Part shown: one piece after another, positions 1-35,513 of the stretch
Position numbering within the stretch: the first letter of the stretch is position 1
Layout: the number at the start of each line of letters is the position of its first letter
Origin: a virus
IMG/VR virus record: IMGVR_UViG_3300046557_000399
Location: 1-35,513 of that record
Strand: one strand, 5' to 3'
DNA length: 35,513 bases
Position numbers and translations under genes: made by a program
Notes under the pieces: model-generated
The model's input: only the letters and a program-made list of their open reading frames with translations
Told to the model about the DNA's origin: nothing
The model's database searches: none

Positions 1-3000
1 TTCTAGCATCTCACCGTTGAAGAATGCTCGGAGAAGATCTTCTCTTGTCTTAAATCCCAATCCTTGAATGAAGTTCCGAATACGACTCAGCACTTGCAGG
101 AAATAGTCCAGGAGCGACTTTGCTTCCCCTGTTGCAACTCCCGTATTAGCATAATCTCCAATATAGTACGCTACTATCTCTTCCTTCAACCACTCTTCGT
201 AAACTCGATCTCTCGTCGCCTTATCTTGCGGCATATTCTGCGCCGCTACGAACTTCTCTACTTCCTCACGCAAATCTGTCTTCGCTATCGTCCCGAGATC
301 AACTCCATCCTTCTTCGCAAACCTATAAAGTTGCTCAAACGCTACGTCGGTTAAGAGCCCTATCCGTCGATAAGCATGCACGAGTTCATGTGCAACCCGC
401 ACTCGAGTCTCGCCATAAGCCTCCTCACTTTTTAGTGCTCCAACAGCTAATTCCATGAAATTAAGGTTCTGATTCTCAAAATACATATACCTTGCAACAG
501 CTCCCCTTGCTACAGGAGCAATCGTTGCATCCAACTTCGGATTGACTTTAATCAATGTGTCCTTCGGTACAATCCCTGCCATAGATTGAAGCGCATGTTG
601 AATTGCCTGTGTGACTGACAACATTACCGGGGAGTCTAGAAGATCTTGATTCAACGAATAAATAGTCTGTTGCTTCATCTTCTGTGTAGCTTCAGCTCTC
701 TCCTTCGAGAACTGGCGCAGATATTCCATCACTAGTGAGAAGAAGTAATCTGGCTGCGTGATATCTAGAGCATACTTACCTCCAAGCTCTTCCCACTGAA
801 CGTAAAACTTATTCATCGCTTGAGCAATCTTGTAATACTCATTATCTAAGAAGGTCTTCGACTCAGGCGTAGCTATACTCCACCTACGAAACTGCTCCGC
901 AATCCACTCCACGTAAGAGGTGAAATAATTTATATTTCCACTATACTCCCCTGGACTATCCATTGGTCCAATTCGTGCTTCTGTCGTTCTCTGCGTCATC
1001 GTTCTACTTACCAACAACGCCTTCTGATACGCGTAGTACATTTGCTGCTGCACTATTGCGGGCAACCTAGCATAGTGATAGTATGCAATAAAATGACCAA
1101 CTTCATGCATTATAGTCTGGAAGATTCTATTTGCACCTCCTTCTACATTCGAGTGTGTAACGTAGATTGTAAGCTCCCCCTTATTAATATTCGCTGATCC
1201 CAACACATGCGCCTGCCCTACCGGCGGGAACTTGACTTGAATATTAAGCCCGCCATCCATTCCTGCTGCTTTCAAAAGCTGATCCACTAAAGGAACTACA
1301 TTCTCCACATGATTAGAGACAAACGCTGCTTGCAGAGCCTCAGTCGGAAAAGCACTCTTCTCTGTCGTCACTGTTGTAGTGGGTAGTGGTAGGCGCTCCT
1401 GCGTATGGCGAGATTGCGAACGCTCAAATAGACTATACGCAGTCTGCTCTAGACGAATCGGCGAAATACCATACGTAAGCTGATTGTGAGTGATTGGTTC
1501 AGCAGTAACAATCTGACCACTAAATGGATAGACTTGTAGCCAAATTCCTTCTTTCATCAAAGCACGAAACTTAGCGATATCCCCTTCTGTCCATTCATTC
1601 TTCATAGGAATGGTTTCAAGTGCTTTAGCTATCAGCCGTGCTTTCTCTTCCGCAGTCGTTCCTGGCTTAAATCTCCAGTTGAAGCTCGAGGCACCCCCAC
1701 CTCCTGAATAAGGAAGAGCACTAACTTCTCCAGGCTTAAACTTATTCAAATCTAACGCAACAGGCAAATACTGTGTTCCAGGATCACTAAGGCTAGACGA
1801 GTCTAAATATGTACTATTCGTCAACACACCAGTCTTAACATCCATGAATGTAATCGCAGCAGTCCTTCCACTATCTGCCACTTCCTTCTTCGTCAGTGTT
1901 CTTCCATCCAACACTGTGTTATAGTAGAAACTTGCGCCGCGACTCGGAACAACGCGCAACCCCCTCGTCAAGAGCACATTATACCAAGTTTCAAGTTGCT
2001 TCTTCTCCTGCAAATAATCTGCAACAGACTTCAATCTGGTACGCTGCCCCAACTCTGCCTGCTTCTGAAGATCCTTATACTCCATTCCAAGCAGTGCCTG
2101 CTCTTCCGCTGACACCTGCGGCAGGAACCAAACCCTACTATTTCCAGGTGTAGGAAGATCAAATACATCTGCTGAGATTCCTAGCGGTTGCAATCCACCC
2201 TGTGAAATCTGCACCACCTCCGGCTTCACTGACTGCGCCATTCCAGTCGCCAGCACAAGCTGAAGATCCGTGTTATTCATCAACTTATCGCCATAGACAC
2301 CATCTGGACTCAACTTCACTGCATACCGTGGCGTCTGCGCTTCCAACATGTCTAACATATCTTGAGTAGTCACTTGAGGCATACCACTTCTCAACAATGG
2401 ACCAATTCCCATCAAGTCTTGCTCCGGCCCATTAGTCGCTGCCTGCTTCAAATCAAAGTCCTGCTCCGGTACTGGCATAACCATATTTCGAAGCGTAGTG
2501 ACCGGCCCGACTCCCCGCGACACCTCCCGTGAATACTCTTGCGCTGCAAACGCTTTCCTCACCCGTGCCATTCTTGGCGTATCTGGCGCTCCCGGATACC
2601 ACTCCCGTTTTCCCATCGGAGCGTAGTAAGATTCTCCATCTCTCATTGCAGTGTAGCCTGCCACTGCCTCCGGATCAATCTGCTTCCAACGAGCATACGC
2701 TTCCTTCGACAACGTCTGATCTGGAACCATCGGCAGCCCATACTTCTGCTCTAACTCCTCCTGCAGTGCAGTCCCAATTCCCTTCCTCTGCCAAGCCTCA
2801 TCGATAGCAATATTCCCTACCTGCAGTGCCACCGGCGCTCCATCCGGAGGCCCTCTCAACTTCCGAACATAAGCTTCTCCGATCTCACTTCCATCCGGAC
2901 CTTTGATCTTAACCGTAGTCTGCGTCGGCCCGTCAGACTCCGTGTCGAAGGTCACTCCCTCTGGCTTACTCGGAGCAATCATCTCAGGCGCCGGAACTTC

Positions 3001-4248
3001 TTCCGTAGGCGCAACTGGAGCTATAGGTGCAGCTGGAGGTGCAGGAGGTGCAGGAGGCGTCCCAGGGGGAATAGTTGGAGTCTCAATCGGCGCAGCTTCC
3101 GATGCAGCTTGAGGCGTAACATCCTGCACTGTTCCCTGGACTCTTACCCTTGCTTCCTGAACTGGAGCTGGAGCCGTAGGTGCCACAAACCTCCGTTCTC
3201 CTGGAACCATTCCACTCTCATCAGGCACCTTAGCTTTCGCCTTAGCATTCTCCTGCCTCGCCTCTATTACCGCACTCGGACCTCCCATTGCTAATCCGAC
3301 GAAGAGTCCTGCTGTACCAGATTCCGCTCTTCTCCAGAGCGCAGGCCCACCGAAATACTCATAACTCGGATCCGTATACTTCCGGGCAACAATATCAACC
3401 TCTTCCTGAGCAAGCTCAGTAGCTGCTTCTTCCCCTCCAACTTTCGCAATCGCTCCAGGAATAGTCTTCCCCAACTGCTTTCCAGGAGTCGACAACGCAT
3501 AGCCAATATGCATCGGCACTATTAGTTCAAGAGCACCCTTAATTGTACCTGCAGTTAAGCTCACTGCCGCTTGCGGACTACCTGTCGCTTCAAACTGCTC
3601 TCCCACTGTACTCGAAGTTTCAATCGGCATAGTAGAGGCGAAAACTCCACCAGCTCCCAGTCCCTTCATCAAAGAGGCACGGGCCACTTTGCTAAGACCC
3701 AAGCCACGAGCAGCCAGGGAGCCTGTGATAGCGCCAACGCCGCCAGTAGCAGCGGCAGCCAAGATGTTAACTGCATTCTCACCTAACCTTTCCGTTAGCC
3801 AAGAACCAAAATCCATCGGATTCCGGATATCGCTCAAGCTCCAAAGACTCTCCGGAGCTATATCTTCAATCGCTTTTGCACTCTTCGCATACTCAGCCGC
3901 AGCAACTTGATCTCCACTCAGATCTGCCCCGATCGCTCTAAACGAATCCGGAATTGCAGCATAACTCTGCAACCCTCTATGCACAGAGCCAATGGCCAAA
4001 TCTGCAAACCCAGTCTCTTCTCGCTTCTTCTGCCTCTCTACTTCCTGTGGAGGTACTTGATCCTCTGTTCCACGAAGGGAGAAGAGATCTGGAGCCGGAG
4101 GTGCAGGAGCCGGCAACTCCAACTGCGGCTTCGCTTGCTCTTCAGTCGTACGGAGATTGTAAAGATCCGACGTCGTATCCGCCGCCGGAGTCACCAAGCT
4201 ATCAGTAGCATCCCGGAGGTCGTAGAGCCCCGGATTCATTCCAGCCAT
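1..4248 (-). CDS. Giant internal-virion / polyvalent protein with GNAT and two metalloprotease motifs (3' end outside window)
   Basis: An uninterrupted frame of 1,416 codons runs from the ATG at 4248 (TAATG overlap with the upstream gene) to the left edge, so the C-terminus is missing. Residues 160-330 are Ala/Gly-rich and hydrophobic, like the membrane-active part of ejected podoviral core proteins. A Pro/Ala linker spans about 352-428. A GNAT acetyl-CoA loop (Q487-R-K-G-I-G-T-A) lies in a small domain at about 430-530. HEVGH at 1048-1052 has a third His at 1058, the metzincin spacing H-x3-H-x5-H, with Ala instead of Gly at 1055. A second motif, HELVH, is at 1287-1291. Known family behaviour: such polyvalent proteins are injected with the DNA and act early in the host. 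Inference: this one combines channel/ejection, acetyltransferase-like and peptidase-like modules. Being last in the ejection-gene block supports the T7 gp16 analogy. Function is confident as a class, unknown in detail. Confidence 0.85.
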   Translation of the reverse strand, partial: MAGMNPGLYDLRDATDSLVTPAADTTSDLYNLRTTEEQAKPQLELPAPAPPAPDLFSLRGTEDQVPPQEVERQKKREETGFADLAIGSVHRGLQSYAAIPDSFRAIGADLSGDQVAAAEYAKSAKAIEDIAPESLWSLSDIRNPMDFGSWLTERLGENAVNILAAAATGGVGAITGSLAARGLGLSKVARASLMKGLGAGGVFASTMPIETSSTVGEQFEATGSPQAAVSLTAGTIKGALELIVPMHIGYALSTPGKQLGKTIPGAIAKVGGEEAATELAQEEVDIVARKYTDPSYEYFGGPALWRRAESGTAGLFVGLAMGGPSAVIEARQENAKAKAKVPDESGMVPGERRFVAPTAPAPVQEARVRVQGTVQDVTPQAASEAAPIETPTIPPGTPPAPPAPPAAPIAPVAPTEEVPAPEMIAPSKPEGVTFDTESDGPTQTTVKIKGPDGSEIGEAYVRKLRGPPDGAPVALQVGNIAIDEAWQRKGIGTALQEELEQKYGLPMVPDQTLSKEAYARWKQIDPEAVAGYTAMRDGESYYAPMGKREWYPGAPDTPRMARVRKAFAAQEYSREVSRGVGPVTTLRNMVMPVPEQDFDLKQAATNGPEQDLMGIGPLLRSGMPQVTTQDMLDMLEAQTPRYAVKLSPDGVYGDKLMNNTDLQLVLATGMAQSVKPEVVQISQGGLQPLGISADVFDLPTPGNSRVWFLPQVSAEEQALLGMEYKDLQKQAELGQRTRLKSVADYLQEKKQLETWYNVLLTRGLRVVPSRGASFYYNTVLDGRTLTKKEVADSGRTAAITFMDVKTGVLTNSTYLDSSSLSDPGTQYLPVALDLNKFKPGEVSALPYSGGGGASSFNWRFKPGTTAEEKARLIAKALETIPMKNEWTEGDIAKFRALMKEGIWLQVYPFSGQIVTAEPITHNQLTYGISPIRLEQTAYSLFERSQSRHTQERLPLPTTTVTTEKSAFPTEALQAAFVSNHVENVVPLVDQLLKAAGMDGGLNIQVKFPPVGQAHVLGSANINKGELTIYVTHSNVEGGANRIFQTIMHEVGHFIAYYHYARLPAIVQQQMYYAYQKALLVSRTMTQRTTEARIGPMDSPGEYSGNINYFTSYVEWIAEQFRRWSIATPESKTFLDNEYYKIAQAMNKFYVQWEELGGKYALDITQPDYFFSLVMEYLRQFSKERAEATQKMKQQTIYSLNQDLLDSPVMLSVTQAIQHALQSMAGIVPKDTLIKVNPKLDATIAPVARGAVARYMYFENQNLNFMELAVGALKSEEAYGETRVRVAHELVHAYRRIGLLTDVAFEQLYRFAKKDGVDLGTIAKTDLREEVEKFVAAQNMPQDKATRDRVYEEWLKEEIVAYYIGDYANTGVATGEAKSLLDYFLQVLSRIRNFIQGLGFKTREDLLRAFFNGEMLE

Positions 4249-5135
4249 TAGGGAGTTCCCCCACCCGGAGCTCCAAATAGACTCTTAAAGTATTCCATAG
4301 ACTTATTTGCTCTAATCTGTCTATCTGAAGCCTGACTCGCAGTATCAATCTGACTCTTGAATTCTGGATACGTTTCCTTCAACTTCGCCCTTCCTTCTGG
4401 TGTAGCGATTGCAGCTGCATAGTCTGGATTATTTTGAATCTTCAACCAGAGAGCATCAGATTGCTTCTTAGTTGCAGCTGCACTAGTTGGCTTCGCCGCC
4501 GGCGCCGGTGCTACCGCTCCCACCGCTCCAGTATCCGGCGCCTTCCCTCCTCCCTGCGCTGCTCGATGTATAGCCAAGGCTTTAGTCGAGTCTGCCTCTG
4601 CTGTTGCTTCAATCTCCTCATCCGTCTTGCCAGAAATAATCTGGGCAGCCCGAAGCGTTGCAAGAGACTTCTGATACGCATCCGACGCTACCTTGGCTTC
4701 CTGTGGAGTCTTTGCTCCCTGCGTGAGTCGAGACCTCTCCAACATAGCCTGCGAACGAATCGAGGCCACCTCTTGTCTACTCTGCGCTCCGATTGAAGCC
4801 ACATCGCGCTTATTCTGCCTCTCCGCTTCCTGCTGTGCATTCTTCTCCTGCGTGTCGAATTGTGCTTGCTGCGTCCCGCTCGCCGCACTCGCTCCTGCTC
4901 CTAGACTCGCCGCAGCTTGCTGCCCGAAATTTCCCCACCCTCCAGTGGCCATCTGCAGTCCCGCAGAGACCATAAACGCTCTATTCACTGGATCAGAGAG
5001 ATAGTCTCCCCAACCTCCCTTCGCCGCTGCTGCAGGCGCTGCTTGCGCCGGAGCCTGCTCAGGTTGCCCAGGCTGCTGTTGCTGCTCCTGATTCGCACCA
5101 GGCAGTAGGGACATCAAATCAAATCCGCCAGCCAT
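4248..5135 (-). CDS. Ala/Gln-rich putative internal virion protein
   Basis: 295 residues. I chose the ATG at 5135 because it overlaps the upstream stop as TGATG and has a GAGAGGGAGGGG Shine-Dalgarno just upstream; a TTG one codon earlier is less likely. A Q/P/A-rich N-terminus (about 15-40) is followed by a Gly/Ala-rich patch with the look of a membrane-interacting segment (about 40-80). Residues 80-170 are charged, rich in Q, A, E and R, and probably coiled-coil. I recognise no catalytic motif. Position between other ejection-type genes and the giant polyvalent protein suggests a core or ejection protein analogous to T7 gp15/gp14. That role is inferred from context only. Confidence 0.75.
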   Translation of the reverse strand: MAGGFDLMSLLPGANQEQQQQPGQPEQAPAQAAPAAAAKGGWGDYLSDPVNRAFMVSAGLQMATGGWGNFGQQAAASLGAGASAASGTQQAQFDTQEKNAQQEAERQNKRDVASIGAQSRQEVASIRSQAMLERSRLTQGAKTPQEAKVASDAYQKSLATLRAAQIISGKTDEEIEATAEADSTKALAIHRAAQGGGKAPDTGAVGAVAPAPAAKPTSAAATKKQSDALWLKIQNNPDYAAAIATPEGRAKLKETYPEFKSQIDTASQASDRQIRANKSMEYFKSLFGAPGGGTP

Positions 5136-5632
5136 CAACCCCTCCCTCTCAACATCGCGCCCAGGTTCGGAACTCTAAGCGGATTCTGCTGCCCTCCACT
5201 AATCAGTGCCTGCATTAAAGCCATCGCAGGCGTCACTCCAGTAAAGGAAGCATTCACCTTCGGAGGTGGCGTACCTCCAGTCACTCCACCATGCATAATT
5301 GGCGTAATAGGCGCAGGAGCCTTGAAAATCGGTGGCTGTGCAACCTTCCCCGCTCCTGCTGCAGTCGCTGGCTCGGCCGACGCCGCTGCCGGCACCGCAG
5401 CTGTAGCTGGAGCCGAAGCTGCTTCTGCTTGCGGAGTCCCTGGTGAACCACGCAAGATCGCGCCTAGACCTCCTTCATCAAGCGTAGTTCCAGCAACATT
5501 AGTCGGAACCCCAGCCGCACCCGCTTGCGGGCTAGTCGGAGGCGGAATCCCACTTTTATCGAGCAAAGCTGCCATCTGTTCGGGATTCTGCCCCGCTTGC
5601 ATCATTAACAGCGCCATCTGAAACGGATCCAT
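5135..5632 (-). CDS. Pro/Ala-rich hypothetical virion-module protein
   Basis: 165 residues from an ATG at 5632 that overlaps the preceding stop as TAATG. The protein starts with a short amphipathic stretch (DPFQMALLMMQAGQNPEQ). A low-complexity Ala/Pro/Thr/Gly segment (residues 30-120) follows, then a C-terminal block containing PAMALMQALISGGQQNPLR. No domain is recognisable. It sits between two ejection-type genes with coupled translation on both sides, so it is probably a minor internal virion component or a linker/assembly factor. Its repetitive composition resembles scaffolding or linker proteins rather than an enzyme. Confidence 0.7.
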   Translation of the reverse strand: MDPFQMALLMMQAGQNPEQMAALLDKSGIPPPTSPQAGAAGVPTNVAGTTLDEGGLGAILRGSPGTPQAEAASAPATAAVPAAASAEPATAAGAGKVAQPPIFKAPAPITPIMHGGVTGGTPPPKVNASFTGVTPAMALMQALISGGQQNPLRVPNLGAMLRGRG

Positions 5633-6504
5633 TACTTTGCTCCTCCAATTGCTCCAGCTGCACCCTTACCTATCGCCCCGCCAATCGGTCCACCCATTCC
5701 ATATCCAAGTGCAGTCGCGCCAAGCCCCAATGCTTGCATCATTGGACTCGACTGCGGTACTGCTCCAGTCGCTGTTCCCATCGTCGTAGCTCCTGGCATT
5801 CCCTGAATCAACTGAAGCAGCGTCTGACCTTGAATCAGCGGCAACTCTTGTCCTGTGTAGAATTTCTTCACCTGTTCATCAAGCTGTGCCTGCTGCATCG
5901 ATCTCTGCTGTGCTCCAACTGACGCCTTAATATCTTCTGGCATTAGGAGCTGCTGCTGTACACTCGGATTACGATTCAAAGCTTCACCTAGTCCCGAAAG
6001 TCCAGTCGTATAATTCTTGAAGTACATATCCGCTAAGGAGTTCGAAATATCTCTACCCGTATCGCCAATAGCTTTCCCTGTCGCAACACCCTCTCTCGTC
6101 GAACCTCCAGAATAAGGCCCCCCTGCCATCGTCGCCCCAGATTTCACTCCCGGAAGTATATTCTCCATCAGATTCTTCGTCGTAGTGTCGGCCACTGCTT
6201 GCCCTGCAGCCCCAACATACTGATTCGGATTGAGCATAAAGTTCGGATCAAGCAACTGACTCTGCGTCGCTGCCCCTTGATTACCTAAGGCAGCAACTGC
6301 CGGCGCTGCTTGATTAACATACTCCCCCTGAGCTTGCGTCTCAAGTGGATTGAAAGGTGCAATTCCACTCCCAGCAAACTGCTGGATCGGTTGGCTCGCG
6401 TACTGATTAATATACGGGAGAGCCATCTTGAAGACTTGCTCTTGCTCCGGACCTAACTTCGTTGTCGAAGTCTGCGTCGTAGTCGGAGCCGATTGACCGC
6501 CCAT
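5632..6504 (-). CDS. Putative internal core / DNA-ejection protein
   Basis: 290 residues, ATG at 6504. It has a Thr-rich start, a Gln/Ala/Asn-rich helical middle, and the stretch GGPYSGGSTREGVATGKAIG (about 125-145) followed by a helix ending in MYFKNYTTGL. This arrangement is typical, as I remember it, of a family of podoviral structural proteins placed just before the largest ejection protein. The C-terminus (about 245-290) is Gly/Ala-rich and hydrophobic, as expected of a membrane-inserting or virion-core protein. The family assignment is by recall of pattern; the ejection role is inference from position. Confidence 0.72.
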   Translation of the reverse strand: MGGQSAPTTTQTSTTKLGPEQEQVFKMALPYINQYASQPIQQFAGSGIAPFNPLETQAQGEYVNQAAPAVAALGNQGAATQSQLLDPNFMLNPNQYVGAAGQAVADTTTKNLMENILPGVKSGATMAGGPYSGGSTREGVATGKAIGDTGRDISNSLADMYFKNYTTGLSGLGEALNRNPSVQQQLLMPEDIKASVGAQQRSMQQAQLDEQVKKFYTGQELPLIQGQTLLQLIQGMPGATTMGTATGAVPQSSPMMQALGLGATALGYGMGGPIGGAIGKGAAGAIGGAK

Positions 6505-6505
6505 C

Positions 6506-6973
6506 TTAACTCCTCCAGAGCACGGAAACTGGCTTCCGTAGCTTCACCGTAGTCTGGGAATAGCCATGCTTCTTCAAGCGCCTGCCCCACCCCAAGCGTC
6601 CTTCAAGCAGCACTTCAGCTCCCCCTGACATACACACATACTGTTCGATCTTCTCCAACCCATCGAAATACTTCTCAAGCCCTCTACCTCCACAGAAGAG
6701 AATATGATAGAACTTCTTATGTGCATGACACTCCCACGCACAGAGTGTCACTCCCTCCGCAACACCATCTTCTCCTGCAATCCAAACATCCATATATCCT
6801 GTAGTTAAGCTCTGGCAAACCTCCTCTAACGAATAGGTCTCAAGCCACTTCTTCCCAAACTCCATCAAGATTGGCTGAATCTGATGCCAGAGCGCAGCCA
6901 CGTAGATAGTTGGAACTAAACTAAAGTCCGGCTCCGAAAGATCAACCACTTCACCTGGCAAGAGCTCTTCCAT
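6506..6973 (-). CDS. T7 gp13-like GNAT-fold virion protein
   Basis: 155 residues. The order is: an acidic N-terminus, a helix with ALWHQIQPILMEFGKKWLE, a central sheet (YMDVWIAGEDGVAEGVTLCAWE), and a C-terminal motif of the form G-R-x-G-W-x-R-x-L-K-K-x-G-Y near residues 125-140. This layout matches the small GNAT-like family that includes T7 internal virion protein gp13, where acetyl-CoA catalysis is probably lost and the protein helps virion assembly. The canonical Q/R-x-x-G-x-G/A loop is not clear here. It lies at the head of the ejection-protein block, exactly where a gp13 homologue would be. Confidence 0.75.
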   Translation of the reverse strand: MEELLPGEVVDLSEPDFSLVPTIYVAALWHQIQPILMEFGKKWLETYSLEEVCQSLTTGYMDVWIAGEDGVAEGVTLCAWECHAHKKFYHILFCGGRGLEKYFDGLEKIEQYVCMSGGAEVLLEGRLGWGRRLKKHGYSQTTVKLRKPVSVLWRS

Positions 6974-6980
6974 TCATCAC

Positions 6981-7256
6981 CTATAGTTTGTTCCACACCG
7001 TTGCGAAGAACGCATAAATTCCCTCGCCCGCACCTGGATTCCAATTCGTCCCATCAGCGTAGACCACTAACCCATCCCTTGGCTTCTCTGGCGGCGCATT
7101 AATCTGCTTCAACTGTACAAAGTCCTGAAGATTAAAAGCACGCTCAATCGCTTCCAATTCACGCTGCGTAGACTCAACAGTACTATCTGAAGCAAACCCA
7201 CCCGCACTCCCACTCGGAGTATTACCTACAACTAATCTTCCGGCCTGATATGCCAT
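6981..7256 (-). CDS. Small virion-associated protein (YADGTNWNPG motif)
   Basis: 91 residues, ATG at 7256 overlapping the end of the nozzle gene. The N-terminal half is Gly/Ser-rich and ends in a helix (STQRELEAIERAFNLQ). The C-terminal half carries VYADGTNWNPGAGEGIYAFF, a short beta module I recognise from many podoviral tail and tail-needle-like proteins. It is likely a minor tail or tail-fibre-attachment component. No enzymatic motif is seen. Confidence 0.72.
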   Translation of the reverse strand: MAYQAGRLVVGNTPSGSAGGFASDSTVESTQRELEAIERAFNLQDFVQLKQINAPPEKPRDGLVVYADGTNWNPGAGEGIYAFFATVWNKL

Positions 7257-8839
7257 CAGTTCTCTCCTACCACAGTGATATCGATATCGTACCCCTCACA
7301 AGTCCAAGCCGAGTTCGCACTCGAACTAAATTTCACTGCCATCAGCCTTCCCACGACTTCAAAGTCCAAGAATCTTTGCTGCGGAGAGAACGTCTGCGGA
7401 ATCGTGTAACTAATCGGATCCTCTAACGTCTCCTGGAACCCAATCTGCACTTGAACTTGATTCGCTCCCAACCCTTGGAACTTTGGCCAAATCCTCGTAA
7501 TTATCTTCCTCACTCCATAATCAACTTTCGGCTCACCTTGACGATCCTTGCCTATAATCGCTAACTGTGCATGCTCAAGGAACGCAGTGACAGCCAGAGT
7601 GCCAAAAGTATCTCCTGACTCGAACTGCCAGAATACATTCGCAGCCGGATCTCCAATAACTATTCCCTTACCGCCTGCTGTCTGCCACGGGCCAGTCTCA
7701 TCTGCCCAAGTCCCCTCCGGGGTCGACCAAAGATTGACCGTAGCATCAGTAATATTGCCTTCATCCACCGATTCTCCTTCCCAATCGCGAAAACCAATCG
7801 TATTTCGCCTATAATTCCACACCAGCGCCCTATTCGGACTATCAACTCCCAAAGTGGGATAAACGAAGAGGCACTCATTCTCTCTAGCGTTCTCGAAAGC
7901 GAAACATCCATCCTTCGCACTCACATTTAATTCACCAAATAGCCTATCCCTTGCCTTTTCATCCAATATACTATCCGCGGCCTTCGTTCCCGCATGAGTT
8001 ATGATGTCATTTTCACTCACAACGAAGTGTTTCCTGCCTTTATCGAACAAGCATACACACTTTGCAGCCAAAAGACCTGAATTCAGCAAGAATTCGAGTC
8101 GCATAATCTCCTGTCCACCAATTTGCGAGATCAAATGTGTCGCAGTTTCTTTGTAAACGACGAAATAGTTCCCCAACATTAATCCATCTACAATCTGCCC
8201 CGCGTCCGCATCGGTGAAGTCTCGCTGTCCTGCATCCTGTGTTGCATCATTCACATTCCAAGTCGCAGGAAGGCTCCCCGGATCAGCCCTCGAAGACCAA
8301 AGTATCCTATGCGGCAACCTAGTCCCCGCCACAGTCAAATTCAAAGCCATCAAATAAGAGCCAAAAGGCTTCACAATCTTCGCTCTAGTCGTAGGAATAT
8401 CCGCAACCCACGCAGCGATATCACTCAAATCCACCGCAGAGGACAAGGTCAACCACGCTTGCGGTACATCACTCCCATTATTGAGTACAGGAATACCTCC
8501 AAGCAATCCCGCCTGCCACATTCTCGCCGAAGTAGCAGTATATGGCGTCCCTCCAGCATTGCGCGTGATCTGCGTGTGTACTCCTGCATCATTCACATAC
8601 ACATCTGTAGTGTTTGCATAGAGCCAGAAAGAGCTCGTATCCGTCGCAGTGTTGAAGATAAACCCTGGAGGCACAGTAGGCGTTCCAAGAACTACCGCAT
8701 GCCCCTTCGCACGGTAAGCTTGCTTATTCTTAAACCGCATATTTCTGCTATCAGTCCACGCCTCCGGCGGAAGTGTATGCGCAGGGGAATCTGCCATCAC
8801 TCCAAGAGTACCAACGTTATGAATCGGTATTCGAGTCAC
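7256..8839 (-). CDS. Tail tubular protein B / nozzle-like protein (T7 gp12-like)
   Basis: 527 residues from a GTG at 8839 that directly follows the tail-fibre stop (TGAGTG). The N-terminus (IPIHNVGTLGVMADSPAHTL, PPEAWTDSRNMRF) is typical of the podoviral nozzle or gp12-like family, which forms the distal part of the short tail and the DNA exit channel. The rest is beta-rich with many W, G and D turns, consistent with the propeller-like fold of these proteins. Together with the adaptor gene at 10433-11095 it defines a short non-contractile tail. Length is compatible, if somewhat shorter than T7 gp12. Confidence 0.8.
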   Translation of the reverse strand: MTRIPIHNVGTLGVMADSPAHTLPPEAWTDSRNMRFKNKQAYRAKGHAVVLGTPTVPPGFIFNTATDTSSFWLYANTTDVYVNDAGVHTQITRNAGGTPYTATSARMWQAGLLGGIPVLNNGSDVPQAWLTLSSAVDLSDIAAWVADIPTTRAKIVKPFGSYLMALNLTVAGTRLPHRILWSSRADPGSLPATWNVNDATQDAGQRDFTDADAGQIVDGLMLGNYFVVYKETATHLISQIGGQEIMRLEFLLNSGLLAAKCVCLFDKGRKHFVVSENDIITHAGTKAADSILDEKARDRLFGELNVSAKDGCFAFENARENECLFVYPTLGVDSPNRALVWNYRRNTIGFRDWEGESVDEGNITDATVNLWSTPEGTWADETGPWQTAGGKGIVIGDPAANVFWQFESGDTFGTLAVTAFLEHAQLAIIGKDRQGEPKVDYGVRKIITRIWPKFQGLGANQVQVQIGFQETLEDPISYTIPQTFSPQQRFLDFEVVGRLMAVKFSSSANSAWTCEGYDIDITVVGEN

Positions 8840-10420
8840 TCAACCTCTCCACTCAGCAAAGAGACCCATGTGATCTTCGGTTCCGAAGAATGTAGAGGCA
8901 GTTCCTGCGGTTGCTCTCTCCAACGCATTGATTGTATTTATCCCCAACGAAGGAACTAAAGTAAATCTTGCGGTCATCTGTGCTCCAAGGCTCGTCGATG
9001 TTCCAGAACCCGTCCCTTGAAGATCGGATCTTCCAACCATTCCAGATTTCACCGTAGTAGAATTTAAGCCTATAGCAATATTCGAATCCTCGTTGTATAC
9101 TGCGCCGCCACCATGCGTTACGTACTGATTGAATGCTGCTAGTGCAGACTCCTCCGGCAAGCCACAGAAGGTAGTTAAACTATTAGCTGCTGCTGCATTC
9201 GAAGCTCTATAGCTTGCTCCAGGATTACTCCAACTCGCTGTTCCATCTCCAGCCTTCAACGCAATAGTCTGCCGATTATATGCATTCCAAATCCCCCACT
9301 TCCTCGACTGGCCAAAACTCCTATGACAGGTCAACTGCCCCGATACTGCATCGAGGAAGATAGTTCCCACATATACACCCTGTTTATCTGGCGTCGTGAA
9401 CGTCGAGCCTCCATTCCTCGTTCCCATCGCACCCGAATTCACCCACACTCCATTCAATCTTACAAGCGCAGTCGATCTCGCACCCGTCCCCGCACCCGAG
9501 TTCGCCCACGCTGGACCTGTTACTACTCTTAGAGTTCCAGTATCTAACCACACAAACACATCATAAAGCACATTCGGTGCATGTCCAGGATTATTCAACG
9601 TTAATGTCTGCACCGCCACATACGGAAACGGCTTAATACTAACTCCATCAGAGTATATCCCCACCCCACTCATGAAGGGATGCAAACTCACAGTCCCCGA
9701 CGCTAAGGCATCAGCTGCAATCACTGGATCCGTCGCACTCGCACTCAAATACCATCCCGGTGGCGGTGCCAACTCCCGAACCTGCTGCCACCTCGAGCCA
9801 TCGAAATACTCCAATAGCACATCACTTGAATTGATTCTCGTATCACCCGCAACCGGTGCCACAGGTCTCTGTGCAGTCGTCCCGACAGGGAGTTTAACCT
9901 TCTCAGTCGCACTCAAAGTCAAAATTCCCGCATAGGTAGTGGCAGCAGAGTCCAGATCGAAGGGATTCCCTGCGATCCCTCTAAGCCCAAGCCACGCTCC
10001 AAACGTATTCAACCACCTACAAGTAATCGACTCAAACGGAGAGTCAAGTGTTAACGTCCCCTGTCCATTAATCAACGTAGCTCCAGCAGGATCAATAGTC
10101 ACTGCATTGACACTCGAATCGGACTTGAACAACGTGACTTGGAATCCGTCATTCACTCCACCAGGTAGATTTACTGTCCTCACTCCTCCCGTTGCATCTA
10201 CCGGAATTGTCGTATTCTCATCCGCCGCAACTACATTAACAGTCCCCGCCACCGCAGCGCTCGAATCGGGAAAGTAAAATGCCTTCGATCCATTGGGGAA
10301 AGTATTCTGCAGGGACTGCTTAATCAATCGAAGGTGATCATCACCCTCTGTCTTCGAATCCCCTGGAGGTGGATTGGCAGGAACTAACTGCGAAAGGAAT
10401 GTCGCTACCTCAATGCCCAT
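8840..10420 (-). CDS. Tail fibre / appendage protein with phage-fibre N-terminal module
   Basis: 526 residues. Residues about 13-43 contain P-P-P-G-D-S-x-x-E-G-D-D-H-L-R-L-I-K followed by LQNTFPN, the short virion-anchoring module seen at the N-terminus of many phage tail fibres. After it comes a long beta-rich region with regular Thr/Val/Gly/Asn strands (about 50-370) and a C-terminal part from about 430 with asparagine-rich turns that may be the receptor-contacting tip. It lies between the adaptor and nozzle genes, as expected for a tail appendage. Host receptor is unknown. No intramolecular chaperone or hydrolase motif is visible. Confidence 0.78.
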   Translation of the reverse strand: MGIEVATFLSQLVPANPPPGDSKTEGDDHLRLIKQSLQNTFPNGSKAFYFPDSSAAVAGTVNVVAADENTTIPVDATGGVRTVNLPGGVNDGFQVTLFKSDSSVNAVTIDPAGATLINGQGTLTLDSPFESITCRWLNTFGAWLGLRGIAGNPFDLDSAATTYAGILTLSATEKVKLPVGTTAQRPVAPVAGDTRINSSDVLLEYFDGSRWQQVRELAPPPGWYLSASATDPVIAADALASGTVSLHPFMSGVGIYSDGVSIKPFPYVAVQTLTLNNPGHAPNVLYDVFVWLDTGTLRVVTGPAWANSGAGTGARSTALVRLNGVWVNSGAMGTRNGGSTFTTPDKQGVYVGTIFLDAVSGQLTCHRSFGQSRKWGIWNAYNRQTIALKAGDGTASWSNPGASYRASNAAAANSLTTFCGLPEESALAAFNQYVTHGGGAVYNEDSNIAIGLNSTTVKSGMVGRSDLQGTGSGTSTSLGAQMTARFTLVPSLGINTINALERATAGTASTFFGTEDHMGLFAEWRG

Positions 10421-10432
10421 TCTCTCCTCCCG

Positions 10433-11095
10433 CTACTGATGCGGGCCCCCCATCTGATACGTCCGATTACTGGCCATCCGCGCTTCGGTTAAGTTGTTGA
10501 GCAACGCTGTGCCAGTCGCCACCCACTCGGTGAACACTCCATCCGCAACTTGATCCCGAACTGGACCTTTCGCTATAAGCTTCCCTGCCGCTCCAAGCAG
10601 CAAGAATGGCACATGCTTCAACCATCCATTCTCTACATTCGTCGAGAGACTCGTATCCCTTTTGTAGTACGGCATCTTGATCGGATACACTGCATCAGGA
10701 GTCGGAAAGATTCTAAAGTACGGCCCCAGAATTGCATATGCCTCTGGTGAACCTGTAAGCAAGGTCCCAGTCTGCGGATCGAAGAAATTCTTCCTCAACA
10801 CATCAAAATCATCCTTGATCAAATCCTTCTCTGGATTCGTCTCCGTAGGCACCAAGGGCACATACCGCAAAACCGCCTCATCTATCTCCTGAAGGAAGTC
10901 CGCCGGAAGCGGTATCCTCTGCTCCGTAGGTGTAGTGTTGATCACACTATCTTCCGAAGTTAGAAAGAATGGCTTAGTCGGCATTGCTTCTAGATTCGTC
11001 TGTGCAAGTTGCATCATGCTCACGATTGTCGAGTCTAGAGTCGTCCTGAATGCCATCTGCAACTTAATATGTGCTACTCCCTCATCCCGTGTCAT
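10433..11095 (-). CDS. Head-tail adaptor, tail tubular protein A-like (T7 gp11-like)
   Basis: 220 residues using the ATG at 11095. That ATG forms an ATGA overlap with the upstream stop and is preceded by GGAGGG ten bases away; a longer GTG-initiated form at 11137 is less likely. The protein opens with helices (KLQMAFRTTLDSTIVSMMQLAQ). It contains the adaptor-type stretch RIPLPADFLQEIDEAVLRY, then YRIFPTPD-like and YYKRDTSL segments, and a C-terminal helix with hydrophobic and RMASNRTYQ parts. These features match the podoviral adaptor that links portal to nozzle. Its neighbours, the fibre and nozzle genes, fit. Confidence 0.78.
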   Translation of the reverse strand: MTRDEGVAHIKLQMAFRTTLDSTIVSMMQLAQTNLEAMPTKPFFLTSEDSVINTTPTEQRIPLPADFLQEIDEAVLRYVPLVPTETNPEKDLIKDDFDVLRKNFFDPQTGTLLTGSPEAYAILGPYFRIFPTPDAVYPIKMPYYKRDTSLSTNVENGWLKHVPFLLLGAAGKLIAKGPVRDQVADGVFTEWVATGTALLNNLTEARMASNRTYQMGGPHQ

Positions 11096-11709
11096 ACTTG
11101 ATTGCCCTCCGTGCAATAGTTCGACTCCGAGTCCCACTCAATTCCCATCGCCGGGTCCGCAACCCAACTCCCTACAAGCGGCACATCGGGCACGAAGACT
11201 CCCACTGGAGGAGCCTCCGGCTGATACTCGCAAGAGACTCCAAAGCTCATCGTGAACGGGAAGAAATTGAAATGAATCTGCGCACCCGGATCGATGAAGA
11301 AGTTCTTCGCTAGCGGATACGCCTGCTCCCAGAACGTTGGGAAGAGGTAATTCTTCCTCCAAGGCTTCGGAAGTGGCTTCTCTCTCGAACCTTGAATTCC
11401 TGCCCAAGTATTATTCCGCTCAAACTCCGTACTCGGAGTGTAAAACACACTCGGCTTCTGATAATTAGCCCAAGTCTTCGACCTACGATACTGCTTCGGA
11501 ACTTCAAACGAGCCCATATATGCACAGGGAAGCACATCCGGCGGTACAATAACTATCGGGAAGTTCCCATCAAAGTGACTCTGATAGAGAGAGGCTCTCG
11601 CACGCACGAACGGCCGCGCTCGAACAGTCATATCGAAGAGAAGCACCGAAATTAGTTCCGGTGCGTCTTCCGTGATTGCAGTTTCACACTCAGAGACTAC
11701 ACCGAGCAC
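11092..11709 (-). CDS. Hypothetical tail-region structural protein
   Basis: 205 residues from a GTG at 11709, just after the cupin gene's TAG, with a weak AGGG eight bases upstream; no upstream ATG is available in frame. The composition is aromatic-rich (many W, F, Y and P), with segments such as WANYQKPSVFYTPSTEFERN and FEVPKQYRRS. It is acidic at the C-terminus (PAMGIEWDSESNYC). I do not recognise the family. It ends in an ATGA overlap with the adaptor gene, so it is probably a tail or neck component made in step with it. Confidence 0.7.
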   Translation of the reverse strand: MLGVVSECETAITEDAPELISVLLFDMTVRARPFVRARASLYQSHFDGNFPIVIVPPDVLPCAYMGSFEVPKQYRRSKTWANYQKPSVFYTPSTEFERNNTWAGIQGSREKPLPKPWRKNYLFPTFWEQAYPLAKNFFIDPGAQIHFNFFPFTMSFGVSCEYQPEAPPVGVFVPDVPLVGSWVADPAMGIEWDSESNYCTEGNQV

Positions 11710-11710
11710 T

Positions 11711-11980
11711 CTAGTACCCTATGTTAACTATCTTACCATTCGGAGCACTCGCAACTATCTCATGCGGTTGCTCCGGTTCGAAAATCAAGATCTCCCCCGG
11801 TGAAACGATCTTCTCCCACTCCCCACCTCGAACTATAAACTGCCCCTTACTTACTACCATGATATGACTCGTTCCTTCACGATGCTGATGTAGCGGAATT
11901 AAATCTCCAACTTCAGGAAACTCAAAGATTGCCATCACTAAACTTCCAAGCTTCTTAACTTGCGGTTGAACTTCAGACAC
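11711..11980 (-). CDS. Single-domain cupin
   Basis: 89 residues, GTG start at 11980 overlapping the previous stop. It has both cupin motifs: H31-x-H33-x-E35 followed by G and a strand (HIMVVSKGQFIV), then P-G-E-I-L-I-F at 61-67 with a second-motif His at 73 (QPHEI). The metal-binding set H31/H33/E35/H73 looks complete, so a metal ion is probably bound. The length is that of the minimal double-stranded beta-helix. Single-domain cupins can be enzymes (isomerases, dioxygenases) or sugar/ligand binders. In this structural operon, next to the adhesin genes, it may modify or bind a surface carbohydrate, but that is only inference. Confidence 0.8.
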   Translation of the reverse strand: MSEVQPQVKKLGSLVMAIFEFPEVGDLIPLHQHREGTSHIMVVSKGQFIVRGGEWEKIVSPGEILIFEPEQPHEIVASAPNGKIVNIGY

Positions 11981-12179
11981 TCTTCGGCTCCGTTAAGATT
12001 GGCACTGGAGAAGCCTCTGGCTCCGGAACAATCCATTTCTCCCCACTCCAAGTCGCCCCAATCGGAGCCTCTTCACTCAAGATTGCTTGATGTCTCTCTG
12101 GTGGAACCCAAGGCGTTTCACCATCCCACTCACATGCATTCACCGCTAACCCCGCTTCATCTACAATCACATATCGCAT
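11973..12179 (-). CDS. Small tail-fibre-assembly-like protein
   Basis: 68 residues starting MRYVIVDEAGLAVNACEWDG, then W-V-P-P, then IGATWSGEKWIVPEPE. The pattern (strand, V-N-x-x-x-W-D-G, W-x-P-P, G-x-x-W-x-G-x-x-W) is that of the short domain found in tail-fibre assembly chaperones and at fibre C-termini. It lies directly downstream of the glycine-rich adhesin gene (one base gap), so a chaperone or adhesin-capping role is the natural guess. It is too short to contain a trimerisation domain of its own. Confidence 0.7.
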   Translation of the reverse strand: MRYVIVDEAGLAVNACEWDGETPWVPPERHQAILSEEAPIGATWSGEKWIVPEPEASPVPILTEPKSV

Positions 12180-12180
12180 C

Positions 12181-13251
12181 TTAAGCTCCGTCGAATACTA
12201 TCACAACACACTGTCCCGCAGCGCCTGCACCCGCCGCTGCATTGACATTCCCTCCACCACCCCCACCTGGCGCAGTCCCTGCCGAGCCTGAGGCTCCCCC
12301 AGCACCACCATTGATAGAAGTACCAGCCGCAAGCGTGGTCGCATTACTCTTGCCGCCGCCACCTCCACCTCCATTCACTGCAGGAGCCGCGGTAAAGGTT
12401 GTCGTAACGCAACTCACGACGTCGATCCAAGCTCCAGATCCACCGTGATCTGCAGCACTTGGAAATTGCGAACCCACTATATGAGGCCAAAGCGGACTAG
12501 TAGTAAATGCACTAGTTAGTGGACCACCTGGTGAAGTTGCCGTAGGCCCTACCTTAGTTGGATATCCTCCATGTCCTGGAAAAGCTTGTACACCAGAGGA
12601 GCCCTGTTGTCCTCCACCACCTCCAAAGCCTGTTATAACCGCTCCGAAAGTTGTATTCCCTCCAGCTGATCCGTTATTACCATTCGAAGCCGCCGCCGCT
12701 CCTGCCGCGCCGATAGTGACAGTCTCCGTTGCCCCCAATGAAGACAAAAGGATAAAGCGTCGATTAAATCCGCCTCCGCCTCCACCAGCACCGTTACCGC
12801 TAGCAGCTGCTCTTCCACCGCCTCCACCACCACCCCAAACCTCAACTAGAGCATACGCTTTAGCTCCAAATCCTTGCGGCTTAGTCCAAGTCCCACTTCC
12901 AGTGAACGATTGCTGATTTACCTTCAGCGCAACATCTTCCGCCGCCGCTACATCACGAACAACCGCAGCTCCGGAGAGAGTGAGCTTACTCGTACCCGCA
13001 GTTCCCGCAATCTTCGACGCAAGAACTGTATCGCGAGAGAGTGTAGTCCCCGCAGCAGTATACGTCCCACGTCCAATCTCGAAATCCAATCCATCTTCAA
13101 TCACATAAGTAAAGACGTCCTGATCCACTGCTCCAGCTTCAGCAAATGTGAAGAAGAAATTGGAGAATGCTGCTCCCAAAGTCATTGTCCCTGTTCCAGC
13201 AGTAGCCGTCCGGACCTTTACCCTGTTGATCAACTTCGAGGCATTAGCCAT
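12181..13251 (-). CDS. Glycine-rich receptor-binding / adhesin-type tail protein
   Basis: 356 residues, ATG at 13251 adjacent to the preceding TAG. Residues 1-110 form a module seen in many phage tail proteins (NRVKVRTATAGTGTMTLGAA, then DFEIGRGTYTAAGTTLSRD). From about 125 there is F-x-x-x-G-T-W-T-K-P followed by VEVWGGGGGGG and repeated polyglycine runs to the end, interrupted by short Asn/Ser/Ala loops. Glycine-rich domains of this kind fold as packed polyglycine-II helices in known phage adhesins and carry the hypervariable receptor-contact loops. It likely sits at a fibre or spike tip and determines host range. A small chaperone-like gene follows immediately. Confidence 0.8.
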   Translation of the reverse strand: MANASKLINRVKVRTATAGTGTMTLGAAFSNFFFTFAEAGAVDQDVFTYVIEDGLDFEIGRGTYTAAGTTLSRDTVLASKIAGTAGTSKLTLSGAAVVRDVAAAEDVALKVNQQSFTGSGTWTKPQGFGAKAYALVEVWGGGGGGGRAAASGNGAGGGGGGFNRRFILLSSLGATETVTIGAAGAAAASNGNNGSAGGNTTFGAVITGFGGGGGQQGSSGVQAFPGHGGYPTKVGPTATSPGGPLTSAFTTSPLWPHIVGSQFPSAADHGGSGAWIDVVSCVTTTFTAAPAVNGGGGGGGKSNATTLAAGTSINGGAGGASGSAGTAPGGGGGGNVNAAAGAGAAGQCVVIVFDGA

Positions 13252-13497
13252 CTAAACCCCATACGAACGACGAGCTTCAACCTTATCGAGCCACTTCTCA
13301 AAAGGAGTACAACTCCCCTTCGCATGACACTGCGGGCACACAGGCTTTGAACACATCGTGCAAAAGCCACCAAGATCTTCCGGCCGCACTTTCACTGGCA
13401 CCCGTACAATCCTATTACAGTGACAACAGGTGAACGTATCACATTCCCGAGTCTTTCCCGGGCCAGACACAACAAACGCTCCACCTGCTCGATACAT
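13252..13497 (-). CDS. Small zinc-ribbon-like protein
   Basis: 81 residues using ATG 13497, which overlaps the upstream stop (TGATG) and has AGGAG five bases upstream; a GTG one codon earlier is too close to the Shine-Dalgarno. It contains C-D-T-F-T-C-C-H-C-N, then G-F-C-T-M-C-S-K-P-V-C-P-Q-C-H and a C-x-P-F-E-K-W-L-D-K tail. This is a double CxxC knuckle ending in a short helix. Small proteins with this C-terminal (C..PFEK.L) are common in podoviral structural modules in my recollection. It probably binds zinc. Whether it is in the virion or a regulator is unknown. Confidence 0.75.
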   Translation of the reverse strand: MYRAGGAFVVSGPGKTRECDTFTCCHCNRIVRVPVKVRPEDLGGFCTMCSKPVCPQCHAKGSCTPFEKWLDKVEARRSYGV

Positions 13498-13961
13498 CAC
13501 TGCTCCTGAACAAGCACTTTAGGCGCAGTAAATCCAGTATACGCCGGCGACTTCGCTCTCAGCACCAGTCCATTATTCGTCGTCGCCGGTGACACCAGCT
13601 CCGACCCCGGCGCGGCCATCCATCGCACCGTTGCCCTCTGATTCATCGAAAAATATTCCAAGAAGGAACTCGCCGTCACTGTCGGCTCGGCACTATATCC
13701 AATCTTAGAAGTCATCAGCGCTGCAGCATCCGCAGGATCAAGCGCTATTGGAGTAAACGCCGTTCCCGTTCCATCTGCTGTCATCCGAGCAATATCAATC
13801 TCGATCTCATTATCCGCTGGCGGACTCCCCGGCAAACCCACAATATACTCATAGAGCTTGATTCTCCGAGCCGTAGCCCCAGCAAAGGTAGAAATCTGCG
13901 TCTTATACGCTGCCGCAGTTGCCTGCTGATTGCTCTCCTGCGCTACCGAGTAGTTCGCCAT
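13497..13961 (-). CDS. Putative head/decoration-type structural protein
   Basis: 154 residues, ATG at 13961 with GGAGGAG eight bases upstream. It starts with a Gln/Ala-rich helix (QESNQQATAAAYKTQIS). A beta-rich domain follows with RRIKLYEYIVGLPGSPPADN, TPIALDPADAAALMT, and MNQRATVRWMAAPGSELV near the end. This combination matches a recurrent family of phage structural proteins encoded just downstream of the capsid gene. A head-surface or decoration role is plausible. The family assignment rests on recalled sequence pattern, not on a search. Confidence 0.72.
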   Translation of the reverse strand: MANYSVAQESNQQATAAAYKTQISTFAGATARRIKLYEYIVGLPGSPPADNEIEIDIARMTADGTGTAFTPIALDPADAAALMTSKIGYSAEPTVTASSFLEYFSMNQRATVRWMAAPGSELVSPATTNNGLVLRAKSPAYTGFTAPKVLVQEQ

Positions 13962-13979
13962 CTCCCTTACTCCTCCAAG

Positions 13980-14390
13980 TCAAATGGCCTGATAGAGGCC
14001 GTTGATCTGATCAAAGACGAAGTTTACTAACTCCGCCGCATGAAGTGTCCAAACTACTCCCTCATCTCCCCACCCTAAGAGCGATCCTGTCTGCGTATCG
14101 TAGATCACTGCGTAGCGCCACGGCGTTACATTCCCCGTCGCAATGAACTGAAAGTTCTGCAACACATACTTGAACAGTCCACCCACCTGCGCACTTGACA
14201 CCACGGTAAGTAACGAGCCTCCAGCCACATACCCAGCTCCAGGCGCAATCTCAGTAATCTGACTAAAGTTCGTCATACCCACATCCGGAATCACATTAGT
14301 AAACGCAAGCTTCATCGGATGGAGCCCTGGAGCATTGAGTCCATTCTGCGTGTCTGACACGAAGGAGTTAAAGTGGACAAACGTCCCCAC
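13980..14390 (-). CDS. Putative minor capsid/structural protein
   Basis: 136 residues from a GTG at 14390 (TAGTG overlap with the preceding gene). The pattern is MKLAFTNVIPDVGMTNFSQI, then TEIAPGAGYVAGG, then YAVIYDTQTGSLLGWGDEG. It matches a frequent phage head-region protein family whose members are small beta-sandwiches. The gene lies four genes after the major capsid gene, so a decoration, collar or neck protein is likely. No catalytic motif is seen. Confidence 0.72.
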   Translation of the reverse strand: MGTFVHFNSFVSDTQNGLNAPGLHPMKLAFTNVIPDVGMTNFSQITEIAPGAGYVAGGSLLTVVSSAQVGGLFKYVLQNFQFIATGNVTPWRYAVIYDTQTGSLLGWGDEGVVWTLHAAELVNFVFDQINGLYQAI

Positions 14391-14680
14391 TAGTTCCCCT
14401 CTCCATCCATCATCCCATCGAACTCCCCATCCCTCATCACCTTCATCTCACTCACTTCAAGTTCGATCGATCCAGGAATCTTTCTCACCACCTCCTTCGG
14501 CTTAGCCTTACTTCCAATTTCAGCCGGATAATCCTGCGACTTATATTGCTCTCCACCACGAAGGCTCTTCACCTTCCCCTTTACCACGATCGTCACCTCG
14601 TCATCGAGCCCAACTTCGTCCACCTGACTCGCTTTCGAGATATCAATCCTTGCACAGAGCTTCCCATCTCCATACGCCAT
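14390..14680 (-). CDS. Hypothetical small structural-module protein
   Basis: 96 residues, ATG at 14680 overlapping the previous stop. It is charged and beta-rich, with VDEVGLDDEVTIVVKGKVKS followed by a Lys/Glu-rich stretch and an acidic Gly/Asp tail (EFDGMMDGEGN). It is unrecognised. Coupled translation on both sides argues it is a true gene. The strand-rich first half with a D-D-E turn resembles small OB/SH3-like cores, but that is a weak impression. Confidence 0.65.
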   Translation of the reverse strand: MAYGDGKLCARIDISKASQVDEVGLDDEVTIVVKGKVKSLRGGEQYKSQDYPAEIGSKAKPKEVVRKIPGSIELEVSEMKVMRDGEFDGMMDGEGN

Positions 14681-14973
14681 CAGTTAAACTCCGGAAGAAC
14701 TGGCACTGCAAGAGGCTCTGACTTCTCCTCTGCCTTTGGAGCACTGAAGCGTTCCTCAAACCCCACCTTCACCTCCGCTCCAATATCAAAGCTCGGAGCC
14801 GGAGCCCCTTCCAACACTGCAAATGAAACTCTAATCGCAGGCGTCTGCGCCACTCCCTCCACCGCACTCTCAAATATCACCGTCCAACGCTGGCGATGTT
14901 TATTCTCACCAGCTTCGTCGACCACATCGACGAAATCCATCACCTGTCCTTTACAGATAAGATTATACTCCAT
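14680..14973 (-). CDS. Hypothetical small structural-module protein
   Basis: 97 residues from the ATG at 14973; a GTG one codon upstream is equally well spaced from the AGGAG. Central strands (RWTVIFESAVE, AIRVSFAVLEG, SFDIGAEVKVGFEERF) form a small beta domain. A Pro/Glu tail (PKAEEKSEPLAVPVLPE) follows. I do not recognise the family. It is the first gene after the hairpin at 15007-15036, so its expression could be set lower than that of the capsid genes upstream. Confidence 0.65.
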   Translation of the reverse strand: MEYNLICKGQVMDFVDVVDEAGENKHRQRWTVIFESAVEGVAQTPAIRVSFAVLEGAPAPSFDIGAEVKVGFEERFSAPKAEEKSEPLAVPVLPEFN

Positions 14974-15006
14974 CACCTATTCTCCTCTCGCACGTTGAAA
15001 GTGGAA

Positions 15007-15036
15007 GGGGCAATGTGCGCCGAAACACATCGCCCC
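15007..15036 (-). repeat. 30-nt hairpin, copy 1 (between head genes)
   Basis: Inverted repeat with arms GGGGCAATGTG (15007-15017) and CACATCGCCCC (15026-15036) around an 8-nt loop, pairing over 11 positions with one G-T wobble when transcribed leftwards. It lies in the 74-bp gap after the 124-aa gene that follows the capsid gene. There is no U-tract, so it is not a classical intrinsic terminator. It could attenuate transcription or protect the upstream mRNA. Three related 30-nt copies occur at 25603, 25992 and 34129. Confidence 0.75.
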
Positions 15037-15050
15037 CTCTTCCCCTCCCC

Positions 15051-15425
15051 TTACGGACTCGTCTGCGTACCCGCCGCGACGAACGCCCGCCACCCCGTCA
15101 ACGCCGCCAAACCCGTACACATGAAGAGACCTGCTTGGTTCGCCGCTAGCGCTAGTGGTACCGTGAACGCATTACCTGCTGAATTCACGAGCGTAATCGC
15201 ATTTGCTGAGAGATTGAACAACAGGAATCCCAACCCCTGATTGCCAGTCTCCAGCGGCAGCTGGACGTTCACTGCGCCCGCTGGGTTCAGGAACATAGTC
15301 GATGGATGGTCGACTAGGATCTGATAGCCCGTCACTGGAACGATAATAGGCGCATTGAATTTCCACTTCTTCTGCTGCAACATCCCAGCGAGGTTGCCAT
15401 CTGACAAATTTTCGTGCGAAGTCAT
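15051..15425 (-). CDS. Putative capsid decoration/stabilisation protein
   Basis: 124 residues, ATG at 15425 with AGGAG seven bases upstream. After a charged N-terminal helix (SHENLSDGNLAGMLQQKKW) come beta strands rich in V, L, A, N and G (PIIVPVTGYQILVDHPSTMF, GFLLFNLSANAITLVNSAG). It sits directly after the major capsid gene (24-bp gap) and before a hairpin. That is the usual place for an abundant decoration protein. The assignment is by context; no domain is recognised with confidence. Confidence 0.68.
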   Translation of the reverse strand: MTSHENLSDGNLAGMLQQKKWKFNAPIIVPVTGYQILVDHPSTMFLNPAGAVNVQLPLETGNQGLGFLLFNLSANAITLVNSAGNAFTVPLALAANQAGLFMCTGLAALTGWRAFVAAGTQTSP

Positions 15426-15449
15426 CTCACTACTCCTCTCACTCAGCGC

Positions 15450-16745
15450 TTATGTGATCGCCGAGTTGTTCAAGCCACCTAGATACGCGCAGGTCAGCCC
15501 GCCCTTATCCACTTGGATCGAGCAGTCTGTCTGCAAGAACCCTCTCCGCAAATCCTCATCCTTGTCCTGCACATCATCCTTCGACTTCGTATCGCGGCCC
15601 GGCAGGGTCACGTACTCGATCGCAGAGAAGTCCAGAATCCAAGCACTCGCCGCGTAGGGGCCAGCGGTATACACACCAGCCGCAATAGACGAATGCCGAT
15701 TGAGAAGCGGATGAGTCCGAACTAGGAGCCTACCTTGTGGGAACACCAACTCCCGAAGGTTCATCCCATAAACTTTCACCGGGCCGCCCCACTCAATCGT
15801 CGCAGCAGTGTCCTGCTGCACCATCTTATTGATGGTATTGAGCGCCACATTACCCATGAAAGCGATCCGGGTATCTCCAGCGCCCGACGAATAATCGAAC
15901 ACTCGATACACCGCATCCAGGAACGCATTGATGCCCTTGCCCGGAGTCGCAGCATTCAATGAGCTCGCAGCGAAGACTGTAGTCCTCGTCTGCGGAATCT
16001 GACTCCTAATCCCACCCATTGTCCGCAATGGCTTACCATTACTTCCAATGGTCTCACTCTGCCGGCCAAACATCATCGACCACTCAATACCTCTTGCATG
16101 GTCGAACATCTTCCTCTTCTTATCATTACTCCACGGATTACCAGTCCTAGTCTTAGTCACTTCCACCGTGCCAGTAATCTCATACGAATCCTTGAAGATC
16201 TGAACGAGATTACTATACTTCACCGGATTCCTACTCACTGAGTCCGGCGCTGCCGTACCTTCGGCATAGACCGAGCCCATCAACAGCAGGAAACTATTAT
16301 CTGCAATGCTCGCTGCAGTCGTCCCTGCTGCACCTCTCTGAACAGAAATCTGCGTCGAACCGATCACACCCGTCACGAGAAGGATCTCGTTATCGTAAGC
16401 GACCTGATCCGCTTTCTCTACCAAGAGTAGGTCTCCCGGCTTCAAGTGGTTCGGGAGTCCCCAATTTGAATCCAACACTGCTGCCGTCGGGTCAACCGAA
16501 TCAACAGCAATCACCGGATCGGAAGAGCTGAACGCCCCATTGACCTGAATCCGGACCAAGTCAATCGGCTCATCCCACCACGCATACTCCGGATCATTAA
16601 CCGTCCTCTTCTTCGCCTTACTCGTCAAGGCGAAGATCGGTGCATCACCATTCGGCTCCAACCACAGAATCATCTCTCTGAAGTTCTTGGGCCGTTCGTC
16701 AGTCGAAAAGTCGCCGGTTCCCCGGAGACCTGCCACAGCTGCCAT
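15450..16745 (-). CDS. Major capsid protein (HK97-fold, DUF5309-type)
   Basis: 431 residues, ATG at 16745 with GGAG about ten bases upstream. The N-terminal REMILWLEPNGDAPIFALTS and KRTVNDPEYAWWDEP stretches, the insertion with a VTGVIG/SVQRGAAGTTAA strand pair, and the central SRNPVKYSNLVQIFKDSYEI plus GTVEVTKTRTG block match the capsid family described as DUF5309 (HK97 fold). A P-domain-like part includes GRQSETIG, GIRSQIP and later HPLLNRHSS. It follows a scaffold-like gene by 26 bp. The assembled capsid would be made of several hundred copies, so this is probably the most strongly translated late gene. Confidence 0.88.
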   Translation of the reverse strand: MAAVAGLRGTGDFSTDERPKNFREMILWLEPNGDAPIFALTSKAKKRTVNDPEYAWWDEPIDLVRIQVNGAFSSSDPVIAVDSVDPTAAVLDSNWGLPNHLKPGDLLLVEKADQVAYDNEILLVTGVIGSTQISVQRGAAGTTAASIADNSFLLLMGSVYAEGTAAPDSVSRNPVKYSNLVQIFKDSYEITGTVEVTKTRTGNPWSNDKKRKMFDHARGIEWSMMFGRQSETIGSNGKPLRTMGGIRSQIPQTRTTVFAASSLNAATPGKGINAFLDAVYRVFDYSSGAGDTRIAFMGNVALNTINKMVQQDTAATIEWGGPVKVYGMNLRELVFPQGRLLVRTHPLLNRHSSIAAGVYTAGPYAASAWILDFSAIEYVTLPGRDTKSKDDVQDKDEDLRRGFLQTDCSIQVDKGGLTCAYLGGLNNSAIT

Positions 16746-16771
16746 TTTCTCTACTCCAACTCAAGCTCGCT

Positions 16772-17863
16772 CTATCGCGAGTCAAACGCTCCACGTTCCT
16801 CAGCTTGAATGATCTGAGACGCTAAGTCCCACTCACTCGCAAACTGAGGCGCTGCTCTTCCATTCACCCCACTCGGGGCCGCCGGGACAAACCCCGGCTG
16901 AGTCTGCTTCACCACTGGTCCAGGCGTTCTCACCTGCGGAGTCGCTGGCCCTCTCGGGGCAAACGTCGCCGCTGGATCCACTCCTACTGCAGCTGCAGCC
17001 ATCAGACCAACCATCTTATTAGTCATAGACTCATCTGCATTCGGATTCGCCTGCCTAAACGCTTTCCCAGCCATCACGGTTGCATCCCTATGCGCTTTGT
17101 CTTTCCTATTAAGGAACTTATTCGTGTCCCAATAGGAATTCTCCGCCTCAGTATTCAACCGATGCGCCTGTAACAAGCCGTGGAACAACACCGGGGCTTG
17201 TTGACTAATCACCTTCATCACAGAAGCCATCACGTTCACATGCACTCTAGCAGCGAACTGAGACATCTTCTTCCCATCTCCTCCAAGGAACGCTTGAAGA
17301 TCCTCTTCAGAGACCGGATAAGCTCTCTCAGCCAGCTGTTGCGTGAACACCTGCTCCTGTGCAGCAATCTGCTGCGCCGCGAACTCGAACGGATCAACTG
17401 CTCCGCTCGTCGTCGTGGGCAACTGGGCCGCGGCAGGTGCTCCAGCCACAGGAGCCACCGGAGCCGCGGGAACTACCGGGGCGACTGGTACTACTGCGGG
17501 CTGTTGCTGCTGACCTGCAACGGGTTGCTCAACCGCCAACTCCTGCTCTGCTCTCGGTTCCTTATCCGGGAACAGTTGGAACTCGAGCTCTTCAGGCTGT
17601 GGCTCTGAAGGCTCTTGTCCAGGCGCTGGCTGCTGAACTGGCGCTTGAGGCGCCACTTGCGGCGCTACTGCCGCAATCTCGGGAGCTGCTTCGGCGCGCG
17701 TAACTTGTCCAGTCGCAGCGTCGAACGCTTCAAATGCAAAGTCCACACTATCTGTATCATCAGGCAAATCTGCCTGCGCTGCCGGAGTCCCACGTTGCGG
17801 GCTCGCTACACTCGCCACACTCGCTGCAGGAACTGCAACCGGTAGTACTACTGGATCAGGCAT
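16772..17863 (-). CDS. Capsid scaffolding-like protein
   Basis: 363 residues. The N-terminal two-fifths is very low in complexity (Ala, Pro, Val, Gln, Glu), acidic and apparently disordered. The C-terminal part has helices (FAAQQIAAQEQVFTQQLAER, VHVNVMASVMKVISQQAPVL) and a basic tail (SEWDLASQIIQAEERGAFDS). Position between portal and major capsid genes, acidic disorder and helical C-terminus are the hallmarks of phage scaffolds, which recruit capsid subunits and are lost on maturation. No protease gene is adjacent. The ATG at 17863 overlaps the previous gene by 8 bp. Confidence 0.78.
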   Translation of the reverse strand: MPDPVVLPVAVPAASVASVASPQRGTPAAQADLPDDTDSVDFAFEAFDAATGQVTRAEAAPEIAAVAPQVAPQAPVQQPAPGQEPSEPQPEELEFQLFPDKEPRAEQELAVEQPVAGQQQQPAVVPVAPVVPAAPVAPVAGAPAAAQLPTTTSGAVDPFEFAAQQIAAQEQVFTQQLAERAYPVSEEDLQAFLGGDGKKMSQFAARVHVNVMASVMKVISQQAPVLFHGLLQAHRLNTEAENSYWDTNKFLNRKDKAHRDATVMAGKAFRQANPNADESMTNKMVGLMAAAAVGVDPAATFAPRGPATPQVRTPGPVVKQTQPGFVPAAPSGVNGRAAPQFASEWDLASQIIQAEERGAFDSR

Positions 17864-18215
17864 TGTCTAGGTTTCCTTGTTTGAACAGATCAATCGTGCT
17901 CTGCGCTGCTTCTTTCAGATCTCTCACATGCACTAGAACTATCTGCAACCCCGCATACTCACCCCGAGTGAAGTTCAACTGAGCAGCCACCTCTGGCGTA
18001 TTCGCTGCGGGGTTAAGCATCACCTCATTCATCCTGCGCTGACACTGATCTGCCACGAACGCCTCTAGTATACTCCACCCTTTGCATCTAGTCAATTCCC
18101 CTAGCCACTCCTTCTGTCGAAGGGCCTCGGAGAGGCGCTCATCACGTTGAGGAGTTCCACTCTGCCCTACCTCCCTATCATCTTCAAACCCTACCGGCGG
18201 CCGCCACTCTACCAT
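17856..18215 (-). CDS. Small portal-adjacent protein
   Basis: 119 residues using ATG 18215, which overlaps the portal stop (TGATG). It is helical and charged: DERLSEALRQKEWLGELTRC, GWSILEAFVADQCQRRMNEV, then QLNFTRGEYAGLQIVLVHVR and DLKEAAQSTIDLFK. It is not recognised as a named domain, but a small helical protein directly after the portal gene is frequent in podoviruses. It could be a head-assembly or scaffold co-factor. Two genes later the capsid gene begins. Confidence 0.68.
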   Translation of the reverse strand: MVEWRPPVGFEDDREVGQSGTPQRDERLSEALRQKEWLGELTRCKGWSILEAFVADQCQRRMNEVMLNPAANTPEVAAQLNFTRGEYAGLQIVLVHVRDLKEAAQSTIDLFKQGNLDNA

Positions 18216-20197
18216 CACATCGCTCCAATCGGTCTCTGCATCGCTTGAATCGGTTGCTGATATCCCTGCTGCGAATTACTAGGCTTCTGAGCCCCATTCG
18301 CCTTCGGCTTTCCTGCTCCCCCTAGAATAGGAACTGAGTTCCCCATCTGCGCCTGCTTCTGCAGCCACGCATCTGATCCAACCTCAATCTTAAACTGCGT
18401 TATATTCTTGATTCCAGCCAACTGTGCAACCCAACTAAATATACCTCCAAGATCATACTGCATTCCAATCTCAGGAATGGCCAGGATCGACTGGAAGAGT
18501 TCTTTCCAGAGATTCACCTGCGCAAATCGATCAATCGGAAGAGTCCCATCCACCGGAACGAAATCGTAGAACCCTGCAATCAAATCCGGCGTGACGTTCA
18601 TGTAGTTCGCTCCAGCAGACTTCAACAGATCGCCGGCAATCTTAAACTGCAACTCCATATCGTAGTACTGCTGTGTATTCTGCACCAACATTCGCGACAG
18701 CGGTTCCACTCCACTAGTAGACGAGAACTCTGCCAACGTCTTCATTCGATTCACGCCAAAGCTAGTACTCGTTCTCACCTCAGTTGCAGTCTTTCTCCCT
18801 CCCGTATTGAACATCCCCATGATCTGATCATTGACACCAACTGTCCTCTCTCCTAACCCAAACATCATTTCAATATCTCTAAGATTATTCTGCGTCACAT
18901 CAGTGACCTGCATCTGCTGCAGTGCAAGCCTCACATCCTGACCATAAGCACTAGGCTTCAACCTCACTACACCTCCCGGCAGTGGATCAAGTACATCCTT
19001 CATCACTATTTTGCTTGGATCAACAACATACTTATTATTGAGGGCCGCCCGAACATTGTAGAAGTGCGAATTCAACAGCCAATCAAGAGTTCTCTGAATC
19101 GGTTCAAGAGTCTCCGGAATACCCTTATTCGTCATTCCATAACCTTCAGGCTCAATCGGAATAACTGAATATGGAAACGAAGCATGGTAAGCTCCTTGAG
19201 GTTGGCACCCCAAGAGCACAGAGAAATCATCAGTCGCAGTGAAGACATACTTCTGTGGCCAATCTGAACTCCCTAACCCCCACTCATTCGGAATGATCTC
19301 CATCACAAGCTCATATCCACCTACCATTATCGGATGGCTCGGATCGCCCGCCTCATACCCATACGGACCCCAATCCGAATGCGTCTGATCAAAGACCTCT
19401 GGTCGATTAAGGTTCGGCGATCCTTCAGTCGAATAGAAGCTAGCCGAAGCCTTATCTTTTGGAATGAACTCCACATTGGTATAGTAACCAGCCTTCTTCC
19501 TCCTTATCACATCATTCCAACCAATCTTAAATCTACGTCCCGCAAACTGCCCCTTCTGAAAATCCCTCACTGGATAATGCGCATCCCAGATAAAGTCCTG
19601 AGGCTGAATATTAAAGAGTCGATTCCCAGCATACGTCCGCATCAGGATCGGCTGAGACATTGTATAGTTCATCCCAGACATCTGATCCGGCTGCTCCGGC
19701 TGCTCCTGAAAGTCCGAAATCAACTCATACCGCTCATCCCAATACACCCCAACCACACCAAACCCATACTTCAGTGCATCGTAGAGCCACGTATAGAACG
19801 GCCCGAGCATCCCCCCAACAAGCGCCTGGTAAGCAATGAGAGCCTCCATCGCTTGACTCTTCTGCATCGATTCACCATGTCGACCAGTAAACTGAAATAC
19901 TGGATCTCTCGACAAGAACACCGAAGTAATATAGGTATGAGCAGAAAGCAACACTGCGTAAGAGTAGGGGACTTGAATAGTCGCATAGTCCGGCATGCCA
20001 CCACGGATTGCAGCCTTTCGCTTCTTCGTCACCTCAGTGTCCGGGACAAATGCTAACGCCTTGTCTTCTGCATCTGCCCACTCCTCTAACTTATCCTGTA
20101 CCTGCCGATTCCAATAATTCACCCTCTGCCGCATTTCCTGCAAGATGCGATTAGCCTTCTCCGACTTGTGCGGAATCTTCAACGTCTTATTAGGCAT
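18215..20197 (-). CDS. Portal protein
   Basis: 660 residues, ATG at 20197 overlapping the terminase stop (TAATG). An N-terminal helix-rich region (KANRILQEMRQRVNYWNRQV) precedes the portal core with IQVPYSYAVLLSAHTYITSV and VGGMLGPFYTWLYDALKYGF. Further on come a beta-rich wing (YAGNRLFNIQPQDFIWD) and a long helical C-terminal stem with LEPIQRTLDWLLNSHFYNVR and SFGVNRMKTLAEFSS. The C-terminus is a Gln/Pro-rich tail. The family resembles the large podoviral portal proteins, which form a dodecameric channel for DNA entry and exit. Its placement between terminase and scaffold/capsid is canonical. Confidence 0.88.
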   Translation of the reverse strand: MPNKTLKIPHKSEKANRILQEMRQRVNYWNRQVQDKLEEWADAEDKALAFVPDTEVTKKRKAAIRGGMPDYATIQVPYSYAVLLSAHTYITSVFLSRDPVFQFTGRHGESMQKSQAMEALIAYQALVGGMLGPFYTWLYDALKYGFGVVGVYWDERYELISDFQEQPEQPDQMSGMNYTMSQPILMRTYAGNRLFNIQPQDFIWDAHYPVRDFQKGQFAGRRFKIGWNDVIRRKKAGYYTNVEFIPKDKASASFYSTEGSPNLNRPEVFDQTHSDWGPYGYEAGDPSHPIMVGGYELVMEIIPNEWGLGSSDWPQKYVFTATDDFSVLLGCQPQGAYHASFPYSVIPIEPEGYGMTNKGIPETLEPIQRTLDWLLNSHFYNVRAALNNKYVVDPSKIVMKDVLDPLPGGVVRLKPSAYGQDVRLALQQMQVTDVTQNNLRDIEMMFGLGERTVGVNDQIMGMFNTGGRKTATEVRTSTSFGVNRMKTLAEFSSTSGVEPLSRMLVQNTQQYYDMELQFKIAGDLLKSAGANYMNVTPDLIAGFYDFVPVDGTLPIDRFAQVNLWKELFQSILAIPEIGMQYDLGGIFSWVAQLAGIKNITQFKIEVGSDAWLQKQAQMGNSVPILGGAGKPKANGAQKPSNSQQGYQQPIQAMQRPIGAM

Positions 20198-21876
20198 TAA
20201 GGTGCCCCCCGGTAGTCCAGCATAGCTGGAATCACATCCTCTAGCTCTTCAGCATAGTTATCTTCAACATCTCCCACATAGCCGTGAGAGAGTGCCTCAA
20301 CTCCAACCGCGGCAGTCTCAAGTACATCCTCATGATTCTCATCCGGCATCTTCCCCGGATAGTGCAAGAACTGAGTAATCAACATCGTCTGAGTCCTACG
20401 AACAAGGAACGCATGTTCACTCGCCGGGCCTTGTAGCCCTTGATGAATCCTATCAGCCTTTGCTCTCTTATCCTTAAACTCTTCAACTACCCAATACCGA
20501 GCGCGCACTCTCATCGCTTCTCTCAACAACCAAGCCAGCGTCGCTTGATACGCTACCGCTTCAACCAACACCTTTGAGGGCCGCCACTTCGTACAAAGGC
20601 GAAAGAACTCCGACACAGTCCAACTCGGATTATGCCCACGATTAGCAGACGTTTCTAACACATAATACTTTCCCTGATATCGCCCAACAACTGAGAACGC
20701 TTCATAGTCTCCCTTCTTCATCCCCTTAGCTATCTGCATAGGCGTAGGCGGCGGCACCGGATCGAGCGCAATCACCACCTGCATTAGATGCCTCGGAGGC
20801 TCAGAGACTTTCTCCCCTTCTCCAAAATACTGAAGCCACTCCTGCTTGAAGTAACAATCTTCAGGAGTAATCAGCAAGCACTCCTTCTCCCGAGCGAAGA
20901 TCGAATAACGGTTCCGTGCAATAGCCGCCTGCTTCTCTCCTCTCAAAGTCACAGAGGGATATCGAGCTGGCCAAGAGCTCTCCTGCATCTCAACATCAGT
21001 CAAGCGCTCTGTAGCTTTAGTCCAACAGCCGAACCTTGCAGACTTGAACTGCGGATCCTTTAACGCTTCAGCTGACAAATCCTCAAAGTCCTGTGGGGTA
21101 TTGTTCAAGACCAACTTCGCATGTGGAGCCTCAGTCGCCGGAGCTAACGACTCCTTCAGCGCACCAAGCACTCGATTGATAATCTTCTCTCTCTGCTCCT
21201 TCGTCGCAGAGTTATCATCATCCATCACGTCATCAATGACAATCAGATCAGGCCGGTAATCGTCCAGATTAACACCACGAACAGAGCCAGTAACCCCAAG
21301 AGCCAGAACCCAAACCGGATGACCGTCAATCCCGTGAAAGAGGTTAAGAACCGAATCCGTGAACGGCGTGCCAGGTCTAATCTGGAATGCATTGGTATAC
21401 GCTCTATTCGTTTCGATCTGATGCTTAAGCCAGCGTACGCTTTGCTTCGCCTTACCCTCGGAGAGACCCACATAGAGCACGGTTCGGGATAGCCCATATG
21501 CAATCCTCTTCGCGCAATAACCACGGAGAAGTGTGGTTTTCGCACCGTCGCGACAGACTTGAAGATTAACATACCGATTGGCGTCATTGTCTAGGATATC
21601 CACTATCTCAGGATGGAAGAGTGCAGGCTCCTGCCGGAAGGTCTTCGGAAAGAACGTTCTATTGAAGAACATAGAATCTACAGCACCAAGTTGAATCACT
21701 TCAGCTAAATTCGGAGACAGATCTGGATCTTCTCGAACAAACTCCAACTCTGCCGAAACCTCAACCTCACTAAGTATTGGAGGTAATCCAACTGGAACAA
21801 TAATCCGCTCCGGCTTCGGCTTCATAAACTCCGGATTAATCTTAGGCGGAGCTCCAGATGGCAGATACGCTGTCAC
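20197..21876 (-). CDS. Terminase large subunit (packaging ATPase/nuclease)
   Basis: 559 residues, GTG start at 21876 overlapping the lysozyme stop. ATPase part: a Walker A-like C-R-D-G-A-K-T-T at 108-115 (the deviant, K-containing form usual in terminases), Walker B LIVIDD at 211-216, and a coupling-motif-like VLNNTPQDF at about 255-263. RNase H-like nuclease part: D371 (ALDP), E438 (VLVE) and D516 (HEDVLETA), with KDKRAKADRI at about 467-476. The full set of acidic residues suggests both activities are intact. It motors DNA into the portal and cuts the concatemer. The small subunit is probably the gene at 23330-24115. Confidence 0.92.
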   Translation of the reverse strand: MTAYLPSGAPPKINPEFMKPKPERIIVPVGLPPILSEVEVSAELEFVREDPDLSPNLAEVIQLGAVDSMFFNRTFFPKTFRQEPALFHPEIVDILDNDANRYVNLQVCRDGAKTTLLRGYCAKRIAYGLSRTVLYVGLSEGKAKQSVRWLKHQIETNRAYTNAFQIRPGTPFTDSVLNLFHGIDGHPVWVLALGVTGSVRGVNLDDYRPDLIVIDDVMDDDNSATKEQREKIINRVLGALKESLAPATEAPHAKLVLNNTPQDFEDLSAEALKDPQFKSARFGCWTKATERLTDVEMQESSWPARYPSVTLRGEKQAAIARNRYSIFAREKECLLITPEDCYFKQEWLQYFGEGEKVSEPPRHLMQVVIALDPVPPPTPMQIAKGMKKGDYEAFSVVGRYQGKYYVLETSANRGHNPSWTVSEFFRLCTKWRPSKVLVEAVAYQATLAWLLREAMRVRARYWVVEEFKDKRAKADRIHQGLQGPASEHAFLVRRTQTMLITQFLHYPGKMPDENHEDVLETAAVGVEALSHGYVGDVEDNYAEELEDVIPAMLDYRGAP

Positions 21877-22430
21877 TCTACACTCACAGTTAGAGTTTGC
21901 TTCGTTCGAAGACGGACTCGATTAACTCGATTAGTCTTTTGTTGAAAGTATGAATACCAGTCTGGTTCAGTTCTATGCCTTCTTCTTCGGGAATAGATGA
22001 ACAACTCCACGATGGCAAAGAGGGAGGCTTGATCGAGTTGAGAGAGCCATCCCCCAATACTTCCAATTCTTCTAATGCCTTCGAGAGATCCTCCACTTCC
22101 CTGGGCGTCCCGAGCGGCACAGAACTGATCAAAGGCACCTCGGAGCCATCTTCGAGCTGTCTCGGTCCCGCACACGATGGAAGAATCAAACACAAGGTAA
22201 TCGATCCCCACAGGAAGAAGCTCGAGCTCTTCCACTCTCCACTTCTCTGCAAGCACTGTTCTAGCCACATCTTCATTCACCTCGTGGAGATCATCTACAG
22301 TCACTCCACTTCCTAAGTGCTTTGAAAGTTCAAGCAATGTAATGCCCCACTTACGAGACGCCACATTAGCTTTCTCTTCCTCCTCTAGCACCCATTCAAT
22401 GCTCTTCTCCATTAGCATCCGGCCCACCAT
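21873..22430 (-). CDS. Endolysin-like protein, GH108-type N-acetylmuramidase fold
   Basis: 185 residues. K-W-G-I-T-L at 27-32, LGSGVTVDDLHEVNEDVART, EKW, LLPVGIDYLVFDSSIVCG and RRWLRGAF follow the GH108 order. The end (IYSRRRRHRTEPDWYSYF, then NRVNRVRL) matches the PG-binding-3 C-terminus usual for this family. The odd part is the N-terminus: the expected E-G-G with a following Asn/Asp/Pro loop is replaced by W-V-L-E-E-E-E-K (13-20) and about six residues are lost, so activity depends on whether one of E16-E19 is the catalytic acid. The ATG at 22430 sits very close to GGAGGAGA; the in-frame GTG at 22427 is an alternative start. Confidence 0.72.
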   Translation of the reverse strand: MVGRMLMEKSIEWVLEEEEKANVASRKWGITLLELSKHLGSGVTVDDLHEVNEDVARTVLAEKWRVEELELLPVGIDYLVFDSSIVCGTETARRWLRGAFDQFCAARDAQGSGGSLEGIRRIGSIGGWLSQLDQASLFAIVELFIYSRRRRHRTEPDWYSYFQQKTNRVNRVRLRTKQTLTVSVE

Positions 22431-22638
22431 TCTCCTCCCTCAAGTCCGGAAGCAAGATTGGCCTCGTTCTTTGCTTCCCATTCAACTCTGCCGCCCGCTC
22501 CGCCTCACCACGAAGCGCAGAAGACACTGCTCTCGCAGTGTCCAAGATCTCATCCAGCTTCTCCTCCTGCTCCCTTTCACGCACTTCATGCTCCCCCTCC
22601 ACGGCGTGTCCTTCTCTGGAGAACCTCAACTTGCTCAC
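22396..22638 (-). CDS. Hypothetical hydrophilic protein of the lysis/packaging segment
   Basis: 80 residues from a GTG at 22638 preceded by AGGAG six bases away, a good Shine-Dalgarno that fixes the start. It is extremely charged (EGEHEVREREQEEKLDEILD, ALRGEAERAAELNGKQ) and probably one long helix. It ends in an acidic tail. There is no membrane segment and no lipobox, so it is not a spanin by itself. It overlaps the membrane-protein gene upstream by 53 bp and the lysozyme gene downstream by 35 bp. Confidence 0.6.
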   Translation of the reverse strand: MSKLRFSREGHAVEGEHEVREREQEEKLDEILDTARAVSSALRGEAERAAELNGKQRTRPILLPDLREENGGPDANGEEH

Positions 22639-22861
22639 GCAATTCTCCTAGCGCAATGACCATTGACTTCGTCTGACTAACGCTCTCTTCTAAGATACTA
22701 TGCCTCTTCTCTGCCATCAAATCGAACCGAACTCTAGTCGCCTCATGCCGCTCTCGCTCTTTCCTCAACTCAAGAATTAAGTACCCAACCGCAGAAGCTA
22801 GGATCGCCCCTGACGGACCGAGAAGTGGAGCCAACTTTAGCATTGCCTCCCAGATTTCCAC
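22586..22861 (-). CDS. Membrane-anchored coiled-coil protein (holin/spanin-like candidate)
   Basis: 91 residues, GTG at 22861 with GGGGGTGAT just upstream. One strong membrane segment (about residues 10-31, APLLGPSGAILASAVGYLIL) is followed by a long charged coiled coil (32-82) and a basic C-terminus. This topology is seen in inner-membrane spanins and in some single-pass phage proteins acting near lysozymes. The lysozyme is two genes downstream. An outer-membrane spanin partner with a lipobox was not seen, so the lysis role is inference. Confidence 0.65.
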   Translation of the reverse strand: MEIWEAMLKLAPLLGPSGAILASAVGYLILELRKERERHEATRVRFDLMAEKRHSILEESVSQTKSMVIALGELREQVEVLQRRTRRGGGA

Positions 22862-23333
22862 TTATCACCCCCTTCAACTCCCGGGCACTGACTATACAAA
22901 CCTCGTAGCCTTGATTGATCTTCAAGGCTCCAATTAGTGCTTCCACTCCACAAGAGTAGCGTAAAGTCTTTCGAGAATGGAATGCTTCGCACACTGCCAA
23001 CATCCTCACTGCGCCGAGATCCATCTCAGTCAAGAGCGATCTATACCTTTCAATTTGAGGGAAGCAATCGTTGTTGAAAGTTCTCTTCACTTCAACACAC
23101 AACACCCCGGTAGAGTTGAAGATCAAGATATCTGGCCTCGCCACTTGCTGATGAGAGCGGAGGGAGCAGATCGGAAGCTGTGCCACGCACGCCTCCGAAT
23201 TCCCTTCTACAAGCGTAGTGATCTTCCTCTCGTAGAGGAGGCCCGCATTTCTCGCTACCGTATTCAAGGGATGAGTTTGCGGTGCAGAAGGCGCTCTACT
23301 CGCAGCAACGAAATCGAAGTAGAATCCATTCAT
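22770..23333 (-). CDS. PD-(D/E)XK-like nuclease
   Basis: 187 residues. P67-D68 in a strand (ARPDILIF), then E81-V-K83 (GVLCVEVKRTF), then a helix (PQIERYRSLLTEM): together the P-D-x12-E-x-K core of restriction-endonuclease-like nucleases. E35 lies in the preceding helix (LLYERKI). ATG 23333 overlaps the small-terminase stop as ATGA. The last 30 residues overlap the next gene by 92 bp. Its place between small terminase and lysis genes suggests a role in packaging (Holliday-junction or branch clearing) or in host DNA attack; neither is proved. It is not a known terminase nuclease. Confidence 0.65.
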   Translation of the reverse strand: MNGFYFDFVAASRAPSAPQTHPLNTVARNAGLLYERKITTLVEGNSEACVAQLPICSLRSHQQVARPDILIFNSTGVLCVEVKRTFNNDCFPQIERYRSLLTEMDLGAVRMLAVCEAFHSRKTLRYSCGVEALIGALKINQGYEVCIVSARELKGVISGNLGGNAKVGSTSRSVRGDPSFCGWVLNS

Positions 23334-24115
23334 GGAAGTTTCACTGCAACAGCAGCCTCCCCTTCCAGCGTATGCGCAATTCGCTTCGCCTCTTGACTTT
23401 GCGCCAACCGATCTCTAGCACTCTTCAATTCCTGTTGCGATACTACACCGAGGTAATTGTTAGTCACATTACTTCCCGGAGTGGGTTGCGTGGGCGGCTT
23501 CTTCGTCTCCCCATAGCCAAACCTCTTCATCGTCACATCAAGAATCTGAAGCCGAGTCGAAGTTGGCAGCGGCTTTTGAATTGCATCTGCAGAATCAAGG
23601 TCCTGCTGAAAGGAGTCGATTAAGCGATCAGCGAGTACTTGAGCCTTCTGCTCCACCGAGATTGACACTGCACTCGAGCGCTTAGTCCAATAATCCTGGA
23701 ACGTGTCTGAACGCTGCAACGCATAAAGCCAGCCCGGACTCACATCAAACACTACCGCAGCGTCCTTCAAATACTTATCGGGGTTCGAGATCATCCAGTC
23801 CGCAAGCCGCTCATACCACCAATGTACTTTCTTCGGTCCTGGAACGAGCGGAGAGGGAGCACTCTCTAGATCAGGTGGTGCTCCCTCTTCTGCACTCAAG
23901 GTCTTTAGGAATCGATCGACTGCAAGCTCTGCTTCATTCACTTCATTCGTCGAACCCTCCGCTCCACACTCTGAGTTCGGACTAACTCCAGGAACGCCTG
24001 TGCTTCCTGCAGGTGGCGGGCCGGGCGGGCGCTCTTGCGCGAGTGTCCTTGGGAGAACAACCGCATTGCTCTGCGTTGAGCTCGCTCCGTTCGCTTCTTT
24101 GTTTGCTTGAGCCAT
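23330..24115 (-). CDS. Terminase small subunit-like DNA-binding protein
   Basis: 261 residues, ATG at 24115. A Pro/Ser/Ala-rich N-terminal tail (1-95) leads into WYERLADWMISNPDKYLKDA and VVFDVSPGWLYALQRSDTF (about 100-140), a helix-turn-helix of the small-terminase kind. Helices for oligomerisation come next (SISVEQKAQVLADRLIDSFQ), then a V-T-N-N-Y tail. Small terminases recognise the packaging site and hand it to the large subunit. The gene precedes the large subunit by three genes rather than being adjacent, which is unusual but seen in podoviruses. The packaging site itself was not identified. Confidence 0.72.
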   Translation of the reverse strand: MAQANKEANGASSTQSNAVVLPRTLAQERPPGPPPAGSTGVPGVSPNSECGAEGSTNEVNEAELAVDRFLKTLSAEEGAPPDLESAPSPLVPGPKKVHWWYERLADWMISNPDKYLKDAAVVFDVSPGWLYALQRSDTFQDYWTKRSSAVSISVEQKAQVLADRLIDSFQQDLDSADAIQKPLPTSTRLQILDVTMKRFGYGETKKPPTQPTPGSNVTNNYLGVVSQQELKSARDRLAQSQEAKRIAHTLEGEAAVAVKLP

Positions 24116-24143
24116 TGCTCAGCGTACTCCAGCTCTCGAGCCT

Positions 24144-24371
24144 TCAGCTCGCTTGACTTGGCCGAATCGGAGTGGCTTGAGTGACTTGGGTGGTTGGGGG
24201 AGTCGGGGCGGGAAGTTTGCTCATCACGCTCCATGCAAGTCCTCCGATTGTTGCGATAGCTCCGACCACACTCTGGATTGTGGCTGCGTCGAAGTTCCCG
24301 CGCGCGAGGAGTACACCACCGAGGAGAGTTCCTAGATGGCGAATAATGCCAGTGACTTGATCTTGATTCAT
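24144..24371 (-). CDS. Holin-like membrane protein
   Basis: 75 residues. Two closely spaced hydrophobic segments (about 9-24 and 31-49) separated by a short RGNFDAATIQS loop, then W-S-V-M-S-K and a Pro/Thr/Gln tail. This is the layout of small phage holins of the family represented by phage Pam3 gp28. Holins open the inner membrane to time lysis. The ATG at 24371 overlaps the stop of the leader ORF (ATGA), and GGAG lies upstream. The lysozyme gene lies several genes away (21873), so lysis genes are split by terminase small subunit and nuclease. Confidence 0.72.
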   Translation of the reverse strand: MNQDQVTGIIRHLGTLLGGVLLARGNFDAATIQSVVGAIATIGGLAWSVMSKLPAPTPPTTQVTQATPIRPSQAS

Positions 24372-24649
24372 TCTCTAACTCCAAGAGGTAGGAGTGGAAT
24401 TGGCTGAGGACTCAACTCCACTCCCTGAACGACGATAAGGGTTGAGGACTCTTTAACGCATTGGCTTCTCCATCGCTCTGATGAGACTACCGCTCTGGCA
24501 CGAACGAGAAGAGCGCGGAGTTCGCACTCTTCGCGGGGTATGATGAACGCGCGCGAGGAAGGAGTCAAGTCCGATCCGCGGTTGGCCCCATTGTCCCCAA
24601 GAGGAAGGAGTGCGAGTGCTAACTTGGTGCCATTTATTTCACACTGCAA
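24368..24649 (-). CDS. Possible leader ORF of the late operon
   Basis: 93 codons with only a TTG at 24649 as first start and no convincing ribosome site. No ATG is in frame. The predicted protein has no clear domain; it includes RSDLTP-like and REECELRALLVRARAVVSSE stretches. The sole support is the ATGA coupling of its stop with the holin start and the otherwise unused 280 bp before the holin gene. It may be a real first cistron or simply an untranslated leader. Confidence 0.35.
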   Translation of the reverse strand: MQCEINGTKLALALLPLGDNGANRGSDLTPSSRAFIIPREECELRALLVRARAVVSSERWRSQCVKESSTLIVVQGVELSPQPIPLLPLGVRE

Positions 24650-24667
24650 ATTGCGTGCGTGGCTTCC

Positions 24668-24708
24668 CCCCGCAAGGCGGGGACCCCCCGCCTGGGGGCG
24701 GTGCCCCC
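24668..24708. repeat. C/G hairpin cluster in the divergent intergenic region
   Basis: Two perfect short hairpins side by side: CCCCGC-AAG-GCGGGG (24668-24682) and GGGGGC-GGT-GCCCCC (24694-24708), joined by ACCCCCCGCCT. No T-run follows on either strand. They lie between the late-operon leader and the operator region, so they could act as transcription barriers or as RNA structure in the 5' leader of the late transcript. Confidence 0.55.
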
Positions 24709-24747
24709 CTCGCCCTTGCTTCCCCCCTCAATTAAACGTGAAGACCC

Positions 24748-24781
24748 ATCACACTATCGTGATGCTGCGGTGCAACATCAC
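24748..24781. promoter_or_regulatory. Operator-like palindromes
   Basis: A near-perfect palindrome with 10-bp arms GTGATGCTGC (24759-24768) and GCAACATCAC (24772-24781) around GGT has one mismatch. A further half-site ATCAC (24748-24752) pairs with its left GTGAT around ACTATC. Three spaced half-sites in the divergent region are what a dimeric helix-turn-helix repressor or activator would use. The site lies about 90-120 bp before the 24870 gene, and upstream of the late operon on the other strand. No regulator gene was identified in the window. Confidence 0.6.
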
Positions 24782-24792
24782 AAGAATGTTAC

Positions 24793-24821
24793 TGGACTTT
24801 TATCCCCGAGTGGCGCATACT
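24793..24821 (+). promoter_or_regulatory. Weak sigma-70-type promoter candidate for the 24870 gene
   Basis: TGGACT (24793-24798) and CATACT (24816-24821) with a 17-bp spacer, each four of six bases away from a perfect match or closer. It starts 12 bp after the operator palindrome and ends about 50 bp before the gene. The match is weak and unproved. On the other strand, TTTAAT (24736 to 24731) resembles a -10 box for the late operon but has no matching -35. Confidence 0.35.
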
Positions 24822-24869
24822 CTACCCATGGTCAGGGATGAGCCCGGACCAAAAACGAGGAGTAGCCAA

Positions 24870-25490
24870 ATGGCTATGACCGAGACGGCTGACACTGGCA
24901 CGAACCGCAAGCTCAATCGCGTGTATCGGACACGTGAGGGCAAGGAAGTGAAGCAGATCGACGAGCATGTCGTCGCCTGCATCATCAAATCCCTTGACGG
25001 TTCCAGATCGTTGGAGATGGACATCCTTGGTCTATTTCCGGCAGGAGACCCCGGGCCATGCATGGGCATAGCTGCGGCTGCCATGGGTCTCTCTACTAGT
25101 GTCGGAAATGCCACGGCTGTGTCCAAACAGATGGGCTGGGACGTTCCACAAATGTTCCAGGCCATGCAAGAACGGTGGGACACGATCGGTGAGGGCGAAT
25201 GGCGCTCTGACCGAGAGGGTGGACCGCGGACTAAGTATCTGGTCGACGCTTGGTTAGCGATGCTTTCTGCCCAGGGTTACAAACTGGCAGAGGACCTCGG
25301 TGACAAGCTGAGGGAGAAGATTGTCTCCGGTGCAGTGACCGGAAAGAGTCTTCTCGAAAAGCCGGCCTTCAGAGCGTTTTACGACGCGGAGGAGGTCAAA
25401 CGTGCTCAGGTGAAAGCGGCCGCTTCAGCCGCTGCAGCGGGCGCGACGTCGATGCCAGACGGTTTGGTCCCGGAAGGCCTTCTGAAGTAG
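24870..25490 (+). CDS. Orphan cassette gene of unknown function
   Basis: 206 residues from the ATG at 24870, preceded by GAGGAG seven bases away; the open frame runs further upstream but without a ribosome site. The protein is helical. It has a basic N-terminus, then CIIKSLDGSRSLEMDILGLF, QMGWDVPQMFQAMQERWDTI, YLVDAWLAMLSAQGYKLAED and an Ala-rich C-terminus. I do not recognise the family. Alone in the window it is richer in G than C on the plus strand, and it has its own operator, promoter candidate and strong terminator, inside an 11-bp inverted repeat. It looks like an independently regulated, recently acquired 'moron' or an early regulator. Confidence 0.75.
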   Translation: MAMTETADTGTNRKLNRVYRTREGKEVKQIDEHVVACIIKSLDGSRSLEMDILGLFPAGDPGPCMGIAAAAMGLSTSVGNATAVSKQMGWDVPQMFQAMQERWDTIGEGEWRSDREGGPRTKYLVDAWLAMLSAQGYKLAEDLGDKLREKIVSGAVTGKSLLEKPAFRAFYDAEEVKRAQVKAAASAAAAGATSMPDGLVPEGLLK

Positions 25491-25514
25491 CGCAGTCCTG
25501 CTAGGTCTAGCAAG

Positions 25515-25544
25515 AGCCCTCGGCCTCTGGTCGGGGGCTTTTCT
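25515..25544 (+). terminator. Rho-independent terminator after the 24870 gene
   Basis: An 11-bp stem AGCCCTCGGCC / GGTCGGGGGCT with two G-T wobbles and a TCT loop, followed by TTTTCT. It begins 25 bp after the stop codon at 25490. This is one of the two convincing intrinsic terminators in the window. Confidence 0.85.
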
Positions 25545-25602
25545 GCGCCAAAAGTACTCCTCTCACTTTCACGTTTAAACTTGGGCACACCGCTCCAAAC
25601 TT

Positions 25603-25632
25603 GGGGTCCTGTTGGCGCGCTCACATTGCCCC
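25603..25632 (+). repeat. 30-nt hairpin, copy 2
   Basis: GGGG at 25603 to CCCC at 25632, with right arm CACATTGCCCC and a more diverged left arm (GGGGTCCTGTT). It starts within the 14-bp repeat CTCCAAACTTGGGG. It is the least conserved of the four copies in its left arm but has the same 30-nt length. It contains GCGCTCACA, the repeat that recurs around 26031-26092. Confidence 0.55.
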
Positions 25633-25649
25633 ATCCCCTTTCCGACTAT

Positions 25650-25673
25650 TCGCCTTATCGCCTGATCGCCTGT
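25650..25673 (+). repeat. Left iteron array (TCGCCT, 8-bp period)
   Basis: TCGCCTTA, TCGCCTGA and TCGCCTGT occur in tandem. The reverse complement of the block, GAACAGGCGA followed by further AGGCGA units, reappears at 25941-25962 on the same strand, forming the inverted partner array. Exact phasing at 8 bp suggests DNA-binding sites for an oligomeric protein. Confidence 0.6.
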
Positions 25674-25768
25674 TCTGCACCCCCCTCCCTCCCGGGGGAG
25701 AGATCGCTCGCACGTGGTGGGGCCAACACGCCGGGTGCCTTGGCGGCGCCGGGCTTGCAAATGCAAAT

Positions 25769-25806
25769 GTGTGTGTATTATAAAAAATTTTTTTTACTAC
25801 ACACAC
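25769..25806. repeat. AT-rich central palindrome
   Basis: Arms GTGTGTGTA and TACACACAC flank AT-rich DNA with six A then eight T at the exact centre. This is by far the most AT-rich short stretch in a GC-rich neighbourhood, so it is a candidate DNA-unwinding element. On the minus strand it also contains a perfect TATAAT (25782 to 25777), but without a -35 box at the right distance. On the plus strand TTGCAA (25755) and TATAAA (25779) are 18 bp apart, so a promoter here cannot be excluded. Confidence 0.65.
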
Positions 25807-25940
25807 TCACACCGCGCTCCGCGCACCCCACCTTCACCTCCTCTCACCCTCTCTCCCTCACTGCCCGCGGCACACCTGCGGCCCGGACGCCACGTTCATT
25901 CCGATCCGCCGCTCCCCCCTCCCCGGGGGGAGGGTCAACT

Positions 25941-25962
25941 AGGCGAACAGGCGATTACGCGA
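25941..25962 (+). repeat. Right iteron array (inverted copies, 8-bp period)
   Basis: AGGCGAAC, AGGCGATT and ACGCGAAT occur in tandem. This is the reverse-complement partner of the left array at 25650-25673, on the opposite side of the AT-rich centre. Confidence 0.6.
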
Positions 25963-25991
25963 ATGCATCCTCCTCACGTGTCTCCAAACTT

Positions 25992-26021
25992 GGGGCGATG
26001 TGCGCTCGCCCACACTGCCCC
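25992..26021 (+). repeat. 30-nt hairpin, copy 3
   Basis: Left arm GGGGCGATGTG, right arm CACACTGCCCC, 8-nt loop, and the stem can extend by CTT/AAG outside. Together with copy 2 it brackets the giant palindrome. There is no T-tract after it. Confidence 0.7.
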
Positions 26022-26030
26022 AAGATTCGA

Positions 26031-26111
26031 GCGCTCACATTCAGGCGCTCACACGTCCTCTCTGCTCACTAACATGTGGCAAACTGCTCACATCACGTGA
26101 CACACTGTGTC
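26031..26111 (+). promoter_or_regulatory. GCTCAC repeat cluster and tandem palindromes
   Basis: GCTCAC occurs at 26033, 26047, 26064 and 26086 within 60 bp, the first two as GCGCTCACA. It is followed by two perfect palindromes, TCACGTGA (26093-26100) and GACACA-C-TGTGTC (26099-26111). No gene covers this stretch. It is a likely protein-binding region for control of the plus-strand gene cluster or for replication. Confidence 0.5.
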
Positions 26112-26294
26112 TAAACAGCATTCAATTAATGCCCTCAAATCGCCCCATTCCCGCCGCAATTCCACCACACTTCCATGCCATACTCCCCCTGTGGGCGAGG
26201 CCTAGGCCCGAATCCTGTTGCCCTTCGGTCCTTCGCAGCCGGCCGCTTACCCCGCAGGCCTCTCGCTCACACTACTCTCGCTTAGAGGTGCCAA
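26112..26294. other. Non-coding leader before the plus-strand cluster
   Basis: No gene or clear promoter is visible here. It holds a GGCCTAGGCC perfect palindrome (around 26199-26208) and another GCTCACA-type repeat near 26267. The transcript of the plus-strand cluster probably begins in or before this stretch. Confidence 0.4.
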
Positions 26295-26459
26295 ATGCAG
26301 CCTATTCACCACGTTGCTATCTACTACTGGCACAAGTATATGACCACAGCAGACTCCACTCTACGTCGTGCTTATGGCCAGAAATACGCAGATGCTTCTA
26401 ATTGGAGTTCATACTATGACCAAAGCCGAACTGATCGCAGCTCTAGCCAATGTTCCTGA
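26295..26459 (+). CDS. Small protein of 54 residues
   Basis: ATG at 26295 preceded by GAGGTGCCAA, a leader almost repeated before the 26699 gene. The peptide has the aromatic, basic core IHHVAIYYWHKYMTT, then LRRAYGQKYADASNWSSYY, and a serine-rich tail. It is protein-like but unrecognised. Its last 44 bases overlap the next gene in another frame. Moderate doubt remains because of its length. Confidence 0.5.
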   Translation: MQPIHHVAIYYWHKYMTTADSTLRRAYGQKYADASNWSSYYDQSRTDRSSSQCS

Positions 26460-26625
26460 CGACGGCGAAATCCTTGTCAAACCCTACTCAGGCGAGGAGT
26501 TCGAGAAAGCACCCTGGCGCTATCAAACGCGAGAAGTCAAGAATGCATACTCAGCTAACGATGATCGCTACACTCAAAGCTCCGTACTCCTAATCGAACT
26601 CAGCGATATCAGCGATAGCCCCTAA
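26416..26625 (+). CDS. Small acidic hypothetical protein
   Basis: 69 residues, ATG at 26416 with GGAG ten bases upstream. MTKAELIAALANVPDDGEIL looks like the start of an alpha/beta protein. A strand LVKPYSGEEF and a C-terminal SVLLIELSDISD follow. The N-terminal T-K-A-E-L-x-x-x-L...D-x-x-I-x-V pattern is common among small phage proteins of unknown function. No partner can be proposed. Confidence 0.65.
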   Translation: MTKAELIAALANVPDDGEILVKPYSGEEFEKAPWRYQTREVKNAYSANDDRYTQSSVLLIELSDISDSP

Positions 26626-26631
26626 CTCCCA

Positions 26632-26662
26632 GGCCCCGGCGCAGCTCACCGCGTTCGGGGCC
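26632..26662 (+). terminator. GC hairpin after the 26416 gene (no U-tract)
   Basis: GGCCCCG (26632-26638) pairs with CGGGGCC (26656-26662), with a 17-nt loop, 7 bp after the stop codon. It could be a pause site, an mRNA-stabilising hairpin or a Rho-assisted terminator. Evidence for actual termination is lacking. Confidence 0.45.
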
Positions 26663-26698
26663 ACGGGCGTGCAAAGACCTCCAACCATTAGGTGTCAA

Positions 26699-26977
26699 AT
26701 GGCTGAAGACCTCAAGCAGACTCGTAGAGTGAAGGCTCTAGTCGTCGTCGCACTAGATTTCGATTGGACACCAGCAGAAGATGACAACTTCAACCCAGAG
26801 GCTGACGTCACTACAGACAAGATCGAAGATTACTTGCATCAATGGCTCACCAACGATTTCGAGTCACTAATACAAGAGTTCGGCTTCTCCGTCGACGATG
26901 TCACCTCACTGTACTTCGAAATCAAAACGCCCACGCCTTCCACTCCCACTTCCACTCCCACTCCCACTCTCGAGTAA
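26699..26977 (+). CDS. Acidic hypothetical protein with Thr/Pro tail
   Basis: 92 residues, ATG at 26699 after TTAGGTGTCAA. The domain VKALVVVALDFDWTPAED, TDKIEDYLHQWLTNDFESLI and VTSLYFEIK has alternating strand and helix. It is followed by a Thr/Pro repeat tail encoded by a CACTCC-type microsatellite (about 26935-26972). The tail length may vary between isolates by slippage. Function unknown. Confidence 0.68.
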   Translation: MAEDLKQTRRVKALVVVALDFDWTPAEDDNFNPEADVTTDKIEDYLHQWLTNDFESLIQEFGFSVDDVTSLYFEIKTPTPSTPTSTPTPTLE

Positions 26978-26984
26978 ACCTCTG

Positions 26985-27014
26985 GGCCAGTTCGCTGCAC
27001 ACCGCGAACTGGCC
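26985..27014 (+). terminator. Perfect 11-bp hairpin after the 26699 gene (no U-tract)
   Basis: GGCCAGTTCGC (26985-26995) and GCGAACTGGCC (27004-27014) with loop TGCACACC. It lies 7 bp after the stop codon. The stem is long and perfect but is followed by TACAGGCG rather than Ts, so it may stabilise the transcript end or mark RNA processing. Confidence 0.5.
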
Positions 27015-27038
27015 TACAGGCGTGAAAGGCAGGTGAAC

Positions 27039-27242
27039 ATGTCTATCCACAACACCGAACGACCTGACTTGTGCTACTGCATCTTCTGCCGCCGCAAACG
27101 CCTCTTAGCCCACTACGGTGCTAAGCCATCGCACGAAGCTAAAGCCAAGGACTTTCTCGTAATGAACACCAAACGCTCGATGTTCATCCTCGGTCCGCGG
27201 TCGCTTCTCACCGGCGAACGAAAGGTAGTAGCTCAACTCTGA
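27039..27242 (+). CDS. Small basic Cys-containing protein
   Basis: 67 residues, ATG at 27039 with AGGTG upstream. LCYCIFCRRKRLLAHYGAKP contains a C-x-C-x-x-C knuckle, possibly a half zinc site. The rest is basic (HEAKAKDFLVMNTKRS) and ends ERKVVAQL. It is followed 8 bp later by a strong terminator, so it probably closes a transcription unit. Unrecognised. Confidence 0.6.
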   Translation: MSIHNTERPDLCYCIFCRRKRLLAHYGAKPSHEAKAKDFLVMNTKRSMFILGPRSLLTGERKVVAQL

Positions 27243-27249
27243 ACTAAAG

Positions 27250-27282
27250 GAGCACAGCCCCCCAAAAGGGCTGTGCTCTTTT
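27250..27282 (+). terminator. Strong rho-independent terminator
   Basis: A perfect 11-bp stem GAGCACAGCCC / GGGCTGTGCTC with loop CCCAAAA and a TTTT tail. It separates the short hairpin-punctuated group (26295-27242) from the long operon beginning at 27304. The next gene's ribosome site AAAGGAG starts right after it. Confidence 0.9.
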
Positions 27283-27303
27283 GCTTCAAAGGAGATCGCT
27301 CCA

Positions 27304-27534
27304 ATGAGACTCTTCATCGTCGACTACACTCACTCCAACGGCCACCACGGCACTCGCGTAGTCCGCTCTCGCAACCACACCGCTCTCCGACACAAACTCT
27401 GGATGTGTTCATCCGCCCGCATCACCGAAGTCAAGCCCACCCGTGCCTGGCGCTGGAATCATCTCAAGTTCGAAGCAGTCTCACCTCGAACAGATTTAGT
27501 CGTTGAAGCTAAAGCGGAGCAAACCAATGCCTGA
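27304..27534 (+). CDS. Basic hypothetical protein
   Basis: 76 residues, ATG at 27304 preceded by AAAGGAGATCGCTCCA. MRLFIVDYTHSNGHHGTRVV and RSRNHTALRHKLWMCSSARI are basic and beta/helix in character, followed by AWRWNHLKFEAV. It is the first gene after the terminator, so it starts the long plus-strand operon. A nucleic-acid-binding role is possible given the charge, but unproved. Confidence 0.65.
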   Translation: MRLFIVDYTHSNGHHGTRVVRSRNHTALRHKLWMCSSARITEVKPTRAWRWNHLKFEAVSPRTDLVVEAKAEQTNA

Positions 27535-27748
27535 ACTACGCACCCCAAAGCAAGAGGAACTCGACACTTACGCCAACACTATCGCTCGACTCGAACCCGA
27601 AGTCGCAATGATCGACGCTGGCGCATACTACGCCTCCGCCGCCATCTCACTCAAGCGCATCGCCGACTCTCTCAATCAACTCACTATGGTTCAAGAGCAC
27701 CTCCTCGATCGGCTAGACAACATCAGCACTAACATCGTGAGGCGCTAA
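27527..27748 (+). CDS. Helical hypothetical protein
   Basis: 73 residues, starting at the ATG 27527 with GGAG eight bases upstream, overlapping the previous gene by 8 bp; an in-frame TTG at 27503 is less likely. The protein is mostly helix: QEELDTYANTIARLEPEVAM, YYASAAISLKRIADSLNQLT, MVQEHLLDRLDNISTNIV. This looks like an antiparallel coiled-coil. Unrecognised. Confidence 0.65.
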   Translation: MPELRTPKQEELDTYANTIARLEPEVAMIDAGAYYASAAISLKRIADSLNQLTMVQEHLLDRLDNISTNIVRR

Positions 27749-27960
27749 TGTCTTCCGGCTTCCAACTCAAGAAGAGCGAAGCAGATGCACTCACTAAGCT
27801 TCTACCTCTCCTCGATCACCTGAGCGCCACTCTAACAGAAGAGGAATTCGCCACACTCAACCTCCTACGGGCTAGACTCAACAATCCCAAGTACTACAAA
27901 CCAAGGACACCCTCCAATGCTATACATCGCAGACCTCTCTCATCACAACAGCCCGACTGA
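27748..27960 (+). CDS. Small helical protein
   Basis: 70 residues, ATG in TAATG overlap with the previous stop. Helices KKSEADALTKLLPLLDHLSA and TEEEFATLNLLRARLNNPKY. The last 15 residues overlap the lysozyme start in a different frame. Together with the two preceding genes it is a short run of small helical proteins. Function unknown. Confidence 0.6.
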   Translation: MSSGFQLKKSEADALTKLLPLLDHLSATLTEEEFATLNLLRARLNNPKYYKPRTPSNAIHRRPLSSQQPD

Positions 27961-28753
27961 CTTTTCCCAAGCCAAAGCCTGGGGAATTCACGGTATCATT
28001 CACAAGGCCACCGAAGGTCTCTCCAACACCGACCCTACCTACGCCTCTCGCCGCCAACTCGCACTAAACGCCAACCTCCTATGGGGCGCATACCACTTCT
28101 TCCGTCCATCAGACCCCATTAAGCAAGTCTCTCACTTCCTCTCTATTGCCTCTCCCGACGCCAACACCCTACTCGCACTTGACCACGAGGACTCCAACTG
28201 CTCCGCAGCCATGGCCATCACCTTCCTCAAGGAACTTGAGCAGCGCATCGGCCGCAAATGTCCACTCTACTCCGGTCACCTAATCAAGGAACAACTCCAA
28301 GATCAAGTCGACTCCTACCTACGCCAATGCCCACTCTGGCTCGCTCAATACGGCCCCACTGCCGTCCTACCCAACACTTGGAACGACTACTTCCTCTGGC
28401 AATTCACTGGCGACGGCCTCGGCCCAGGCCCTCACTCAGTCCCCGGCCTCGGAATCAACATCGACTTGAATCGCTACCAAGGGACAGAAGAACAACTCAG
28501 ACTCGACTGGACTTCCTCCTCCACCTCCACCTCCACCTCAATGCAAACCTCCTTCAATCAATGGCTCCAATCTTCACTCAACCTCTTCGGAGCTCACCTC
28601 CTAGTCGACGGCCGCTTCGGCCCAGTCACTCTCCTCGCTCTCCGCACTTATCAGGCCGAACAGAACCTCCAAGTCACTGGCCACTTCGACTCTCCAACTC
28701 TCAACTCACTTCTCACTGAACTCCAACATAGGATCACCACCTCCAATGCATAA
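27917..28753 (+). CDS. GH25 lysozyme with C-terminal peptidoglycan-binding domain
   Basis: 278 residues, ATG at 27917 with AAGGA upstream. The GH25 fold is complete: D6 in IADLSHHN, E33 (HKATEG), W/Y-H-F (57-61), the catalytic D89-H-E91 (LALDHED), YSGHLIKEQ, WLAQYG, and the C-terminal WQFTGDG/IDLNRYQG. A Ser/Thr linker (about 200-210) leads to a peptidoglycan-binding repeat (DGRFGPVTLLALRTYQAEQN, then GHFDSPTLNSLL). The enzyme cleaves the MurNAc-GlcNAc bond. No signal peptide is seen, so it needs a holin or acts from lysed cells. It is distinct from the GH108-like protein in the late operon. Confidence 0.92.
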   Translation: MLYIADLSHHNSPTDFSQAKAWGIHGIIHKATEGLSNTDPTYASRRQLALNANLLWGAYHFFRPSDPIKQVSHFLSIASPDANTLLALDHEDSNCSAAMAITFLKELEQRIGRKCPLYSGHLIKEQLQDQVDSYLRQCPLWLAQYGPTAVLPNTWNDYFLWQFTGDGLGPGPHSVPGLGINIDLNRYQGTEEQLRLDWTSSSTSTSTSMQTSFNQWLQSSLNLFGAHLLVDGRFGPVTLLALRTYQAEQNLQVTGHFDSPTLNSLLTELQHRITTSNA

Positions 28754-28991
28754 ACCACCTCCAATAAACTCCCATCTCCTCTATGGCTCAAAGCTCATAC
28801 CTACTTACATCGCAGACACTCCTGTCTTGGTCGTCTTCGGGCCAAAGCACATCAAGCGCATAGTCACTAACGATGATCAACTCCGCTTAATCTACCTCGA
28901 AGAGACCGAACTTCGTCAACTCGAAATACAACTCGTCGAACAGGAGGTACTTCAAGAGGCCGACTTAAGGTCAAGCACTCACCACGAGTAG
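28746..28991 (+). CDS. Small hypothetical protein
   Basis: 81 residues, ATG overlapping the lysozyme stop. LIPTYIADTPVLVVFGPKHI and RIVTNDDQLRLIYLEETEL are strand-rich, then a Glu/Gln-rich helix. Nothing recognisable. Its coupling to the lysozyme gene suggests shared expression rather than shared function. Confidence 0.55.
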   Translation: MHKPPPINSHLLYGSKLIPTYIADTPVLVVFGPKHIKRIVTNDDQLRLIYLEETELRQLEIQLVEQEVLQEADLRSSTHHE

Positions 28992-29065
28992 AACGAGCTC
29001 TGCGCTCTATGCGCTCAGCCGGGCAGCGCACAGACATTCCCAACCCCCGGCAAAAGGAGCCTACC

Positions 29066-29287
29066 ATGCCCTCTTACTCCTTCAAGAAGATAGTCGACTA
29101 CACTCCAGATGAACTCGAGTCCGCAATCAAGGCCTCTCTCCAACACTGCGGTGAACACGGCGGCCTCGATTTCTACATCCTACTCAACGGCGTCGACGCG
29201 TACTTCGAGAAGCGGAACCGCAAGCGCCAACTTGAGACAAAGGCCAACCCCTCAAAGGTCAACCCCCCATCCGGAGCTAGCTCGTAA
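29066..29287 (+). CDS. Small hypothetical protein
   Basis: 73 residues; ATG 29066 has AAAGGAG eight bases upstream, which decides against the in-frame start at 29009. FKKIVDYTPDELESAIKASL and GGLDFYILLNGVDAYFEKRN suggest a small alpha/beta domain, followed by a basic tail. The 75-bp gap before it holds a palindrome-like GCGCT stretch but no gene. Confidence 0.62.
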   Translation: MPSYSFKKIVDYTPDELESAIKASLQHCGEHGGLDFYILLNGVDAYFEKRNRKRQLETKANPSKVNPPSGASS

Positions 29288-29301
29288 AGGAGCCCCTAAA
29301 G

Positions 29302-29532
29302 ATGCCTTCTCGCCTGCCAAGCGTCACCCGCACTTCACGACCCGAGCCTCGCTGGCCTTGGCAGGCACCTACTTGCTCTGCCAACGTCGGTGAATTCACT
29401 CTCCGCTGGCGAAAGCCAGAGCAAGGCTCTCTCTGCACCAACCGCGGAATTATCTCCATCGACGGAGTTCACTTCTGCGAACGACACGCCGGCCGCTTCC
29501 TCCTCACTTGGCACTTGAAGAACGGAGTCTAA
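29302..29532 (+). CDS. Small Cys/His-containing protein
   Basis: 76 residues, ATG at 29302 after AAAGGAG (with a longer spacing). The core is PTCSANVGEFTLRWRKPEQG, SLCTNRGIISIDGVHFCERH. The four cysteine/histidine positions (C, C, C-x-x-H) look like a treble-clef or zinc-ribbon site. The pattern S-L-C-x-N-R-G...H-F-C-x-x-H recalls small phage zinc proteins. Function unknown. Confidence 0.6.
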   Translation: MPSRLPSVTRTSRPEPRWPWQAPTCSANVGEFTLRWRKPEQGSLCTNRGIISIDGVHFCERHAGRFLLTWHLKNGV

Positions 29533-29534
29533 TC

Positions 29535-29786
29535 ATGGCGCTCTCAATCTCACTCTTCGATCCCCAACTCACCTACTCCCATACCCTCCAATTCTCCGAC
29601 GGAGCCACTTGCGACACCCTCACCATCCAAGGCCACACTACTGACGGAGAGCCACTCACCCTCTCTTTAGACCTCCACCAACTCTCCATTCCCCACAGAG
29701 CTATACTCGCACAGCTCAACACTCCAAAGGACATCACAGCACATCTCCCAACCCTCGACCTCGCCATCGACGAGATTCCCTTCTGA
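29535..29786 (+). CDS. Small beta-rich protein
   Basis: 83 residues, ATG 29535 after GGAGTCTAATC. Strands LSISLFDPQLTYSHTLQFSD and TLTIQGHTTDGEPLTLSLDL suggest a small beta-sheet domain, followed by LHQLSIPHRAILAQLNTPK and an acidic end. It is probably a single-domain protein of unknown role. Confidence 0.6.
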   Translation: MALSISLFDPQLTYSHTLQFSDGATCDTLTIQGHTTDGEPLTLSLDLHQLSIPHRAILAQLNTPKDITAHLPTLDLAIDEIPF

Positions 29787-29798
29787 ACTCTATCACTC

Positions 29799-29838
29799 AC
29801 TGGAGTCTCTCACTGGAGTCTACCACTTACTGGAGTCT
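29799..29838 (+). repeat. Triplicated Shine-Dalgarno-containing repeat
   Basis: ACTGGAGTCT occurs three times, at 29799, 29812 and 29829. The last copy, with TACC, is the ribosome site for the gene at 29842. The same GGAGTCT core precedes the starts at 29535 and 33100. It may be a slippage or duplication product, or it may raise ribosome recruitment. Confidence 0.6.
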
Positions 29839-29841
29839 ACC

Positions 29842-30150
29842 ATGCAAGTCAATTGGCGTAGCATTTGGCTCTCCCTCTACCAACTCGAACGAAAGCACAT
29901 CACTCCACTTCAATGCCAACAGCACCTCCAATCCGCAGGCCTTGACCTAGAGAACTCCAACCTCCGAATAGTTGAAGTCCTGAATACTGGCTACTACACT
30001 ATGACCAAGGAGCTCCTACCATGTCCTCTTCCCTCACCATCACACACCCAACTCGAGGCGAGCTCGAAGTCGAATACGACATTGAATCTGCCGATCCCGA
30101 CGTCGGCATCGCCCATGCCTACGCCAACATCACCTCAGTTAGAGTTCTAG
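29842..30150 (+). CDS. Hypothetical protein with long out-of-frame overlap
   Basis: 102 residues, ATG 29842 with GGAGTCTACC upstream. The first half (VNWRSIWLSLYQLERKHITP, QCQQHLQSAGLDLENSNLRI) is well formed. The second half (Pro/Thr/Ser-rich) overlaps the next gene by 130 bp and may be only a by-product of that gene's C-rich sequence. The first gene may really be shorter than the frame allows, or a translated overlap. Its ribosome site supports it being made. Confidence 0.52.
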   Translation: MQVNWRSIWLSLYQLERKHITPLQCQQHLQSAGLDLENSNLRIVEVLNTGYYTMTKELLPCPLPSPSHTQLEASSKSNTTLNLPIPTSASPMPTPTSPQLEF

Positions 30151-30263
30151 GCGACAATGCTCAAGTCACTCTCACTATGAAGGAATGCGAATGGCTTCAA
30201 GAGAAATGCGATGAAGCCATCTACGACAACGAGGGAGACAACTACGATCTCGATCGCACCTAG
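30021..30263 (+). CDS. Acidic hypothetical protein
   Basis: 80 residues, ATG at 30021 with AAGGAGCTCCTACC upstream. SLTITHPTRGELEVEYDIES and VRVLGDNAQVTLTMKECEWL show a beta-rich domain, ending in an acidic helix with KCDEAIYDNEGD. It is confidently a gene because of its ribosome site and composition. No family is recognised. Confidence 0.65.
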   Translation: MSSSLTITHPTRGELEVEYDIESADPDVGIAHAYANITSVRVLGDNAQVTLTMKECEWLQEKCDEAIYDNEGDNYDLDRT

Positions 30264-30276
30264 AGGAACCGAGCAA

Positions 30277-30588
30277 ATGAAGGGCCTCGTCCTTGAAGTC
30301 CACGATTGCCGCTGCACTTGCGGCAACAAATGGACCAACTCACGAGTGATCGCAATGGACTCCGACGGCGGCTACGGAGGTACTCCAAGTCCAAGAGACG
30401 AGGCGCACCTCCCACTCGCTTACATCTTCTCAACCCCTCGTGATCACTCCCTCTGCTTCCGCTGCGGCCCAATCGGCTACCGCCCCAAGCTCCAAGTCCC
30501 AGAGACACCTCCACTCCCACCCCCAACCCCAGAACCAGACTTCGATCCTCTTGCAGTAATAGATGAACTTCGCATGGAGAAACTCTAA
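30277..30588 (+). CDS. Zinc-ribbon-like protein
   Basis: 103 residues; ATG 30277 with GAGGA 11 bases upstream rather than the in-frame start at 30211. The N-terminus V-H-D-C-R-C-T-C-G-N-K-W and a second C-x-x-C (SLCFRCGP) near residue 60 form a zinc-ribbon core. A Pro-rich linker (about 72-90) and an acidic C-terminal helix follow. This may be an adapter or anti-host factor, but the sequence does not say which. Confidence 0.62.
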   Translation: MKGLVLEVHDCRCTCGNKWTNSRVIAMDSDGGYGGTPSPRDEAHLPLAYIFSTPRDHSLCFRCGPIGYRPKLQVPETPPLPPPTPEPDFDPLAVIDELRMEKL

Positions 30589-30905
30589 TGCGCAAAGGCA
30601 GCAGGAAGAAACTCCTACCCAAACCCAATCATCCAATCCAAGGCATCTCTTGGAGAGCGAAGCAACTCTTCGAACAGGAATACGCCGCTTGGGATGCTCT
30701 CCCTGCTGACTTCAAAACCCAACTCGACTTGGAACGATATCACGAACCTCCACTCGCCCTCGGTATCAAGCAAACACTCCGCAACAATCCTCACTTCAAC
30801 ATCTACCTTCTCCCCCGCCTCTACTTAATCGAATCGAAGAAGATGGCAGAACGTGATCTAAAGCTCGCCACTACTCCGAAAGAACCCAAGGACCCGACAA
30901 AATGA
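30588..30905 (+). CDS. Basic hypothetical protein
   Basis: 105 residues, TAATG overlap. A basic N-terminus (RKGSRKKLLPKPNHPIQG) leads to SWRAKQLFEQEYAAWDALPA, LDLERYHEPPLALGIKQTLR and helices to the end. It is likely a small helical, nucleic-acid-associated protein. Not recognised. Confidence 0.6.
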   Translation: MRKGSRKKLLPKPNHPIQGISWRAKQLFEQEYAAWDALPADFKTQLDLERYHEPPLALGIKQTLRNNPHFNIYLLPRLYLIESKKMAERDLKLATTPKEPKDPTK

Positions 30906-31099
30906 TAACTGGACACACAATACTCCTCCTCCTCCTCTTCATCCTTTCCCTCGCTGCCTTCGCTCAATGCCTAGTCCTCCAAAGTCCATTCATCGCTGCA
31001 CTCTTCTTCTTCTTCACCCTCTGGCTCTTCATCGAGCTAGTCCTCGACTTCCACTACCTCGCTACTCGCACTCCAAAGGATGATCATGACTCGCACTAA
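30902..31099 (+). CDS. Two-helix membrane protein
   Basis: 65 residues, ATGA overlap with the previous gene. Two hydrophobic segments (about residues 5-25 and 30-51) are separated by a very short turn, with an acidic-His tail outside. It could be a second holin-like or anti-holin protein, or a superinfection-exclusion factor. The sequence alone does not decide. Confidence 0.65.
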   Translation: MITGHTILLLLLFILSLAAFAQCLVLQSPFIAALFFFFTLWLFIELVLDFHYLATRTPKDDHDSH

Positions 31100-31439
31100 T
31101 AGACTCCAAACCCCTGCTGACCTAGAAGCTGATCAACTCTCCCGACGCTTCCTTGAGATCTTCAAGGCCGGCTCTCTCGGCGAACTCAAACTCGGCCCAC
31201 TTCCAAAGGCCACCTGCACCTCTCTCCGCCACCGCCTCTACCGTTTCCGTCGAAAGATGCACGAAGTCCACCATCCCGACCTCATGGCCGCGGAAGCTTG
31301 CACGATCGAGATAAAGCTCGAACCAGATGGAATCAACTTCCACCTCCTAATCTACCCCACTCTAATGCAGCTCGAAACTGCCTTAAAGAATGCAGGCCTT
31401 TCCGCCGGCGAACCCCCTCCTCTAGATGAAGAGGGATAG
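31086..31439 (+). CDS. Hypothetical alpha/beta protein
   Basis: 117 residues; ATG 31086 is five bases after AAAGGA, better spaced than the in-frame ATG at 31080, and overlaps the membrane gene. ADLEADQLSRRFLEIFKAGS, LRHRLYRFRRKMHEVHHPDL, then CTIEIKLEPDGINFHLLIYP. The helix-helix-strand order and the positively charged helix suggest nucleic-acid binding. Unrecognised. Confidence 0.6.
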   Translation: MTRTNRLQTPADLEADQLSRRFLEIFKAGSLGELKLGPLPKATCTSLRHRLYRFRRKMHEVHHPDLMAAEACTIEIKLEPDGINFHLLIYPTLMQLETALKNAGLSAGEPPPLDEEG

Positions 31440-31641
31440 CAGGTGTTGATCACTTGGGGCCATTTGCTCGCGAAAATTTGTAGCGCTCAGCCCCTTGCCC
31501 TATGCCCCAACATATGCCATACTCCCCTCTCGCGGCCCACCCAATCCCCGCAGGCTGGATGTTCCGCGAAGCCCCAGGGGACGGATCCTACGCAGTCCGG
31601 ATCCCCTGGGGTCCCACTACCACCTCCGAGGCCACCAATCA
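31440..31641. other. Gap with hairpin, probably non-coding
   Basis: Holds a 10-bp-stem hairpin (CCCCAGGGGA pairing with TCCCCTGGGG, about 31574-31612). It also holds TTGGGGC (31454-31460) and GCCCCAA (31504-31510), reminiscent of the 30-nt hairpin family but wrongly spaced. A 96-codon frame beginning at 31514 lacks a ribosome site and I do not count it as a gene. Confidence 0.45.
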
Positions 31642-31887
31642 ATGGCTAAGAACCACACCGCCACCGTACCCTGGAAGGTCCACGTACCTCAAGATCTCGC
31701 ACTCCGAATTGAATCTCGCTTCTACGATTCAGAGAAGCGCAAGCCTCGTTACGGGCAGCGCAACGCTCTCATCGTCGCACTTCTCCAACAGTGGGACCTG
31801 AAAACAGACCTTCCCGACTGGTATAATAAGCCCGCCCCCGCTCTCACTCCCCTAATCCTACCAAACCTAGAGGGAACCGAAGCCTAA
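31642..31887 (+). CDS. Ribbon-helix-helix-like small DNA-binding protein
   Basis: 81 residues, ATG at 31642. V-P-W-K-V-H-V-P-Q-D-L-A-L-R-I-E forms a strand then a helix, followed by K-P-R-Y-G-Q-R-N-A-L-I-V-A-L-L-Q-Q-W: the strand-helix-helix order of a phage RHH/CopG-like fold. The C-terminal part is Pro-rich. Such proteins are typically dimeric repressors; the operator palindromes in this window are possible targets but there is no proof. Confidence 0.62.
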   Translation: MAKNHTATVPWKVHVPQDLALRIESRFYDSEKRKPRYGQRNALIVALLQQWDLKTDLPDWYNKPAPALTPLILPNLEGTEA

Positions 31888-32210
31888 TGTCAGTCGAACG
31901 TCCTGCACTTGAGATCACCGAATCGGACCCGATCAAGCTCGACAATCGGCTCCGTGAACTACAAGCTGCACAGCTCCGCCGCAAAATCCAAGGCCTTCAG
32001 ATTCCCGAAGGGACTTCGCAAGGCGAGGCCGACCGCCTCCGCCGTGAGTGGAATTCGAGCTACGCTCTCGAAATTAAGGAAATGATCGGAATCACCATGA
32101 AGCTCCGGCGCACCTCAGCCGGCCCCGCCGCTAAAGGCGGCAAACGCGCCAAGCGCGCTCCCCTAGACATGGATGCAGTGATCATGGACATGGGGTTAGA
32201 AAAAGCATGA
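31887..32210 (+). CDS. Basic helical hypothetical protein
   Basis: 107 residues, TAATG overlap with the RHH-like gene. LDNRLRELQAAQLRRKIQGL, EADRLRREWNSSYALEIKEM, then a basic Lys/Arg-rich C-terminus (AAKGGKRAKRAPLDMDAVIM). Paired with the preceding RHH-like gene it may be an accessory protein, but there is no evidence of a toxin-antitoxin pair beyond size and coupling. Confidence 0.6.
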   Translation: MSVERPALEITESDPIKLDNRLRELQAAQLRRKIQGLQIPEGTSQGEADRLRREWNSSYALEIKEMIGITMKLRRTSAGPAAKGGKRAKRAPLDMDAVIMDMGLEKA

Positions 32211-32265
32211 ACACCAAAACCTATTGGAGTAGGTCTCGCGTTGCGGCGGTCATCCTGCTCCGATC

Positions 32266-32334
32266 GTCCAGGAGGAAACTAACCCTCCTGGACGCAATTT
32301 CCTTCACTGGCCACGGGGGGAGCAGGGCCAGTGA
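32266..32334 (+). promoter_or_regulatory. Two hairpins in the leader of the outer-membrane protein gene
   Basis: Hairpin 1: GTCCAGGAGG (32266-32275) with CCTCCTGGAC (32284-32293), perfect 10 bp. Hairpin 2: TCACTGGCC (32304-32312) with GGCCAGTGA (32326-32334), 9 bp, loop with GGGAGCAG. The loop can instead pair with CTGCTCC upstream (32255) or downstream (32346), both in CTGCTCCGAT repeats. So the leader could switch between structures. It could also be an intergenic terminator pair, although no U-tract follows. Confidence 0.5.
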
Positions 32335-32371
32335 CTGTATCTTCACTGCTCCGATAAGTAGGAGAAGCAAC

Positions 32372-33040
32372 ATGAAGACCCTCTACTCGAGCCTAGCAGC
32401 ACTGGCACTCTCTGCCATGCTCGCCACCCCCGCCGATGCCACTGGCGTCACTGGCGGTCGCTGCTACGTTGAAGCCAGCGTTAGCGCCGGCGCCGCCTTC
32501 AACACTCTCTCCATCGCAAAAGAGGACTTCGATCTCGGAGCTCAAGGCTACGGAGTTGCACCGGGTATCGGCTGCGACCTACTCCTGAATCCTTTCTTCA
32601 TCGGGATTCTCTATCGCTACGACTTCACCTCTATCAAGGGCTCAGCTGCTGATCTCACCTCCTTCAATCTCACTTCCCTCTCCACTCCAGCAGTACGCCT
32701 CGGAGTCAACATCACTCCCTCTACTGCACTCTACGGCATCGCGGGCTACACTTTCGCTCGTCAGAAAGATGAGAAGTTCGTTCTCGCCTCAAGCTCCTTC
32801 TCCGGCTACATGGTCGGTGGAGGCCTCGAACAACAACTCAATCCCAACCTCTCAATCAAATTTGAATACAACTTCAATCGCTTCGATCACGAAGACCTCA
32901 CCTTCCTCGACAACGAGGTGAAGATTCCAGCATCGCAAGGCCCCGACATTCACGTCTTCCGCATCGGCCTCGCCTACACCTGGGGTGGTACCTCCTACTC
33001 TCAGCCCAACTTCAATACCACTTACCGCCCCTTGAAGTAG
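32372..33040 (+). CDS. Outer-membrane beta-barrel protein (Omp25/OmpA-like)
   Basis: 222 residues; ATG 32372 with AGGAG ten bases upstream. A Sec signal peptide (1-23: basic start, hydrophobic LAALALSAML core, A-D-A cut site) is followed by a barrel with alternating strands (YVEASVSAGAAF, FFIGILYRYDF, TPAVRLGVNI, SFSGYMVGGGLEQQL, SIKFEYNFNRFDH, FRIGLAYTW). The C-terminal residue is Lys after a short tail, not the usual aromatic, so BAM recognition may differ. The long frame begins at 32207, but the signal peptide fixes the true start. An outer-membrane protein in a phage could alter host surface: adsorption, exclusion of other phages, or envelope stress. Host origin is likely. Confidence 0.85.
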   Translation: MKTLYSSLAALALSAMLATPADATGVTGGRCYVEASVSAGAAFNTLSIAKEDFDLGAQGYGVAPGIGCDLLLNPFFIGILYRYDFTSIKGSAADLTSFNLTSLSTPAVRLGVNITPSTALYGIAGYTFARQKDEKFVLASSSFSGYMVGGGLEQQLNPNLSIKFEYNFNRFDHEDLTFLDNEVKIPASQGPDIHVFRIGLAYTWGGTSYSQPNFNTTYRPLK

Positions 33041-33055
33041 TTCTAAAGACCCCAA

Positions 33056-33079
33056 GGAGGCAGGCTCAGGTCTGCCTCC
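33056..33079 (+). terminator. Hairpin after the outer-membrane protein gene (no U-tract)
   Basis: GGAGGCAG (33056-33063) with CTGCCTCC (33072-33079), loop GCTCAGGT, starting 15 bp after the stop codon. The next gene's ribosome site (GGAGTCTCA) comes just after. It may limit read-through or stabilise the upstream message. Confidence 0.5.
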
Positions 33080-33099
33080 CACCGCAACTCGGAGTCTCA

Positions 33100-34107
33100 A
33101 TGACCTCAATCGCAGACCTCCAACTCCCTCACTATCTCGACTCCTCCTGGCTTACCGCCTGGCGCGCCTGCAAACGGAAACACTTCTGGTCCGCCCTTAT
33201 AGGAATCTATCCCTCCGGCCAATCTGTACATCTAATCGCCGGCGCTGCAATCGCTTCAGGCATGGAATATGTTAGAAAGGCAGTCTTTGACCCACTCAAT
33301 TCCGGAACTCGCTTCTCTCATGAGGAGCTTATGGAATTCGCCATGTCCGGCTTCGTACAGGAATGGGGCTCCTACACTGCTCCTCAAGGTCACGCGAAAT
33401 CGTTCCACAATACTTTCGCCGCACTGGACGACTACATTCGACGATACAATCCCTACGATGACGTGGTCCAGCCCTTCCGCCGCCCCAACGGCGAAGCCGC
33501 GATCGAATACAAATTCTCAATACCTCTCGACATCAAACACCCCGACTCCGGAGATCCAATCTGCTTCGTCGGTAGATTCGATATGCTCGGAGTCTACGAC
33601 CACCCTGGAGGCCAGATCAATGTCCTCGTTGATGAAAAGTCAACTGCCTCAATCGGCTCTTACTGGGCTTCTCAGTGGGCGCTACGAGGCCAATTTCTTG
33701 GCTACTGTTGGGCCTGCCAGCAACAAGGAATCTACGTTTCCACTGCGTGCGTCCGCGGAATCGCAATTCAAAAGACCCAGTTCGTCTGCGCCACCGCTCT
33801 TCCCGAATACCCACAATGGCTCATCGACCGCTGGTATCGAGAGATGTACCGTGACATGGAAGGAATCGTACGAGCTTACGTGGCCATCAAAAGACGAGTC
33901 CAAACATCTGAAGAAGAACTTGATCAAGCTCTGGAATATTTTCTACCCCTCAATCTTGGTGACGCGTGCTCATCCTACGGCGGCTGCGCGTTTCAAACAC
34001 TTTGCGAAACAAATGACCCTTGGCGCTACACCTCCAACTACATAAGGCATCGTTGGGACCCACTGAAGAAGCAACCAGTAGAGGAAATCGCAAATGAAAG
34101 CATTTGA
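33100..34107 (+). CDS. Cas4/AddB-like PD-(D/E)XK nuclease with putative Fe-S cysteines
   Basis: 335 residues, ATG after GGAGTCTCA. SSWLTAWRACKRKHFWSALI holds C24. The nuclease core is G-R-F-D161, V-L-V-D178-E179-K180 and Q198-x-x-G-Y with its helix. The C-terminus carries C290-x5-C296-x5-C302. One Cys before plus three after the nuclease core is the Cas4/AddB/Dna2 arrangement for a 4Fe-4S cluster. The spacing of the middle pair differs from the usual C-x2-C. Family knowledge: such enzymes trim DNA ends in recombination or replication. In a phage a recombination or end-processing role is most likely; no cas genes or CRISPR lie in this window. It overlaps the next gene by 14 bp. Confidence 0.85.
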   Translation: MTSIADLQLPHYLDSSWLTAWRACKRKHFWSALIGIYPSGQSVHLIAGAAIASGMEYVRKAVFDPLNSGTRFSHEELMEFAMSGFVQEWGSYTAPQGHAKSFHNTFAALDDYIRRYNPYDDVVQPFRRPNGEAAIEYKFSIPLDIKHPDSGDPICFVGRFDMLGVYDHPGGQINVLVDEKSTASIGSYWASQWALRGQFLGYCWACQQQGIYVSTACVRGIAIQKTQFVCATALPEYPQWLIDRWYREMYRDMEGIVRAYVAIKRRVQTSEEELDQALEYFLPLNLGDACSSYGGCAFQTLCETNDPWRYTSNYIRHRWDPLKKQPVEEIANESI

Positions 34108-34558
34108 ACGAATCTCTGCTCGAGTCTTGGGGCAATGTGTTTCCGCACACAAGGCCCCAATTAGACCTCTCACACTCGAAATCGAAATCGTGCGTCAAGC
34201 ACTCCTCCAAGCCGTCTACTACTGTCCCGCCTCGCACAAAGAGATCTGCAACACCGCTCTTGAGATGTGGGTAGACTACTGCTGCAACCAAGGAGACGCC
34301 AATGCCAAGAGGAACGAAAGTAGACAACATGTACCGGGATCTCCGGGAGAAAGGCTTAACCAAGGAGTCCAGCGCGCGCATTGCACAGAGCAAAACAGGC
34401 CAGGCTCTAGCTACGGGTCGGCCCCCCAAACACCCCAGTCGCCCGCAACCCCGAAAGCGCAAGTAGAGGAGGACAAACGCTTCGCTTGGTGGGATCAACC
34501 AACCCTCCAGCAGGACGTTCGCTTCATCGGACCTGGAAAGGTCTTCATCATCGACTAG
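34094..34558 (+). CDS. Hypothetical protein containing a nested gene
   Basis: 154 residues, ATG 34094 with AGAGGA upstream, overlapping the nuclease end. Residues 25-65 (LEIEIVRQALLQAVYYCPAS, HKEICNTALEMWVDYCC) and the end (RFAWWDQPTLQQDVRFIGPG) look like true protein. Codons about 70-124 coincide in another frame with the gene at 34302-34466. Codons 12-22 contain hairpin copy 4. Either this is one gene with dual-coding middle, or the first part ends early by frameshift; the sequence is compatible with the first. Confidence 0.5.
   Translation: MKAFERISARVLGQCVSAHKAPIRPLTLEIEIVRQALLQAVYYCPASHKEICNTALEMWVDYCCNQGDANAKRNESRQHVPGSPGERLNQGVQRAHCTEQNRPGSSYGSAPQTPQSPATPKAQVEEDKRFAWWDQPTLQQDVRFIGPGKVFIID
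34129..34158 (+). repeat. 30-nt hairpin, copy 4 (in a coding region)
   Basis: Left arm GGGGCAATGTG, right arm CACAAGGCCCC, loop TTTCCGCA, extended outwards by TT/AA. In the opposite copy at 15007 the loop read leftwards is TTTCGGCG, nearly identical. Finding the same non-protein signal within a gene suggests selection for the nucleic-acid structure. Confidence 0.65.
34302..34466 (+). CDS. Small basic phage protein (54 residues)
   Basis: ATG 34302 with AAGGAG seven bases upstream. MPRGTKVDNMYRDLREKGLT then KESSARIAQSKTGQALATGR then a basic Pro-rich end. I recall this K-V-D-x-M-Y...S-A-R-I-A-Q-x-x-T-G-x-A-L-A-T-G-R pattern as a common small phage protein of unknown function. It lies within the frame of the 34094 gene. 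A role in phage DNA handling is only a guess from its charge. Confidence 0.75.
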   Translation: MPRGTKVDNMYRDLREKGLTKESSARIAQSKTGQALATGRPPKHPSRPQPRKRK

Positions 34559-34579
34559 GAGCAACTAGGAGCAATTCCA

Positions 34580-34738
34580 ATGGCCAAATCTCATCCAGGC
34601 TTCAAAGCAGTCCAGAGCAAGATCCAATCCGAAGGCTACTCGAAGAGAGCCGCTGGCGCAATCCTCGCCAACAAGACCCGGAACGCATCTGCAAGCGCTA
34701 AGCGCTCCAATCCTCGCCTGAAGCGCGTGAAGGGCTAA
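34580..34738 (+). CDS. Small basic phage protein (52 residues)
   Basis: ATG 34580, with AGGAG 13 bases upstream. MAKSHPGFKAVQSKIQSEGY, SKRAAGAILANKTRNASASA, KRSNPRLKRVKG. This H-P-G-F-K-A-V-Q...A-G-A-I-L-A...R-N-A-S motif is a familiar small phage protein, often encoded close to the preceding one as here. It is strongly basic, so probably nucleic-acid-binding. Function unknown. Confidence 0.78.
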   Translation: MAKSHPGFKAVQSKIQSEGYSKRAAGAILANKTRNASASAKRSNPRLKRVKG

Positions 34739-34772
34739 ACTCCATCCACCAGCCAACTCGGGGGGCGCAACA

Positions 34773-35399
34773 ATGAGGGACACAGAAATGTTCACTAGAG
34801 AACAACCCCGGCGATTTGCTGCGCTCCGCGAGCTAATCTCCAACACGAAGAACTCCGAAGCCTTAGCGCAAATCCCAGATCGACTCGAATCAATCTTCAC
34901 CCACTTCGACTCAGTCGAGCTCGCGACTAAATTCCGCTCCGATATCCACCTCCTCCTAACGGGCTCTTGCGCTCTTGCAGAGGCTCTGGCCGACAACACC
35001 TACCCCGCTGATGTAGCCCAACACGAGGTCTCCACTCTCCTCAACGTCTTAGCCCGCATCAACGGCCACCTCGCTGATCGTCCGTGCCTCAATGGCTACG
35101 CAGTCTTCTTCCCTCAAACCGCAACTGTCATGTCGCAATTCTTCTCTTCCCGCAGCGAAGCTGAAGCTCACCTCTCTCGCTTGATTCAACTCGGAGTCTC
35201 AGAACAGTGCTACGTCGCTCCAGCCAAGCTCATCTCTCAACACGTAGTCCAACCACGCTACCGTGCTATCGAGTCCCGCTTTCCACCAATCACAGATCAA
35301 CCTCGGGACTCGGAAGTCTTGGTGGAGAACGCTCCTCCCACAGAGGCTGAGAGTATTAAAGCCGAAGCCCACAAGATCGCCATAACTCTCCCACAATAG
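34773..35399 (+). CDS. Hypothetical protein, helical
   Basis: 208 residues from ATG 34773 (GGGGGGC upstream); ATG 34788 with GAGGG is an alternative start. Helical: REQPRRFAALRELISNTKNS, IPDRLESIFTHFDSVELATK, DIHLLLTGSCALAEALADN, then QHEVSTLLNVLARINGHLAD and YAVFFPQTATVMSQFFSSRS. The C-terminal tail is Pro/Glu-rich. I do not recognise the family. Position before the next, unfinished gene suggests a DNA-metabolism cluster, but that is inference. Confidence 0.65.
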   Translation: MRDTEMFTREQPRRFAALRELISNTKNSEALAQIPDRLESIFTHFDSVELATKFRSDIHLLLTGSCALAEALADNTYPADVAQHEVSTLLNVLARINGHLADRPCLNGYAVFFPQTATVMSQFFSSRSEAEAHLSRLIQLGVSEQCYVAPAKLISQHVVQPRYRAIESRFPPITDQPRDSEVLVENAPPTEAESIKAEAHKIAITLPQ

Positions 35400-35407
35400 G
35401 CCCCGCA

Positions 35408-35513
35408 ATGGTTCAACAGAAGACTCCCACTCCCACTACGCCCACTTCCCCTCTCAACCCCCCTGTTAAGGTGGCTGGAGTCATCTCCTCTGGTCCCAAC
35501 GTCCCCACCCACG
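35408..35513 (+). CDS. Start of an unidentified gene (runs off the window)
   Basis: ATG 35408 opens a frame that is still open at the right edge. The available 35 residues are low-complexity: VQQKTPTPTTPTSPLNPP, then VKVAGVISSGPNVPTH. The Pro/Thr start resembles a disordered N-terminal tail. No function can be given. Confidence 0.5.
   Translation, partial: MVQQKTPTPTTPTSPLNPPVKVAGVISSGPNVPTH

Follow-up and report, generated by a model that had tools for sequence, protein, structure and literature searches.

Genomic Setting of the Leader

The DNA analyzed here, in the following called the window, is one strand of the virus record IMGVR_UViG_3300046557_000399 (positions 1 to 35,513; 35513 bases). 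The genes of its left arm are on the minus strand and include those for terminase, portal/head-tail and major head proteins, and the right arm carries on the plus strand an endolysin gene, many small genes and a gene for an exonuclease-like protein. The closest named records to the capsid protein are those of Microcystis phage Mel-JY34 (42%) and Vibrio phage VS-ABTNL-3 (40%). When viral contigs were searched with the capsid protein two were found, G001 from the same phage and G002 with 50% identity; the genome contigs gave no match. G001 (IMGVR_UViG_3300046791_000259) agrees with window 1–26190 at 99.94–99.97%, and its far end matches window 35433–35513 (81 bp). These end matches suggest a circular or permuted map of approximately 48.3 kb. 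G001 does not contain the leader stretch, and the leader and the outer-membrane protein described below are absent from both G001 and G002.

The outer-membrane gene (32372–33040, plus strand) encodes a 222-aa beta-barrel protein (Pfam OMP_b-brl, E 2.7e-13) with a signal peptide, as judged by eye. Its Shine-Dalgarno sequence AGGAG (32360–32364, plus strand) lies 7 nt before the ATG at 32372. The end of the gene upstream (31887–32210, plus strand) directly adjoins the spacer between the two genes, which is 161 nt long (32211–32371, plus strand) and is here called the leader. From ATG 32207 a reading frame runs without a stop across the leader and into the outer-membrane gene. This frame was set aside as a coding candidate by its codon score of −0.36 per codon, which resembles that of out-of-frame sequence; in-frame 165-nt windows of nine of the ten reference genes score at least 0.10, where it should be noted that the same ten genes served for training and testing and that the frame used for one of them, gene 29067, was off by one base. 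The leader is thus probably non-coding.

The Three Hairpins

The initial annotation had described two stable hairpins in the leader, which were both recovered and are here designated P1 and P2. It had missed a third one, P0 (32223–32264, plus strand), in which ATTGGAGTAGG (32223–32233) pairs with CCTGCTCCGAT (32254–32264) in 11 bp, including two G-U pairs, with −21.5 kcal/mol for the isolated hairpin. P0 adjoins P1 (32265–32294, plus strand), which has the arms CGTCCAGGAGG (32265–32275) and CCTCCTGGACG (32284–32294), 11 bp, and the 8-nt loop AAACTAAC. P2 (32304–32334, plus strand), formed from TCACTGGCC (32304–32312) and GGCCAGTGA (32326–32334), has 9 bp, a 13-nt loop and −15.0 kcal/mol when the loop is left open, and would be the first stem of a possible pseudoknot. 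Its loop contains GGAGCAG (32319–32325, plus strand), which, as had been noticed before, is complementary to the CTGCTCC within both copies of the decamer CTGCTCCGAT. Copy 1 (32255–32264, plus strand) lies inside P0 and is paired there; copy 2 (32346–32355, plus strand) has the Shine-Dalgarno region as its partner in nested folds and would have the P2 loop in the possible pseudoknot. Across the window the decamer has just these two exact copies.

The MFE fold of 32211–32371 consists of P0, P1 and P2, together with a small hairpin that covers the ribosome site. Its −68.8 kcal/mol compares with a mean of −49.5 for 200 dinucleotide shuffles, all of which it beats (z −4.92; −5.23 in a second computation). 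In a sliding fold scan (884 windows, 24 shuffles each) there were 14 windows with z below −4, and plus-strand windows lying off-register over the leader scored between −1.4 and −3.4. The fold of the leader is therefore strong yet not unique within the window. Likewise, 10-nt direct repeats are rare in shuffled leaders (0.36%), yet 43 of the 884 real 161-nt windows have one.

The lowest z-score of the scan was that of a plus-strand window at 25761 (−6.9), within which lies an AT-rich hairpin, GTGTGTGTATT...ACTACACACAC, at 25769–25806, among few convincing genes. This region is possibly an origin or terminator region.

Hairpins at Other Gene Junctions

Hairpins in the right arm are not confined to the leader. 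On the plus strand there are hairpins at 26985–27014 (11 bp, loop 8), at 27250–27278 (11 bp, loop 7, then TTTTGC), at 31572–31611 (10 bp, loop 20), which is crossed by a 99-aa open frame (31502–31801), and, directly after the outer-membrane gene, at 33056–33079 (8 bp, loop 8). A weaker one at 26632–26662 (plus strand; 7 bp, loop 17) is reached by 6.7% of shuffles. The hairpins at 26632, 26985 and 27250, P0 and the hairpin at 33056 begin 6, 7, 7, 12, and 15 nt, respectively, past a stop codon, and the one at 31572 begins 132 nt past its upstream stop.

WC stems of at least 8 bp were found in five of eight tested spacers, some of which are longer than 70 nt, vs. none of 60 coding 70-nt segments of the arm, a sample that did not cover the hairpin at 30191–30220; three of the eight spacers have no such stem, and the longer gaps 29288–29534 and 30906–31079, which appear to contain small genes, were not among the eight. 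In the window as a whole there are 21 hairpins with a WC stem of at least 8 bp, vs. 2–14 in 20 shuffles (mean 6.75), which is about threefold. Fourteen of the 21 lie outside the listed genes, which cover 82% of the window, a count that is rough because the left-arm gene list comprises long open frames only. Within 26416–34107, of which 85% is listed genes, six of seven hairpins are outside genes, the exception being that at 30191–30220; six more of the 21 sit within left-arm genes. With three hairpins and a z of about −5, the leader exceeds the other junctions in complexity. In two annotated relatives the bias is slight, 2 of 12 and 3 of 12 hairpins being intergenic vs. 6.7% and 9.9% of the sequence. 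Because these intergenic hairpins are so few, the habit of placing hairpins at junctions is not clearly a family trait.

Another spacer of the right arm has repeats: ACTGGAGTCT is present three times in near-tandem at window 29787–29841, directly before gene 29842. This spacer has no significant hairpin.

Searches for Relatives

A DNA search of phage records with the leader gave no match, and neither did searches with the upstream gene or with the exact P1 stem pattern. A 16-nt P2 pattern was found in 14 viral stretches, none of which has CACTGGCC in the 60 nt before it or CTGCTCC in the 60 nt after it. Of the 13 stretches with the double-decamer pattern, several are evident repeat arrays and none has an exact GGAGCAG between the copies. 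For the outer-membrane protein there was no relative in viral contigs, genome contigs or phage records, and plasmids yielded one weak partial match. All these searches rely on exact words or peptides, which diverged relatives may escape. No match of the window to Rfam 15, riboswitches included, was above the gathering score; the best weak match over 32150–32450 is to ar14 on the minus strand (13.4 bits vs. a gathering score of 58.8, E 2.3).

Gene 31887 has weak matches only (E 0.012 and above); for gene 31642, eight contigs have a match (E up to 0.001) close to the exonuclease. Seven loci with a homologue of gene 31642 were read, and in each of them other genes fill the slot that precedes the exonuclease; the outer-membrane protein had no match across 104 loci. 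PF13505 is present in one of 84 related records, far from the exonuclease slot and behind a 50-nt leader (read by eye). The 84 records are 80 related exonuclease loci (80 retained out of 454 confirmed), G002 and three phage records, and many of them are short fragments, so that the absence of PF13505 carries little weight. Since other genes fill the slot in relatives and PF13505 is found in one of 84 records, the outer-membrane gene and its leader are best read, from these sequence comparisons, as cargo particular to this phage, and the gene appears to have been acquired recently.

Competing Pairings and the Ribosome Site

The initial annotation proposed that the leader may be an RNA switch in which the P2 loop pairs alternatively with either decamer. 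The complementarities on which the proposal was built are real: GGAGCAG can form 7 bp with either copy (−11.3 kcal/mol). With copy 2 the seven contiguous pairs would give an H-type pseudoknot whose loop lengths are feasible (S1 9 bp, S2 7 bp, L1 6, L2 0, L3 11 nt) and which would end 7 nt upstream of AGGAG. A WC match of at least 7 nt to the P2 loop is found in 0.44% of shuffled downstream flanks and in 6.2% of upstream ones, and both together in none of 5000 shuffles. Thus, at a single site the downstream match is improbable by chance. It should be noted, however, that the shuffle tests of the loop match and of the repeat were made after the match had been seen and that the window has 35 hairpins of the scanned type per strand, and the low chance of the loop match is for these reasons suggestive only. 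Among the 35 plus-strand hairpins scanned, five entries, two of which are the leader element itself, have a flank match to the loop of at least 7 nt.

In MFE folds of nine stretches P1 was present in all eight that contain it, P0 in five of six and P2 in three of nine, and copy 2 was paired with the Shine-Dalgarno region in all nine. In the fold of 32211–32391 neither P0 nor P2 is left; copy 1 is paired with the loop, and 32379–32390, the first codons, pair with the 5′ arm of P0. We had considered copy 1 to be beyond the reach of the loop since P0 holds it, a view that is overturned by this fold and by the similar costs of freeing the two copies. In five stretches that extend beyond 32406 the partner of the right arm of P2 is CACTGGC at 32400–32406, in the signal-peptide region. 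Forcing P2 to form costs 1.4 kcal/mol in 32211–32391 and 3.1 in the other of the two stretches tested.

On the plus strand of window 32305–32455 there are four copies of CACTGGC (32305, 32400, 32440, and 32449) and its complement in P2, which is half of the ten matches in the window, and the copy at 32400 displaces the left arm of P2 in several folds.

Freeing the loop and copy 2 costs 8.2–11.0 kcal/mol (six flank choices) and freeing the loop and copy 1 8.1–11.3 (5.0 if the RNA starts at 32265), which is to be set against −11.3 for the helix. A pseudoknot carries a penalty of approximately 9 kcal/mol. Because of the cost of freeing the arms and of this penalty, the copy 2 pseudoknot would be break-even or unfavorable, where the energies are rough. 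The refolding is not exceptional. The alternative folds exist on paper, but in a control with 588 stretches of 161 nt from both strands, each extended by 20 nt, 68 retained as few of their pairs as the leader or fewer (leader 22%, median 74%), and when the extension was 40, 60, or 90 nt long, 53% of the leader's pairs were kept, the medians being 66, 60, and 55%. The refolding of the leader is thus somewhat strong at one length and near the median at the longer ones.

The burial of the ribosome site is also average. In three stretches alike 4.3 kcal/mol is needed to open AGGAG, and in these 6, 5, and 7 of 15 other arm genes with a recognizable site (motifs of 3–5 nt) require more, so that in comparison with these 15 genes no unusual occlusion of the Shine-Dalgarno sequence was found. 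When the loop and copy 2 are freed, joint Shine-Dalgarno openness rises from at most 0.001 to 0.007–0.019; even then the site is predicted to be mostly closed.

A regulatory leader with competing folds would have two states, selected by a protein, by an RNA or by how fast transcription proceeds. In one P0, P1, and P2 form, and the pseudoknot of the P2 loop with copy 2 may free the Shine-Dalgarno sequence, which copy 2 otherwise pairs in every stretch folded; in the other copy 1 is the partner of the loop, and the first codons are that of the 5′ arm of P0. That the loop can reach copy 1, in a fold 1.4 kcal/mol better than the one with P2 forced, raises the standing of this explanation slightly, and the refolding control keeps the change small. 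With the costly arms, the ordinary ribosome site, the comparable loop matches of other hairpins and no homologue in the searches run, we regard it as unlikely. The more specific proposal of a phage RNA switch that times the outer-membrane protein, with the P2 loop swapping between copy 1, its own stem and copy 2 during transcription until the copy 2 pseudoknot exposes the ribosome site, is quite doubtful. If it were true, the virus could set the timing of a change of the host surface.

Possible Terminator and Promoter Signals

The leader could also act in transcription, P1 being a weak or conditional terminator that curbs read-through into the cargo gene. P1 was picked up in a loose scan for terminator-like sites (11 pairs, 8 of them G-C) with the partly U-rich tail CAATTTCCTT, it is the most robust element of the folds, and in the same arm the hairpin at 27250–27278 is followed by its TTTTGC. 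The U-tract of P1 is, however, interrupted; terminator-like sites are not above chance in number (7 found vs. 10.7 expected); and among the stretches folded none breaks P1, so that there is no evident antiterminator. A clean U-tract is absent after both P1 and the hairpin at 33056. Such transcriptional punctuation is therefore rather improbable. Neither strand of the leader has a sigma-70-like site, and the nearest one upstream on the plus strand is at 31798–31827. An element of the other strand or of the DNA, either an antisense small RNA, as the non-significant minus-strand match to the alphaproteobacterial sRNA family ar14 might hint, or direct-repeat operators formed by the two copies of CTGCTCCGAT, 91 bp apart and present in exactly this number, is very unlikely in view of an ar14 score far under the threshold, the lack of a sigma-70-like site on both strands and the G-U pairs of P0, which suit an RNA better than a DNA palindrome.

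Interpretation and Comparison With Known Systems

Intergenic hairpins in phage operons function as terminators, as RNase III sites or as 3′ stabilizers. The hairpins at the junctions of the arm, those of the leader included, are like these in having 8–11 bp, in lying between co-oriented genes and, several of them, right after a stop codon. The leader differs in that three hairpins are in one spacer and that one loop is complementary to two other segments of it. A literature search on RNase III sites found no paper, and one on phage-encoded outer-membrane proteins found nothing related.

Since similar hairpins lie at nearby junctions, the leader is most likely ordinary. With slightly better than an even chance, it consists of hairpins placed at a gene junction, next to an outer-membrane cargo gene that occupies a variable slot in a compact phage operon. 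The initial annotation had named simple intergenic hairpins as the alternative to a switch, and given the similar hairpins at other junctions this alternative fits somewhat better. P0 and P1, which follow the stop codon of the upstream gene, would most likely shield or delimit the 3′ end of that gene's message, be it as a barrier to 3′ exonucleases, as a processing signal or as a weak terminator, and it is in message ends or processing that we infer the role of the hairpins to lie. P2 would be an additional hairpin of the same junction kind, the outer-membrane gene would be translated from its own Shine-Dalgarno site, and the complementarity of the P2 loop to both decamers may be incidental or minor in effect. 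Junction hairpins cover most of the observations; the competing folds around the P2 loop are the most interesting remainder. If there is no switch, the leader adds one more example of structured junctions between the genes of a compact phage operon; if one operates, it would be an unusual translational control by a phage before a surface-protein gene.

Pseudoknots are known from translational operators. For example, the mRNA of gene 32 of phages T4, T2, and RB69 has an operator in which a pseudoknot, situated 67 nt before the start, precedes an A+U-rich tract covering the ribosome-binding site; this operator is bound by the gene's own product, a ssDNA-binding protein (PMC3014915). The present leader is like this system in belonging to a phage and in that a two-stem pseudoknot may form ahead of the ribosome-binding site, and unlike it in that the gene encodes an outer-membrane protein of the OMP_b-brl type rather than a ssDNA-binding protein and that an A+U-rich tract was not seen. 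In the rpsO mRNA of Escherichia coli, the gene product S15 autoregulates its synthesis via a pseudoknot operator (PMC3014915). The pseudoknot would be the common feature; the leader, however, is without an apparent autoregulator, and its pairing is putative.

The outer-membrane gene itself resembles the morons, or cargo genes, of phages in being absent from the same slot of relatives and in having hairpins on both sides (PMC6469090). The absence was observed in each of the seven loci read. It may be unlike a moron in that no sigma-70-like promoter was detected in its leader.

Possible Surface Proteins in Related Phages

The relative G006 has (L119, 1393–2022) a gene for another PF13505 outer-membrane protein, preceded by a short leader; this protein shares 26% identity over 107 residues with that of the window. 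Upstream of the exonuclease of the relative G002 there are genes for two proteins (L005, 12320–12991 and 13051–13602) that look secreted, as judged by eye, and have similar C-termini (VPGPIVGAG.PGL, then a basic tail); these are possibly other surface cargo.

Follow-up and report, generated by a model that had tools for sequence, protein, structure and literature searches.

The window, which is the whole stretch of 35,513 nucleotides that was analyzed and corresponds to one virus record, carries genes for capsid, portal, TerL and tail proteins on the minus strand, and its plus strand encodes the endolysin and the replication proteins. Its TerL is 37% identical to that of Microcystis phage Mel-JY34 and 34% identical to that of Vibrio phage ABTNL-3. 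Positions 1–26190 of the window are >99.9% identical to IMG/VR record 3300046791_000259, which also overlaps the last 81 bases of the window. From these overlaps at both ends, the genome of this tailed phage appears to be about 48.3 kb long and either circular or permuted. The part of the genome outside the window encodes a DUF3987 protein, DNA polymerase A, ribonucleotide reductase, a DNA methylase and an AAA protein, as well as a uracil-DNA glycosylase/polymerase fusion. The gene of the ribonucleotide reductase large subunit, in this same part, is composed of L005:16491-16997 and L006:1-1111, the second piece being assigned by eye. Neither an integrase nor a repressor was found among the proteins scanned against PHROG and Pfam, including those from outside the window, in scans that were incomplete for small unknown ORFs; because of this result nothing points to lysogeny, which an earlier note on this DNA had offered as an option. 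The gene of the beta-barrel protein studied here, P0001, is located among the replication genes at a distance of about 4 kb from the endolysin gene (27917–28753), and its features are collected in Table 1.

Table 1. Positions in the window of the barrel gene, its parts and its neighbors
Feature	Position	Strand	Basis or remark
Small upstream gene	31887..32210	+	ORF lists
Perfect 11-bp hairpin (CGTCCAGGAGG/CCTCCTGGACG) followed by CAATTT	32265..32294	+	Between upstream gene and barrel gene; fold z -5.15
Shine-Dalgarno sequence AGGAG	32360..32364	+	7 nt 5′ of ATG 32372; read from the sequence
Phage outer-membrane beta-barrel CDS (P0001)	32372..33040	+	222 aa; PF13505, homologue in L088/L089, AF2 8-strand barrel
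Signal peptide, residues 1-23 (MKTLYSSLAALALSAMLATPADA)	32372..32440	+	n/h/c regions, A-x-A motif, crude rule scan
8-stranded barrel domain, residues 24-204	32441..32983	+	AF2 model, VIA-align; internal terminal-strand signal RIGLAYTW
C-terminal tail, predicted periplasmic, residues 205-222 (GGTSYSQPNFNTTYRPLK)	32984..33037	+	Partly conserved in L089; low pLDDT in the model
Hairpin between barrel and exonuclease genes (GGAGGCAGGC/GTCTGCCTCC)	33056..33079	+	Stretch z only -1.59
Neighboring exonuclease, PD-(D/E)xK type, anchor of the locus	33100..34107	+	phrog_1218, E=4e-7
52-aa basic protein	34580..34738	+	88% identical in L089

In the ORF list the frame of the barrel gene is also open from ATG 32207, overlapping the stop codon of the upstream gene. 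A start at this position would place about 55 residues ahead of the signal peptide and bury it, and hence ATG 32372 is the likely start. The signal peptide, which is the clearest in the window by the crude rule scan, is predicted to be cleaved between MKTLYSSLAALALSAMLATPADA and the following TG. The leader from 32228 to 32375 is strongly structured (z of -3.24 for the whole stretch), and it contains a repeated sequence CTGCTCCGAT, at about 32255 and about 32346, whose copies pair alternatively with GGAGCAG; the leader could be a bistable switch or a processing site. The upstream hairpin is terminator-like and may serve as a terminator or a processing element, the number of terminator-like sites in the window being near that expected from shuffling. 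A search of Rfam at the hairpins matched no known RNA, and a scan for promoters returned no signal above chance.

P0001 matched the Pfam family OMP_b-brl (PF13505) with 50.9 bits (E=2.7e-13), well above the curated cut-off of 28.7 bits, and its residues 10–202 covered positions 2–173 of the 175 in the profile. The match to OmpA_membrane (PF01389; 17.7 bits, E=0.0032) was below the 21-bit cut-off, Ail/Lom gave no Pfam match at E up to 1, NCBIfam contained only a weak, sub-cut-off match to OmpX (E=0.14), and none of the PHROG families matched at E up to 1. Only barrel families were listed in the Pfam scan of P0001, and the OmpA_C peptidoglycan-binding domain was not found. Since PF13505 also includes Omp25 and Omp31 of Brucella (PMC11126717), the Omp25-type family name used in the earlier note is fair at the Pfam level.

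The first AlphaFold model, which was based on two sequence rows only, had low confidence (pLDDT 34.6), and its Foldseek matches count as weak support only. The second model used the two phage rows together with six further viral-contig barrels, which were included over strands 5–8 only, because strands 1–3 of these remote sequences could not be aligned reliably. The resulting model of the mature chain consisted of eight strands (mature residues 5–19, 35–48, 52–69, 73–90, 95–108, 119–132, 137–149, and 169–181) with a pLDDT of 75 and a pTM of 0.72, in which the confidence for strands 1–4 rests on two rows. Among the solved chains compared using VIA-align, OmpA was the best match (Z 18.7, 3.3 Å, 177 aligned residues), followed by OmpW (Z 17.6), NspA (Z 16.3), and OmpX (Z 13.3), all of which are 8-stranded outer-membrane barrels. 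The identity of P0001 to OmpA and OmpW is, on the other hand, only 12–15%. Together, these data indicate that P0001 is almost certainly an outer-membrane barrel. The description in the earlier note, of a complete barrel with a signal peptide in a phage gene cluster, is thus upheld by the ORF, the Pfam match, the rule-based signal peptide prediction, the modeled structure and the phage genes around it.

The C-terminus of P0001 is different from that of the bacterial members of the family. The last strand (DIHVFRIGLAYTW) ends at W204 and is followed by the 18-residue tail, while eight plasmid-borne bacterial homologues stop, in the alignment, at a phenylalanine equivalent to W204. The pattern GG..Y..P...Y.PLK is common to the tails of P0001 and of its homologue in a related phage (L089). 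The earlier note considered the lack of a C-terminal aromatic residue to be unusual for a BAM substrate; this is literally true of the last residue, but the signal strand RIGLAYTW is internal and ends with the aromatic W204. As the tail that follows this strand is conserved between the two phages, the C-terminus of P0001 does not represent a BAM anomaly. The two proteins also have in common a pair of cysteines, C31 and C68 (mature residues 8 and 45), which would face each other from strands 1 and 2, provided that the modeled strands pair as their ends suggest, and which may form a disulfide.

The homologue was reached through the neighboring exonuclease, in the IMG/VR records 3300046747_000514 (L088) and 3300046792_000341 (L089), which contain an identical barrel sequence and are two records of one related phage. 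It is 46–49% identical to P0001, and its signal peptide has the cleavage region TPAHA followed by Q. Single-sequence scans of the viral and genome collections with the barrel, as well as a two-row scan of the genome collection and a tblastn search of phages, returned no relative. The barrel family was absent from all 52 phage records found through TerL hits, of which four were named phages and many were fragments, and among 49 relatives of the exonuclease, many also from fragmentary records, it was present in L088 and L089 only. Because the other relatives searched do not have the gene, it seems to be dispensable in the wider group.

The position of the barrel gene is not the same in the two phages. 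In the window it is upstream of the exonuclease gene, whereas in L088 and L089 it is downstream of the same gene, with its start overlapping the end of the exonuclease frame. The next closest relative, L090, encodes at 6975–7385, directly after the exonuclease, a different predicted secreted protein (MLKLSTAAVGAIGALGALLYACPAAAQS...), the gene of which overlaps the exonuclease frame in the same way as the barrel gene of L089. The different location in L088 and L089 and the different protein in L090 suggest that this subgroup uses the flanks of the exonuclease gene as an accessory site for genes of exported proteins. A small gene with a stretch similar to the gene upstream of the window barrel directly abuts the exonuclease gene in L090 and is located just before it in L089; this correspondence was drawn by eye, and the BLAST match was not significant.

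The comparison of P0001 with its phage homologue showed that 66 of 119 residues were identical in the strands (55%), but only 11 of 47 in the outer loops (23%), while the tails were 40% identical. Of other proteins common to both phages, the exonuclease was 48% and structural proteins were 28–73% identical, so that the barrel, at 46%, has diverged about equally, which is consistent with long residence under selection. The best alignable bacterial barrels, on the other hand, were only 22–28% identical to P0001. In a tree with plasmid, prophage and Agrobacterium phage Rivra barrels the phage pair formed its own clade (100/100) on a long stem, while the Rivra barrel nested with Rhizobium. As both scans of the genome collections were empty, the bacterial side of this tree is confined to homologues from plasmids, with no Brucella sequence among those compared. 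Since the MAFFT alignment of the remote rows is uncertain in strands 1–3, only the separateness of the phage pair from the Rhizobium-type barrels is taken from the tree. Hence, the sequence comparisons point to a long-resident phage gene, which would have evolved inside a viral lineage rather than been recently copied from a host.

Small barrels encoded by phages are already known, although they are barely characterized, and P0001 is a new and divergent one among them, which is distinguished by its internal terminal-strand signal and the additional tail. Many annotated outer-membrane barrels are present among viral structure models. The Rivra barrel (gp27) and similar viral-contig barrels are PF13505-type proteins carried by phages, as P0001 is. 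However, Rivra has an annotated integrase and CI, and its barrel closely resembles those of Rhizobium (57% identity), ends in phenylalanine and has no tail. Lom of phage lambda is a small 8-stranded outer-membrane barrel linked to adhesion (PMC4198210). The fold of P0001 matches those of the related Ail and OmpX, but there is no sequence match to the Lom and Ail-OmpX-PagC group, and the phage encoding Lom is temperate.

The location of the gene among replication genes suggests that the barrel would be made during infection together with the replication proteins, and before lysis. As judged from its signal peptide and strand pattern, in a way that is established for the family, the protein would be exported by Sec and inserted by BAM through the internal last-strand signal, and it would then be exposed at the surface of the host cell. 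Here it could change, mask or replace surface structures and thereby hinder adsorption or injection by further phages (superinfection exclusion); alternatively the benefit could be that progeny are not wasted on infected cells and debris. The outer loops are divergent and the strands conserved, the clade is phage-specific, and a homologue is located beside the replication exonuclease, all of which supports a role at the surface. We infer that, of the functions considered for P0001, an alteration of the surface or the masking of receptors in the infected cell is the likeliest, although we would stop short of calling it probable. That phages exclude others by inactivating surface receptors is established, as for Cor of phages phi80 and N15 acting on FhuA (PMC11436027), but this precedent does not involve a barrel of the P0001 kind. 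The literature searched contained no 8-stranded phage barrel with a demonstrated exclusion function and no paper on barrels of this type in phages. Fast divergence of loops would also fit any surface protein, and hence it counts against the specificity of the exclusion reading. The absence of the gene from the other relatives searched likewise weighs against this reading. A narrower version is rather unlikely: here a lineage of phage-specific barrels, equipped with its own cross-strand disulfide and the conserved periplasmic tail, would supply a receptor mask or decoy at the infection stage, and thus an exclusion class built on a small integral outer-membrane barrel in a phage without lysogeny genes.

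The main rivals to a role in exclusion are envelope maintenance and accessory cargo. In the manner of OmpA or Omp25, P0001 could support the outer membrane while a long infection proceeds, with the tail touching the periplasm or peptidoglycan and premature collapse being delayed. This is consistent with the fold being nearest to OmpA and OmpW, with the conservation of the tail, and with the placement of the gene among replication rather than late genes, but the missing OmpA_C domain and the short, low-confidence tail make it improbable. A similarly low likelihood applies to a fitness cargo (moron), which would help the infected host, for example in uptake or stress resistance, and would be tolerated in the accessory site beside the exonuclease. 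The change of side between the two phages, the different secreted protein in L090 and the hairpins flanking the window gene would fit such cargo, while the lack of an integrase or repressor leaves little lysogenic benefit and 8-stranded barrels usually have no wide pore. The barrel could also weaken or open the outer membrane late in infection in place of spanins, none of which were recognized among the scanned proteins; this is much less likely, because such scans often miss spanins, small barrels stabilize membranes rather than rupture them, and the gene is grouped with replication genes away from the endolysin gene. Recent capture of a host gene without a selected phage function, or an assembly artefact, is scarcely credible: although the family is widespread in Alphaproteobacteria and the barrel of Rivra is clearly a recent acquisition, capture is rejected on identity and tree, given that an intact homologue accompanies this exonuclease in other phage records, that the clade is separate and has a long stem, and that phage genes are present on either side of the barrel.

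As to the host, all 23 plasmid matches to the barrel were in Alphaproteobacteria, and the best matches of the 52-aa protein in the phage collection were Bradyrhizobium and Agrobacterium phages. The host is therefore probably an alphaproteobacterium, perhaps within Hyphomicrobiales, and these hints name no genus. The expectation that the barrel would help in guessing the host thus holds at the level of Alphaproteobacteria, but it does not extend to the genus, because the bacterial barrels are too distant and the phage pair stands in its own clade. For an uncultured group of phages related to Microcystis phage Mel-JY34, the barrel thereby adds weight to a host in Alphaproteobacteria.

By placing outer-membrane proteins of their own in the surface of the host, phages could gain control over secondary adsorption, loss of progeny and host physiology. 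To our knowledge, hardly any phage-encoded outer-membrane proteins have been tested so far. P0001 is intact and has a moderately distant homologue in a second phage species, with a conserved barrel and tail and divergent outer loops, which makes simple tests possible.

Two further observations were made elsewhere in the window. The plus-strand arm contains long imperfect inverted repeats at 27237–27291 (24-nt arms) and 25769–25806 (19-nt arms, with A/T runs), the latter being possibly a bidirectional terminator. In the structural region a giant ORF at 1–4284 on the minus strand runs on in L005 and reaches 2,640 aa in the overlapping record; inspection by eye revealed a GNAT-like stretch (IAIDEAWQRKGIGTALQEEL) and two HExxH motifs (MHEVGHF and VAHELVHAY), which suggests a possible virion protein with enzymatic domains.
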